Assembly (NCBI GenBank): GCA_038503065.1
Contig: JBCAMK010000014.1
Span: 558,001 to 622,000 of the forward strand
DNA: 64,000 nt
Direction: 5' to 3'
Source of the DNA: Paragyromitra xinjiangensis
Taxonomy: Eukaryota; Ascomycota; Pezizomycetes; Pezizales; Discinaceae
Shown: positions 1 through 64,000 of the stretch, in pieces
How positions within the stretch are numbered: position 1 is the stretch's first letter
Layout of the letters: each line of letters begins with the position of its first letter
The notes under the pieces: generated by a model
The model's input: only the letters and a program-made list of their open reading frames with translations
The model's database searches: none
What the model was told of the DNA's origin: nothing
Translations under genes and position numbers: made by a program

Positions 1-694
1 TCTATGAACGGTAGTGGACTTTGGTGGTGGTGCCCCGCTGAGCTCGCCGTTGCTTCCGGGCAGGGCTGGTTGAAACGTGGATTTAAAACAGCTCTAGCAC
101 CAAGCTTACCAGGTAACGTTAATTCTCCACCATGGATATTCACCATCGCTTCGCCTTCAGCGCCTGCACCCTTCGGCCGAGACTTGTATGAGTATTCCTG
201 TGGAGGGTAGAAGGTAGTAGGTATGCATACAGCTATCGTCCCTATCTAGCAGGCGAGGATTCTGGCGACAACTCTTTAAGCGCCGGGGGCTTTTCCAAGC
301 TGCAGGGGGAACCTCCCCCGCCTGGCATTGGCAGCAGCTGGATATGTAACAGTAACCAGTAACCAACCGTCACAACCCCCCATCACACCACGTTCCATCT
401 GATTCCTCAGTTCCCCTTCTCTGCATCTTCTATCTCTCCCACTCTCAACGCTCTCATGTTCCCCTTTCCTTTCCTTTCCCACTATCTCGCTCCGTTTTCT
501 TCGTCTTCCTTCGTTATATATCCCTCTGCTGCTGCCTCATCGGTCGACCCGGCGTCCATCGTGTATCCTCGACTCGTTAATCACCTCGACCTTTCCTTTC
601 TCTACTCTAGGCGAATCACCGCTGTAATTCTCGTTCACACCTGGAAGCTCTCCCGCATCCATACGTAAATCGTAATCTTTAGTACACTACCGTT
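1..694. promoter_or_regulatory. Upstream region of the SDR gene
   Basis: No gene is recognised here. From about 380 to 690 the plus strand becomes strongly pyrimidine-rich (many TTTCC, CTCTC and TCTTC runs), typical of a fungal core promoter and 5' leader. A TATATA-like stretch lies near 514-520, about 180 bases before the SDR start codon. The short ORFs in this stretch are low-complexity and look non-coding. Confidence 0.4.
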
Positions 695-2021
695 ATGTCT
701 GGCCCACCATCCATCAGCTCCTTCCAGAGTGACAAACCACTTCTCGAGAGCTTAACAAGTAGCCCCCCTTTCCTAGCTACAGCTAAACCGTAGCTAACCC
801 CCACAGTTGACCTCCTCATCAACATCTTCAGTGCTACATTCCTCAACCCTGGCTTCGCCCTCCTCCTCCCCCTCGCCTACCGCGCCCAAACCTACCACTA
901 CGACTCCCCTCCCTTCATCTACTCCTCGATATACTTCATAATCGTCACCATCCTCTTCGCGTGGAAATTTGCTAACAAACGCCTCGCCTTCGGCAAGAAG
1001 CGCGACTTCGACTGGACTGAAGAAGTCGTCGTAATAACCGGCGGCTCCTCCGGGCTTGGTCTCCTCATCGCAGAAACATATGGCATGCGTGGCGTTTCTG
1101 TCGCCGTGCTAGACGTACGGGAGCCTGAAGGCGGTGAGGCCCGAAATGTCGCGTTTTACAAATGTGATGTTGGTGATAAAAAGCAGGTTGAAGCTGCGGC
1201 GAAGGAGATTGAGAGGGATTTGGGAACACCAACTGTTTTGATTAATAATGCAGCTATTGTGCACGGGAAAGGGATATTGGAATTATCGGATGAGGATATT
1301 GAGAAGTATGTTGTCATTTTCTTCAACTTGATCTCTTGTGCTTTACTTCACCGACAACATTTAGTTTGATGATTTGAAGAGAAATGCATGGCTTGTAAGA
1401 CTACACCATGGTTCAGCAATAATCTTCACTAATCTGACATCCACCCCCCCAACCCACTCCCTCCCACCCTACTTCACTCTCCCTGAACTAACACCTCTCC
1501 AAACCAGAACCTTCTCATCCAACACTCTCTCCGCATTCTACACCACCCGTCAATTCCTCCCCGGCATGCAACGCCTCAACAAAGGCAGCATAATAACCAT
1601 TTCCTCCGTCCTCTCCGCCGTCTCCCCAGCCAAAACATCTGCCTACTCCGCCTCTAAAGCCGCGCTAAAATCCCTCCACAACTCCATCACCGCCGAGCTC
1701 TCCGGTGCTTACCCAGGGATCAAAACCCTCCTCGTATGTCCCGGGCAGCTATCAACTCCACTATTCGATGGTGTGAACACACCGTCAAATTTCTTCGCGC
1801 CTGTACTAGAGCCTGTGGAGGTTGCTAAGGAGATTATTGCTGCGATTGATGAGGGTGCGGGTGGCGTGATTGCTATGCCGGCTTATGCGAGGTGGATTGG
1901 GATTATGGAGTTGTTACCCGCGAGCTGGCAGAGGGGGCTAAGGTGGCTGAGTGGGTGTGATACGGCTATGTCGACGTTTAAGGGGAGGAAGACGGTGGCG
2001 GAGGATAGTTGTGAGGAGTAA
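695..2021 (+). CDS. Membrane-anchored short-chain dehydrogenase/reductase (SDR), 3 exons, 358 aa
   Basis: Exons are 695-758, 807-1305 and 1508-2021; both introns are GT-AG and the phases join cleanly. The protein begins with two hydrophobic segments (about residues 22-46 and 57-78), so it is probably anchored in the ER or lipid-droplet membrane. The classical SDR fold follows: cofactor motif TGGSSGLG (99-106), an NNAA motif, catalytic Ser about 221, Tyr234 and Lys238 (YSASK), and a PG motif after the active site. N-terminal membrane segments plus a classical SDR core resemble the RDH10 / 17-beta-hydroxysteroid dehydrogenase 11 type, which oxidise or reduce steroids, retinoids or other lipids with NAD(P)(H). 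The substrate cannot be read from sequence. It converges on RPN6, leaving only about 300 bases (2022-2322) between the stop codons, with no feature seen in them. Confidence 0.88.
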
Positions 2022-2322
2022 TTTTGATTGGTGTTGCATCTTTTTCTTATTGTTCTTTATATAAGCCGTTCTAGAACCTTTGGGCGTGTTGCGGGCTCGG
2101 CATGCTTGCGTATCTGTACTGTTATATTATTATATCTTTGATGGGAGTACGATACCCGTAGGCGTATAGTTTATCAGTTTAGAAGAAGCGGAATGCAAGC
2201 ACGAATACGGAATATCTATGAAACGAGTGATCGATGTGGAAAAAACGAACATCTGCTAGTAAATACAATGATTCCCTTTTTTCCTACCCTAGCTACACAA
2301 GTCTATTGGTCTAGGCACTATC

Positions 2323-3707
2323 TTAATCCAGCATGGATGCCTGGTTGGTATAAAGCACCTCGACAACATCCGACAGCTTCTTAATCGTCTCCAATGCCGC
2401 ATCATAGCTTTTATCTCTGCCAACCTCATCAAACACAATTAAGCATCCAGTGCCTTGATCCAACACCCCCGAAAATACCTTATCTAAGATCATCTGACTC
2501 AGCTTCCCCTCAACCTGCTGTGTGCCTAATCCAACCAGCTTTGCAACATGCTCGATCTCGACGCGTGAGAACGGTTCAATAACCCTGACTAGATTCTGCT
2601 CCAGGAGAGTATCGTACAGCGCCGTGAAGTGAGAGCGAATAAACGGATCCGATCCCAGCTCCTCCTTGTAGTCCGCAAGTGCTTGCTCGAATTCCGCCAG
2701 CGAGCGGTTCGAGTGCGCTCTCGCAACGGCCTTCATGGCTTCGATATCACGCCCTGCGTACTTGATCGCCAGCTTGCCAGTCATGATTTGATGGACGTCG
2801 TCCGTCAGGTTCAGCATGATCTTAGAGAGCAGCATGTATTTCAGCGCTGCAACAGCCTTCTTGGTCTCGTCCTGAGAAGAGTATCCGTCTAGCGCTTCAA
2901 TGAAGTACGAAAAAGCCGTGTTGTAATCTTTATCCTCAGCGTGGAGTATACCCGACTGCATGTCGAGCCCCGCTTGCATGAGTGGTGGGCAGTAGACAGA
3001 ATTTGCGGATGTGCGGGCTGACGTCAGTGATGCGCGGGATTTGGGAATATTGCGGAGGGCGTGGTAGGCGCGGGATTCGAGGAGCTGAACTTCGACAAGA
3101 ACCATTTTGTCATCGAGTCGCTTGAGCTCTTTGAGCAGTGAGTTGATGAGGGTTATTGCTTCGGTGTAGGAGTGTTTTTGAAGGTACAGCCCGATGAGGC
3201 GGGTCTCGAGGTTCTGACGTAGGAAAGAACGCTTTTCGGAGATGGCCCATTCGATGCAAGATTTGGTCACTGAGATTTGAATGTCAAGGGTGTCGGGAAT
3301 GGTTGTAAAGAGGTCAATCAGTTGGCGGACTGGTTTAGGTTAGCCTTTATCTTCCGTCCTCATCTATTTATCAAGACAAAGTGACAGTCCGCATACCAAT
3401 CTTTGCAGTCTTTGCTTTTGCGAATGCAGACAGTACTGACCGACTTGTCTTGATCAACTCCGCAAGCTCAGATGTTCGTCTATCCATACCCGGAGTTAAC
3501 TCTAATCCTCAATCCCCATCCTCTCCACCGAGGTGAAACGAACCTGCTATCCCGGTACAACCCTCCCAGCTCCATCAACGCCAGCTCGTAATCCCTTAGG
3601 GCAGCATCATTCATCCCAGGTGGTTTAGAGAGGATGTCCTTATAGATGGCCTCGGCCTTTGGCAGGTCCGTCTTTGCAAGCTCTTGAGCGTCTTCTAACC
3701 GGCCCAT
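2323..3707 (-). CDS. RPN6: 26S proteasome regulatory subunit RPN6 (PSMD11 family), 3 exons, 417 aa
   Basis: Exons on the minus strand are 3707-3544, 3479-3397 and 3329-2323; phases 2 and 1 match at the two junctions. The protein is RPN6/PSMD11-like over its whole length. An N-terminal helical-repeat region contains the family phrases [24 protein letters not shown] and [16 protein letters not shown]. The C-terminal PCI domain includes [40 protein letters not shown] and [18 protein letters not shown]6 is a lid subunit that clamps the 19S lid to the 20S core and is essential for proteasome assembly in yeast. The length is close to the usual ~420 aa. It has no functional link to its neighbours; it is a housekeeping gene. 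Confidence 0.95.
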
Positions 3708-3889
3708 GTTGATCGTAGTTTATAGAGTAGGTATGGAATACCTACGATTAGATGGGGTGATGGAGTGGATGAAATGGTGGGGTGATGGAGGTTGATGTTG
3801 ATGGATGGCTGATTGATGCTGAAGTGGGATTGATCCTCTCACGGTGCCCGCGTTGAAGCTCTGGCGTCCCACCATGACGCCAAGGCCGA

Positions 3890-4123
3890 TTAGTCATCTA
3901 TAGTACCAAAGTGCTTCAGAGCTACAGCAAAATGTAGTAGTTCCGATTCAGCGCTGCTTGGATATCCGCTCCTATTCAAGAGTTTTAAGAGGTTATCAAG
4001 CATATCGCTTTCGTAGTAAAAATTGTTTTGTACGCAGTAGGCCTCGCCATTATTACTGTAGAACGACTTGGGAGTACCAGAGCTACATTGGACACCATAG
4101 ACCAGCACAAAAGAAAAAGCCAT
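3890..4123 (-). CDS. Doubtful small ORF, 77 aa
   Basis: An ATG-initiated open frame of 77 residues begins with a hydrophobic stretch (MAFSFVLVYGVQC) and contains several Cys and Tyr residues. It lies just downstream of the two-exon unknown gene, on the same strand. It could be a small secreted protein, a missed last exon of that gene, or a chance ORF. No family is recognised and codon evidence is weak. The interval 3708-3889 is the short promoter region of RPN6. Confidence 0.2.
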   Translation of the reverse strand: MAFSFVLVYGVQCSSGTPKSFYSNNGEAYCVQNNFYYESDMLDNLLKLLNRSGYPSSAESELLHFAVALKHFGTIDD

Positions 4124-4203
4124 GATAATATTGGTGACTCGGACAAAGGGAAATATTTGTAGTGAATTCTCATTTTTTCAATTGAATTTTCTCCCCCACA
4201 GTT

Positions 4204-5082
4204 TTATGAATAGCTCGCACCGTTACCAGCCCCTTTTAAGAAATCTCGTACTTTATCCCTTTTCTCCTTTTCCGATTTGACCATACAGAAAGCAGTCTGG
4301 ACAATCAAAAGCTCGTCTAATGTAGCCTCATTCTCGTCGGCGTAGATATTCAACTTTCCAAATTTACCTCCTTTCCTAAAATGAATCTTTTCGAATGAAG
4401 CAACGAGTTTGTGATCGTCCATCCGAACCAACTACAGCATAGTTAGTATAGATCGGGGGAGGATATGCTTTTGGAATTCGCGGAGCAATACCTTAACATG
4501 AAAACTGACTCCTTTCAGGCCAAGCTTATTGATGAAACCCCCCGCATGCATCTTCGTCCCTGTCCATCTATAATTTTTCCCATCAATACTGAATTGATAA
4601 TTCCTATGCCCCATACGCTTCATCTCAAACACATTCATCTCTCCCACTTTCTCATCTTCAGTTGTCGCCGCTTCCTCTTCCTCTGACCACACAAGCTCTT
4701 TTTGTCCCATGCAAAAGAGTTTCCTGAGCCGATTGGACCTCTTCAAGCTCTTTATCTTAGCCGTCTTCTCGTCTCTCTTGGCATCTCTCTGCACGGAGCC
4801 GCCGTACTCGATGAAGATCCTCTTCCAAAGTGTGGTTCTTTTGCATCTTCCCACTACCGGTGTCTCGGATAGTGGATGATACTTCGGGTTATCGCCGGCA
4901 TGAAAGACAGCGGACCAGGAACATGAGTAGTTTTTTCGACTAAATACTGAAGGTACAAGGATATAGTACAGGACTTGGTTGCCATTTGCGGAGGTGAGGG
5001 CGAATTTTTTGTGGCAGCCACGGCTAATGACAACGAGAGTCGAGGTTGGCTGCGGTATTAGCTGAGGATAGGCAGACATCAT
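4204..5082 (-). CDS. Unrecognised protein, 2 exons, 272 aa
   Basis: Exon 1 is 5082-4492 and exon 2 is 4431-4204, joined in phase 0 across a 60-bp GTATTG...TGTAG intron. Two ATGs sit at the start (MM). The middle is basic and charged (KRDEKTAKIKSLKRSNRLRK), followed by an acidic EEEEAATTEDE run. Around these lie aromatic, beta-strand-like segments such as VLYYILVPSVFSRKNYSC, HRNYQFSIDGKNYRWTG and DDHKLVASFEKIHF. This pattern of short beta-strands with W-T-G and 'VASFE' phrases recalls tubby/phospholipid-scramblase-like C-terminal folds in uncharacterised fungal proteins, but the resemblance is weak and I assign no function. Confidence 0.6.
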
Positions 5083-5685
5083 GATAGTGGTGATAACCTA
5101 GCCACTGGTCTGTAGATCTAATAGTTGTTCAAAGGTAGGCTTTGGATAAAGCTAGCTAGCGAGCTGACATGGGGTCTTTGCGGTTATATATGTGCAGCAT
5201 ACCTGATCCACATATTTCCTAGGCTCCTAACTATAGGTTTCAGCTTGAACTCACTAGTCTTGTCACACCTTTCGTAGGGCTTCTCTCATACGGCGATCTC
5301 GCCTAGAGAGAAATATAGATAGAATTAACCTACAGTTGAATTGATGGTTGGTCACACCATAGGCAACCATAACTCTTGGAAACTCTTAGTGGGCTTTTGG
5401 GTTGTTGCCGACTGCAGGCGCTGGTAAAAATCACAAACCTGCCTTGAGGATCACTCTCTTGAATACGAGGCTGGGAATGACGGGAGGATCTCCGGGGCAT
5501 TGTATAGATGTCCGAGTGAGCAGCGGTGCCTATAGGAGCGGCCCATGCCTAGGGCAACAAGTCACGGATCGTAAAGCATGTTCCTGTGCTGGACTTCTGA
5601 ATGGATGCAGTGGTGGTTATAGGCTCATGCTTCACCGTTTGCCTCGATCTCATGGCAAGGTAATAGACCCACATGTTTACTGAAC

Positions 5686-5856
5686 TACAGTCGCTCCTGG
5701 GGTCACGGCGAAACTGGGGCTTTGACGAAAGTAACCTGCAAAGCTGCATTTTGGATACAGGGTAACGAGGAATGGGGCTTGGAACTAGAAATCTCTATGG
5801 TTGTAACTTTCGTTTGTCAAAGCACCAGTTTCGTCGTGACCCCAGGAGCGACTGTA
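5686..5856. mobile_element. Tc1/mariner-type MITE (foldback), 167 bp with TA target duplication
   Basis: The element runs 5688-5854 and is flanked by TA on both sides (5686-5687 and 5855-5856). It begins CAGTCGCTCCTGGGGTCAC and ends with the inverted complement GTGACCCCAGGAGCGACTG. The inverted repeats extend about 45-50 bases on each side with a few mismatches and small gaps, through CGAAACTGG-GCTTTGAC. About 70 bases remain in the centre, and there is no coding capacity. A TA duplication plus CAGT...ACTG termini is the signature of non-autonomous Tc1/mariner elements. Confidence 0.82.
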
Positions 5857-6312
5857 ATGATTGGGATAGATATGATCTTGATGGCTACAGGACCTAGTAT
5901 TTAGTCAACACAACCCTACCTTCTTGGTAATTATATCACTGCGTATCACTCGAGGATTGCCGGGTGGCGGAATCCTCTCCTTTAGTTGGATACCATATTT
6001 CCTAACACATCAATTGAAGCCACTCCATGGGGCCTGCAGTTGTGTCTCAAAACGATAGGAAGCACTTTTCATCTTGAGGCAGGTTGAGCCTTGTTCACAA
6101 AAAGAAAATAAAGTTACCATTCCACGATCGACCCTATCAATCGCCTTTGTAGTACATATCTAATTTTTCTAGGGAACGTGAAAGTGATAGCTAGGGGAGG
6201 GGCATATGGGTTCTATCAATTGGATAGAATCTGTAACAAACCGCGCAGCCAAATGCTCTTGGCTAAACATCTGCCCCGCTTTGTATTTCTCCGATTACCG
6301 TATAATCTCAGT

Positions 6313-6951
6313 TCATTTGGACGTTGGCTTGCACACACTGTTATTTTTAGGTAGAATGCACACAATTTTGCCCTGTGTTTCGGTCATCCCTCCTAAATGA
6401 CCCGTTTCCTGTGCTTTGCTTCGATCATCTTCTGAAAAAGGGTCGATTTTCATTAAGGCGCCAGCCACGACTCTTGGCAGCCGCTCAAATAAACTGGGGT
6501 TGTGTGGGAAGGATGATACGGTACCGTCATCCAGCATCGTCAGTTGTGAACAGTATTTCTCTCGTTCAACGGGTTATCTTTTCGGTTGGAATCGCCTGGG
6601 GACGATTTATGGGCTACGGCATCTCTATCTCAGATAACCGAATCTGGTTTGATAAAAGGGCTTGGAGTTACCCGCTCTTTTGTGGGTCGGGATGATTCAT
6701 CAGTTCCGAAGGTTAATGACATTATGTCTGTTGGTTTAGGTAGCGGGTTTCTCAGTATGAATTTCTTCAAAGTCCTTGTCGTTCACTTGCACGTCGAGAC
6801 ATTCAGCCCCAACAAGTGGTTGGATGCGCCTAGGAGGAATTGGTCTATCCAATCCAACCGCACTATCATTTAAAGTCTTATCTACATGACCGAGTGACGA
6901 GAAGTGAAGGAAGTCCTTGCCGAGAAGAGGGTCTATGTAATCATTACCCAT
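6313..6951 (-). pseudogene. Possible decayed coding sequence, no family recognised
   Basis: Two ORFs in the same minus-strand frame (6951-6736 and 6537-6313) are separated by about 200 bases in which open, protein-like stretches continue in the other frames with several stops (for example MSLTFGTDESSRPTKERV, then DAVAHKSSPGDSNRKDNP). The composition stays polar and charged throughout. This looks like one gene with frameshifts, but I found no splice scheme that joins the pieces and recognise no domain. Chance cannot be excluded. Confidence 0.25.
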
Positions 6952-7264
6952 AGAATGGCTGAAAGAGAAAGTCTCTCGGGTTAAAAGTCAGTTTATGAGC
7001 AAATTGTGAGCATTTGGCGACCGTTACTTTCCAATTCACCTAGATAGTAATTCATCTAGGCTTAAATACTATCAAACTCCACTTTCCTAACGTGTCGTTT
7101 ATCCCCCCACATTCCCTCACTGTTCATCACCAATTGATAGTGTACCTGATCTTTTTCTTTTATATCTCCTAGTGCATATTCTCCCACTCAGAGTCTTCCT
7201 CTTTTATTTTAAGACCACCAGACTCCCCAGATCATCACCGTCTTTAAAGCATCGACAATATACG

Positions 7265-8993
7265 ATGACCAGTAACCCTGGCAGTTTTCTGTCACGGTGC
7301 AAAAAGAAGTTCCCAGAGAGATCCAAATCACCTAGAACCTCAGATGAAACTCCAAGATCATTTGCTTCGAAGTTTTTGAGGAATCGAAACGAGAGCTCGG
7401 GTAGATCCGGATCCTCTTCCTCTAACTCCGCCTCATCTACCTCTACCTCTTCTACCTCTACCTCCTCTAACTCCGCCTCCTCTAACTCCGCCTCTTCTAC
7501 CTCTACCTCTTCTAACTCTACCTCCTCTAACTCTACCTCCTCTAACTCTACCTCCTCTAACTCTACCTCCTCTAGACCCACCTCGTCTGGACCCGCCCCT
7601 CCTGGATCCCCCGTTGCAAAATTTCTCTGGAAAAGGTATAAAACCCCGGCTCTCTTCATAGAATGGAATTACTAAAGCATCCCTTAGAATTGGCCTAACC
7701 ACAAACAAACCAATCCCCATTGAGAGCATCGAAAATGCTCTTGCAACGATCAGATCCCTCAAAGCCTCACTTAACAATCTAATTAATCTCCTCACTCCAT
7801 TGATCAATGACGCCGACATCGCCCTCCGAACCACGCCCCGGCCAACATGCAGCGAAAATTGCAAAGACCGCTGCACAAGGGGGAGCAAGTGCTACTGGGA
7901 AGCCATCGAGACTTTCGACAAAGTGGTAAATGCCGGGGGACCAATGTGTTTTGTAGAGGCAGGACAACTCAACCACAAACACTTCCCGACCTCCTACTCC
8001 CACCTTAACGCCCCTTCCAAGACCAATACATGTCCTTCGAGCCCCGACCACGACCATCTCCACGTAACCAACAATCATCGTATCCTCCTCGAGAACATGC
8101 AATCCCAGCTCACTCAGCTCTGCGCTGTATGCTCACAACTAAACTCTTTTCACTGGACATACCGCAATATGCCAGTCCGCTTTAATGGAAAGAAGCAGCG
8201 TAGCCAAGACTTTGCAGTTGTGGAAATACTCAATTACTGGAACAATATGGAAAGAGTGCGATGTGATTATGCGTGGATTTGGGGAGGTGAGGTTTGCCGG
8301 AATATTGATTCCTGGGAGGATTTTAAAACCGCTTGCAGAGATATTGCGGAGACAAAAAATGCTGGCATTGCCGAGTTTAACTTGAAAATTCTCATCAAGA
8401 ATGATCTGTTGCTGAAGTCAGAATGTATGGACGAAAAGAAGAAGAGGGGGAAGAAGAAGAAGAAAAAGAAAAAGAAAGTACATGTATCAGCATTATACCC
8501 CGACAATCGTAGGCCGTTACCCATGTCACCCGAACCGAATCTGGAGACGGAAGACTGGGAGGAGAGATGTGAAGAGTGCGACAGAAGTATCGAACAGACC
8601 CGAAATGCCCGCGAACTCGAGGCTGGCGGAACTCCTGGATCATCTAAATCCTCAGAAGCCTCAGAAGCCTCAGAAGCCTCAGACAACTCAAAATCCGATT
8701 TAACTACGGATAATGAGAGTCCCGAAGAACAGTTCTCACACGGAAAATCTCAAGGACTCGAACAGGCGTTTGCTAGGATCTTCAAGTTGACGCCAAAATC
8801 CGAGAACTTGACCGATGAAGTTACTGGAAGGTTCACGACGAAGGCGAAAGGGAAATGGCGCTGCGAGAGAGATATATCACCAGAGGAAGAGTTGGAACTC
8901 TACAACAGAGATATCACACCGGCTTCGAGGGAGCTCTGTAGTTGGTGTAGAGATCGGGAACGTTCTGCGGAGCCGATGCGGAATGTGAGTTAA
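7265..8993 (+). CDS. Low-complexity Ser/Thr-rich and Lys-rich unknown protein, 2 exons, 558 aa
   Basis: Exons are 7265-7635 and 7688-8993, joined in phase 2 across a 52-bp GTATAA...CTTAG intron; the joined frame reads ...FLWKRIGLTTNK. The N-terminal ~120 residues are basic, then a repetitive Ser/Thr/Asn-rich tract encoded by a 15-bp minisatellite. The middle (about 175-380) looks globular, with spaced Cys (CSENCKDRC, CAVC) and Trp-rich phrases (ILNYWNNMERVRCDYAWIWGG). A near-pure Lys run follows, then an SEA triplet repeat and a charged tail with three CxxC-like pairs (RCEECD, CSWC). No known family is recognised. The start is the first in-frame ATG; upstream in-frame codons lack one. Probably lineage-restricted. 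Confidence 0.65.
7421..7575 (+). repeat. Coding minisatellite, 15-bp units (TCTAACTCTACCTCC type)
   Basis: About ten imperfect copies of a 15-base unit alternate TCTAACTC(T/C)(A/G)CCTC(C/T) with TCTACCTCTACCTCT variants. They encode repeats of Ser-Asn-Ser-Thr-Ser and related forms. The last four copies are nearly identical, which suggests recent expansion. Confidence 0.85.
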
Positions 8994-9240
8994 TGCGACC
9001 GCTTCCTGTATAGAGGGCTGCGGAGCAAAGCATACATAGGGTGATTGATTATTTAGTAGTGAGATTGATAGATTCTTACATTATAAAACGGGAGGCTAAT
9101 TTGTATAGTTCCAATGACATAGCGTCAGAAACATCCCTAATGTCCTAATTTGGAGGAATAACTGATTTTTACGAGTACATGCGCAATACAAGAAGTAATT
9201 AATAATATGTATATCGAAAACACTAACCTTTTGGTTCATC

Positions 9241-10647
9241 TTAATCAATAATAATAACTTCCCTTTCCTCATTCTCCTTCCCTAGCTTAGGTTTTGTTGT
9301 TGGTTCTTTCATCTTTGTCCCACCTCTTGCTGGCTGACTGAGCTTCGCTGCTTCCCGTTTTCTTGCCCTTTCCCTCCATCTCCTCTCCAACTCATCATCC
9401 TCTTCTTCCTCATCCGCCTCTCTCGCCCGTTTGATCGAATTCCTGGAGCTATTCCCAAGCTCCCCAAATGGCTGCCGTGAATTGGCCACCATTTCCCCCT
9501 GCGGCCCTGGAAGCTTGTATTCCTGCTGTGCATGTGTGGCTACCAGAGCACTCATATGAGGATCTGCAAACAGTTGCATACCCCGCGTTGAGTGGCTTGC
9601 ATTAGGGTGTTGCTCCTGTAGTGTTGGGGGGAAAGGAAACGGATCCACGAATTCCGCATCGTCTCCTTCGTCGTCATCGATAATATTGTGTTTGGCCCAA
9701 CAATCAATGCATGCTTCGTTCACCATGACATCTGCATACGCTTCCATCAACCGTGCTGCCGCATATGAACCCCGCTCAATCTTGTCGAAGAGCTCGAAAA
9801 GATCTCTCATGTTATTGAATGACCTCAGAGGCGGCTTGTTGTCGAGAATGCGAGGTAACGAAGGCAACTGATGAGGTGCTAGTGGTGGACGATATAATGG
9901 AGGCAGTTGGGTATGAGGTGCCAATGGTGGTCCGGGTGGAGATGATGAAAAAGAAGGATATTGCGAGGGCCTTAGCGGCGAGGAAGCTGGAGGGGTATGC
10001 GGAGTGTACTGGTGTTGATTTTGGTACGACTTTGGCTTCTTCGGTGTCTCGAATGTAGGGGCGAATGGCTGGGGTGGAACTACCGGTGCTGGACGAGTAA
10101 TTCTGATAACTTCATCCATGCCCCTCAGGATTTGGAGATACATATCTAAACTCCTTTCATTTAACCCTTCTCCAACCTTCTGCAGCAACTTCACGATCAC
10201 CTCCAACTCAAACTCATCCACAAAAGGATAGAACTGGTTCCCTAAGATTTCCTTGCTCTTAAACCCCCCCATCCTCTGCTCCACGAATGGTTCGTAAATA
10301 CCGACATCATAATTGACAGCCCAAGTATTCGCCTGATTGCATTCTATGTCCGACACTGTGTCCGTCCTCCGGAGGAGCCGTTCGGCAGTAAAAAACAACT
10401 TTTGCTGGATGAGTGATACAGTTATCGGGCGCGAGCATTGACGGCATAGAACTTTGAGGGGTGTGGATTCGCGACTTCGGTATACTTGGATTCTGGCGCG
10501 AGAGTAGAGCGTTAACGGGTATGAGAGGAAAGGATCGGTGTCGTGGCGAGGGGCGTATTTTTGGATGGGGGTATAGTTCACAAATGATTTCATCGTCGCA
10601 GGCGAAGGCCGTGCTCTCTTAGCAGGAGGTGGGTACGTGTACACCAT
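9241..10647 (-). CDS. Proline-rich, probably nuclear unknown protein, single exon, 468 aa
   Basis: An intron-less frame starts with a basic patch next to a proline cluster (YPPPAKRARPSP), a plausible nuclear localisation signal. Residues about 25-180 look globular and include a CRQCSRPI Cys pair and a long helix-like segment ending in YLQILRGMDEVIR. Residues 190-270 are very rich in Pro, Gln and Ser. A second globular piece (about 275-320) contains DLFELFDKIERGSYAAARLMEAY and a lone Cys pair (ACIDCW). The C-terminus has an acidic block (EADEEEEDDELE), then basic residues and a KEN motif (GKENEE). The KEN box could be a degradation signal, which is inference only. No family is recognised. Confidence 0.65.
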   Translation of the reverse strand: MVYTYPPPAKRARPSPATMKSFVNYTPIQKYAPRHDTDPFLSYPLTLYSRARIQVYRSRESTPLKVLCRQCSRPITVSLIQQKLFFTAERLLRRTDTVSDIECNQANTWAVNYDVGIYEPFVEQRMGGFKSKEILGNQFYPFVDEFELEVIVKLLQKVGEGLNERSLDMYLQILRGMDEVIRITRPAPVVPPQPFAPTFETPKKPKSYQNQHQYTPHTPPASSPLRPSQYPSFSSSPPGPPLAPHTQLPPLYRPPLAPHQLPSLPRILDNKPPLRSFNNMRDLFELFDKIERGSYAAARLMEAYADVMVNEACIDCWAKHNIIDDDEGDDAEFVDPFPFPPTLQEQHPNASHSTRGMQLFADPHMSALVATHAQQEYKLPGPQGEMVANSRQPFGELGNSSRNSIKRAREADEEEEDDELERRWRERARKREAAKLSQPARGGTKMKEPTTKPKLGKENEEREVIIID

Positions 10648-13024
10648 ACCTAGAGCTCAGTAGCAGGAGATTCTCGCAGGAGTTGCGTAGAGGCTACGAC
10701 GGATCTTGGTGTTGGTTGGTGGAACAGTGGGAGCTTGTGATTTGTGGTAGACGCGTTTTGTCAATTGGTCGCGCTGAGTGCCAACCCATAAATTTGACCT
10801 TTCCTAGTTGGGGTAATTGACAATGTCTCAGCACAAAAAAAAAGTTTACCCCGGCGAGCGGTAAAGAGAAGTGTTTATGATCAGCGGGGGACGGTTCTCT
10901 GGAATATATGCCTACCAGTAAAGAGGATCTTGGAGAGGTCTTTTACAAATCATCCTAGAACGTTCCATCAACGAATAGCCAATAGAGTTAGTCTAATACA
11001 TTTAAGGAGAGTAATTGAAGAGGCCTAGTAATGTCCTAATATAAGTGAGTCGCAGACCTAAGCGGGCTAAGAGTTGCCAATCCCACACTTTGTTGATTTA
11101 TTTAGGCCTGTGATTATTAATCTATACTTCAACTTAAGGATTAGCAACACAAGACAAAACCTTATATTCCCAGAAATGTACTTGCTTGCTGCTTTGTGCT
11201 CTAGAAATCGAGTATCCTAGGACTACAGGGGATAATCTTCCCCTAGTTGTCTCACTCTCTAGGCTCACCGAAGCGTATCTCCCAATCGCAAGTACCACTA
11301 TGGGGGAGTTTGTTGATTACCAATACTTGTTTACGGAGACCATACTATATCCACCAAAGATTCTGTGGTCTAGTGGCAAGACGCCCTCTTCTGTGTGTTA
11401 CAGTGAAAGAACTAAAGAGACAAGAGACTGGGGTTCGATTCCTCACTGAATCATCTTTTTGTTATCTATCTGCATTGTAATAGGCGAATCGAGCGATAAA
11501 TGATGAGCTCGAGACGGGTATTCTATAATGGCCCCATTTGTATATCGAGTTAGTCTGAAAGGCCTGGCGGTTAACTCGGTCTCAGGCACTAAAGTTTCAT
11601 TGTCGCTTACAATAAGGTAACTCTTGGGCTAATGTTATTTGCCCACAGTTATTGGTGCTGACCATAGGACACCTACCGTCACCATCCAATTCAGGACCTA
11701 CAAGCTACAGCACTCATCGCGCCGTTCTCTAGGAGGGTATGAGATTTTTTATGTACACGAGAAATTAGGTGGTTGAGTAATTTGGCCGAATACGTTGAAG
11801 CAACCACTATTACATACCACGAACATTCTTAAAGGCATTTCCGATTCCTTTGCGAGCCTGTCCCTAACCATTCCCAGCAACCGCTCGGATATTACAACCC
11901 ACTAAATTACCATGTCATTACTAGATAAACTTCCTATAGTGAAATACTAAATGAAGCTTAGAAAGCTATCTAACCAGCTAGAGAATGGGCGCGCGATGAA
12001 TGGCCACGGGGAGACAACCACGTATAGTCGCCTCATGCCTTGAGAGGAGCGAAGAGGAGCGAATCATTTGTGAAGGTCTAGAGGATATTATAATTACCGA
12101 TATATGCTTTTCTTTTTGCCACGGTGTAGTAGGCAAGCTAGAAACGAGTGCGGGTCGAATATACTATGAAGGTAGATGGATTATCTGTAATTTGCAGGAT
12201 TTTGAGATCTTCAAGTTTTTTGTTATATCTGCATGACTACAAGGCGCTTAAAAGTTATAGATTGATGGATTTAGATTTGTGTATTGGTCTACTTTTTACG
12301 AGCGATCCCTTCGGTCTCCGGTATACGTATCCAAGGTATCCGAAATTATGCTATATGTCGGTATATTTTTCCATGTCTACTCTGAGAAGGGAAATTTATA
12401 CTATGCCCTACCGCAAGACTGGTTTCTCCTTTATTGAAGGCTCAAGCTTGCTTGTATTACAGATCTGGAGGTGTGGGTCTCAGTAGGTATGTCGAGTGAG
12501 TTTTGGTGATCTAGGGTCCCGAGGAGGAGAAAAATAAAGGAACCTTACCTGCGGGTGAACTAACCTATGATATATAACTGAGGGAAGCGAGGGGAGTTGA
12601 GAAGAGATCGAAGGCTTGTAATTATCGGAGCCTTTTAGTAAGGAGGAGAGGAAAAATAAAGGAGGAAAAGTTATGAATGAATTAAGGACAACGCAGCTGT
12701 GCAGTGGTTATGGTCAGCTGTGTAGCTCATGCCCAATAGTGTTATGGTATATGAACTCTTAGTAGTCTAAGTTATAAAAGGGGAGCCACTTCATAAATAA
12801 TGGATCGGCTGATTTAATTTGCGAACACGTTTTCCGTATTGACCTCACAAGTTTGAGGGGGTGCTGGAAGTACCACGATAATTCATTTCTAGACTAAGAT
12901 TTTTTTTCAATATTCTAGCGATTACATATCTTTTATCTCAATAACAGATAGTTCTCTTAATGGACGGCTTGGTGGTTTGGTGTTCTTCCTATGACCCAGA
13001 TTAAAATCAGACCCTCCTATATAG
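10648..13024. other. Gene-poor stretch with a tRNA-like sequence
   Basis: I see no convincing gene. Bases to about 10820 are the promoter region of the 9241-10647 gene. A tRNA-like sequence lies at 11359-11453 (separate entry). A purine-rich near-direct repeat, GGAGGAGAAAAATAAAGGA, occurs near 12523, with a variant near 12645. Short ORFs at 12000-12486 show no coding character. Confidence 0.45.
11359..11453 (+). repeat. tRNA-like sequence, probable pseudo-tRNA or head of a tRNA-derived SINE
   Basis: An A-box-like TGGTCTAGTGG and a perfect B box GGTTCGATTCC are present. The acceptor ends pair 6 of 7 (GATTCTG with CTGAATC). The D arm GTCT/AGAC has canonical A14, GG and A21 positions, and the T arm TGGGG/CCTCA pairs. 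A TTTTT pol III terminator follows at once. By spacing the anticodon would be CTG (Gln), followed by about 22 extra bases, but the base after the anticodon is T and no anticodon-stem partner for CCCTC exists. It therefore does not fold as a working tRNA, with or without an intron. Confidence 0.45.
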
Positions 13025-13729
13025 CTACCACATGTATTTGGTTGCTTCGCCCACCATCGAAAACATCTCCCTCGCCTGACCCCAATATCCCGGCTGGGGC
13101 CCAGGCTGGTCCTCTCTGTTGACTTTTCGGGTTGGAGGTTTGCGATGATATACCTCGATAGTACTTTCTTCGATATCAGACTCAACTTCGGCGGCATCTT
13201 CGAAAACCTCCAAATCGTTAATGCAATCCCATTCTGTCAGCCTCTCATCCGCTCCCTCATCCGACTCTACCTCAGAGGTGTAGATCACATCCAAGTCATC
13301 AGAATCACTCTCAGGCTCAGATTCCTGATCGGGTGGTATCTCACCCGGGCGCCGGGCGTCTGCCGGTAGTGGTGTCCTGCTCGCTATGTCTAGGAGCCAA
13401 TTGCCGTTAGAATTTGTTTCTTTCGTTTCGGGCATTTTATTCGAGCAGTTCGAAAGTTTTGGCTTTCTGGTAATCGCAATTTGTGTAGCTATTTTCGGTA
13501 TTACTGGTACCCGCTTTGTATGTAGAGGGCTTCGGTATTGCTCCACGCCGTCCATGTCCACAGCTGCTGGAAAGTTTTTGGTTCTCGGTAAAGGAGTTAG
13601 ACGGGATTTCTCCACGCGCCGAGTCCGGCACCTTCGTGTATCGTTTTCGGTTCTCTTGATATCAGTCCTACTGTCGTCTAGGAAATTTTGAGTTGGTTGG
13701 ATGGTAGAGGTTGGTAGGTTGGAAGACAT
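13025..13729 (-). CDS. Acidic, disordered unknown protein, single exon, 234 aa
   Basis: The open frame starts at ATG 13729. The N-terminal half is basic and polar (repeated Arg/Thr, RRCRTRRVEKSR). The centre is strongly acidic with Ser-Asp-Glu runs (ESEPESDSDDLDV, SEVESDEGADE, AEVESDIEEST). The end is a short aromatic segment (GYWGQAREMFSM...YMW). No domain is recognised, and the composition suggests intrinsic disorder. A 19-base G run sits about 80 bases upstream of its start codon, on the promoter side. Confidence 0.5.
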   Translation of the reverse strand: MSSNLPTSTIQPTQNFLDDSRTDIKRTENDTRRCRTRRVEKSRLTPLPRTKNFPAAVDMDGVEQYRSPLHTKRVPVIPKIATQIAITRKPKLSNCSNKMPETKETNSNGNWLLDIASRTPLPADARRPGEIPPDQESEPESDSDDLDVIYTSEVESDEGADERLTEWDCINDLEVFEDAAEVESDIEESTIEVYHRKPPTRKVNREDQPGPQPGYWGQAREMFSMVGEATKYMW

Positions 13730-16180
13730 GTCAGCGTCAAGGATTACCGGTGTTTGGATTCGAATTCAATTAAGATTCTTCTGATCTTGTGTGGTATGTA
13801 CATGTGGGGGGGGGGGGGGGGGGGTGGGGGGGATGGAGTATGTAATACTGGAGGTAAAATATTTTTTATCAGCTTAAGTAGTGGTTTAGAACCTAGCTAC
13901 AGCAAATTCTAAATTTCCAACTAGTCTATCATTGGCTTTGTGGCAATCAAGTTTAAAACTTTGGCGTAGGAATTGGTCTCCCGACTGTATATCGTTCGAA
14001 AATGGGCTGCAATTCTAAGCGTTGACCAAATTCTAAATAAAATAGACTTGCGGTCGAATTCACAGTTTGCGATTCTAAGGATCATTGATCATGTGAGATC
14101 ACTCGCAAGTATTGAGCCCTAACACGACTTGGTTCCTGGGCAACCTATTACTTGGAACGAGGATTCCGATTAAGAGCTGACAAGCAGTGTAGTAATCGAT
14201 TTATCTGATGGGGAGGTCAAAGTATCAACTTGATCAAACCTAAGCTAGAACAATAAAAGTCCATGACTAGGAATGACCTGTGATAGCGGCTCAGGATGAC
14301 TAACAGTTCGGACCGTTTCCTAAACAAGTTTATCTTAAAATTAAGGATTGAATTTTTCTGTAGATTTATTAGTATCTTTTGATTTGTAGTGGCAGACGCT
14401 ATACCCGTTTGTGGCCAGTACATGTAGTTACATGTAATCTCAGATGAGTTATGGCGAGGCCAAGGACAGCCTTAGAATTAGTCAACCATAAGCTGAAACC
14501 TTTTGGACACAACATTTGGAGTCTAATAACGTCCTGTGTGGTCAGATAGTGGTTGTAGTTACGAGTAATGACTTTTAATTGACTGTTGTAATTACAGCTG
14601 AGGTATCAACTACATGTAATAATTACCACCAATCGAGAATTAGCTAGTATGTAGCACAAAAAATTACTCCGAGAGCCCCGAGTGTCTCCTGCAACTCCAC
14701 TCTCTCCAACTTAGCTTACTAGCTCATTTTTACCAAAGCGCGGCAAGGAAGCTCTCTCCTGTAAGCGCTCAGGCAACCCTTCCATTTTCGCGTGCAAGTG
14801 ATATGTTGCCCTATCGATACTAACATTATCACTGGTCACCATGCTGAGCTATCTACGGCTTCTCCCGATGGCAGGCGTAAACCTCAGCCTAGCCTCATTA
14901 CATCAGAAGCTCATGACAAGATCTCGATTTAGGTTCCGAAGAGAAAATATCGCACGACTAAGTTATTTATATTCTCTATTCTTTAATGGATTGAGATAAT
15001 TCTTCGTGCCTCTAGAGCCTAACCTTTGACAGCCTCCCGCTGCCTGTCTGCACCATGACAAAATCTCACCAATCTTGTATTATGATTAGGTGCTAATAAT
15101 CACTCACCTAAACAGCAGTTCAACACCACGTCTCCACGTTCGCAGGGCTTAGAGCCTAACACTCTCTAGGCGCGGGGTGCGTTAAACTAGATAACACCAG
15201 GGCTGGAAATGGGTGCATTCAAGCGAGAGCCTTCACGAGGACAGGGATGTGACAAACGAGGCCGATCCCCAAAACTGTGGAACGGTGTTCTCTAGAAACT
15301 TCGGGTCACTTAAGACTTTTAGAGGCTGGAAAGTCTTTGCTTCCCGGAAAGTTCCGTCTTAGTGAATCGTTGTGCAAGAATTTGTCCCACGTAGTGTAGA
15401 GCACCATGGGTCTACTAGAAACTTCGTGTGTTACTCAAGGATTTGAGCGCTCTAGAGTTGCGTGAACCCGTTGGAGTAGGCACGTTTTACTAACTAGGAG
15501 ATATCTTTGAAGCTAGTTGTAGATGGTCTAAGGTTGGTTTTGCGTTAGGTAGGGGTCGGTGTGACTAGGTACGATAAGTATGGTGTACGACAGTGGCCTG
15601 AAGTGCGCGGCATTAATATTTAGAAGTAGAAATAAGAGAAAATCACCCCCCCCGACTGCTGCGCATCGCCTCAGAATAGGCCTACGTTAAGAGTTTAACG
15701 GTTCTTTTTTATTACCATTTGCCCTAGCTTATTATTACACGGGGCTGCGTTAGAGGTGGATCGTTGATCGCCTAATTCAAGGTGGAAATTTTGCTGTTGG
15801 AGAGGCTTCTAGCCTTTCCCCATATCCGTGGGGTCAGTATGAGCGATAAATTAAGGAGATTCATGGTATTTCATTTCTCATAGTAACTTAACAATAAGCC
15901 AGAAAACCACATCCAATCCTCGCCAATACCCAAAACCCCAAGACATAACTGTACAATAACTCAATTTAAAATATAAAAAACGATTGTAACCCACACCAAC
16001 CTTATTAAGACTCATCCCTAGCCCATTATGAATGATATCCGTTAAAAGAAAAAATAAAGAAAAATAAACAAGGGAAAAAAAGAAATTTGATAGCATCGAT
16101 AGCAAAAAAAACTCCCATCCAAAAGCAGAAAGAGATATTTTCACACTTGAAAACCTAAGTACCAAATCATAACAGTTGCT
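13730..16180. other. Gene-free stretch, A/T-rich in parts, with short motif copies
   Basis: No gene is recognised in 2.4 kb. It contains the poly-G tract (13806-13832), three copies of the palindrome TACATGTA (14419, 14429, 14611) and one ATCACTCG (14098). A short direct repeat, CTAGAAACTTCG, occurs near 15293 and 15416. The last 300 bases are A-rich on the plus strand and form the 3' flank of the stomatin gene. Confidence 0.45.
13806..13832 (+). repeat. Poly-G tract, G19-T-G7
   Basis: Nineteen consecutive G are followed by one T and seven G, upstream of the minus-strand 13025-13729 gene. Such tracts can form quadruplex-like DNA and are prone to length errors in sequencing. Confidence 0.9.
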
Positions 16181-17334
16181 TTACATCTCCGAGACGATGT
16201 GTGCATTGATAGTTCTGTGCAAAGCGGGATCGAAGTCATCGCTAAAGTTCTCAGTTGTTGGGCTAAAGTTGGAGTTAGCGGCGCTGCGGCTTGAGCCTTC
16301 ACCGTTGCCGATCTGGCTCTGGAGCTGATGCTGAAGCCCCGGGTTTGAGGTAGGCATGAAGATAACCTTGGCGTTTGCGGACTTGGCCATGGCTTGCATT
16401 GCTTCGAGCTGGCGGATTTGCATAGCAGGTGCGCTGGAAAGGATATCGGCGGCTTGACGCATCAACTTGGCGGATTCAACTTCTGCCCTAGCGGCAATAA
16501 TTTTGCTCTCTCCAATACGCTTGCTCTGGGCAGCCATGGAGAGAGAGTCTTGGAGTTCACGGCTGAAGATGATGTCCTTGATCAACATGCTCTCGACTTG
16601 AACACCCCAGCCAGTGGCAACATCTTCGATTATTTCAGCGATACTTTGGGCAATCTCCTCGCGACGCTCAATTACATCCTGCAAGACACGAGCGCCAACG
16701 ACATGGCGAAGAGTGGTTTGAGTACGCTCAACGAGTGCCTGGCGGACATTGACGATACCGAAAGTGGCCTTATGGGGAGAGATGATGTGGTAGTAGATGA
16801 CGGAGGTAAGATGAACTGTGACATTATCTTTGGTCATGCAGACTTGCTGAGGAACTTCGCAAATTTGGATCTTGACATCTACAGAGACAAGACGTTCTGA
16901 TAGCGGGTTGATCTTGACCAATCCAGGGTCGACGGCACGGTGGAATCTCCCAAATCTCGTGACCAATCCGACACTACCTTGCTGGACAGGCTTGTATGGG
17001 TTCGGGCAGCAGAGGCAGCAAGGAACGGCACCCATGAATCCAATGCAGGAACCGAGAGTGTTGACTAAGCTTTTGTTAGTAGCTATTATTGAACAATTAG
17101 AAGAGATAGCTTTGGGAACATACTCATAGCCCCATACCATCCGGTAGTAGAAGCATCGTTATCATCGGGGAGAAGTTGAGCGTAAGATGGCTGGAGATCG
17201 CTACGTTTCGCAGGTTGCACAACGATAAGTGGAGCATCGGTGTGAGTAGAACGAGTAGCACCAGGAGTTGAGTTGGAGCCACGATAACCACCATTGTTGG
17301 GGGTGCTATCGGTAGTCTTGATAGTATCAGTCAT
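16181..17334 (-). CDS. Stomatin/SPFH family membrane protein, 2 exons, 364 aa
   Basis: Exon 1 is 17334-17124 and exon 2 is 17064-16181, joined in phase 1 to read ...GAMINTLGSC.... The first ~70 residues are polar and disordered. A short membrane-associated hairpin with a Cys cluster (PCCLCCPNPY, about 85-94), likely palmitoylated, comes next. The PHB/stomatin domain (about 95-290) carries family phrases: VQQGSVGLVTRFGRFHRAVDPGL, MTKDNVTVHLTSVIYY, TTLRHVVGARVLQDVIERRE, ATGWGVQVESMLIKDI and AAQSKRIGESKIIAARAEVESAKLMRQAADIL. Stomatins oligomerise in lipid microdomains at the plasma membrane, endosomes or mitochondria and modulate other membrane proteins. The C-terminal ~50 residues are variable. 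The location in this organism is not determinable from sequence. Confidence 0.92.
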
Positions 17335-20300
17335 TGTTGATTGATGATGGAGGTATTAGGGATGATTGAAATTGATTGAAGCGTTTTGGTCTGTGTAGCT
17401 GTTTGTGATGGGGTGGGAGTAAAAGATCTTCTCTTCGAAGTGGGCAGACATGATGTTATATGCTGTACGAAAGCAGGGAGAGTTGTATGCGACATGTGTT
17501 CCTCACCTCTGCGAGACACGGGCAGTGCGGATGCAGGGTAGTGGATATCATCCATTGGTCGCGCCCGACGTACCAAAAACCCCGCTCTTTGTCTCGTTTC
17601 GGACATGGGAGTAGGTAATACGAGCCACAAATATTGGTTTCAATTGCTCATCAAAGTTCGCTGCAATCTGAGGTTCAGAGGATCGCAGCCGAGCCTCACC
17701 CTAGAACCTTTTTCCTACCTTCCAGGAAAGCCCTCAAGCCCTGTGCAAGGCAGATTTCTAGTTGCTAATAGCTCTTGACAGGGAAGCTTACTTTACTCAA
17801 ATCACCCTTCTTGAGCTCTTGCCCCCAACCTACTTAGATGCCTCTGTACGAAACGAGAAAATAAACCTCCGGCGGTGCTTTCGCTAATAGTGCTTCCATC
17901 GCAGATGACCCTACATCTGCAAATTGACATTGCAAGTCTTCTCCTGAGGAATACCTCTGAAAATATTTCTCACTCCATCTATTCCAAGTGCTAGGATTTA
18001 CTGCAGTTTTCTGCTGTTCTCACAAAAATCACCCGGCACCAAACTTCCGGATTGACAGGGCGTCTTTTCGCTATGTGTCACCAGACCCAGTTTGGCAAGG
18101 AGATGCAAACCTCGTGATGGCTCAATAGGCATCCCCGTTCAACCTCTTGAATTAAATATGAGGTCAGTTCTTCCAAGGAAGTTGAAAGGATGATACTCTT
18201 AGCCGCATCAGGTATGAAATAGGAAAGATTCGAGAAGTTCGTCTTCGATTGCGCTCGAACTAGTATAGCGGGTCGAGGCTCAGAGAGACAACACTCCAAA
18301 TTCGAATCTCGTTAAGCGCCAAGATAAGCCGCAATCGTCTTAAAAAGGGGGAATTAGACATCATTTATGCTCTGAACGAACGCATGCACGCTTGCACCAA
18401 ACAGATGTTCGCCAACCTCACTGATCGTGAAGTTAAAATCAGTCGACAACTGCTAACGGCGCTGGCCGACGGGAGAACGCCCGTATGTCTCGATTATTGC
18501 AAGGCTTAGCATTCCGCGGGGGAGGTTCCGGTTCCCTTAAAATGGAGGCACCAACCGATTAGTGGATATTTAAGCCGCTAATATATCCCAATGCGGGCAT
18601 CTTATTCGGCGGAAAAGTGGCATAGTATAAGTAGGTATCCTTAGAGCAAGTTCACTCTTGATCTTAGTCACACCCGAGGGGCAGTTTTGCGACGAGTGCT
18701 TCGAATATCGCTCAAAAACACCGTAGCTTCCTATTGACAAAGAAAAGCCTTGAGTCAGGCAATAAATATACCGTGGCTCAGTCGCCGAGTGATCAACTTA
18801 CCAGCCTACACGCCGCTACCTAAGCCACGCAAAAAGGAAGTCATATCCCGTAGCTAATATTGAATAGATTGAACCTGGGAAAACACCCCTGAAACCTTTA
18901 TCTAAGTTTGCAGATAAAGTTTGCGATCCTATCTACTCTTGACATGATCAAATATCTTGGCGGGTTGGCAAGGCATATTTTAATCCCACACCTTCTCGAA
19001 GGAGGAACCTAGTGCCCTCTATTTGCCCTTTAAGCAATAAATTGTCTTGGTAGGATGGACACCCAACGAGAATCATACAACTGGCCATGCGATGCATGAA
19101 GGACGCGTACGCTGGTATGATAGTGGTCCTTTCTAAGGTTACTTTACGGGCTGTTCGTTCTTGATTGTAGTTGGTGTGTAGCGAAAAACTACCGATCATA
19201 ATTGTAGAAATCTTGGAGGAGGAAGTGGCAGGGTGAGTGAGTGGGACCAGCGGGATGATGTATCACTAGGCAAAAAAAATTTTGCGGCCTTTGTGTTGTA
19301 CGAATACGTGACATCTGTGGACAGCATCCCAGGCAGTATCAAGCCTTTTGGATCTAAGTATCATGAGTCTAATGGATTTCCGTGAGATTTCCCCCAGCCA
19401 GAGCACAATTCTCGTTGGGGAATAACGTGCTTAGAGACTTTCGGGACCTACTCCGTAAATCTCCGGGGAAAAACGCCTCGTGATCATTTCTGCCGGAGGA
19501 GTCTGACACATTTCCCTGCCTCTAAAGAAGTTGACATCTCGAATTTAGGATGCTCCCAACTTCAGTGGGCAGGGTGTTAGCCCCAAATCTACTCTGCGGC
19601 GGTACATATCTGCAAAGAGATCGAGCTGATGGCCTTAAGCTTTGAGAACCTGCATATATTGTGAATCGAATCGACCTTGGCAATCACCTTTTCAGTCAGA
19701 AGCTATAGCAACACTGCAAATAGCGCGCTTAAGAATATTTTAAGCTCCGCAGTTTTGACGACCCGTGCTCAACTAGCTAGTTACCTAAGAACGTCCGACG
19801 TCCTGTGGACTTCATCTCTAAAGGAATTTTAACAGGGACGCGTCATCTTCGTTTTGAACCTAGAGCTAGATATGAGAGACTCGCATAGAAGATAAGTTAA
19901 CTACATGTATTTACAACCCAGAAGGAGACTAGGATTGATGTCTTGCGGTTGTCTGGGGTTTTGAGTTGATTGCATGAGTGTCATGAATAGTCACTCGAGA
20001 CATGAAATCAATCAATTGATTGACTGATCCGTGACTAGGTCGCATCAACTCAGAACCTTTCCGAGAGGATAAACCTCTTACCAATTTCCGGTTCTCCTTG
20101 GGCTTCATGTTTCTCACATCACTCCTCCCTGTTGCCCGTACAGTACCTTGAAGATAATCCTAACGTTAACCCTAGCTACTATTTCGTGGATTCCACCCAC
20201 CAGCCGTCGAGCGGTGATATCTACTTCATCCACCCTATTTTTCCCATACGCTAAGGTTACCTAAATCTCTAATTAGGCTCGGAGGTCTGGATCTTGAAAA

Positions 20301-20761
20301 ATTAGGTGAGTGAGCCTTAGGCCTTGCAGCATTATTCACGATAGAAGCAAGAATGGTCAAGTGATCAACCAACGATTTTAATAGAGTTGGACTTGAAGCC
20401 ATCCCTTTCTCACCCTTTAGAACGAAACCGCTTAACATCATCTGTATCTCTAGTTGATCATCCAAAAAAAAATCGAGAATTTTGACTTGAAGACGCCAGG
20501 TTTCTTATGTGCCAGCCAATCGTTGACCTTCTGATTTTTCCGATCTTCCGCGCCTTTATTCTACTAATGATAACCCTAGGGAGAGAATAGTGCTAGACTC
20601 GGCTAAGAATCGTGGCAGGAAAACGGCTTTGACTCGCACCAGGAATGCGGCGGCGCGTCGGTCAAGCCGGTACCGGAAGAAGGCACTAAGTTTAGTTTCA
20701 ATGGTAGCAAGTTAAACTCTTGCGCTCTAAAGGGCAATTTTCAAACAGATAATCAAGATTC
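17335..20761. other. Gene-poor stretch
   Basis: The first ~300 bases are the stomatin promoter side; the rest shows no convincing gene. I noted one TACATGTA (19902), one CGAGTGAT (18786) and a perfect 16-base palindrome, TCAATCAATTGATTGA, at 20008-20023. The ORFs here are short and without family character. Diverged transposon remains are possible but cannot be shown by eye. Confidence 0.4.
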
Positions 20762-21186
20762 TTGAGAAAGATAAACATCATTTCTAGGTACCTCTACCAG
20801 AAAATACCGCTTCGCACCGCTGCCACGAGTAGTAAGGAGCCGATTATCAGGCTGCTGGAGATGCAAGCCAAAATTGATGCAGCTCATCAAGGCTGTAGCC
20901 AGGAAACACCACTCTGTATTAATGTAAGACGTGGGAATATATGAGATGTTGCCTACAGCTCAAGCGCTGCTAGAATACGGAACAGGTATTGTGGTACTGG
21001 ACTCGGCCTCAGAGACGGTACTTCACGTATAACGTGCAAATGGACCAACGAAGGGTTAAAGATACAGTTCAATGAAGGCTCCGATATCAACGCCCCAATT
21101 CCTTCTGAAAAGGCTTTGTCGGTGGATGCAGAATTTGGTTGGCCCGCAGCTTTATGGCAGTGCCAGGGCCGGTCTAGCAAATTTTG
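20762..21186 (+). pseudogene. Ankyrin-repeat gene relic
   Basis: Three consecutive ankyrin-like pieces lie on one strand in different frames. The first frame, 20762-20944, reads PLRTAATSSKEPIIRLLEMQ then KIDAAHQGCSQETPLC and ends in a stop. A shift into another frame gives EMLPTAQALLEYGTGIVVLD and SETVLHV, then a stop. A second shift gives CKWTNEGLKIQFNEG and SDINAPIPSEKALSVDAEFG. Each matches the ankyrin pattern of TPL..AA followed by LLE.GA.I. Two frameshifts and at least two in-frame stops make it a pseudogene, probably of the same family as the genes at 30.2 and 57-58 kb. Confidence 0.5.
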
Positions 21187-23904
21187 AGCCTCGTCCGGTT
21201 TTTTTCTCTCGCTACGATATACCCAGCTATTAGGTTGTTCCTAGTGGGTTAGGGTTTGAGGACCTCAAGGTTGGGTGTGCTTGTATAGGCGGTAGAATCT
21301 CACGTAGCCAGGTAACGTAATGTTAATGATGTTAGGAATGGATAATATAATTTCATCGCGCCGTGGGCGAAGGCGCCAAATGTGTCAAAAACTTCCTAAG
21401 GTCGTCGGGTACCTTTGCTGTATTTCTATAACACTACATGGTTATTTTCCATTGCTTAGGATCATAGTTTAAGTTTATCTATAGGTTGATATCTAGAGTT
21501 TGTTAATGTGACTAGCTTAATGAAAGAGTGGTATAGGGCTTTCGAGTTTAGTTGATCGTGCTATAGTGAGTGATTTTTGGTGATGAGTATTGTTTCGTAT
21601 CATTTTCCGTTAGCGACACTTTGGAGGTTTCGGATGCCATAAGATCCGCTATATGTCTAGCATCCTGATAAAAGATATTGCTGGTGTAATTATATACCGT
21701 GATTTTTCTTTCTGGCTATTAGAATTCGAAATCTGTAGCTTTGCGTACGTACAGCAACGCCGAACAGCTATCCCCAGGAGTAAAGTCGAAGAAACAGGAG
21801 GAAATGGAGAAAGGAAAATGCAATTTGATGTATCACTTCGGCAAGAATTATAGCGAAGTTAGCCCGGTGGCTCTATCTAGCGCTTGGACTTTGTGATCTT
21901 AGGCCTTAACCCGGTCGTACTGGAGCTTTTAACTAAAGCTGGCAAATGGGGTCGAAACATTACCAAGCTTTAACGTAAATAAGACTTCGCTTATGGAGAG
22001 AGGTCCCTGGAAAACGAAACTCGACTCCTTCGCCAGGTACTGGTAGTGCGCTTGGTTGGTGAATTAGACCAAGGGGTAGCCAAGAAGTTGGGCCTGCGTT
22101 TGGCACGAGCTTTGTTTGGAAATATGCTACCTACTTGATGAGATTGGAATACCCGGGTACCTAGATGTCTAGATGTATGGTATCAACATTTAGACTTAAA
22201 ACTGTTTCCAGATGTCCATCTAACAGCTCACAACTGTCTGTGATCGGGCAGGATAATGCGTGCTCTATTTAAGAACCCTTGGCATTATCTGTTCATTGTA
22301 TCATCACTTGCTTTCAACGCAACAGGCATGCGCTACTTACCAAATCAAATGTACAATGGGTAAACCAGCGACCGGTAGTAGTTTTCTGGGAGGCATCAAG
22401 TGTTTTGTATATAAAAGGTCAGGGCTAACGTACGCGCCGCCCACTTTATCGACAGCCGGCCGCGGAGAAATCTGATCTGATTATAATCGGTTAGCTCGAG
22501 CTTAACCCCACAACTCTTGAACTTCTTAAGAACCAGGAGCTGCCCATGTGTTACCACATGGTCACGGTGTCGGTAGAAGGAAGTAGTAGGAGGGTAGATT
22601 TGGCAGTAAAGATATATTAATTCATGATGACTTTCTCTCTGACACACCCAGCCAGTTAAGAGTTCCCGTGGTATATATTACTTAGAATCAATTACATGTA
22701 GGCCACTGATGGCGCCTTGGAGTTCCCTTACATAATTTTCTTGATTGGGGAGGAGGGGTGGGTGCTATGAGCAAAGTTCAGCAGGGTAATCCCCAGAATC
22801 TACTCTTTTCCTTATTTTATATATATGGATGAGAGGAAGCGTCAGATAGATTGCTAGGCTGTGATCGCGGTTTGTCCTCGGGATAAGGTTTACTACTCCG
22901 TGGCAAGCATATATATTTCAACAGGCATACCCATGCAAGGAACGGATCTCCCCGCTGATATTTCTGCTGCAGCAGCATCTGATTGTCTCGAATCAGCCAT
23001 ATAGCGCATACCTATACCACCTCTATACTTTTAACCGCTGAGCGAGAATTTAACCAAAATATGGGATAAGGAGACGCGAAAGTATTAGACAATTATTGGT
23101 GGCAACTGAGGAAACTCAGATAGGCGAAGACATAGGTGGAAGCGACTAGGGCCATAGGAAGTTGGCTAACACGCCGCATCAACGGCGGTTACTACCTCGT
23201 GAGATCCCTGGCACGAATTTTATTTCCCTTATGGTGTTTGTTGTGGGATATTTGTTGATGCTGTATGTCTGCAAGCTTTGGCCCTTGTGGGGGTCGGAGT
23301 TTGTTGGTGGGTTCTTGGCACCTGTGGTCGAAACACGCGCGGGTCTGACCGGCGGTTCCAGGAGTTTGCAGCTGCCACAGGACCAGTGATGGTTTCCTTT
23401 TCGAAGAGCCAAGCTCTGATTCTGGACTCGGTAACAACATAAGGCTGGGGCTAGTTTCGACTCCTAACTGCCCGGTGCACAGACTTTGTGCCGCTGGTGG
23501 CCTGGTGGATGCAGGATCGCAAAGACAAAGTTGCATACTGTTACAGGTATGAGAATGTCCAACACCAGAAGGAAGCCAAGAAGTAAGGGAGTGAAACTGT
23601 GGAAAGTGAGGCGCAACATCGTCCTTCTCCTATTCACGATTGTTCACTTGTCGCCCAACATATGGTAAGAATAGCTGAAGGGAGTCTTGTCACGCTTGGC
23701 GGTATGGGATCGCGAGTGAATAAAAACCACCTATTTCGCCATGAACCATATTTCCTTGCGCTCGGCTGGTCCATAGCATCCAATTTTTTCACGATAGTTA
23801 TAACAGTCTTCTTTTCTAATTTTTATATAATAACTTCTATTATTCCCTCAAAATCGTGCCTTGAGAACCTTTCATAATCGGATACCTTATATCTTGCGCA
23901 TACA
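21187..23904. other. Gene-poor stretch upstream of the IDO-fusion gene
   Basis: No gene is supported in 2.7 kb. One TACATGTA is at 22693. Bases 23160-23540 are more GC-rich than their surroundings and open in several frames on both strands, with a small hairpin, CGCCG...CGGCG, near 23173-23190. I could not assign them to a known element. The last 150 bases contain the promoter and leader of the 23905 gene. Confidence 0.4.
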
Positions 23905-26900
23905 ATGACACTTCACGGCCCAAGGTGTCCTGTTAGCGGCAATTCTAATGCTTCCGGTTCTTGCCCTGGCTCCAGGAGTTCTTCAAGACTAGGACCTAGA
24001 GGCTGTGCATTCTCTGGATTTTCATTAGATGCTCAACAAGTTCTTTATGGTGTATGTATAGGATCATGTTAGCTCTATTTTCGAGTTATTCTCGTAATGG
24101 GTGTGCTTTAGTTAACATTGCGTGATATAGGCACCTCAAGGACCTAATGCTTCTGCAATATTATATGAAAACGAACGTAGAACCATAGTTGACGTATTAC
24201 TTCCGAAACCTCCCTCGAAAGAACAAACCTGGGGTCTAAAAAATGCCGATATCCTCACCCCTTCGTCAGAAGACGTCCTAGCTGCTGCACTGGGAGCGCC
24301 AGCACGTCGCGTTCTCCAGCGGGCAGAGACCATGGGACCGCGAACGGGCTGGCGGGATGGGTATCTCACAAGTTCACATGGATTCTGCCCACCGGATCCT
24401 TCGGTGTCTCCAATTGCTCTAGCCTCCTGTCCAGGAAGAGTTTGGAGTGATTTATGCAGTCGAATGCCTGGTCTTGTTAGTCGGGGAAAAATCAGAGAGG
24501 CTATCCTAGAGCTACCACTGATTAGTGGTGGGCCGGAAGTGGTTCCGGACCAAGCTCTGTGGGCTGCAACGGTCTGTCTAGGAATTTTGGCAAGTGTATA
24601 TCGCTACGAAGAGCGAAACGATGGTCACGAGGGCATCGTTGCTGGCGCAAACTCTTCAGCCTTTCTGAACGCTACGGGAGATGCGGAAGACGAAGAAGAG
24701 GAGACGAAGGGAATACCACGAAACGTTGCAATACCTCTGAGAACCGTATGCACTCGTATGGGACGCCCGTTACCACATCTCACCCAGTATGATGTTTCAA
24801 TCTACAATTATAAGTTACGCGATCCCACTAGTGTTTATCCTTATGTTGAGAGGTTTGAGAATATGGATCTTAGATGGCCGGTATTCAAAGATCTCGCTGA
24901 GCGTGGGTTCTTACTATGCATGGCTGCTAGCCATGGCTGCTTTACTCCTGGTGTTGAGCTAATCGCTCGTTGTCAAGAAATGGTAATGGATAGGTATGAT
25001 TTAAATAAATTTATCATCAAATCAATAGTTTATACTCCTGCTAACCTACAGCGTTATCTAGGGATAACGAAGGCCTACTAAGAACACTTGTAGCCTTGAA
25101 AGAAGTAGTTGACCAATTGGGCTACGTCTTTCATCAAATCAGTGTAAACCCAGGCTCGGGGGAAAATTTCTCGAATCCCGTAAGATCCATATTTTCGCCT
25201 GATATACACTAGTCCGGAAGTCTAATGGTTTTTAGGTTGAATGGGGTCAAAGGTACGCGAAATTCTCGGCGCCGCTTTCAAAACGTGTGCCAGCTCTATC
25301 TGGCCTGGCCTTGCCGCTATTCCAGCTCATGGATGCCTTCTTGGGTCGTAAAAAGTACGACAGCTTTCTTGGGCTAGAAGCATTACACCTTCGAGCGTGG
25401 TTGCCCTTGAATATTCGAGCATTTATCACAGCTGTGGAACAATATTATACAGTCCCTGAGTATGTGAAGACTAGCGGCGACTCGCGGCTGATGGGGGTAT
25501 TGGAAGGTATCGTTGAGTCTTACGCTGGAGAAAGAGGGTTCATGGGGACACACAGATGTAAGTGTTAGTATGGCTATTCAGGAGCTCTTCTAATGATAGT
25601 CCGATTTCAGATAAAGTTTATGGCTTTTTAGAAGTAGTAGCAAAAACCGGTCGCACAGAAACAAACGGCAATGCCGGGTCTGGCGACAATCAAGGCCGCC
25701 CTTGGGAAGAAGTCCATAAGACACTTTCCGACTCCATGATTGAAAGATTAGAACCATTCCGGGACTCGATAACTCGAAAGCCTCACGAAATGAGAGGTTG
25801 TTTTGAGGAATGCCGATTCAAAGCAAAAATTGAACGTCGCTCCTTTATTGACAATGATCCTGACCGTAGCACAGCGAAGGTCACCGTTGACCTCCTGAAG
25901 TCTGGGATTACTTTCGGCCCTGGTGATCGTCTTGCAATTATGCCGCTGAATAGCTGGAAGGAGGTAGTGAAGGTTGCTGACGCGCTAGGATTGCTGGAGC
26001 GGTTGGAAGAGGTTATCGCTTTGGAGAGATCATCTGAGTGGAAACGATACGCTGGCCATGAGGCATCTATTACAAGGAATCCTTCCGCTGCTCTCTTGAA
26101 AGTGAGGGACATTCTAAGGAAAGGACATTTGTTTCCTCTTACGAAAGAGACGGTTATGCAGGTAAGTCTAAAGCGTACTGGTTGTTGATTTGAGCCATTT
26201 TCTAAGCGTGAAATAAATCTAGATTCATGTTATTCTTCGAACTTCATCACCAACTGTCTTGAGAGTTCTTGCGTCTGATACATGGCCAGTCAGAGGCTCT
26301 CTTGGGGATCTATTATCCGCTGCTCGTACCGAGGTCATACCTGAACTCTGGAACAAGGCATTCAATCCAGACGACTTATCCTGGCTCCCCAGATTAATTG
26401 CCGTTGAAGTCCCTCGGACATACTCAATCTCTAGTCATTCCGATGAACTCCTGCCTAGCTCATTAGATTTGACAGTATCGCGTGTCAATCATAGTGTTTT
26501 TCCAGCCCTTCTTCTCAGTGGAAGCAGAAGAGAGGTTTGTGCCGGCGTGAGCAGCGGATTTCTTAACCCTCATCCAGAAGAAGAATTGATCATCTCTGAA
26601 ACTCCTGGTTTTGGTGATGTTGAAGATATTGTAAGGCCACATCATTGCTATGTTCCTCTCCTAAAATCCGGTGGCTTATCTTCGTAACAGGTGCTTGTTG
26701 GTGTATCTCGACCTTTGAACTTTCAGCTACCCATCTCACCCGCGGCACCGATAGCCATGTTCGCTGGTGGGTCAGGGATTGCACCTTTTAGAAGTTTCTG
26801 GACTGCACGCATTTCTTCCGGGGCTGTCGGACGAAACGTACTATTCTTGGGAGTCCAATCAAGAAAGAAACTAGTTTACGAAGACGAGCTTCGTGACCAT

Positions 26901-29179
26901 GTTCGATACAACGGTCTTGAGTTGCATACTGCATTTTCGCGCGACCGAAAGGGCCTCATGTATGATTCACACATTCGAGATCTAGTGGAAAGAGACATGG
27001 AGCCAAGATATCTCGATATGGCCATTGTCGAGAACGGACACACCGTTTGCGATCTCGTGATGTCAACAAAGCTTGGTGGACTAGGGGGATATCTTTACAT
27101 TTGCGGTTCAGTTTCCGTTTACGAGACTGTTATTTCTGGAATCAAAAAAGCAATCTACAATAACCGGACAGTAACAGAAAAGGACGCAGACAGCCTACTG
27201 GCAACTGCTTTTGCGGAGAGGCGGTTAATGCTTGACATATTCATGACACCCAGGGCGATGTCTTACAAAGAACCGATCATTTCAGTATCAGAACTCTCTA
27301 AAAATACTGGCCACCGTGAGGGTTCCAAAACATGGATTGGTGTTCATGGTGCGGTATACGACATTACGGATTTTCTCCCTATCCATCCTGGGGGCTCACT
27401 TATCGTCGCAGCCAGTGCTGGCTTAGATGCCACAAAGACTTTTGATGATCTTGCTCATACTTCAAATCCGGAAGTCATGAGTCTTCTTTCGAAATACTTC
27501 ATCGGGCACCTAGCTCCAAAGCCGAACCTACAGTCTACTGAGCTTTCTTCACTATACGATGGGTGGCAAGATTACTTACGGACGTGCGTTGAGAGTTTAA
27601 CCACGCTATCATTTGAAGTAAAGTCTCTCATGAAAGACAACAATATCTGGTTCTCTGGCGGTATGTTGAATATGGGAGGAGTACGCAAATTCTATCAAGT
27701 ATGTACTGTTCATCTGGTATTCGTAGAATTTCGCTGACAAAAGATTAGTTTCAATCACGTTTGATGCAGAATGCCTTCAGTGAGCTTTTCGGCCCCAGAC
27801 TACAAGAGCTGTACCTCAAATTAGCTTTCAACTTAATGGCCCTTGAAAACACCGGGTCACAGTTCCCAGACGTCATGGGAATAATCTCCCGTGCACAGTC
27901 ATCCCAATCAGCTACTCGGGCTCAGAAGGAGATTGCCCAAATTGGTGATATGGTGTGCAACAGTGGGGCAGCACAGTCAATCGAGCGTAGTTTGATTCGA
28001 TATGCTCAATCGGTTACAGAACTAGACGTACGGTTTTTAGAACAAATTCGAGAGGAAATTTGTACGGGCATGGATGGGTTCGATCTAGTTGCATCAATGA
28101 GAAACGCAAAAATGGAAAAGCAGGTACGTTTTAACGCAACCTCAAACAATGGAGACTTCCTGAGACGAAAAGTCCTAACTTGAGATTCTCTCCAGCGATT
28201 ATTTAAAATATCTGCCTTCTTAATCTCGCTACTTGAAAGGGTTGCTGAACGACTCGATACATTCTATAATGAGCTTGCTCAGCAATCTCTCTACCATCCA
28301 GAAATCGAAGAAAATCCTGCTCGTGCCCGGTGGAGACTCGTCAAGCGAAGAATATTCGATGGTAGTTTCTTCCTGTTCGCGCAAGAAGTGTCTTTGGGCA
28401 GGCAATCTCCCGACGGCATCGGTGGACCTATGTCACCATTTCAGCCTTTTCGTCAGGCGCGAATGCGCCAGAGTGTATCTTTCAATCAGATTGTGTCCAA
28501 TGCGAACGAAATGGTCAATCGATTGAACCGTAGCGGAGGTCTCGAGATACTGCAGGTTTCGTCAAATCGTGAGCAAGGACCCGACACTCGAAGCGACAAT
28601 AGGACTACTGCGAAGACCCCTAAGAGGTTGGCGGATATGCATACCACACGAGCGATAAGATCTGAACACCCAACTTCAAGCTACATTGACCACCTGGACC
28701 GAAAAGCTGCAAGTAGCATGTCGAATTTCATGTCCGAAAATGTAAAGGCACTCCGAAGACTGAGTCGAATCCCGCTGGACCTTAACCCCGCTACATTCCA
28801 ACGTGCGATAGGTGTATATGGCAGCTCCGACCATAGCGACCCCAATCATCATGGTGGCCTTAGTAAGCCAGTGCACAGACTAGCAAGGTCAATATCGGGA
28901 GCTACCATTAGTAGCAGAGCAAGCTCCCGAGAAAGACATGCCCCTGTGCTTATAGATAGTGTTAGGCTAGAGGATATTAGATCTAGGCCAAATCACGCAC
29001 ACTCCGAGAACCCTATATCTCATTTGATATCTTCGTCACGAGAGAGGTCCTCGTCTTCATCCTCATCTTTGTCTAAAAACACCCACAGGAAACTCTCAAT
29101 GTCTTCAGTTCATTCTGCGAATAGCGATGCGATGAGTCGAGGGCTGGAAGCGCTGAAAAAGAGATACGTAGCTACATAA
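23905..29179 (+). CDS. IDO-like heme domain / FAD-NAD(P)H reductase / cytochrome b5 fusion protein, 9 exons, 1591 aa
   Basis: Exons: 23905-24051, 24131-24993, 25062-25179, 25236-25557, 25611-26161, 26223-26630, 26691-27698, 27749-28123, 28196-29179; all introns are GT-AG, 49-79 bp, and all phases agree. Residues ~85-525 follow indoleamine 2,3-dioxygenase: SHGFCPPDP, PRNVAIP, FENMDLRWPVF, ERGFLL, VFHQI, then THRYKVYG with the proximal heme His (H482, IDO1 H346) and TGRT for the usual TGGT. F309 matches IDO1 F163; M313 replaces S167; R382 may match R231. Residues ~548-960 are a P450-reductase-type FAD/NAD(P) module (R732-T-Y-S, GGSGIAPF 829-836, YICGS at C941); no flavodoxin/FMN domain fits in the ~50-residue gap. 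Residues ~999-1080 are cytochrome b5 (HPGG H1035, second ligand H1059). A helical region (~1080-1310) and a Ser/Arg-rich tail of unknown function follow. Oxygenase activity is inferred; no substrate is known. Confidence 0.88.
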
Positions 29180-30244
29180 ACAGCTATAGCATTTGTATTT
29201 AGGAATTCTGTGCTAGAAATATGCCAGAAGAGTTTTTGCATTCATTACTCGTCTTTGATTCTAAACACTTAGTCATAGAAAATCACTCGAGACATTATAT
29301 ACTTGCTATCACAGCATTAGTACATCAAATAGTGAATTAGATGAGGCATACCATTCCTTTAATTTGTCATAGATATTTAGTCATGAGATTAGTGTTATCG
29401 TATCGCGAGAGGATCAGGAGTGAAAGAAAAGTGACGGTGGGCAAGGGTTGGCACACTCACAATTGAACGCAGCCACTCCTAGGCGTAGGTTGAGTGGAGT
29501 TCCTCAGAAACTCTCTAATAGATTAAAACAAAAATTCCACCCCATGTGAGTATAATTTATAGCGCGAAACCGATCCAGTGAGACCGCCTAATTATATCAA
29601 AGAAAAGATAAAGAAAATACCCTTACAACGTCTTGACCGTTCTGAGTATCATACCCCCTCCCCTAGGAGGCGGCTCAAATCGTTGATCGCCTTCAGTAGT
29701 CGTTTTAAGGCGGTTCCTAAGTCATCAATTAACAAACATATTTGGGTTGAATTCACTTGGCCTCAGCGGATTGGGTTTCTAGTTTCCTCAAAGGTCTTAT
29801 GGGATTGGACGAATGGGCCTCGTTCTATGAGGTTAGCCTAGCGCAGTAACCCAAGAGAACGACGCTGCTTCATAAATATATTTCAGAGATTTATGTGATG
29901 CCCTTTGCACTTTCGGGAATTTTTGGCTGGAGGGTGGTCTAAGGTATCTGCATCGATATCGACGATTCCGCAGCACACCCATGGTGCCACAGTGGCGGTG
30001 ATGTCAGACCCAGAAAACCGTGCGGTGCGGGACGGCAGGTTTAACGATTACTTGGCAGCCCGTGCATGGTGCAAATGCAAATCCCTCCCAAAGGACACGA
30101 CTTCCCCACTATCTAGACATTGGAAGAAACTAACCGAATCCTAAGAGTAAGTGAGCTTCCAACGATCTAAAGCTGAGGAGATTTACTGATTTGCGAGAGT
30201 TACTGTTAGGGTTTTCGATTCGGAAATTTTCGTCACACTGCAAC
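29180..30244. other. Intergenic stretch between the fusion gene and the ankyrin gene
   Basis: No gene is supported. One ATCACTCG is at 29282. An open frame at 29578-29841 shows no recognisable protein. The last 100 bases are the leader of the 30245 gene. Confidence 0.45.
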
Positions 30245-31327
30245 ATGTCCCTCCTTATTTTCCCAAATGAGCTCCTCCTCATGATCGCAAAGGAGCTCGA
30301 CAAACCGAAAGACGTCATTTCCTTGCTCCAGGCCAACCACCGCTTTGCTTTTATTTTGACACCAGTCCTGCATGAGTTCCCGCTGCGGACTCGAGACTAC
30401 GGAGAAGCGGCTCTTTTTTGGGCAGCAGCGAGTGGCCACGAATCGATGGCCAGGTTGTTGCTAGAGAGAGGTCTCAAGATGGAGATTGAAGGGGCTAGTG
30501 GAAAATTACTTCACAGGGCCCCAGGGAAATGCGATGATGCAACCATCAGACTGGTATTGGGGGAAGGCGCCAATCTCATCATAAGCAATAGCCTTTGGAA
30601 AATGACTGCGCTTCAATGGGCGGCATCCCGTGGACGTAGAGCATTAGTGGAACTACTATTATCGAAGGGGGCCGACACCAGTGTTCAAGACCACCGTGCA
30701 CACACAGCGCTTTGCCTAGCGGTCCTACACAAACATAAGGCAGTAATCGACCTGTTACTGAAGGAGGTGGAAGTTACCTTCGTGGATAGGCATGGGAGAA
30801 CCCCACTTCACGTGGCAGCCAAATGCTGCGATGCAACGGTTGCGAGATCGTTACTAGATAGAGGAGCTGACATCGCCGCCGTGGACAATGAAAATGGCTG
30901 TACACCACTTCTCACTGCAGTTCGGCGTGGAGATGAAGCATTAGTTTTGGTCGAACTATTACTGGAACGAGGAGCAAGTATTGGGGACCGAGATAGCCTT
31001 CAGCGGACGGCGCTACATTTGGCAGCAGCCAATAAAGGGATTAAGACGGCGGAGTTGTTGGTAGAAAGAGGTGCCGATGTTAATTCCCAGGATAGCTATC
31101 TAAGGACGTCCCTTCATGTTGCTGTTCAGTTCGGGTGCCCCGTTGTTGGTCTGTTGCTGGAAAAGGGTGCGGCCATTGATGTTCAAGATATTTTTGGCAG
31201 GACAGCGCTGTTGCTAGCCGCTCAGCGGGGTTCGGACTCAGCAGTGAGATTATTGGTAGAAAAGGGAGCTGATGCTACCATATCGGACAATTGTGGAAGG
31301 TTGGCACCTGGATGGGTATTGGAATGA
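30245..31327 (+). CDS. F-box-like/ankyrin-repeat protein, single exon, 360 aa
   Basis: Translation starts at the first in-frame ATG with MSLLIFPNELLLMIAKEL, an F-box-like helix pattern (P-N-E-L, then LLQANHRFAFILTPVLHEF). About eight ankyrin repeats follow from residue ~55 to the end, for example TALQWAASRGRRALVELLLS, RTPLHVAAKCCDATVARSLL, RTALHLAAANKGIKTAELLV and RTALLLAAQRGSDSAVRLLV. Ankyrin repeats bind proteins; an F-box-like N-terminus would suggest recruiting targets to an SCF ubiquitin ligase, but this is inference. A paralogue with the same opening (MSLLAFPNELLLLVAKGL) lies at 57070-58128 on the other strand, and a decayed ankyrin relic is near 21 kb. The last repeat is cut short before the stop. 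Confidence 0.85.
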   Translation: MSLLIFPNELLLMIAKELDKPKDVISLLQANHRFAFILTPVLHEFPLRTRDYGEAALFWAAASGHESMARLLLERGLKMEIEGASGKLLHRAPGKCDDATIRLVLGEGANLIISNSLWKMTALQWAASRGRRALVELLLSKGADTSVQDHRAHTALCLAVLHKHKAVIDLLLKEVEVTFVDRHGRTPLHVAAKCCDATVARSLLDRGADIAAVDNENGCTPLLTAVRRGDEALVLVELLLERGASIGDRDSLQRTALHLAAANKGIKTAELLVERGADVNSQDSYLRTSLHVAVQFGCPVVGLLLEKGAAIDVQDIFGRTALLLAAQRGSDSAVRLLVEKGADATISDNCGRLAPGWVLE

Positions 31328-34300
31328 AGAGATTAAGCCAAGGCTTATTGATGTAAGCGAATTTGTAGCTTTTTTTGAAGAAATATCGGGATTGAGAGTC
31401 AAGGACTTTTGATACATAAATAGATTACGTAATATAACCTAAAATAATTTATCACAGTATCCTATCGATGTCGCTGATGCATTCAGCAGCGAAGGGGCAA
31501 ATATAATATTTAGGGTGATCAACGTGAAGAATAAAGATGAGCCTAGAAAAAATTACGACATACGGCAGCAAGAACTAAGCGCTTTTACTGCTATTTCCCG
31601 CATGGTATAGACCTTTGGGCTAATATAGGAACAGTATGTATGTGGTGAAGTCGGAATAGTAGTGGCTCAATATGGGTCATGAGAAAAACGAAACGCTCCA
31701 TGGATGCTGTTTTTTAGCAGTCACTCTTTGCAGTTCCTCCCTTGGCTCGATTTTGGCCTGCAATTTACGATAAGTCCTAGTTTAGTGTGCCTACATATTA
31801 TCTCAAGGCGAAATCGTTGCAATGGGCTTTTTATTACCAATAAAATTTCTCTGGCTGCTCTTCATGGGAAGGGGAGGGATGACGCGATTCGTGTGTTAGG
31901 CGAAACATTTCGCTCACCTGCAGCTGGTGGCCGAGTGAGATTCTGTGCTTGTAAGCAGACACGCTCCTTGACTTCTCTACCACCGGGGGTAACAAATCAG
32001 CTAATGCATCATTTTTTATTGCAAAATATTGGTATAGGTAAGGCATTAGTAAATGTATATATTTTGCTATCTAAATTTGTATGGTATCCATAGGACATGG
32101 AAATGAATTAAGGGATGTGCTTTAACAACTCAAAATTCATATGGTAAATGCATCAGGAAAGTCGTATACGTAATAAGGGAAATTCGATGCCTTTCCCTCC
32201 ATTTCCTCCCCCTTTGCCATCCCTTTGCCATCCTTTTAGAATCCCTTTTCCATCCCTTTTCCAGGCCCTAAAACTGAGGGAAAAACTGCACTCAAAGATT
32301 AGATTATCAGGAAATTGAACTCCTGCTGGCTAGCTAGCCTGCTACTACACAATATGCTCCCTAATAGCCCTCCCCACCACCTTAACTACCAGTTAATATG
32401 GACAAGCATCAAAAGGCCTTCTTCATATGTGGTCTTATTTTGTGAAATACACGTATCCTGATGCCTTTACTGATTCCTTCCAAAATAAACACTTTTCCCT
32501 ACAACTTTCCCAGGTACACATTACTTGATGCCTTATTTTACACCTTTCCCTACACTTTTCCTAAAGAGCTCCTGCTAGTGAAGCTGTAAATGCACCAGTA
32601 AATTCATCCAGTGATACATTTCCCGCAGACATACCCAAAAGCACATCAATTTACACATTTCCTTGTCTTTCTCGTATGGGCAATGCGTAAATTGATTCAT
32701 TACCCCCGGTGGTAGAGTTTTAACTAGATATCCCCATACTAATACACGCCTTTCACGTATACATCCTTGCATACTACTGAGCGGTAGCGTATAAAGATGG
32801 TATAGCAGAGCACCTTGAACTATGGTGGGATACCTAGATCGTGCCCCAAAGCGCCGTGGATTGTCTCTCGGCAACTTTAACAACGGGACACTGAATGCCC
32901 CCAGCCCAAAAAGTCGACAGCGGGTCATATTGTGAGTCTGCCTTTAGTAGCTAATCGTGCTGAGAAATCAATAGCATTTGTAGACTAAACTCGCTTCAAG
33001 TGTGATGGGCGGCACGAGCCTAAGAAGCTGTAGGTAAACTAGGGCAGCGGTGCGCATTGAGCTTAGGGCCCAAGGGTCTCATGTTAGAAGATCTCCGTTC
33101 CTCGCAACTCTAAGTGATAATTTAGTATGAGAGGCGCTCAAACTACCACTTGCTGCCGATCAACAGGGATCTCAGCATTCTATCTTTACCTCTTACCCCT
33201 AGTAGATCTATCTCTGTATTTCCTAGTTCCTAACTTGCTTGAAGTTGCCTTGTCCAGCTCCATGCAAAAGAGTGTCTTCGTCCACATGACGCTGTGCTGC
33301 ACGAAATTTCATCGCGAAGTTCCCCGCATTTGAGCTGGTTCTCATTACGCCACCTGAAAAGCGAGCCAATCACTCATTGGTAAAATCAGCCGAACTAGAA
33401 GAGGGCAATTGTAAGTGGTCGGTAATTTCAACATATGAATTATTGTTCGCAACCTTTATCAATTGAGCACTGACCGGTTTTAAAGTTCGGCGAGCAGTCA
33501 TACGACCATCTCCTAAGGCGCTTTGTGCAGATAATTTCTGTTTGTCTATCAACTTCCCATAACCAAAGGTTTTCTTTCATTATCCACCCGTATTGGTTTC
33601 CGATCCTTATAACTTATGTATGCTAAATGTTATGATTATGAAGACTGCATGACCACCTGCTGTGCCCGGTTCACTGTCTGGATAGGGTGTTCGGCGAGCA
33701 TTGTTTTGCGCCCGCTATTGGGGCCACGGCTCTAGGTTTATTAATTCGGCTGAAAATGACAAATGGTCAACTGCCTCAGAACAGAACCGACCCTCACCAC
33801 TACCACGAAGCACTTCAGAATTGATACTTCTACCCTAGCTTAAAGAAAGTTACGAAGGACTCTACCTCTGCAACTATCTCTGATGGCAGTTTGAAAACGG
33901 CTGTGAGTAACTTACTACGTCTGGAGCTTACGGGGATCCTATTAACTTTAGGTCGTAGCGTCTTTTATTTTAGATTTAGCAAGCCGTAAATGTACTCTCA
34001 TTTCCAATGCGATGACTGGTATTGCTCGTTCAGCCTTGATAATACAAAATACTAGACCCAAAGAACACTCTCTGCCACCATCTAGTATTAACGGTGTAAG
34101 CTCCGGACATCAGCTCCACGGGGTTTTAAGACTGACAAACGCCTGGTGATTTGCACGTATTCAGGCATGCGCACCCAAACAGGTTTCACTGAATCATGCC
34201 TTCTATTGTACGACAGCCTACGCATGTCAGGCTAGCCATACATGACTCCAAGGCTTGCTCCAGCATATCATATGCCAAGTGTGATCTATCTAAAGGCTAT

Positions 34301-35806
34301 GTTTAAGGTATGCAAGAGTCACTACCTTGACGCAATAAGGCTGGAGTACTTAGAATTCCTGATTTGTGTTTAAAAGCACACTTACTTGTACTATCTCTCC
34401 CCTCCTGTTTATCACTATGTTTGTCATGCTACTTAACCTAGCTTTAGATATACTTAATGAAAATTCTATCTATGTATTCATTCTTATACAGGATAATCGA
34501 CTCTGGAGGACCTGACTAAAAGATGGTTACATGTAGTTACCTATCCAAAACTAGTCACTTGATGCATGCGCAGTGCCAGCAGCGAGCGATTGTAAATTTG
34601 TAGTGATGAGAATTATTGCTGCTATTTGCCAAACGATTCACGGTAGATAGGACTAATGGTATGTTCCCCGTCCCCGTGAATGTCAAAGCTAGTCAGAGGA
34701 GCTTCCAGCTAGAGGGACTAAGTTTCATGGAAAAACGCTGGCGAACATTCGGCGAGGATGCAGTAGACTCACTCCTAGCTTCGATGATTGATACAGTAAA
34801 ACCTATCATTACTTTATTGTATTTGTATCCCTGTAAAGGCTTAAGAAAAGCTGGAACGGGATTCCTATAGGGTGTTCGTTATGGAAATTATGGCTTTTAT
34901 TCCTGTAGTGGGAAAAAGACCGGTATCGTGGAAGTAGAATAGAGATATAACTATCATAGGATAGAATTATGATAGACTTACTGTATAAGATTAACTTATA
35001 ACTTCCCTTTTACCCACCCTATTTCGTCCGCTAGAGCTAGCTATAGAGCTGCGTAAGGTATGGACTCTGGTTACGCATCGAAGAGCCCTCGGGGCTTAGA
35101 AATCAACAAGCACATCCATGCTTTAGGAAGGCAAAGGGGAGAATTTTGCTAGGTAATAGAGCATGGAGGAGCTCCACGGTAGCTAGCTAGGTCATCCTAC
35201 GAATTTCTGAACGGGTGACACGAGAACTACATGTAACAGACGTAGTGCCAGTGTCCCATACAAAACAACCAATAGAAATATCAACCCCACATTCCAGTAA
35301 TTTCTTTTTCGAAAAAGGAATCGCAAAGTGTTTTCCCTTGAAGAACACCACATGATATGCCCAACGACGAATACACGAGGACATCACCCATTCTCACTCG
35401 CTCAAATCAAACCCAAATTATGGACCGTACCGGTGCAGCATCGGCAGCAGTCCCCAAAGATTCATGGAATTTACAGATATTTTAAAAGCAACTCTTAGGA
35501 AGTCGGGATATAGGTTGAGCCCTTTCTTTCCTGGTTGGTGCGGGCATCAATGATCTCCATGCTTGCGGGCTCGGCTAGAATAAGTTTATCGGGCCTTCTT
35601 AGCGAGGCGGCAGCGCATGACGTTTAGCGCCACGGCAACCCTTGCCGACCCCTCACCTTGTGATATCCGACTCTCCGCCTTTCCGCCAGCGTTCCTCCTT
35701 CTAAGTTTCGCGCCAAAGGACAAACAACAACCCCCTGGGATAAAAACCGGACTCAAACGAAAACAAGCATTTTACGGGAAGCGATTTGGTTTTAATCTAT
35801 CAACCA
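31328..35806. other. 4.5-kb gene-poor stretch with inverted repeat copies
   Basis: No gene is supported. It contains the inverted repeat pair at 31975 and 32700 (separate entry), a pyrimidine-rich tract at about 32195-32275 (repeats of CCCTTTTCCAT type), and TACATGTA at 34528 and 35228. The final 170 bases before 35807 are the ESS1 leader. Confidence 0.45.
31975..32717. repeat. Inverted repeat pair with core CTCTACCACCGGGGGTAA
   Basis: The 18-base core is at 31975-31992 on the plus strand and exactly inverted at 32700-32717. Similarity continues inward with mismatches (AATCA..T.A.GCA). About 700 bases lie between them, including several related phrases such as GTAAATGCA(T/C)CAG near 32145 and 32587. 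They could be ends of one element or two opposed copies of a dispersed repeat. No target duplication was identified. Confidence 0.5.
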
Positions 35807-36786
35807 TGGTATGCAACCTAATCAATCTTTCCCGTCTCTATCCCCGTCATGATTTATCCCTACCCCCCTGGCCCGGCGGATTATATATATCCGCTGTCGG
35901 GACTTGGGACTGATTGATTGCATACGATGCCAATGCGATGCAAACCCCACTATTAACATACCATCTGAATGAATTCAGTCTACAGAAGAAACAGGTCTTC
36001 CAGCCGACTGGACGATACGATTCTCCAAGTCCAAGAACCTTCCGTACTACTTCAACACAGCCACGAACACGTCGCAATGGGAACCGCCGGCTGAAGCCGA
36101 GCCAGAGAAGCTGAAGGTGTATATGGCGAACAAATTCCCAGTGACGACCTTGACGCCATCTGAGGGTGGCGGGCAGGCGGGGAAGATTAGATGTAGCCAC
36201 CTGCTAGTCAAGCATAGTGGCAGTAGGAGGCCAAGCTCATGGAAGGAGGTTTGTTTTCTTATCTGTTTGACGAGGGATTTCGATGCCGGCGGAGGCTTGT
36301 GCTGATGCGGTTATCGAAAATAGGCGAACATTACAAGATCAAAGGACGAGGCTATGGAGATCATTTTAGCTTTCGAGACACGTGTTAGGGATGGCTCGGT
36401 GAGCTTAGCGGATCTGGCACTCACAGAATCAGACTGCAGCAGTGCTAGGAAGCGCGGTGATCTGTCAGTATCCCCCAACTTTTGCCCCGTTAATACCACT
36501 CCCCGCCTTTTGGCAACCTTATCTTATCAATGGCTAGACTGATGGATGCATTTATGAATATTTGAACGCTGACGAGGGGAAATTAATACAGTGGTTTCTT
36601 TGGTCGGGGTGAAATGCAGAAGGAGTTCGAGGATGCAGCATTCGCACTGAAACCTGGGGAGATGAGCCATCCCGTTGAGACGGCGTCTGGAATTCATCTT
36701 ATCGAAAGGTATGCACACATCCCTTCCAGTAGTTTTTGGGTGGGGGTCAGGCATGATCGACTTATATGGCTTGTAGATTGGAATGA
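35807..36786 (+). CDS. ESS1: Pin1/ESS1 peptidyl-prolyl cis-trans isomerase, 5 exons, 179 aa
   Basis: Exons are 35807-35809, 35979-36248, 36324-36463, 36592-36708 and 36777-36786. Exon 1 codes only the start ATG, in a strong context (ATCAACCATGG), and the last exon adds three codons and the stop; every junction keeps phase. The protein has an N-terminal WW domain (about 7-38, W12 and W35), which reads phospho-Ser/Thr-Pro, and a parvulin rotamase domain (about 55-178). Catalytic and binding positions are present: H75, K79, R84/R85 of the phosphate loop and C129 in [13 protein letters not shown], matching human Pin1 H59, K63, R68/R69 and C113. Family members act in the nucleus on the RNA polymerase II C-terminal tail and on cell-cycle regulators. 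The length is normal for fungi. Confidence 0.93.
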
Positions 36787-39290
36787 AGCACTATCTTTTG
36801 CATCGGAGCGTTGGGTTACTCATAGTTGGCAAATTTCATGAAAACGACGGAAGGGAACAAAATCTCCAAGAATGATAACCCGCTCTGTTTTTTTTCTCCT
36901 CCCGATCCCTTCTCTCTTCTCTATCATTGATCCAAGACTAGCATAATGGCGAAGAGTAAAGGTCGCGAAAAGGGAAAAATTTGTTAGTATTGAAAAGAAA
37001 TAAAAAAGCAAACAGGCTTCATCGAAGAAAAAGAAAGGTGATGTGCTCCCCTTTGCATATAGATATTCGAGCACCGTAATGCAGTCAACAACGGCTTGGG
37101 ATGCTGTAGCGAAGCGCACGTGTGTGGGGGTCATGTAAGTTGCACACCAAAGTAACAATTCCCGTTAGACTTTTATGTCCTTGTTCGGGTTGAGAAATTA
37201 TCCGGGGACTGATCTCATGGCAGTTAATCCGATTTCTGGACTGTGCTTGCGCGGTCGGATGTGGAAAACTTACCTATCTTTCCTTCTTACATCCCACACA
37301 TATACCCTCCCATTCCTAGCACCCCTTGCTTATTCCCTGCATCCAATCGAGCCACCATTTACACAGAATCGGCCCGGCCCTCCAGCAACTTCTATCATTA
37401 GTTATGAAATAACAGCAAGATGGTTAAAAACTCATCAGCCGTTCGTAAATATCATATGTTTCCAAATTCCGGATTCGTTTTTTCAGGTATGGGGTGACTC
37501 CGCGGACCAAATACCAAAGTAAGCATTGGGAAGAACGATTCATGCTCGTGATATCGGCAGTCAACTCAAGACAGGCGGCTCTGTGGATACCAATAGTGAG
37601 TGGCTGGAGGTAAAGAGGAGAGTCGGCTCAAGATTGTTAATATCCAAAGTGGACATTAATTTCTGTACTAAGCGGGTTTCGATCGCCTGACCGAACCACA
37701 GGTAACGCCATCGGATGGAGATTTCACGCAATGGTTGCACGATTACAGGAAATTCGGTTTCTGGTTCGAAGGAGCTCACAGATCTAATAGTGATTGTATT
37801 AAGTACCTACAAGCGGAAGGAAGAAAAGAGAACGAAGAACACCAGGATAAGAGTTTTTCCGAGTCTAGGATTTACCGCTAGTGTCTTGAAATAGCTCTAT
37901 TCTCGTCGTCTGCTATTTGCATGTGATGCATTTAGATGATAGGAATGTCATAGTGGGGCTCTCGCACGTGCTTAGTGGGGGGATTGGAGCCTCATGCCAT
38001 TCTCCTCTCTACAGAGTCACCATACCTCGGGTGGGCGGAATGAGGTAAGGCCGGGCGGCTCTGATGGCAAGATCAAGAGATTGAAGTCTTAGGAGCCTTT
38101 TTTGCTGAGCCGGAAAAGGTTTGTTTGTCCTGAACATCCAATGTCGCCGCCATCCGCTTTGTTCGCTTTCCTCTTCCAAGGTAAGTGGCTGGTTAAAGTA
38201 CCGTATGTGGCGCTCGGATGACGAGAACGTCGGAAGCGAGAATTGAGTTTAGTCCCGTTTCCGAGGAGGCGAGAATCCCTGATTGCCGATCTTCTTTCCG
38301 CGGATTAGGATTAAGATTAGGAGGTTATCTTTGGCAGCTGAGCCGCGAGCGTTTTTCACATGTAAGACAGGTCCCTTTTCTCAACGTCCTGGAAGCGTAA
38401 CAGCCGGAGGCAGGCCAAAGGTAAGCACTGTGTTGTGATAAGCGAGGACGAGCGGCATGAGACGGCAACTTGATAGAGAGTAGGCAGAAACTTCAAGAGT
38501 TAGCAGATATACAGGAGGAGGACGCTGGATAATATGGAAAAGATGCCCTCCAATATGCAGGTTCTAACTGGGCTGCATCGATACGGTACACAATACGTAA
38601 AATGGTGCTCTAGAATCTCTGGGTCAAAATGGCGATACGCGGATAGGAGGCTGGGCAGATAGCGGTAACGTTTTTGCAGGCGTCCATACATACAACAACG
38701 GAAGTTCCATCCACCCCAATGGTTGTGCGCTACAAGGGACCCAGAATTGCGATCGATAAGGCCATATCTATTCAACGTCGCAGTGCTTTTGGGAGTAGCT
38801 CTTCCTTTTTTTTACCCTGATGTTTTACTTTTTTTTCACGTGTCAAGGAAACGAGGGCTATTCGCCTGCGCGTTCCCTTGCACCTCACAAATTAAACCAA
38901 TATTACATGTAGTGATGGTGGCAGGAGGCTGTCCATCTGCTGCTGCATACGTAAACACGCACCACCGCACGCAGATACAAGTACTTATCTATCCAGCCAC
39001 TACCGCGTCGTCACGGAATTCTGATACAAGCTAGATACAAAGTGAGGTAGAGTTGCTCATACAAATACTCCGGCCCACCCCTCTTGCTCTCCGGTCTCCT
39101 CCCCTCCATCACTTCATTTGTCGTGCTTTCAACTTCCTCCCTGCCAGTAAGTAAATTCTTATACCACCAACTATGTGCGCTTTTCTTCCCCTTCTCTCTA
39201 CCTCCATATCTTGCATATAATATTTCGCCCTACTAATCACCTATCTCGCTAGTTTCCTCAAATCCAATTTCGCTCTTCGCTAGTAAATAC
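36787..39290. other. Intergenic stretch between ESS1 and the perilipin-like gene
   Basis: No gene is supported in 2.5 kb. The ORF at 36820-37158 on the minus strand covers a purine-rich stretch of the plus strand and looks incidental. One TACATGTA is at 38904. From about 39050 the sequence becomes pyrimidine-rich and is the promoter and leader of the 39291 gene. Confidence 0.45.
39147..39252 (+). other. Probable 5'-UTR intron of the perilipin-like gene
   Basis: A consensus donor GTAAGT (39147), a branch-like CTAATCAC near 39234, and a CTCGCTAG acceptor ending at 39252 frame a 106-base segment just before the start codon at 39291. Upstream and downstream flanks are pyrimidine-rich leader sequence. 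Transcript data are needed to confirm it. Confidence 0.5.
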
Positions 39291-39902
39291 ATGCCTCACG
39301 CTGAAAAAGATACCATGTCCACCACCGAGAATATAAAACCTACCATGAACGGGGAGACCCCCTCGTTCAAGTCCCTCCACCACCTTGCATCATACCCAAT
39401 CATCTCTGATTCAATCTCAACCTTTAAAGCGTACCCACTCGGCCAACGCTCCATCGAGATCACCCACTCTGCATATTGCACATTCATCGCGCCACTTTCA
39501 CCATACCTCTCTAAGGCTGCGCCCTACGTTGCCCGCGCTGATGAACTCGCTGAGAGCGGCCTTGGCAAGATTGATGAACGTTTCCCTATTGTCAAACAGC
39601 CTACTGAGAACATTAAAAACACGGTTGTCGAAACTATTGGCTATCCAAAGAAGCTCGCTGGTGAGGCTTACTTGCGTGGAACGGGCTTTGCGAAGGAAAC
39701 CAAAGAATATGTTTTCACAATTTACGACGACGAGCTTTCGAGGCAGGGAAATGCAGAGAGCCAAGGCAGATACATCCCAAAAGCCAAGGCTGGTGTAGCG
39801 GCCGGGCTAGTTGTAAGCTCGGAATTGATGGGTGCCATTGTGTCTTACCTGGGGAGTAAGAAGGAACAAGCTAAGGTAAAGGTTGATGAGATCAAGCAAT
39901 AA
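39291..39902 (+). CDS. Cap20/perilipin-like lipid-droplet protein, single exon, 203 aa
   Basis: After a polar start the protein carries the Cap20/MPL1 hallmarks: HLASYPIISDSISTFKAYPL, a Y.TF.APLSPYLSKAAPYV segment, ADELAESGLGKIDERFPIVK, and an amphipathic helix region through KETKEYVFTIYDDE. A moderately hydrophobic C-terminal stretch (about 167-188, AGVAAGLVVSSELMGAIVSYLG) could attach it to a lipid monolayer. In Metarhizium and Colletotrichum, members coat lipid droplets and affect lipid storage and appressorium turgor. Length is close to the family norm. A second ATG lies nine codons in (MSTTENIK). The leader probably has an intron. Confidence 0.88.
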   Translation: MPHAEKDTMSTTENIKPTMNGETPSFKSLHHLASYPIISDSISTFKAYPLGQRSIEITHSAYCTFIAPLSPYLSKAAPYVARADELAESGLGKIDERFPIVKQPTENIKNTVVETIGYPKKLAGEAYLRGTGFAKETKEYVFTIYDDELSRQGNAESQGRYIPKAKAGVAAGLVVSSELMGAIVSYLGSKKEQAKVKVDEIKQ

Positions 39903-42900
39903 AGAGTGCCGTTTCTTTATTTCTTCTTTCCCTTTAATTTTCTCCGTGTATCTTTTTCTCTGTTATGGGTTCGGGGTCTACAAGTTTGGACCGTTGCTCT
40001 TATCGCGAGTGCTTTCAGTTTGAATTGTGGGGCTTTTTGCTTTTGGGCTTTGACAACTTCGTTGCTCTAACGAGTCTCAACCTTTTGCCCGGATTTGTGC
40101 TTGTATAAATGACAGTGGGTATGATCTTAAAAAGGAAGACAAAAACGAGCGTTTTTCATTATTTTCATTTCTCGGGGCGGATGGTAATTGGTGTTCGTGG
40201 TCTTTTTTTTTACCTGTTTCTTGCGCATTAGGATTTCCACACAGGTTAATAGAAATCTCCTAATATTTTAACTACCGTGCCGAGACGATTACCACCTAGA
40301 CAATTCTAAGTCAACCGAGGTTTTGACTGCATATAAGCTCAGTAGCAGGATTAAGTATAAGTACCATGCCAGACCTGTTCTGATGATGCATGTTACATAC
40401 ATGTAGATATTTCAAGCGTTTGGGACAGGGGGTCGGCCCGGGTTGAGCTGCAACTTCTACTGCAGAACGTAAGCCATGGTCAATTCTCGCGTTACTTGAG
40501 GAATGCAGATCGAACATAGCGAGTGATAGTATATGAGGCGAAACCGGAAGTTGCCACGGAGAAGGTGCACAAGGTGGATCGATGTCAGGAGAAAAGCAAA
40601 CACTGGGAAATATAATCAGCATTGACGCTATTGGCCTTTTTTTGCGGGACGCTGAGCTTGCCTTGGAGACTCGCCGGTCGGCTCGATGGGGCTAGAAGCT
40701 GCAGTTCAACCTGTTAGGAGCAGGAATATTAAGTAATTTTATTGTAGAAGCGGTGTAAATTAGATCCTAATCTTTAATATCGTATTTACTGGGGGAAAAT
40801 TCCTAGAATTGAATGAAGATTGCATCTCTGATGGAGATGTTTTTTTTAAGACTGGCAGGATCGACTATTGATCTTTAAGATCTACATATACCAAGCCCCA
40901 GCACCTTATCCGGATGAGTGATAGGCAACCCCATCACACCGAAACCATCCCGTTACATTGGAATAAAGCTTGTATTCCCTCAGTCGCCTGCATCGGAGCG
41001 GTTTCTCGTGAGTGTGACTCTCGATCTGCTCCTAAAACAAAATGCTCCTGCATCTTTACCCAGATTTCTGAGCCAGGCCCATGACTCGAATTAAATTCCG
41101 CATCTCGCCTGTTAGCTGCGACTGAGAGTACGACTAGGATGGATTCTGACAGGGAGAAAATTACTCATGGGATATCACTCGTTTATGACGCACGTTCTTA
41201 GATAGATAGATAATTCATTAAGTACGTTATCGCTCTAAATTCGATGTTATGAAAATGCGCATTTTCAGTTATTTTCATAGTAATTCTTTGGCCTACCGAT
41301 TACTAGATACTCGATAGCCACTCGGGTCCCTTCACAAGCATTACATGTAGTTTAAACAAAATCTCGTATCGTGGATTAGCGGCCCCAAGGTACCCTGACT
41401 TGCGCCCACGTCTATTGCCGGGCAGACCCGTTTCGATGACCTACTTCTCTCGATCTCTCACCCGGGGATGATCCTGGTCAAACGTCTAATTGCCGTTCCT
41501 CGCCGCCTTTTCGTCCGGTGTTTCATGTGCAGGTCCAGTTTTTACAGTTAGCAATCTTTCTGAGTTCAGAAATCCTAGAACACTGAGCCCCAAGAAATAT
41601 ACAGCAGTTAATACCTTGAGCCTTTAGATACTGAGTAGAGATATGTATGCCAATGAGCCATATATCGCTCCGGATCTGTCATGATAGTCACATATAATGG
41701 CTATAGCCAGTACAAACTCTCAATGCTTTAAGATCGGCTCCATACTATTCGATTCAACCCATGTGTAAATGGGAATAGCGTTCTGCCGATGAGACGGCTC
41801 GCACCAGCTGCGAGAGATGAGGTAGATGCCTCAGCGTGTGCGGGTTGTGGTTGTGGAAATTCGCGCAAAATTGACTGATCTGGATGCTGCCGCCCCCCGC
41901 TGCCTATTTTCTGGTTCGAGAGGATGGTGAATCATACATTACTACCCCTCACTTTGCCGGCAGCTCCGATTGAGCCTCAGCCTCAATTTACCGCTATCAT
42001 CTCTGTGGGGGCCTGCAGGTTTTAGAAGGGGAATTTTAAATGATCTGTACTTATGTGCATGGATGAGCTAAATTCGTATCTTTTGACCGACAGGGAATAA
42101 ATATATCAAGTCATGAAAAAGCACTCGTGCTCACGTACAGCTTCGCTTATGTAGATCGGGGGCCTTGATGCAGATCCATAATTCCTGCTAATCTCAGGGA
42201 AATTCGGAGCGAAGCTTGAAATATGGTTTCTCGTGAAATGGAGTAAGCTCAATAGCCTACTAGGTATACAGTACCAAAGGTGGGGTGAGAAAGCTACTGC
42301 AGTGCTCAGCTGCAGCGCTGGCGTTGTCACATTCCCTGCAACTGCGCATTTTTTTTGGTAGGTTCCGAATTAACGTAGAGATCGAACGAATACAACTGTT
42401 GAAATATAGCAAGAGCTCTAAGCTATTATTCATGGCAACTAGGGCCTAGGCCTAAAGGGCCGCATCACTAGTGGCCTGACCTATTACTCACTCGTTCGTG
42501 AGCCCGTCAGGTCATTACTCGAATAGCCACACAATCTAAAGTAGCCAGTCCAGAGAGCTGTGGTTAGTGGAATTACGAGCCCCATAACTAATCACCCGAA
42601 TCGATACATGCAAACATGCTACTAACCCTGACATACATGGTGCGTCTGGGTAGAGAAGAAAAAATATCTTTCAAAGTATCCTCCAATTGTCACTCGAACA
42701 AGTTACACTGGTACCCTTAACCACAGTTCCTCTGACGATGGGATAACACTACAGCCCGGGCTAAGATATGACAGCACCGCAATTTCAATCCTAAATCCCT
42801 TTTTTGACACAATGACTATCTATGATTCGGAAAGGATGACAACTGCAGTTTCCTTATACTTTCCATTTGACAGGGCTTTAGCTTAATGATAGGAACTTAA

Positions 42901-45849
42901 GTTAAATCGCATTTAGCAAGATGAACCATTGCAGATTGCTAGATCTACGTTCAAGATCAATATTAAGCTTATGTATTCGCCTAGGGCCATTTAGCTAAAG
43001 CGCCACCAAAGTCGCTCTTTCCTCAGCAAGCATTATATTCCAGAACCGTGGCGTAGCATTCGGAGGGAGAGTTCTGATGATATACCCATGGTGGGGGTGG
43101 GTAGCGATATAGATGTGTGCACGAGATCAAATAAAATGGTATATTAGATACAAAAAAGGTGTGGGGCCGTTTGGAGAAGTCAACCTAAGTTTTTGTAAAT
43201 GGTCACTTCTACTAGGTGGGCCGAACTCGCAGTGTAGGAAGGGCTTCGATCCTCCAAAGTACAACAGAACTCTGGAGATCTTAAGAAAAGCGAAAGCAGT
43301 AGACAGAAAGAAGTCATCGATTACACTCTAGGCGGGCTATGGGGGTATTTTGTTGGGCATATTTAAGTCATATTGCAAAACTTTTCGAGCTAATCCCACA
43401 AACCCGCCTTTACATAAAACTGAGAGTACTTTGAATTGGATAGCTTATCCTGGATAGGTTTTGTTCCAGCACAAAATTAGTTCGAATATAAAAGATGTAG
43501 AAACCCGTACGAAACGAGTGATGAATTGTGTTGAAAAGGGATATAGTTTCATGGGGGTAGATTAAACCTGAAGGGTAGATTAAACCTTTGCTCTTATAGA
43601 TATCTATCTAGGCTTGTTTTTCTTTAGCAGTGTTCCCGTAAGTATCATCCAGATAATACAAGTGTGTATTAATAGCAAGACTCTCATGAGACATCACTCG
43701 ATGGTGGAGAGCTTTCTGTTTAGTGAGGATGTTGGCGGGTTGCTCCTGTGATTCACCTATTTCTACGCTTTGATAGCTCCGCCTGTCATAATTATTGCGA
43801 GACATTTCGAGCGGCTAGCGCATGCGAACTGCAATCTTACCCGACTACTAGGAGAGGTAGGCGTTAGTTTGATATATAATCTGGTCTGTAGGACTGGCGG
43901 AAAATCTAAAATGCACAGAACTTAACCTGTTTTTTTCCCACCAAGTGTCGTTTTCGTGGTGGAGGTAAATGATTGATAATCTGGAAGGTGGGTAAAACTC
44001 TAAAATAGAATACCGAAAGAGGATCCAAAATGTTCGTTTTAAGGACCTTATTTTTAGGACTAAAGTTTACGAGATCTTGACAGGGATGTATATGAAGAAA
44101 TGACTACCATAGAATTTCGTGAAATTTGTTCCGGCGTAAGGGGTGGAACATACATGTAGGTAAAAAGTAAGAAAAACGGCCAGTCTAAACTACCTTGGTG
44201 CTAGCATTTACTCCCTTCATACTAGCACCGGAACGAATTTCACGAAATGCTACGTGAGTCGGTGCTGGTAAGTGTGCGATCAAAGGTGAACCAATAACCT
44301 TCTCCTACTAGAAACCGCTATCTATACATGTATTATGGTGGGCTTCAACCACCTTAAAATAGGGTTGGCTAGTTGTTATTGCTACTAGGCTACATTTGGT
44401 CCCTTCTATCAAAGTTTGGCTGTGGAACAGTGGCTTTCGCTTTCTTCCCCCTGTCCCGTTGCTCGTCTAACGCTTACGAAGGCGTAAGAGATCTGTACTT
44501 TCATCATCGCTCTACGTTTTTTATTTGACAGGATCGCCTAGGCAAGACTATCCACTACACTAGTTCTCCTTGTGCTAGGATATCACTCGATCTCTTTTTC
44601 CCACCATAGCTACAAGATTAATAGGCATGATATCCCCATGTGCATAGATAAAACCACTTATTGACAACTGTTTTCACTTCATGCGCAAGGCTCGTGGTAC
44701 ACCCGCCCCTAGAAATCCTTTTAAGAACCCCATGCTTCATGTCAGACGTTATGTATAGTAATCCCGGGAATACCACGAGGCCCAGAATCGGTGAAACATA
44801 CAAAGCCTATTTTACCCGCTCCAACCCACCCGTTCGACAAAGGGATGACCTAGAAATATATGTATATGTGTATCTCACTTCGCTACCTATCCTATGATAA
44901 TACAGGATCATAATTCCTCTTCCACGGTAACAACGTACTGGAATTCTCGCTTGGGTAATCTATATATAGCGAGTGTTGGATTCTCGTGGCGCTAAAATGA
45001 TCACATCCTATCACTCGAACCTCCATTCTGGATTTTGTGCGACAGTTCTATCCAAGTCGGGTTCAATTTCGGTGCGAGTTCGCCACTTTAGCGAATTCAA
45101 TGCACCCCACATCCCGGAGAAAAGAAAATCGGATAAATCAGTATATTACAAGGGCCCAGACAACCTGTCAAGATAAGGAACTTTTTGCCCATTTCCCTTA
45201 TGTGCAGTTTTGAATCTGGAGCATGGAGATGCTAGTATCAGCGAGAAGCTGTGGTAGCTGCTGGGATTCGCTCCTAAGAAGACTACTTGAAGTGGGATAA
45301 GTGAGCCTCCCATGCATAAAGCTGCCGCTGCCAATCGCTTGACAACCTGCATATTTAGACAAATCACTTTAATGTTATCATAAGTTGTGGAACCAGAATC
45401 AGCAGTGGACGGGGCTTTTTTGCAACAAACAATATCTGGCCACATCTCAGCACAACCTGTTGTAGAAATCGATCTCACTCTTATCTTTGTTTTTTTTTCG
45501 TCAAACCATCTGGCTCGCTTCCGGTACCGGTCGCTGTTGCCATCTAGCATCCTGATTACTACTACAAACTACTCTTTCCCTCAACCTCCTATATACCAAA
45601 TATTCATATAGGTATCAGTCCTACTACATCACCACCCCCAAGTGTATGTGTCTCCAAACTTCAATACCGCCGAAGCAGAACCCAATATACCTCTTGACAA
45701 ATAGAACCAATAAATATAATATAAAAAAAGACCAGACTTGAGCCCTATATTCTATCCATTTCGAGACATGAAAAGTAAAAAAAGGCAATAAAACACTCCA
45801 AAAATAGCTTTTCCCAACTCCCCACTCTTTCATTGATTCCATCAAGGAC
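39903..45849. other. 5.9-kb gene-poor stretch with a MITE and many short motif copies
   Basis: No gene is supported. It holds the foldback element at 44110-44252, TACATGTA at 40398, 41342, 44151 and 44325, and ATCACTCG or its complement at 40520, 41174, 43515, 43693, 44582 and 45010. The ORF at 45146-45550 on the minus strand has no recognisable family and is probably incidental. Bases 45600-45849 are the A/T-rich 3' flank of the transporter gene. Confidence 0.45.
44110..44252. mobile_element. Short foldback MITE, 139 bp with TA flanks
   Basis: The segment 44112-44250 is flanked by TA on both sides (44110-44111, 44251-44252). Its ends are inverted repeats of about 25 bases: GAATTTCGTGAAATTTGTTCCGG at the left and CCGGAACGAATTTCACGAAATGC at the right. 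An internal hairpin (GGTGCTAG with CTAGCACC, 44195-44228) overlaps the right repeat. The termini differ from the 5.7-kb element, so this is a separate family. It has no coding capacity. TA duplication again suggests mobilisation by a Tc1/mariner-type transposase. Confidence 0.7.
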
Positions 45850-48185
45850 TTAATCAATACACTGGCATCTCTCATCGGTATCTGCAGGTCTTCTCCTATC
45901 ACTCAACGAAGGACAGCTGACCGCCAGCTTCGGATCCGCGCATTTGAACGTGATCATCCAACTTTTCTCCATCACACGACCAAATGAGGGATGGTCCGGT
46001 TCATCAGTGCCCTTGGCCTCCTTGTGGATCCAGTGTTTCTTGTCGCTTTCCAAAAGCGTTCTCAGGTGCTCATAGATATGCTTAGGAGTGCCCCTAATAC
46101 GTTTGGCAGAAACAATGAATTGACCGGAGTTTGAGAGGAGCACGTTGGAAGCAGGACAGATTTCAGAATATACGGCGGCGAAAATCTCCGGAACACGGCT
46201 CAAGTTATCCTTGCCGCTCCATGGATCTTTACACGAACCGCAGGCACAGGTGCCATATCCTGAGCTGAGTGAAAGAACACCAGTGCGAGGCTTGAAGTAC
46301 TCCTCAATACGACCTTCGACTGCTGCAATATCCTTGAAACCGCCGTTAAGGAATACAGTGTGCTCTGCGAGGTCATCCCATTGGTCTACGATATGCGCTA
46401 GATATGTGTCGTCGTCTCCTCCAGCAGATCCTAGCATCTTTACCATGGCTGCGTCGGTTTGTTGCTGGATGTTAGTTTGGTCTGATTTCGGGTCCCTGAA
46501 ATAGACGACGACGCGGGGATCGAGGCCGGCGAAAGCACCAAAGCCTTTAATTTGCTTCAAACCAAAGCCGACTTTCGAGGGGATTTCGGTCTTCATGCTG
46601 ATGACAATATCGAGTTTCCGTGGGGACTTGTAATTCGTATCCGGAGTGCTGACAGGGAAGATCCCAGGGAGTATTGCCGACGAATCAGGAACTCTAGACC
46701 CAGTATATCCCGTGTTGCTTCCTGCGCTGTTATTTCCCCCATACAATGTTCCTAAGCCGAGTAGTAGGAATATCACAGTCGCGCCAATGACTGTAGCTTT
46801 TCGCAAGGCTGGATAAGTGCTGCCAAACCTCTGCCATGCCATTGTGCCATCGTTTCGAATTCTGGCGTAGCTCTCCTTGAGTTTATCAGCTCCAAGCTTG
46901 TAATAGACGAGACCTCCCAATGCAATGCTGTATCCAAACATCTGAAGAACAGAAAGAGGGTCGCCCCAGATCAAAACCGAGGCGCAAACGAGGAGGATAT
47001 CCTTTAGTACACCACAAAGGGTAAGAACCAAGGAGGAGGTTTTCCCGATCTGCAGAAGTTAGCTATTACCATGCAGAATTACCCGCCTATATAGATTCTT
47101 ACCAAAAACACGACCGACACATTCAAACAAAAAGCTACCATAGCATTTGCCAATAGGGTAAAAAAGCCGACGCGCAAAATGTCGCTCAATCCAAGCGAAG
47201 ATCCCTCAAAGATGAGATACATGAGGAAGTTCATGGCCGCGCAGACGGGAGCAAAGTAGTATAGGGATACCAAAGGATCCATCTTGAACTCTGCTGATGA
47301 CAGAAGCCTCTGTACCATCACAAGACGGATAGCCTCAAAAACAATACCGACGACTTGGTAGACAAAACCGGTGAGATTGAACGCAATCTCTCCGTAGGAG
47401 GCGATAACAACACCGATAACGATGAAAGAAACATTACCCAGGACTTTGAGATTAGGCTTATCAATTGCCAATCCCCATCCCGCGAGAAGAACTGCCACTG
47501 GGGTAGTTGCCTGTTCGGTTACAGTGAGCTCTAATGGACTGTGGATATGATCCCTAGGAAGGGCATGTCACACCTTCAGCATCTGAATGAAAGAAACACT
47601 GAGATACAGATATGCTTTGTTGCTGCAAATCAAGCTTAAACTAAAAAAGAATCCGATGGGTACAATTGCTCTCAAATATATCTTTCCGGTCATCTTAACG
47701 GTATGGCGGCCATCGAGAAGGGTCGAAGTTCTCGCAAGGATTTGTGTCGCGATCGTCGCAAATAGCAGATGCCATGTTGTGAGGAATATGGCTATATTGG
47801 TCCAATTATTATTTAGCTCCATCTCCGAGGAATGATGTACAGGCAGGGCGCAGGATGAATAGCTGGGGCCTTACGGAAAGCTGCAGCAAACCATCAGTAA
47901 TTGAATCGTCAAAATTCCTAAATCTTCGGGGACTTACAAAATTGCAGTGTAAATAAAATCCATTTATTGAATAGGATGACGGATGAGCTCATCCCAATCC
48001 ATATGCTGCGAGGGGGAAAACATTAGCTTCCCACCCTGTCCGTCAAGTCCAACTCAAACTCACACTACATAGACTGCTGGGTGCAGAGATGGTTTCGGGG
48101 CCGAAGTAACGTTCGGTACTGGCAGCGTGGGCTCTCGAGAACCTAAGGAATCGCCATTCCTCCCGTCGGAGGAATCACCAGCCAT
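45850..48185 (-). CDS. TPT-family nucleotide-sugar transporter fused to a DUF3431-like domain (candidate GlfB), 6 exons, 673 aa
   Basis: Minus-strand exons: 48185-48064, 48005-47938, 47880-47875, 47791-47574, 47510-47103, 47049-45850. Exon 3 is six bases; it restores the SFPIFLTTWH phrase of TPT/DUF250 transporters and keeps frame. Residues ~38-345 are a multi-span TPT/SLC35-type carrier (LFNKW, FLTTWHLLFATI, SLICSNKAYLYLSVSFIQMLKA, TTPVAVLL). An extra hydrophobic span follows (~358-377), then residues ~418-650 resemble DUF3431: HTYLxHIVDQWDDLAEHTVFL-type phrase, a Cys-rich loop (TCACGSC), VYSEICPASNVL, SGQFIVSAKRIRGTP. With both carrier ends cytosolic, the extra span would put DUF3431 in the Golgi lumen (inference). 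It is divergently paired with UDP-galactopyranose mutase, as glfB is next to glfA in A. fumigatus, so UDP-galactofuranose is the likeliest cargo. Confidence 0.85.
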
Positions 48186-49537
48186 GGCTAAAGTCTAGGA
48201 TCACAATCCAGGGGGAAACGAAGGGCAAGTAAAGAGCGGAGGAAACGAATGGCAGCGATGACGGGCGCGGGTGATGGAGCGTGGGAAGGACAAGAGGGTA
48301 AAAACGCGTTCGAACGCGATAGAGAATGAAAAGTGGAACTCTGTCTAAACAGTGAACCTAAGAAGAAGGAGGAGGGAGTTAAAGAGCTGCGGGTTGTTCT
48401 GGCGACGTCTAAACAGGGAAAAATGCAGTGGAGGATTTACCTTGATCCACCCACCTGTCGACATGCATACCACCACTGGGAACGTGTTACCAAATTTTAC
48501 CAAGAGCGATACGTTATCATATTCTGCGTAACCCCTACACATTTTTCCCCTTAAAATAAATTATCGCTTTCTAGCAGTCCATTGACCAACAGCCCCTCGG
48601 CGAAGATGCGCGACGACGCCAATGGGCAAAGAAGAAAGCTTATCATAATATGCACTAAAGGCAACTGGGCCCCTTAACACTCTCGCAAACTTGATAGTGG
48701 AAGCCAGTGTAACTTAACCTCACTTGAAAAGACAATTATAGAATGTTTCAGTCACGCAATAGAGTAGTTTCCTAAAGATACCGGGAAAACGATGCGGTTA
48801 TCCGTTGTGCCTAGGCTTGTAACAAGCACGAACCCTTGCGCAATGTGAGGCTCAAATAAACACCAACCCCATCGTGAACCCCGCCGGAAAGAAAGGCAAA
48901 TCATGGGCGGTACATACATAACGTTGCGGCTCCGAAATTCTCATACTTTCATGCAGATAAACCCTATCACCGTCCCTAGATACAACACGTTCGAGCTCTT
49001 AGATTAAGACCTCACTTTACTGGACTGCACTGTCCACGGCACAGTAATGAGCGCAAAATGATAAGCACAACACAACGGAGGAGACTCCGTTGGCATCTGA
49101 ACAGGACGTAAGCAATTACGATGATCCCGTTACCGGGTTTGATATTCTTCGGAAATTGCTATAGATAGCCAACCTAGCCGTGTCGACCCCTTTGGTGTTG
49201 TCCCTAACCCGAGATCATCCTTTTCATTTTCTCATTAAGTTTTCTAGTTATTGTAGCTTGTTGGCTAAGTTGCGGAGCGACAAGGCGTGGGGACTTGTGG
49301 GTCAGGGCTCCCAGGGCTTCGGTCCAGTTTGAAATCTCATCGTAGCTCGCTGCTGTCTACAGAGTACATGTAGACAACGTCCACGCCCACGTCCCCTTTT
49401 CCTCTTTCTCTCCTCCATTTCTATTCCCCCAAGTATAGAAGTACTCCTACCACAGAAAATCTCTTTCGTCTCATTTCAATTGCAAACTTTTCACCGTAGT
49501 TGAATACAATTTCAATTCCAGTCACCCCCGCACTATC
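48186..49537. promoter_or_regulatory. Shared divergent promoter region of the transporter and mutase genes
   Basis: This 1.35-kb interval separates the start codons of the two head-to-head genes and contains no gene. A pyrimidine-rich stretch at about 49385-49440 (CCCCTTTTCCTCTTTCTCTCC) marks the mutase leader. A TACATGTA palindrome at 49365 lies just before it. The head-to-head layout would allow joint control of UDP-galactofuranose synthesis and export into the Golgi. Confidence 0.55.
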
Positions 49538-51488
<1,951 letters not shown>

Positions 51489-52590
51489 ATGCCCGTCGAC
51501 TCGTTGAATAGATATACTGTTTGAAGTTTATGAGCGAGCGACTGCCTTAGGATAGACTAAGACTAAGAAGAAAGCGTTGTTTTTGTGTTTGCTTTTTTTT
51601 TTCTTTTTGGATAGATATCCTATATCTTTGGACATGTGTTGTTTATGATGAATTTTTGACATAGTTATAATCCTGTAACGAAAGAAGACTGCGGAGGTTT
51701 CGGTGAAATATAAATCTGATTAGATAAAAATAACAAGAATTTCCCCTTCGATTGCCTGCCGAAGGAGCTATCTTGCTCGGGCTTCAAGAACTCGGTAAGG
51801 TGGAATCTACCCAATCTGCTCCGCATGTCTTGGCAGCATCCACGTTACGAACATGCCCCTCCTACGGCACAGGATAAGTAGCCTAGCGACACCTCACCTG
51901 CCAACTAAAACTACATGTATTATGGCAACTCCTCTTGAGCTCGATCCTAATGCAGAAGTTACTTGTTTATATCCCTGATACATGCGATAACATGGCTACC
52001 TAACAAATCACAATTAGTGCATCAATTTACTTGGTGATCGATACTAAGGAGGTGGTTTTTATTTAACAGTGAAAGAAAAACTTAATTTAGATATTATACT
52101 TTAGGTTGCTATTACGAGAGTCACCCAACTAAGCACGTGGGCGGGAGATCTTCAGCAAAAACGCTGAAATGATAGTGCGATAGTCAGGGGTAGACGATCA
52201 TTCCAGGATGTGATACGAGTGAGAACTGATGCTCCTAGATGTGACTGCATGAGGCTCCGATTAAGATCATGACATCTTCACGCCGAACATGAACCTAATT
52301 TTCAATTCTTCCACAACGGACATCTTCCAGTAAACCCAAGCCGGAAATTCAGGGGCTGCTGGCGTATTACGAGTGATTTCTTGTAAAAGGCCAAGGATTA
52401 ACTCGATGAAACAATCCCAATTTCCTAACTTAGTGCATATATACGTATCTCTATCTCCCATAGCTACCACGCCCCATCAAGTACAAGGAAAATCCTCCCA
52501 TACATTTCAGATCAAAATCAGAAACCGAAAATCAAAACCGAAACGGATATAACGCCTGAATAAGAACATTTCCCACCGTAGGAATTGTAC
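51489..52590. other. Intergenic stretch between convergent genes
   Basis: No gene is supported. A T-rich 3' region follows the mutase stop near 51590-51610. TACATGTA is at 51912, followed by TTATGG as in the 44325 copy, and CGAGTGAT is at 52370. The 67-codon minus-strand ORF at 52267-52470 has no recognisable features. Confidence 0.45.
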
Positions 52591-54100
52591 CTATTCTACT
52601 GCAGAAACACCTTCACTCACCAATACTGGATTCTGCATATCAAACACAAACTTAAAGTCCTCGCCTAATTCCTTTCTCATCACGGTTACCACTGCGTGCA
52701 GCACGTTCTCAAACACTCCCATACTCGCAGGATTTTCTTTATCGTTCTCATCTCCCTGGTGAACTCCTGTCTTGACCAAGCAGGTACTCCATCCATAAAG
52801 ATTCCCTCCAACGATGTCGCTCTGCGGGTTGTCGCCAATCATATAGACGTTTTGCGGAAGTACATTTTCGGAGTGGATCTCCTCCATCCAAGATGAAAGA
52901 CATTCATCAGCAAAGGTATAAGTGGCGCGCTCGGGCTTCCCATAGATTGTACGCTCAAGTTCAACACCAGTTATAGCCTTGTACATGGCCTCCAAGGCAA
53001 GACGGAATGTCCCCTGGGACATACGAGGGTATTTGTGCTCAGTTGGACACAAGAGGTCACCTAAAGGGATTGTGTGAGTATACAATCAGTTGCTCGCTTT
53101 TTAAGTTTTAATGGTGGGTGGCTGACCGTGAGAGAAATAGATGGGAACGCGTTGGCTGACAGGGTCCTTTGCCCTAGTGCCTAAACGCCCGTTTTCAGCT
53201 TGCAGAAGGTCCATGATTATCTGCGAATCGGTAGCATAGTCTCTCGAATCAGAGAAGACTAGAATAGCTTCGATGTTGGTTTGATGGAAATCCCTTGGAC
53301 GTGCAGAAGCTCTCTCCCAGGTTCCGAATGTGCGGTATGGCGCAATACTTTCGTCCCAAGCAACAATGTCATTTGGGACAACTACATCCTTGAATCCATA
53401 AAGCTCTGCGACTTCTCGACATCTATATCCCTCACCACCGACTACTAAGACTGTACTATAGTACTCTGCCAGCGCCGACATTGGAGTATGTGACTGGATG
53501 AATTGCTTCGTTGAGATGGGAGACTTTAGGATCCTGCTTAGCTGTGCACATCGTTCTGCCTCAGGCTTTCCTGATCCGTTGGTCAGGAATATGTGTGGAA
53601 TCTTGAGGCCGAGCTCATTCTGTCCGTTCAAGATCTCCAAGGTTTTCTGTCCTTCGGGGATTACACGATCTCCGTGAACGAGAACTCCGTCTATATCGAA
53701 GATGAATGCAATGTTCTTTGCTGTCTTAACCTTCTCTTGTGCGAGGTCCTGAGCCTTCGAAGCAAGGATGTTGAAGGACGGCTGTGTAGGCAGTAGACCA
53801 GGGCGGTAAAGCTGAGAGGGACGCTTAACGCGAGGAATCGGAAGGGAGGCACCGAAAGAGTTTCGAGAGCCACGGCGATCTCTTTGAGAAGGAGCTATGG
53901 AGAGCGAGTGCATCAATTTTTCGGATTCGCCCAAGGCAGAACGGGTTGCCTCAATTTCGATAACATCTTTATTGTCGCCGGGAATTGGAAGTGACCCATG
54001 CTCAAGGCTAAAAGGTTGTTAGAGCTAGATATCGGTGATTGGGGGTAAACGCTCACTATTTTTTGTTGACTTCCTTGAGGTTTTCGAAATTAGATGCCAT
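52591..54100 (-). CDS. HAD-superfamily hydrolase, CECR5/TIGR01456 type, 3 exons, 464 aa
   Basis: Minus-strand exons are 54100-54057, 54007-53127 and 53060-52591, with matching phases (2 and 1). An N-terminal extension of about 110 residues, rich in Arg and Ser, precedes the HAD core: motif I FDIDGV (Asp119 and Asp121), motif II FLTNGSGKPE, an IYGKPERATYTFAD segment with the motif III Lys, and motif IV MIGDNPQSDIVGG (382-394, with Asp385). The phrase PIYFSHGDLLCPTEHKYPRMSQGTFRLALEAMY is characteristic of the CECR5-like subfamily, often mitochondrial and of unknown substrate. Both motif-I aspartates are present, so phosphatase activity is possible. The basic, Ser-rich N-terminus might act in mitochondrial import, but this is weak. 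Confidence 0.9.
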
Positions 54101-55228
54101 GTTGAACTTAGGACGGAATTTGGATCGATGAAACAGCTTGCAGTGTGTAGGTATGGAAGGCTAGAGATACTACCGAGAAATCTTTTAGGAGGATAGGTAA
54201 AGTATTTATATGGAATGAATTAACTTCAGTAAACAGGTATAGTTGGTTAGATGGATGAATTTTTTCTTCCTCAAAACTCGATAGCTTCACCGCGGCCTGT
54301 TTGGAAATGCCTACTTAGTTGGTCCCAAACCAACGCTTTCTCTCGGAAGATGCCTGCCGTAAGAACCTCATCTGGTAGCGAGGATCATTTCCGAATCCCA
54401 ATCTTAATCGATTCCCTGGGGCAAGCACATGCGAGCTATCTATAATAATTTTCTTGCCAGAAGAAATCTCATACAAATAAAATGATATCGCAGTTCCGCA
54501 AATTTTAGCTCCAAGATCCTAACAATTTAAAACAAACGAGTTGTGATTCTTGAAAAAAAAATTTTCTTGACCCTTGTAATTACAATGATTTTAGCGTCGA
54601 GTATCTGAAGTTAATCGGATGTTACTTCACTGCCATAACCCGAGGGAACTCAGCTCAGAATGACATACGATGGGATTCACATGAACGTCAGAGGTGTAGT
54701 GAGGTTGATCATCGGGAAAACCATATGCAACCAAACCTTAATTGAACTAGGCAAACCAGGCCGAAGAAACTTCGCGCCAGTATTGCGTCATTGCTTCGGC
54801 ATTCCTAGATGTCGGAGTCAACACCGGCAAGAAATCCCTCGGCCGGAGTTGCGGTACATGGGTTTTCAAATTTCTTACCCGACCAGATCGACGTATGAAG
54901 CTCTATTGCGGATGGAACCTGATCTTTACGGTTAATCTAAGTAAAAATTCGGAATCTTAGCAACAAAACCCCAGCATGAAACTGAGAAACATGCAAGCGG
55001 CAAGCCGTTCTCTAAGTACAGTAAACTCCTACGGGCCGTGATCTGCATAGATGTCGTTCAGAATTTAGACGATGACATCAGAGTGGGTATACACCTCGGA
55101 TATCGGAGCTCACTTTCACTACATGTAGTAATGTGAATAATTGAGCATGGGGTGTAGTTATGATAGACTCGATTTCGCTGTTTGGGAGAGGAAACTACAC
55201 GAACGACACACCAAACTATAGGTTCCAT
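54101..55228. other. Divergent intergenic region between the HAD and aldo-keto reductase genes
   Basis: No gene is supported in 1.1 kb. TACATGTA at 55121 is the centre of a 12-base palindrome, ACTACATGTAGT, 108 bases upstream of the reductase start. The open frame at 54660-54935 lacks any recognisable family. Both genes are transcribed away from this interval, so it contains both promoters. Confidence 0.45.
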
Positions 55229-56316
55229 ATGTCTCTAGGAAGAACCTTCACATTGCCCACGGGAGCAAAGATTCCTGCGGTTGGGTTTGGTACCTTTGCG
55301 AGTGAAGGTTCTAAAGGTGAATCCTACAAAGCTGTGAAAGCGGCCTTGAAGGCTGGATACAGGTGCTCATTCAACAATCTTTGGGAAAGCTTTTTGCGGA
55401 GACTAACATCTAGAACGCAGACATCTCGACTGCGCGTGGTTTTACCAGAACGAAGATGAAATCGGTGACGCAATCCAGGATTTCCTGAAGGAAAGCAATG
55501 GCACCGTTAAACGTGAAGACCTCTTTATTTGCACCAAAGTGTGGAATCATCTTCACGAGTCCGATGAAGTCAAGTGGTCTCTTGAGGATTCGCTAAAAAA
55601 GCTGAAGCTTAATTACGTGGATTTATTCTTAATCCATTGGCCTATCGCAGCGGAGAGAAATGATGACTACAAGCCTAAGATTGGGCCTGACGGAAAAGTA
55701 TAGTTTACACTCTTAGAGATCCTATCATGTTATTAAATCACTAATGAAATATCTGCAGTATGTGATCAAGAAAGAGCTCACAGAGAACATGGAGCCAACT
55801 TGGAGAGCAATGGAAGAGCTTTACAATTCAGGCAAGGCCAAAGCCATTGGTGTCAGCAACTTCACCATTCCGCACCTCAAAAAGCTTTTTAGCTTCGCGA
55901 AAGTCAAGCCTCACGTTAACCAAGTCGAAATTCACCCATTCTTACCTAACGAGGAGCTTCTTGAGTTCTGCAAGAAAAGCGATATCCTGCTCATCGCATA
56001 CTCACCGCTTGGTTCCCAGAATCAAGTTCCGACAACAGGAGAACGGGTATCAGAGAACCCAACACTAATTGAAGCCGCAGAGAACTCGGGTCATACTTTG
56101 GCGCAAGCTCTGATTTCGTGGGGTATTAAGAGGGGTTATTGTGTACTGCCGAAGAGCAGTAGCCCTGCGAGAATCGAGAGTAATTTTCAGGATTACGAAA
56201 TGTCTGACAAGGATTATGATGCGATCAACGCTGTCGCGAAGGGGAGGCATTCGAGATTTGTTAATATGAAGGACACTTTCGGATACGATGTTTGGCCCGA
56301 GGAATCGGTAGCGTAG
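55229..56316 (+). CDS. Aldo-keto reductase, 3 exons, 322 aa
   Basis: Exons are 55229-55362, 55421-55697 and 55759-56316; junction phases are 2 and 0. The protein is an (alpha/beta)8-barrel NADPH-dependent reductase of carbonyls or sugars, like xylose/glycerol-dehydrogenase-type AKRs. The catalytic tetrad is complete: Asp48, Tyr53, Lys84 (FICTKVW) and His117 (LFLIHWP). Other family features are IPAVGFGTF at the start, KAIGVSNF, VNQVEIHPFLPNEELLEFCK, IAYSPLGS and the cofactor-binding LPKSSSPARIESNF. An in-frame ATG at 55160 would add 23 residues, but the family start MSLGRTFTLPTG fits better. The substrate is not predictable. The gene lies upstream of the second F-box-like/ankyrin gene with no evident link. 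Confidence 0.93.
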
Positions 56317-57069
56317 TAACAAGCAATTAGGAGCTTATTGGGACGGGAATGTTACGAGCTTCGACGGCCATAGGGGCTTTTTCTTAGATATATTCTAAAG
56401 ATTTGGGATGTCTTTCTTCCCGCATTTGACAGCGAAAATAGATCGCAGGCATCGTTAGCTCCATTATGAAATATTGTGCCCCCACCAACCCAGCATCAAT
56501 ACTGTCTCCCACCTTATAAGAGTTTCCATTACACAAACGAGACACTTTCTACAGCTAAGGCCATCTAGAATCTTTCTTAACTCCCCTAGAAGTCATTGAT
56601 ACAGAAAAAGACAGCGAGTAGGTTTAAAGAGAGCAAGAACAGTCCTATCATGACAGAATTGGTTACTGGGGCTGTGTGAAAATCAGAGCTTAAGTGGAGG
56701 AAATCGGGCGGGCATTCATAGAATAAACCCAACGATGCTATGTATCGCGAATGACAGCCTATGACTGGCGTAATCCTTCTACTAGCCATGGCATTCTTTA
56801 TAAATTATGAAAGAAAGAAAGCATAATAGTTCCGACGAGCTGCTCAGCTAGCGGATGAAAGATTTATACTTGGCTGATTCACCTAGAATGATCTTGTAGG
56901 CCGGGTGACTGATCATGATGCTGCGTAGATCCAACCAAGATGCGAATCCACTAAAAATCTAACTGAATTCTAAAGTATATAAAAGGGTTTGATCACATAG
57001 CTTTACAATGCATGAAGGCAAAAATCAACAGCCCCTCAGGTTATTCCTTTAACTCCTGTCGAGCAAATC
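56317..57069. other. Intergenic stretch between convergent genes
   Basis: No gene is supported. The sequence holds the 3' flanks of the aldo-keto reductase and of the minus-strand ankyrin gene. No repeat or motif stands out. Confidence 0.45.
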
Positions 57070-58128
57070 CTAATTTTGGCTAGCCACCTTCTTCATATCA
57101 TGCTGGAGCAGCAACTTGATAATCTCCCCAGCACGGCGCTCCACGGCCGCCATAAGTGGTGTATATCCGGCATAGTTCTCCACCTCCGTCTGTGCCCCAT
57201 TTTCAAGCAGCAGTTTAACTGAATCTACATTTTCATGGGCCACAGCTTCGTGAAGCGCTGTTTGCCCACAGTAACTCTGAATCTCCAAATTGGCGCCTCC
57301 CTCAACCAGCAATCTTGTCATATCGCTACTCCACACTGCCCAGTGTAACGCAGTCTGGCCCCCACTTTCACCGGTATAACTATGGGTCGGTATGCTTGAC
57401 TGAATGTCTAGATCTGCTCCTTCTTCCACCAAAATTTTAACAACCGCAAAATAATTATCCCTCACAGCTCTATGAAGCGTCGTGAGCCCGCAGCTATCTA
57501 GCTCATTGATTCGCGCGCCATTTGCCAACAATAACTTGACCAACGCTTCACCTGCACTTTGAGGGACTGTGTCTGGATAGAAACCTTCAGTGGGTGATGA
57601 TAGAAGCAAGCCTACATCTGCATTTACAGTCCAATGTAGCGCCGTCATTGCAGATAGACAACTGATGTCCTGAAGGTTTGGGTTTGCCCCTTTCTCCAGC
57701 AATAGTTTGCACATGTTGACGTCGCTTTTTCGAACCGCCCATATCAATGCATTGCACCCTTTCCCATCCCAGTAACCCATATATAACCTACTTTTTGGTA
57801 GTAGTCGGACCATCTCTCTCTCCATCTTTTTCGTGTCCCATGCATTGATATCAACACCCTTATCTAGTAGCAGTCTGGCGAGGGGTTCGTGGCCATGTTT
57901 GGAGGCCCAGCAAAGTGCCGGACTTCCATCTTTCGGCCGCACGGCGAGGTCATGAAGGAGCGGGGTAAGGAGATGGTTGATCGAACGATTGGTTCTGAGG
58001 AGGGAATTTAGATCCTTCGGTTCGAGGCCTTTCGCGACCAGTAGGAGGAGTTCGTTTGGGAACGCGAGAAGCGACATTAATTTCGGAACCGATTTATGAA
58101 GATGTCTGATTTGCATTGAAATATCCAT
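57070..58128 (-). CDS. F-box-like/ankyrin-repeat protein, single exon, 352 aa
   Basis: The first in-frame ATG is at 58128. An alternative at 58077 gives MSLLAFPNELLLLVAKGLEP, the same opening as the 30245 paralogue, and may be the true start. After the F-box-like helix (EPKDLNSLLRTNRSINHLLTPLLHDL), ankyrin repeats fill the rest: PALCWASKHGHEPLARLLLD, NALIWAVRKSDVNMCKLLLE, TTLHRAVRDNYFAVVKILVE, TALHWAVWSSDMTRLLVEGG, TALHEAVAHENVDSVKLLLE and TPLMAAVERRAGEIIKLLLQ. The frame is intact to the stop. Partner and role are unknown. The paralogue at 30 kb is on the opposite strand, so this is dispersed rather than tandem duplication. Confidence 0.85.
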   Translation of the reverse strand: MDISMQIRHLHKSVPKLMSLLAFPNELLLLVAKGLEPKDLNSLLRTNRSINHLLTPLLHDLAVRPKDGSPALCWASKHGHEPLARLLLDKGVDINAWDTKKMEREMVRLLPKSRLYMGYWDGKGCNALIWAVRKSDVNMCKLLLEKGANPNLQDISCLSAMTALHWTVNADVGLLLSSPTEGFYPDTVPQSAGEALVKLLLANGARINELDSCGLTTLHRAVRDNYFAVVKILVEEGADLDIQSSIPTHSYTGESGGQTALHWAVWSSDMTRLLVEGGANLEIQSYCGQTALHEAVAHENVDSVKLLLENGAQTEVENYAGYTPLMAAVERRAGEIIKLLLQHDMKKVASQN

Positions 58129-58445
58129 TGTATACTCTGATGATGTTGTCACAACGTGTGTTAGTGGTGTGGGAGGGAGATTATTTAAGCATGTGGGTGG
58201 GTGCAGGGGTGCACGTACGACCTTATGCTCATGTCAATGATCAAATTAGTAGCTGCAATTCGTCTGAAATAAACCTCACACCCCTCATATAAGTTTGTGT
58301 TTTAGCTAAAAGGTAGATCGTAATAAATAAAATGCCAAGACCACCAACCATTATTCTCAAAAAAGATACAAAATTAACTAACTGCTTTCAACGCTCCTAG
58401 ACGCATGAATACATGTGGAATGTCTAAGCACGAGCCTTGATGATA
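58129..58445. other. Promoter region of the ankyrin gene and 3' flank of the GMC relic
   Basis: No gene is seen. The part next to 58128 is the leader and promoter of the minus-strand ankyrin gene; the rest is A/T-rich. Confidence 0.4.
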
Positions 58446-60788
58446 TCAGCAACCTAGCGTTGCGATGTCAGCGAAGGGAAAAAAGTAATGAGACATGTGA
58501 CAACACGGAATGCGTAATCGTACCTTCCCAGCAACAGCATAGATAGTAGATGAAAGATGAGTAGCAGGAGTCAAAGGAATGATAGATCCGTCGACAATGC
58601 TCAGATTTGACACTTCATGAACGCGCAATTTCGAGTCGACAACACCGCTATGCTCGCGTTTCGTCACGGAGCACGTAGAGCTTGGATGTGCGGATGTTGG
58701 TGGAAGGCTATTGCCGCTTTTATCTCATCATCTGTCCGGGCAGTAGGTTCAGGATTGTTGAGGATAGGTTGGAGGGGTGCGAGCGCGAGCATGGTGAAGA
58801 GCTTTCTGTTGGTCTTGACCATCTCAACAAAAATATTCATATCAACAGGGTTCGATAAAACACGGTAATCGACAACTAGATTGGCGAATGGGTCAGTCTA
58901 ATTGATGTAAATTGATCCGCGGCTCAAGGGCTTTTGTAGAGCTACCCCAAGATCGGCTTCCCCACCAAAGGATGACCCTTGGATGGTGATGCGCTCAAAC
59001 TCGATAGGCTACGAGGAGTGTACGTACGTTGTGCTTTGAAACCTACTTTAAAACCAGTGATGAGCGTTTGATCAATACCAGCTAGAAGGTATTCAGCTGG
59101 ATCCTGTCTGTCTGATAGCTTTAACAACGTTCTTGTACTGCGGTTGAGATGTGATATCTAAGAGGTTAAGTAGTGTACTAGCAGTACCACGTCCATTCGA
59201 GTAAGGACCTAGTTCGTTGAATCAGCTTTGAACCGTTAACCCCCACCAATGCAAACGCTCCCAAAATCAAGAGGACATTCGCAACTCCCCGCGAACTATG
59301 GCATACATACAAGAGCCAGTAAAGTAATAGACTAGATAATCTCAGAAGTTTTCTTTACCGTGCATCCTAGAAAGATTAGACATGAGAGGGGTTCCGAATC
59401 CTCGGAGAAGTAGTTTAGGACCAATACCAGATAACTGCAAAATCCGGGTGTATGTCCCGATCTTGTTGACAGAATAGCTTTCTCCATGGCTGAAACTGTT
59501 GCAGGTGCACCATTGGAATTTCCGGCGATTATATATGATTAGATTTGAGACTTACCGTGACGCTAGCGACCTTCTTTCCCTTGAAGGTCAATTTAGTCAC
59601 AGTTTGCCTGTCAAAAGATGTAGGTTTTACCTGCCCTTGTTAGGCTCATAATATGCTGTTCTAGTGTAGGAACGGGTACAGGTGGTAGCATCGATAGAAC
59701 CGGGGACCAAAAAACATCGATGGCCTCGCCATTGGTGTCACCTTTCGGGACATTAATTCCAAGTTGCTCCCAAGCCTTAAAAATTAGTTCTGCAAGAAAA
59801 TATTAGCCCCAAATAAATCTCGAATACACTTTTGAGAGCAAAGCTAGACATGAGGCTGGTTGCATGTGTACTTACTGACAACAGGAAATATATCCCCTGC
59901 TGTCAGTAAGTATACAGATAAGACGACATGGAAGACTGCACAGGCCCTCCGTATCTATGCGCGTCACGATCATATTAGGTTCCATCCTCCGCAACGATAT
60001 CCGAAGGTGAAAAATAAAATTTTCATTCTGCGAGTGGCTGTAAGCCCCCAATAAACTCAGCAATGATTTCTTCCTCTGAAAAGCCTACCTTTTTGAAGTA
60101 AGGAAATAATCCTTTCCAACCCCAACCGGGATTCCCTAGACCTTCCCACAGGCCATCGTCGCCCTCAGATCCTCCATTAACAGAGTGGGTCACGAGGCGC
60201 CTCGAGCGGCCTCGAGGCAGCGCCTCTTAGGTCACACTGCCCATTAATGCCCGGCTGAGGCTCACAGGTTATATTGTACATATATTTCCTGCCAGTACCG
60301 TCGTCCAGCCCAGGGATCAAAACAGAATCTTCTTGGTCGTCGCTATACCCACTGTCAGAATGACGTCTTGTCGTGATACGAAATATTCGGAGAAGCAAAC
60401 TTACAGGTTTCCGGATTCAACAAGTACGGTAACTACGGTTACTACTCGTGCGGCCGCGGGATATAGTCAATCAGCATAGCTTTATACACAACTAAGAAAC
60501 CGCTCGGAGACATAGACCTAAGCAAACAGAAGTTGCCAATCATTCAGGGGGCTTACTTTTCTTATTCTCCGCTAAACTGTCTGCGACAACGAGCCCACTC
60601 GTGCCGCCTCCCACCACAATGTAGTCATATGATGAAAACAATGATACATCACGACTAACAATCTTCGCGTTGTCAACCTGAGCAGCCAAACCTACAGTCA
60701 CCAATAGCTGCCTATAGCAACGCCGATAACAACCTAGTACTCGAATAAGCCATCGTGAATAACAACCCATCGGGAAGATGTAGCTCAA
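58446..60788 (-). pseudogene. GMC oxidoreductase pseudogene
   Basis: GMC-family pieces occur in order on the minus strand. 60788-60540 has the FAD-binding YDYIVVGGGTSGLVVADSLAEN. About 60440-60400 gives VTVLVESGNL. Near 60360-60230 comes GYSDDQEDSVLIPGLDD, then YMYNITCEPQPGINGQ. Near 60185-60095 comes VNGG...GNPGWGWKGLFPYFKK in another frame. Near 59790-59640 are AIDVFWSPVL and SRTAYYEPNKGR. Near 59610 is GQTVTKLTFKGKKVASVT; near 58960-58700 SRGSIYIN, DPFANLVVDYRVLSNPVDMN and DDEIKAAI; and at 58667-58446 the substrate/FAD end SKLRVHEVSNLSIVDGSIIP and PATHLSSTIYAVAGK. Stops, several frame changes and loss of the usual GGxSxxNG/MxxxRG segment show it is broken. Real splice sites survive near the start, so it was once an intron-bearing gene. 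Confidence 0.82.
60188..60235. mobile_element. Tiny GC-rich palindromic insertion with 6-bp direct repeats
   Basis: The hairpin at 60194-60226 has arms GAGGCGC...GCGCCTC and inner CTCGAG-CGGC-CTCGAG with a three-base bulge (GCA). It is flanked by GGTCAC at 60188-60193 and again at 60230-60235, which looks like a 6-bp target duplication around a 36-bp insert. It sits inside the GMC pseudogene, exactly where the conserved motif between PQPGINGQ and VNGG should be. Insert plus duplication is 42 bp, so it does not itself shift the frame. Confidence 0.45.
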
Positions 60789-63672
60789 AGGGAGACCAAA
60801 AGCTCAAGGAGAAAAAAAGTCAAACCAATGCCGCAAAAGCCACCTCGCTTCCGGTGCCGAGAATTATATCCTAGGTTACAAACCTAGACAGGGTATTGAT
60901 TGGTGAATCCGTTCTAAATATTTTTCCCTCCAATCGACAACCTTGTGCAACCCCCCGGCCCCACAACGCAGACACACGGCGCAGTAACTTTGCCTGTCAC
61001 GAGCATACAGCGGGAATTTTAGGTCGACAAGAATACCGAATTAATATGTACATCGGGTGTTTGTGCGGTTAGACAAACTGACTGCTCCTATGACAGTAGT
61101 TGTGACGACAAACACGGATTGAAGAGGGAAGTTTTTTTATAGCACGTATAGCTAATTCCTGAACTGTATTTCGTTTACACAGCAAGGTCGGATAGCCATT
61201 GTCATGATCCAGGGATATTAGAGCAAGTAAAAAAATTAAAGAAACCAGTCCATCTTATTGGTATGCCTTTCGTTATAAAATCAACCTTTTAAAATTGTTG
61301 GAAGCCCGAGATGCAGCCACAGCTAATGCTTTAAGATGTAATAGTTCTACTTTCACGAATTCGAAATCCAGACTCGTAAGTCGAGGCTACGGGGATCAAG
61401 TAAATCAAATGGCTTTACTTAGGCTAGAGGAAAAATCAAAGCCGGTGAAGACAAGTAGCTAATCACAATTTATCACTCGCACTAGAATGTGCCTTGTTAG
61501 ATGTATAACCGGCTCGCACTGGAAACCAAGAAAACGACTCCACAGCCACAAAAGAGAGGCAAATTGCCCCAACTAGTGGAGGCAGGCGAATACAGGCTTA
61601 TTAGAGCTATCTCGTCATGGGCTAATATAAGACACCAACCCCCCGATCGCTCCTTTATATGCTAGCGACAGCGAGTGCCTTTGGTTCTGATTAATCACCT
61701 CAAATACTTCTATCGATAATAATACCGATATAACCTCCAACGCCACCGTTGCTATCGTGTATTTTGTCGCCCGTATTGGTTGTGCTCTTCGAACAATGGG
61801 TTCGTATCCTCCTCCCACAAACACACATCCGAGCCACAAAGGTATTACAATCGTTTGGCCTCGCAAAATTTACCTGACCTAGAGGGAAGATGTAACTGTA
61901 TCTCCTTTCCAATACATGATTAAGCCTAGTCTACGTAACCATACTACCAAAGTGACTTTTATCGTACTGTGTCTAGAGCCAATGAAATACTTCCAACCCA
62001 TGGCTACCAGCCAGTGATCCACGCCCGAAATTATCCTCGGACAAAGAGATAAAAAAATTAAGCGGGGGGTTCCTAATTGTGAGTGGAAACAGAGGAACAG
62101 ATAAGCGTAGCGGCCACCCAGTGATAGTGGTCCAAAACCTCATAGATTTGGAACTCTCTCCGTGTGTATGGTTAAAAGCGTCACGTTAGCACAGGGCTTC
62201 AATGACCGCGGCTGTTGGGAGAGATTTTCAAACGACCTCCCCAGATTGATACTAGCCGTGATAGGAGCTGTGAGCAGGGGTCTCTCAGGAAAAATTCACT
62301 TTATAATTAGGCCATGTGTCGAAGGGTTGCTACTCCCCCGATCTCTTCTAGCTAGGAACCGGTGTAAATATTAGCAAAAGTAGCACTATTATTCCCACGT
62401 ACTCGGTTACTGTGCTATAGGTTGTAGGCCAACGAGGCAAGGAGTCAGCCTCAGCCACCAGGCTGAGACCGTTACTGAAGGCGAGTGATTTATTTAAGGA
62501 CGCGAGATAACTTGCCAAGCACCAAGCCAAGGCATTCTACGAAGTTCAACAAGTGAACCTTGGATACGAAAAGCATGTCCTGCAACTCCGACCACTACGA
62601 ATAAATACTAAAGTTTAGAGTTTACCAGAGCCTATTACTAGATATCCGAAAGGTGATCTCTCTAGGGCTTGGAATATGTACTGCATTTCTTCACGCGCGT
62701 CTATGACGAGTCAGCGGAAGCAGCGTCGTCATCAGCCCTTCCAAACAAAATCTTTACCAACAAACCACCGGGACTTCCGTAACTACATCTCCTCGGGGGG
62801 TTGTTGCCTGTTATGTGTTTGAGGACAGATGTTATTGATAGTAGACATTGTATTACAAGGATTTCCACACCCCACGATGCATCACCCGAGCCCCACTTCA
62901 CCCCGTATCGGTACGTTTTCGATAAGCACATTTCATACCGCAACTATGTATCCAACTTCTTCCGTCAACTCCACCCGAATACTGAGGACTTCTGGAATCC
63001 TTATATGATTTCTTCCGGCACATACAAGGCCATAGTTGTAGAACACTTTATGCGAGATTGAGGTGCAAGGTCAACCCAAGGTACAGTAAGATCCAGCCCT
63101 TTAAATTGAGACGAGATCCATATCTACTACCGTCTAAACGCTATCAAGGCCATGATCAAATCAGGCTCTTGTAATAGGTAGATTGCGACTGAAGGGTTAT
63201 GCAGGAGTTCGGGAACGGTGAGGAAGTTCAGAGGGTTGGTCCGAGACTCCGAAAGGGGGCCCAGGGGATCGGATCAGTGTGGTCCCAAACGGGGTTTGTT
63301 CGACAATGCGTAGAAGGGTCCAGGGATATTAAGTAGGTATCGTCAAATGGGAGGAGAGCTGAGGGAGGTTACGCGGGGCGGAGCTGCAGTTCTTGGCGCA
63401 GAGCTTCTTGGAAAGAGGGACCGTTTGAACGAACGAAAGAACATCATTCAGCGGATCTCAGGCAGACAGAGCCGCCCTCATTGAAAACACTGCGAGAGAG
63501 TGAAGCTTACACCACTGACAACCCCCCCCCCTCCTTCCTCACCCCCCCTCGATCCAATTAACCACCCCACCACCAACACAACAACAACAACCACCAAATA
63601 GTCCAATCATCCACCACCACTACTACGACGCACACTCTCTTCTATATATATTCCTCCTCATCCCTCCCTCAA
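60789..63672. other. Gene-poor stretch up to the last gene
   Basis: No gene is supported in 2.9 kb. ATCACTCG is at 61472 and its complement at 62482. From 63505 to 63672 the plus strand turns into C-rich, then CA-repeat and CT-rich sequence with a TATATATA box at about 63645, the promoter and leader of the 63673 gene. Confidence 0.45.
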
Positions 63673-64000
63673 ATGGACCTGGGAGACCCGCACGACGGCT
63701 TCGACATCGGGACGAAACGCCCCCGCGTACTTCCCCCAGATCTTCCCAAGTCATTAGACGACCGTCGCCGAACACCTCCTCTCACCACCGAGACTGAAGT
63801 CTACGACGCCTGGCAAGGTGGGATGACCTCCGCGAAGCCCTCCCCGTATTCCCGGGAATTCTACCTCCCACAGCATTCTCCTCCTGCCCTTCACAATGAT
63901 GACTATTATTTTACTACTCCCCCCACTTCCACCTCTTCTTCTTTTTCTTCTCCCGACGATGCCAGACGCACGCCCAGGAAACTAGTTATGAGCAATAATA
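63673..64000 (+). CDS. Unrecognised protein, 5' part only (runs off the window)
   Basis: The frame opens at ATG 63673, 20-30 bases after a TATATATA-containing, CT-rich leader, and stays open for 109 codons to the window edge. It begins MDLGDPHDGFDIG followed by a basic/proline patch (TKRPRVLPPDLPKSLDDRRR) that could be a nuclear localisation signal. A Ser/Thr/Pro-rich stretch (TTPPTSTSSSFSSPDD) and a basic TPRKLVM motif follow. Several S/T-P sites suggest a phosphorylated nuclear protein, but no domain is visible yet. Confidence 0.6.
   Translation, partial: MDLGDPHDGFDIGTKRPRVLPPDLPKSLDDRRRTPPLTTETEVYDAWQGGMTSAKPSPYSREFYLPQHSPPALHNDDYYFTTPPTSTSSSFSSPDDARRTPRKLVMSNN

Follow-up and report, generated by a model that had tools for sequence, protein, structure and literature searches.

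Can the electrons needed by a heme of the indoleamine 2,3-dioxygenase (IDO) type be supplied from within the same polypeptide? The question is raised by a locus of the ascomycete Paragyromitra xinjiangensis (contig JBCAMK010000014.1), analyzed here in a window of 64,000 nucleotides. Cytochrome b5 and P450 reductase can both reduce IDO in vitro. One source describes IDO1 as relying on separate reductants and still calls the cellular reductant of IDO unclear (PMC13142367). A natural and conserved fusion of cytochrome b5 and a P450-reductase-type module to such a heme domain makes this question testable in one purified protein.

Gene structure

The spliced model consists of nine exons separated by GT...AG introns with a single terminal stop and, on predicted splicing, encodes exactly 1591 amino acids (Table 1). 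For exon 8 a 3' splice site at 27749 was adopted, which adds the stretch FQSRLMQ that is also present in homologues; the acceptor at 27770, giving a protein of 1584 residues, was ruled out because it lacks this stretch. The Pfam scan was run on the 1584-residue model, which differs from the final one only after residue 1139. The last codon of exon 4 is split into exon 5, and since exon 5 holds both the end of the IDO domain and the start of the FAD-binding domain, the junction between the two lies inside one exon. The initial annotation had read an IDO-like heme domain, an FAD/NAD(P)H module and cytochrome b5 as one polypeptide, and both the splice model and the Pfam domains bear this out, with the motifs PRNVAIP, FENMDLRWPVF, VFHQI, RTYS, GGSGIAPF and YICGS and the histidines 482, 1035 and 1059 all found where it had placed them.

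Table 1. Exons of the predicted fusion gene, in positions of the window
Feature	Position	Strand	Content	Basis
Exon 1	23905..24051	+	Residues 1-49: N-terminal segment with Cys-Pro motifs C8 and C20, GPRGCAF (C34)	Splice model
Exon 2	24131..24993	+	IDO-type heme domain, start and first half	Splice model, PF01231 match 129-364
Exon 3	25062..25179	+	IDO domain, VFHQI region	Splice model, alignment
Exon 4	25236..25557	+	IDO domain with proximal heme His482 in GTHRYK	Splice model, alignment
Exon 5	25611..26161	+	IDO domain end (TNG loop, last helix) and FAD-binding domain start	Splice model, Pfam
Exon 6	26223..26630	+	FAD-binding domain including RTYS (R732, Y734, S735)	Splice model, alignment
Exon 7	26691..27698	+	NADPH-binding domain (GGSGIAPF, AFSRD, YICGS, LDIF), cytochrome b5 (His1035, His1059), start of C-terminal region	Splice model, Pfam, alignment
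Exon 8	27749..28123	+	Conserved C-terminal region	Splice model, homologues; no Pfam family
Exon 9	28196..29179	+	Last conserved stretches (NPARARW, DGSFF), low-complexity tail, stop 29177-29179	Splice model

The heme domain

The placement in the IDO family that had been proposed at the outset holds at three levels. The Pfam match to PF01231 (residues 129-364) scores 56.9 bits against a cut-off of 26, spanning profile positions 8-211 of 412 only; a profile made from 12 rows of relatives of the IDO part finds human IDO1 with E = 1.2e-15; and the fold predicted for homologues, rather than for the window protein itself, resembles IDO1 and IDO2 across the whole domain. Because of the profile match to IDO1 and the agreement of the whole fold, the assignment is far beyond chance. 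The proximal heme ligand, His482, is a histidine in 118 of the 119 rows of the family alignment, and a global profile alignment pairs it with the canonical His346 of IDO1 across a three-residue gap; the HMMER local alignment is out of register at this point, setting His346 three residues before His482. Through IDO, fold and histidine alike fit the superfamily of heme-dependent aromatic oxygenases, of which the protein is a candidate member, its aromatic substrate being putative.

S398-G399 is invariant and stands where IDO has an active-site loop. Counterparts of Arg231 and Phe226 of IDO1 were recovered in neither of the two sequence alignments (HMMER and global profile). In the HMMER register the column of Phe226 holds glycine in all 119 rows, and a few residues beyond it R382 is present in 110. 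Since the substrate is only putative and no counterpart of the IDO residues that bind the tryptophan carboxylate emerges from sequence alignment, "IDO-like" should not be taken as "tryptophan dioxygenase".

The reductase module and cytochrome b5

Two Pfam families make up the reductase module: FAD_binding_1 at residues 553-651, with 32.3 bits exactly at the cut-off, and NAD_binding_1 at 826-907, with 32.6 bits against a cut-off of 22. The RxYS motif and the catalytic residues of diflavin reductases are present, and the predicted structures of homologues give this module the fold of the sulfite reductase and P450 reductase type. As the initial annotation had stated, there is no FMN domain to be seen: the scan of the protein returned no flavodoxin or FMN family at E <= 1, and no flavodoxin-like FMN domain appears among the Pfam domains of the best 120 of 325 homologue matches. 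Cytochrome b5 (PF00173) follows at 1003-1077, with 54.8 bits against a cut-off of 23.7; of its axial ligands His1059 is found in every one of the 119 rows and His1035 in 117, the other two rows being gaps. Taken together, profile matches and predicted folds show a predicted polypeptide, conserved across fungi, that combines an IDO-type domain and its proximal histidine with a complete FAD/NADPH module without FMN and a cytochrome b5.

Distribution and nomenclature

The homologue search scored the 7,992 candidates with the most words in common and gave 325 matches; 114 of the best 120, from many fungi and assemblies, carry the IDO, FAD, NAD and b5 domains together. One member, P0115, is a predicted protein of 1530 residues from an assembly whose longest contig has 5,458 bases. 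The fusion is thus a widely conserved fungal family, not confined to this genome and already present in public databases. It had been stated at the outset that no characterized enzyme is known to have this order of domains; this stands insofar as no experimental description of the architecture was found among titles and the first parts of abstracts, with few subscription journals covered, while the family itself proves to be widespread in databases. Three further papers (PMC10269595, PMC10714772 and PMC4595289) have, in their accessible parts, no bearing on the fusion.

Members are deposited under names such as "NADPH--hemoprotein reductase" or "sulfite reductase flavoprotein alpha-component", P0031 and P0055 as "related to nitric-oxide synthase, salivary gland", and a few as "indoleamine 2,3-dioxygenase". 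Identity with sulfite reductase, nitrate reductase or nitric oxide synthase was rejected, as the common part is the FAD/NADPH module only (for nitrate reductase, b5 as well), and in three members the NCBIfam sulfite reductase models fall far under their cut-offs. The domain assignment corrects such misleading database names as sulfite reductase, nitrate reductase and NOS-related.

With the IDO part alone as query 105 matches were obtained, which from their lengths and from six sequences look for the largest part like pieces of fused genes split by introns. A greater distance, 37-38% identity, sets P0207 and P0220 apart, and P0220 continues by eye into FAD-domain-like sequence where Pfam calls no FAD domain. 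Two degenerate peptide patterns matched 95 stretches in bacterial and archaeal genomes, among which no prokaryotic relative of this IDO branch was confirmed. Plasmids gave no match to P0121, with canonical IDO present in 10 plasmid records, and phages none to P0220.

Terminal regions and gene neighborhood

GPRGC occurs within the first 80 residues in 88 of 119 rows, and the first 60 residues hold two Cys-Pro motifs in 78 rows, one in 12 and none in 29. At the other end, a search with the C-terminal region returned 37 matches, in which Cyt-b5 and NAD_binding_1 are the sole Pfam domains on record; this region of P0226, P0230 and P0237 has no Pfam match at E <= 5, and a search of the PDB with profile A4, which begins inside it, gave nothing convincing (one match, E 0.88). 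The electron transfer scheme proposed below accounts neither for these C-terminal residues, of which about 250 are conserved, nor for the N-terminal Cys-Pro segment.

Ten of the 23 neighboring ORFs of at least 150 amino acids were scanned. They comprise RPN6, a band-7 protein, two ankyrin-repeat proteins, a DUF3431 protein, a perilipin match under the cut-off and four without a family, so that these ten hold no biosynthetic gene or other sign of a gene cluster.

Proposed function

We consider it probable, by a modest degree, that the protein is a self-sufficient oxygenase driven by NADPH, its IDO-type domain holding a b-type heme ligated by histidine. Hydride would pass from NADPH to FAD, which would hand single electrons to cytochrome b5; this domain would then swing to the IDO heme and so act as shuttle, as the FMN domain does in P450 reductase. 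The b5 could also serve a different acceptor. The heme would so be held ferrous and able to bind O2, with a further electron on offer should the reaction be a monooxygenation. The putative substrate is probably an indole or other small aromatic compound, and not necessarily L-tryptophan. A built-in supply of NADPH suits an electron-consuming turnover better than pure dioxygenation, because dioxygenation needs electrons only for the repair of oxidized heme. The most specific form of this proposal, to which we give a little under an even chance, is that of a first self-sufficient IDO-type histidine-heme oxygenase, in which fused NADPH, FAD and b5 domains drive a P450-like monooxygenation of a fungus-wide aromatic metabolite and b5 stands in for the FMN domain.

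A true tryptophan 2,3-dioxygenase, forming N-formylkynurenine and using reductase and b5 only for reductive activation, that is to keep the heme ferrous, appears unlikely: neither alignment has an arginine at the position of Arg231, and the same genome separately encodes, on contig C10, a canonical IDO that has both FxxxxR and GTGGT. We hold it to be distinctly improbable that the protein detoxifies NO or other small ligands, its O2-bound IDO-type heme turning NO into nitrate with re-reduction through NADPH, FAD and b5. Flavohemoglobin likewise pairs a heme domain with an NADPH/FAD module, and broad conservation without a biosynthetic gene in the scanned neighborhood would fit a general stress function, but the heme domain is an IDO and not a globin, and the invariant S398-G399 suggests an organic substrate. 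Just as improbable is that the reductase and b5 form the working enzyme for an external acceptor, with the IDO domain as a regulatory heme sensor. The paired Cys-Pro motifs would be in keeping with a heme-responsive element and the conserved C-terminal region could bind a partner; however, no partner is known. Conservation per 30-residue block also rises to about 0.8 in the IDO domain and the reductase alike, so that the two are about equally conserved, which is not expected of a drifting sensor. That two adjacent genes were read as one, for which the predicted splice sites of the model might speak, has a negligible chance and is rejected on the single predicted exon spanning the junction and on the 114 four-domain homologues among the best 120 of 325 matches, some of them long proteins on short contigs.

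Comparison with known systems

With IDO1 and IDO2 the fusion protein has in common the fold of the whole domain, the proximal histidine and, by alignment, a residue of the Ser263 type; it differs in possessing its own reductase and b5, in an identity of about 20% and in the lack of an Arg231 or Phe226 counterpart by sequence alignment. The arrangement could allow reduction of an IDO-type heme inside a single protein and, if the proposed oxygenase is real, would be natural evidence that, in biology, such hemes are supplied with electrons by b5 and a P450-reductase-type module. Self-sufficient P450s of the CYP102/P450-BM3 type follow the same plan, a single chain in which a heme oxygenase domain precedes an FAD/NADPH module of the CPR type, and Foldseek ranks the BM3 FAD domain first among the matches of the long predicted model. 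Their P450 heme is cysteine-ligated, in contrast to the histidine-ligated IDO-type heme here, where the FMN domain is missing and b5 stands behind the reductase.

Sulfite reductase flavoprotein and NADPH-P450 reductase share the FAD- and NADPH-binding fold and the catalytic residues, whereas the flavodoxin-like FMN domain that defines these diflavin reductases is missing from the fusion protein. Nitric oxide synthase likewise joins a heme oxygenase domain to a CPR-type reductase, which is the common part; its heme domain is a different one, and the fusion has b5 and no FMN domain. In NCB5OR and nitrate reductase, too, one chain contains b5 and an FAD/NAD(P)H module, in another domain order, with a module of the cytochrome b5 reductase type and no IDO domain.

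The histidine-ligated heme-dependent aromatic oxygenases PrnB, MarE, TyrH and SfmD belong to a superfamily that includes IDO. PrnB, TDO and MarE are absent among the best 50 listed structural matches, which is no evidence against a relation. According to the accessible parts of the sources, activity of PrnB was not restored by the redox partners tested, b5 and P450 reductase included, so these two are not donors for every member of the superfamily. The same parts describe a fold capable of monooxygenation and other oxidations and mention, unlike what is seen here, no fused reductase or b5. If its substrate is not tryptophan, the fungal protein would add a self-sufficient member to these histidine-heme oxygenases, offer a possible biocatalyst free of an external redox partner, and hint at a widely common, so far hidden fungal metabolite.

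Gene structure and cofactor residues

The fusion gene is predicted to comprise nine exons separated by GT...AG introns of 50-79 bases, whose removal leaves 1591 codons in one open frame, closed by a single stop. Comparison with homologues sets the start of exon 8 at 27749, adding FQSRLMQ, and with this start the model matches the 1591 residues proposed in the initial annotation. Kalaharituber P0001 and other homologues share the N-terminal layout, which supports the start codon. Exon 5 holds both the end of the IDO domain and the start of the FAD domain.

Alignment of the query with 118 of the 120 listed homologues (119 rows; P0047 and P0094 excluded by length) shows the cofactor residues to be intact in the predicted IDO-type, FAD/NADPH and b5 parts. 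The proximal heme histidine of the IDO domain occurs in 118 of 119 rows and is replaced by arginine in the other, while the two b5 histidines are found in 117 (the other two rows being gapped) and in all 119. The RTYS residues are conserved in 118 rows, and Ser886, Arg887, Cys941, Asp985 and Phe987, which we take as counterparts of the residues for NADPH binding and hydride transfer in P450 reductase, are invariant. The SiR-FP alignment of homologue P0029 likewise pairs the Asp985 counterpart. Within the heme domain, the invariant Ser398 aligns opposite IDO1 Ser263 in the global profile alignment, the only alignment that pairs the proximal histidine with the canonical one; the local HMMER alignment to IDO1 finishes three residues out of register there. 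The positions of IDO1 Phe226 and Arg231 sit in a poorly aligned stretch, with no arginine there in either alignment. Arg382, found nearby in 110 of 119 rows, could be a candidate stand-in for the role of Arg231.

The N-terminal segment bears two Cys-Pro motifs, resembling heme-regulatory motifs of this kind, and GPRGC lies within the first 80 residues in 88 of 119 rows. For residues 1085-1330, 37 homologues were found, with Cyt-b5 and NAD_binding_1 as their sole recorded domains; no Pfam family was found in this region, and the best PDB match to the part searched had an E value of 0.88. The region was encountered here solely in this fused-protein family.

Features of the fusion gene and its neighbours in the window
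Feature	Position	Strand	Basis
Fusion gene	23905-29179	+	predicted spliced model, nine exons
N-terminal segment CP...CP...GPRGCAF (aa 1-49)	23905-24051	+	conserved in homologues
Conserved region behind b5 domain (aa ~1085-1330)	~27535-28390	+	homologue alignment
RPN6 (proteasome)	2323-3270		domain scan
Band-7/SPFH	16181-17140		domain scan
Ankyrin-repeat protein	30191-31327		domain scan
Perilipin match below cut-off	39291-39902		domain scan
DUF3431	45850-47031		domain scan
Ankyrin-repeat protein	57070-58152		domain scan

Distribution and genomic context

The homologue search gave 325 matches, and among the best 120 of these all four domains are present in 114; five of the six exceptions are without one domain and one is without two. 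From genus names, we take these 120 to include Pezizomycetes, Eurotiomycetes, Leotiomycetes, Dothideomycetes, Sordariomycetes, Geoglossomycetes and Agaricomycetes, with one chytrid, Gaertneriomyces; some are metagenome proteins. The closest among the matches listed are from Kalaharituber (66% identity), Ascobolus (65%) and Trichophaea (65%), presumably all Pezizomycetes, and the window gene groups with them in a quick tree built from the query plus 34 listed homologues (4 rows, support 96). One fully supported split divides this tree into 13 and 22 rows, and five ascomycete genera (Paraphoma, Lentithecium, Amniculicola, Periconia and Leptodontidium) are represented on both sides, therefore indicating two paralogues of the fused protein. 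The window gene shares its side with the sequences from basidiomycetes and the chytrid; the rows for Geoglossum and the chytrid are long branches of unsure placement. A distant relative, P0220 (388 aa, ENA source), is 38% identical to the IDO part; by eye its IDO domain appears to continue into the start of an FAD domain, although Pfam does not call one.

No second copy of the fused gene was seen in the window genome (assembly size 48.2 Mb), which carries two further IDO-family loci. That on contig C10 is a canonical IDO with GTGGT and FxxxxR, and that on C21 is divergent and probably split by introns, with RHWCFTREYI as putative heme-ligand region and TATGGS as loop. The ten neighbouring ORFs scanned resemble ordinary housekeeping or repeat proteins, or are without family, and therefore no pathway can be read from the context.

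Proposed electron transfer and comparison with known systems

The initial annotation had proposed a built-in chain from NAD(P)H through FAD and b5 to the IDO heme; its parts and their cofactor residues are borne out, and we infer the path itself, in which electrons from NADPH would pass through FAD and b5 to the IDO heme within one polypeptide. As an FMN domain is absent and b5 is present, the architecture suggests that b5 is the electron shuttle, although electrons might pass straight from FAD to the IDO heme, bypassing b5. According to PMC13142367, IDO1 requires heme reduction, which P450 reductase supports in vitro with or without b5; titles cited there name b5 a major cellular reductant, and the article itself calls the in vivo role unclear. 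Neither b5 nor P450 reductase activated PrnB, of the same superfamily (PMC11791213), so these donors cannot be generalised to the whole superfamily.

In this scheme, O2 would be activated at the IDO heme, followed by oxygenation of an aromatic substrate. We favour a monooxygenase over a dioxygenase with moderate confidence, because a permanent reductase serves the former better. A monooxygenase side reaction is described for IDO1 (PMC12921851), and the IDO-related MarE is a monooxygenase (PMC11904535).

Homologues are already in public databases, mostly named from the reductase part or as hypothetical; no paper on the IDO, FAD/NADPH and b5 architecture was found in the open-access literature searched. 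The fused protein is classed as a putative self-sufficient heme oxygenase on an IDO-type domain.
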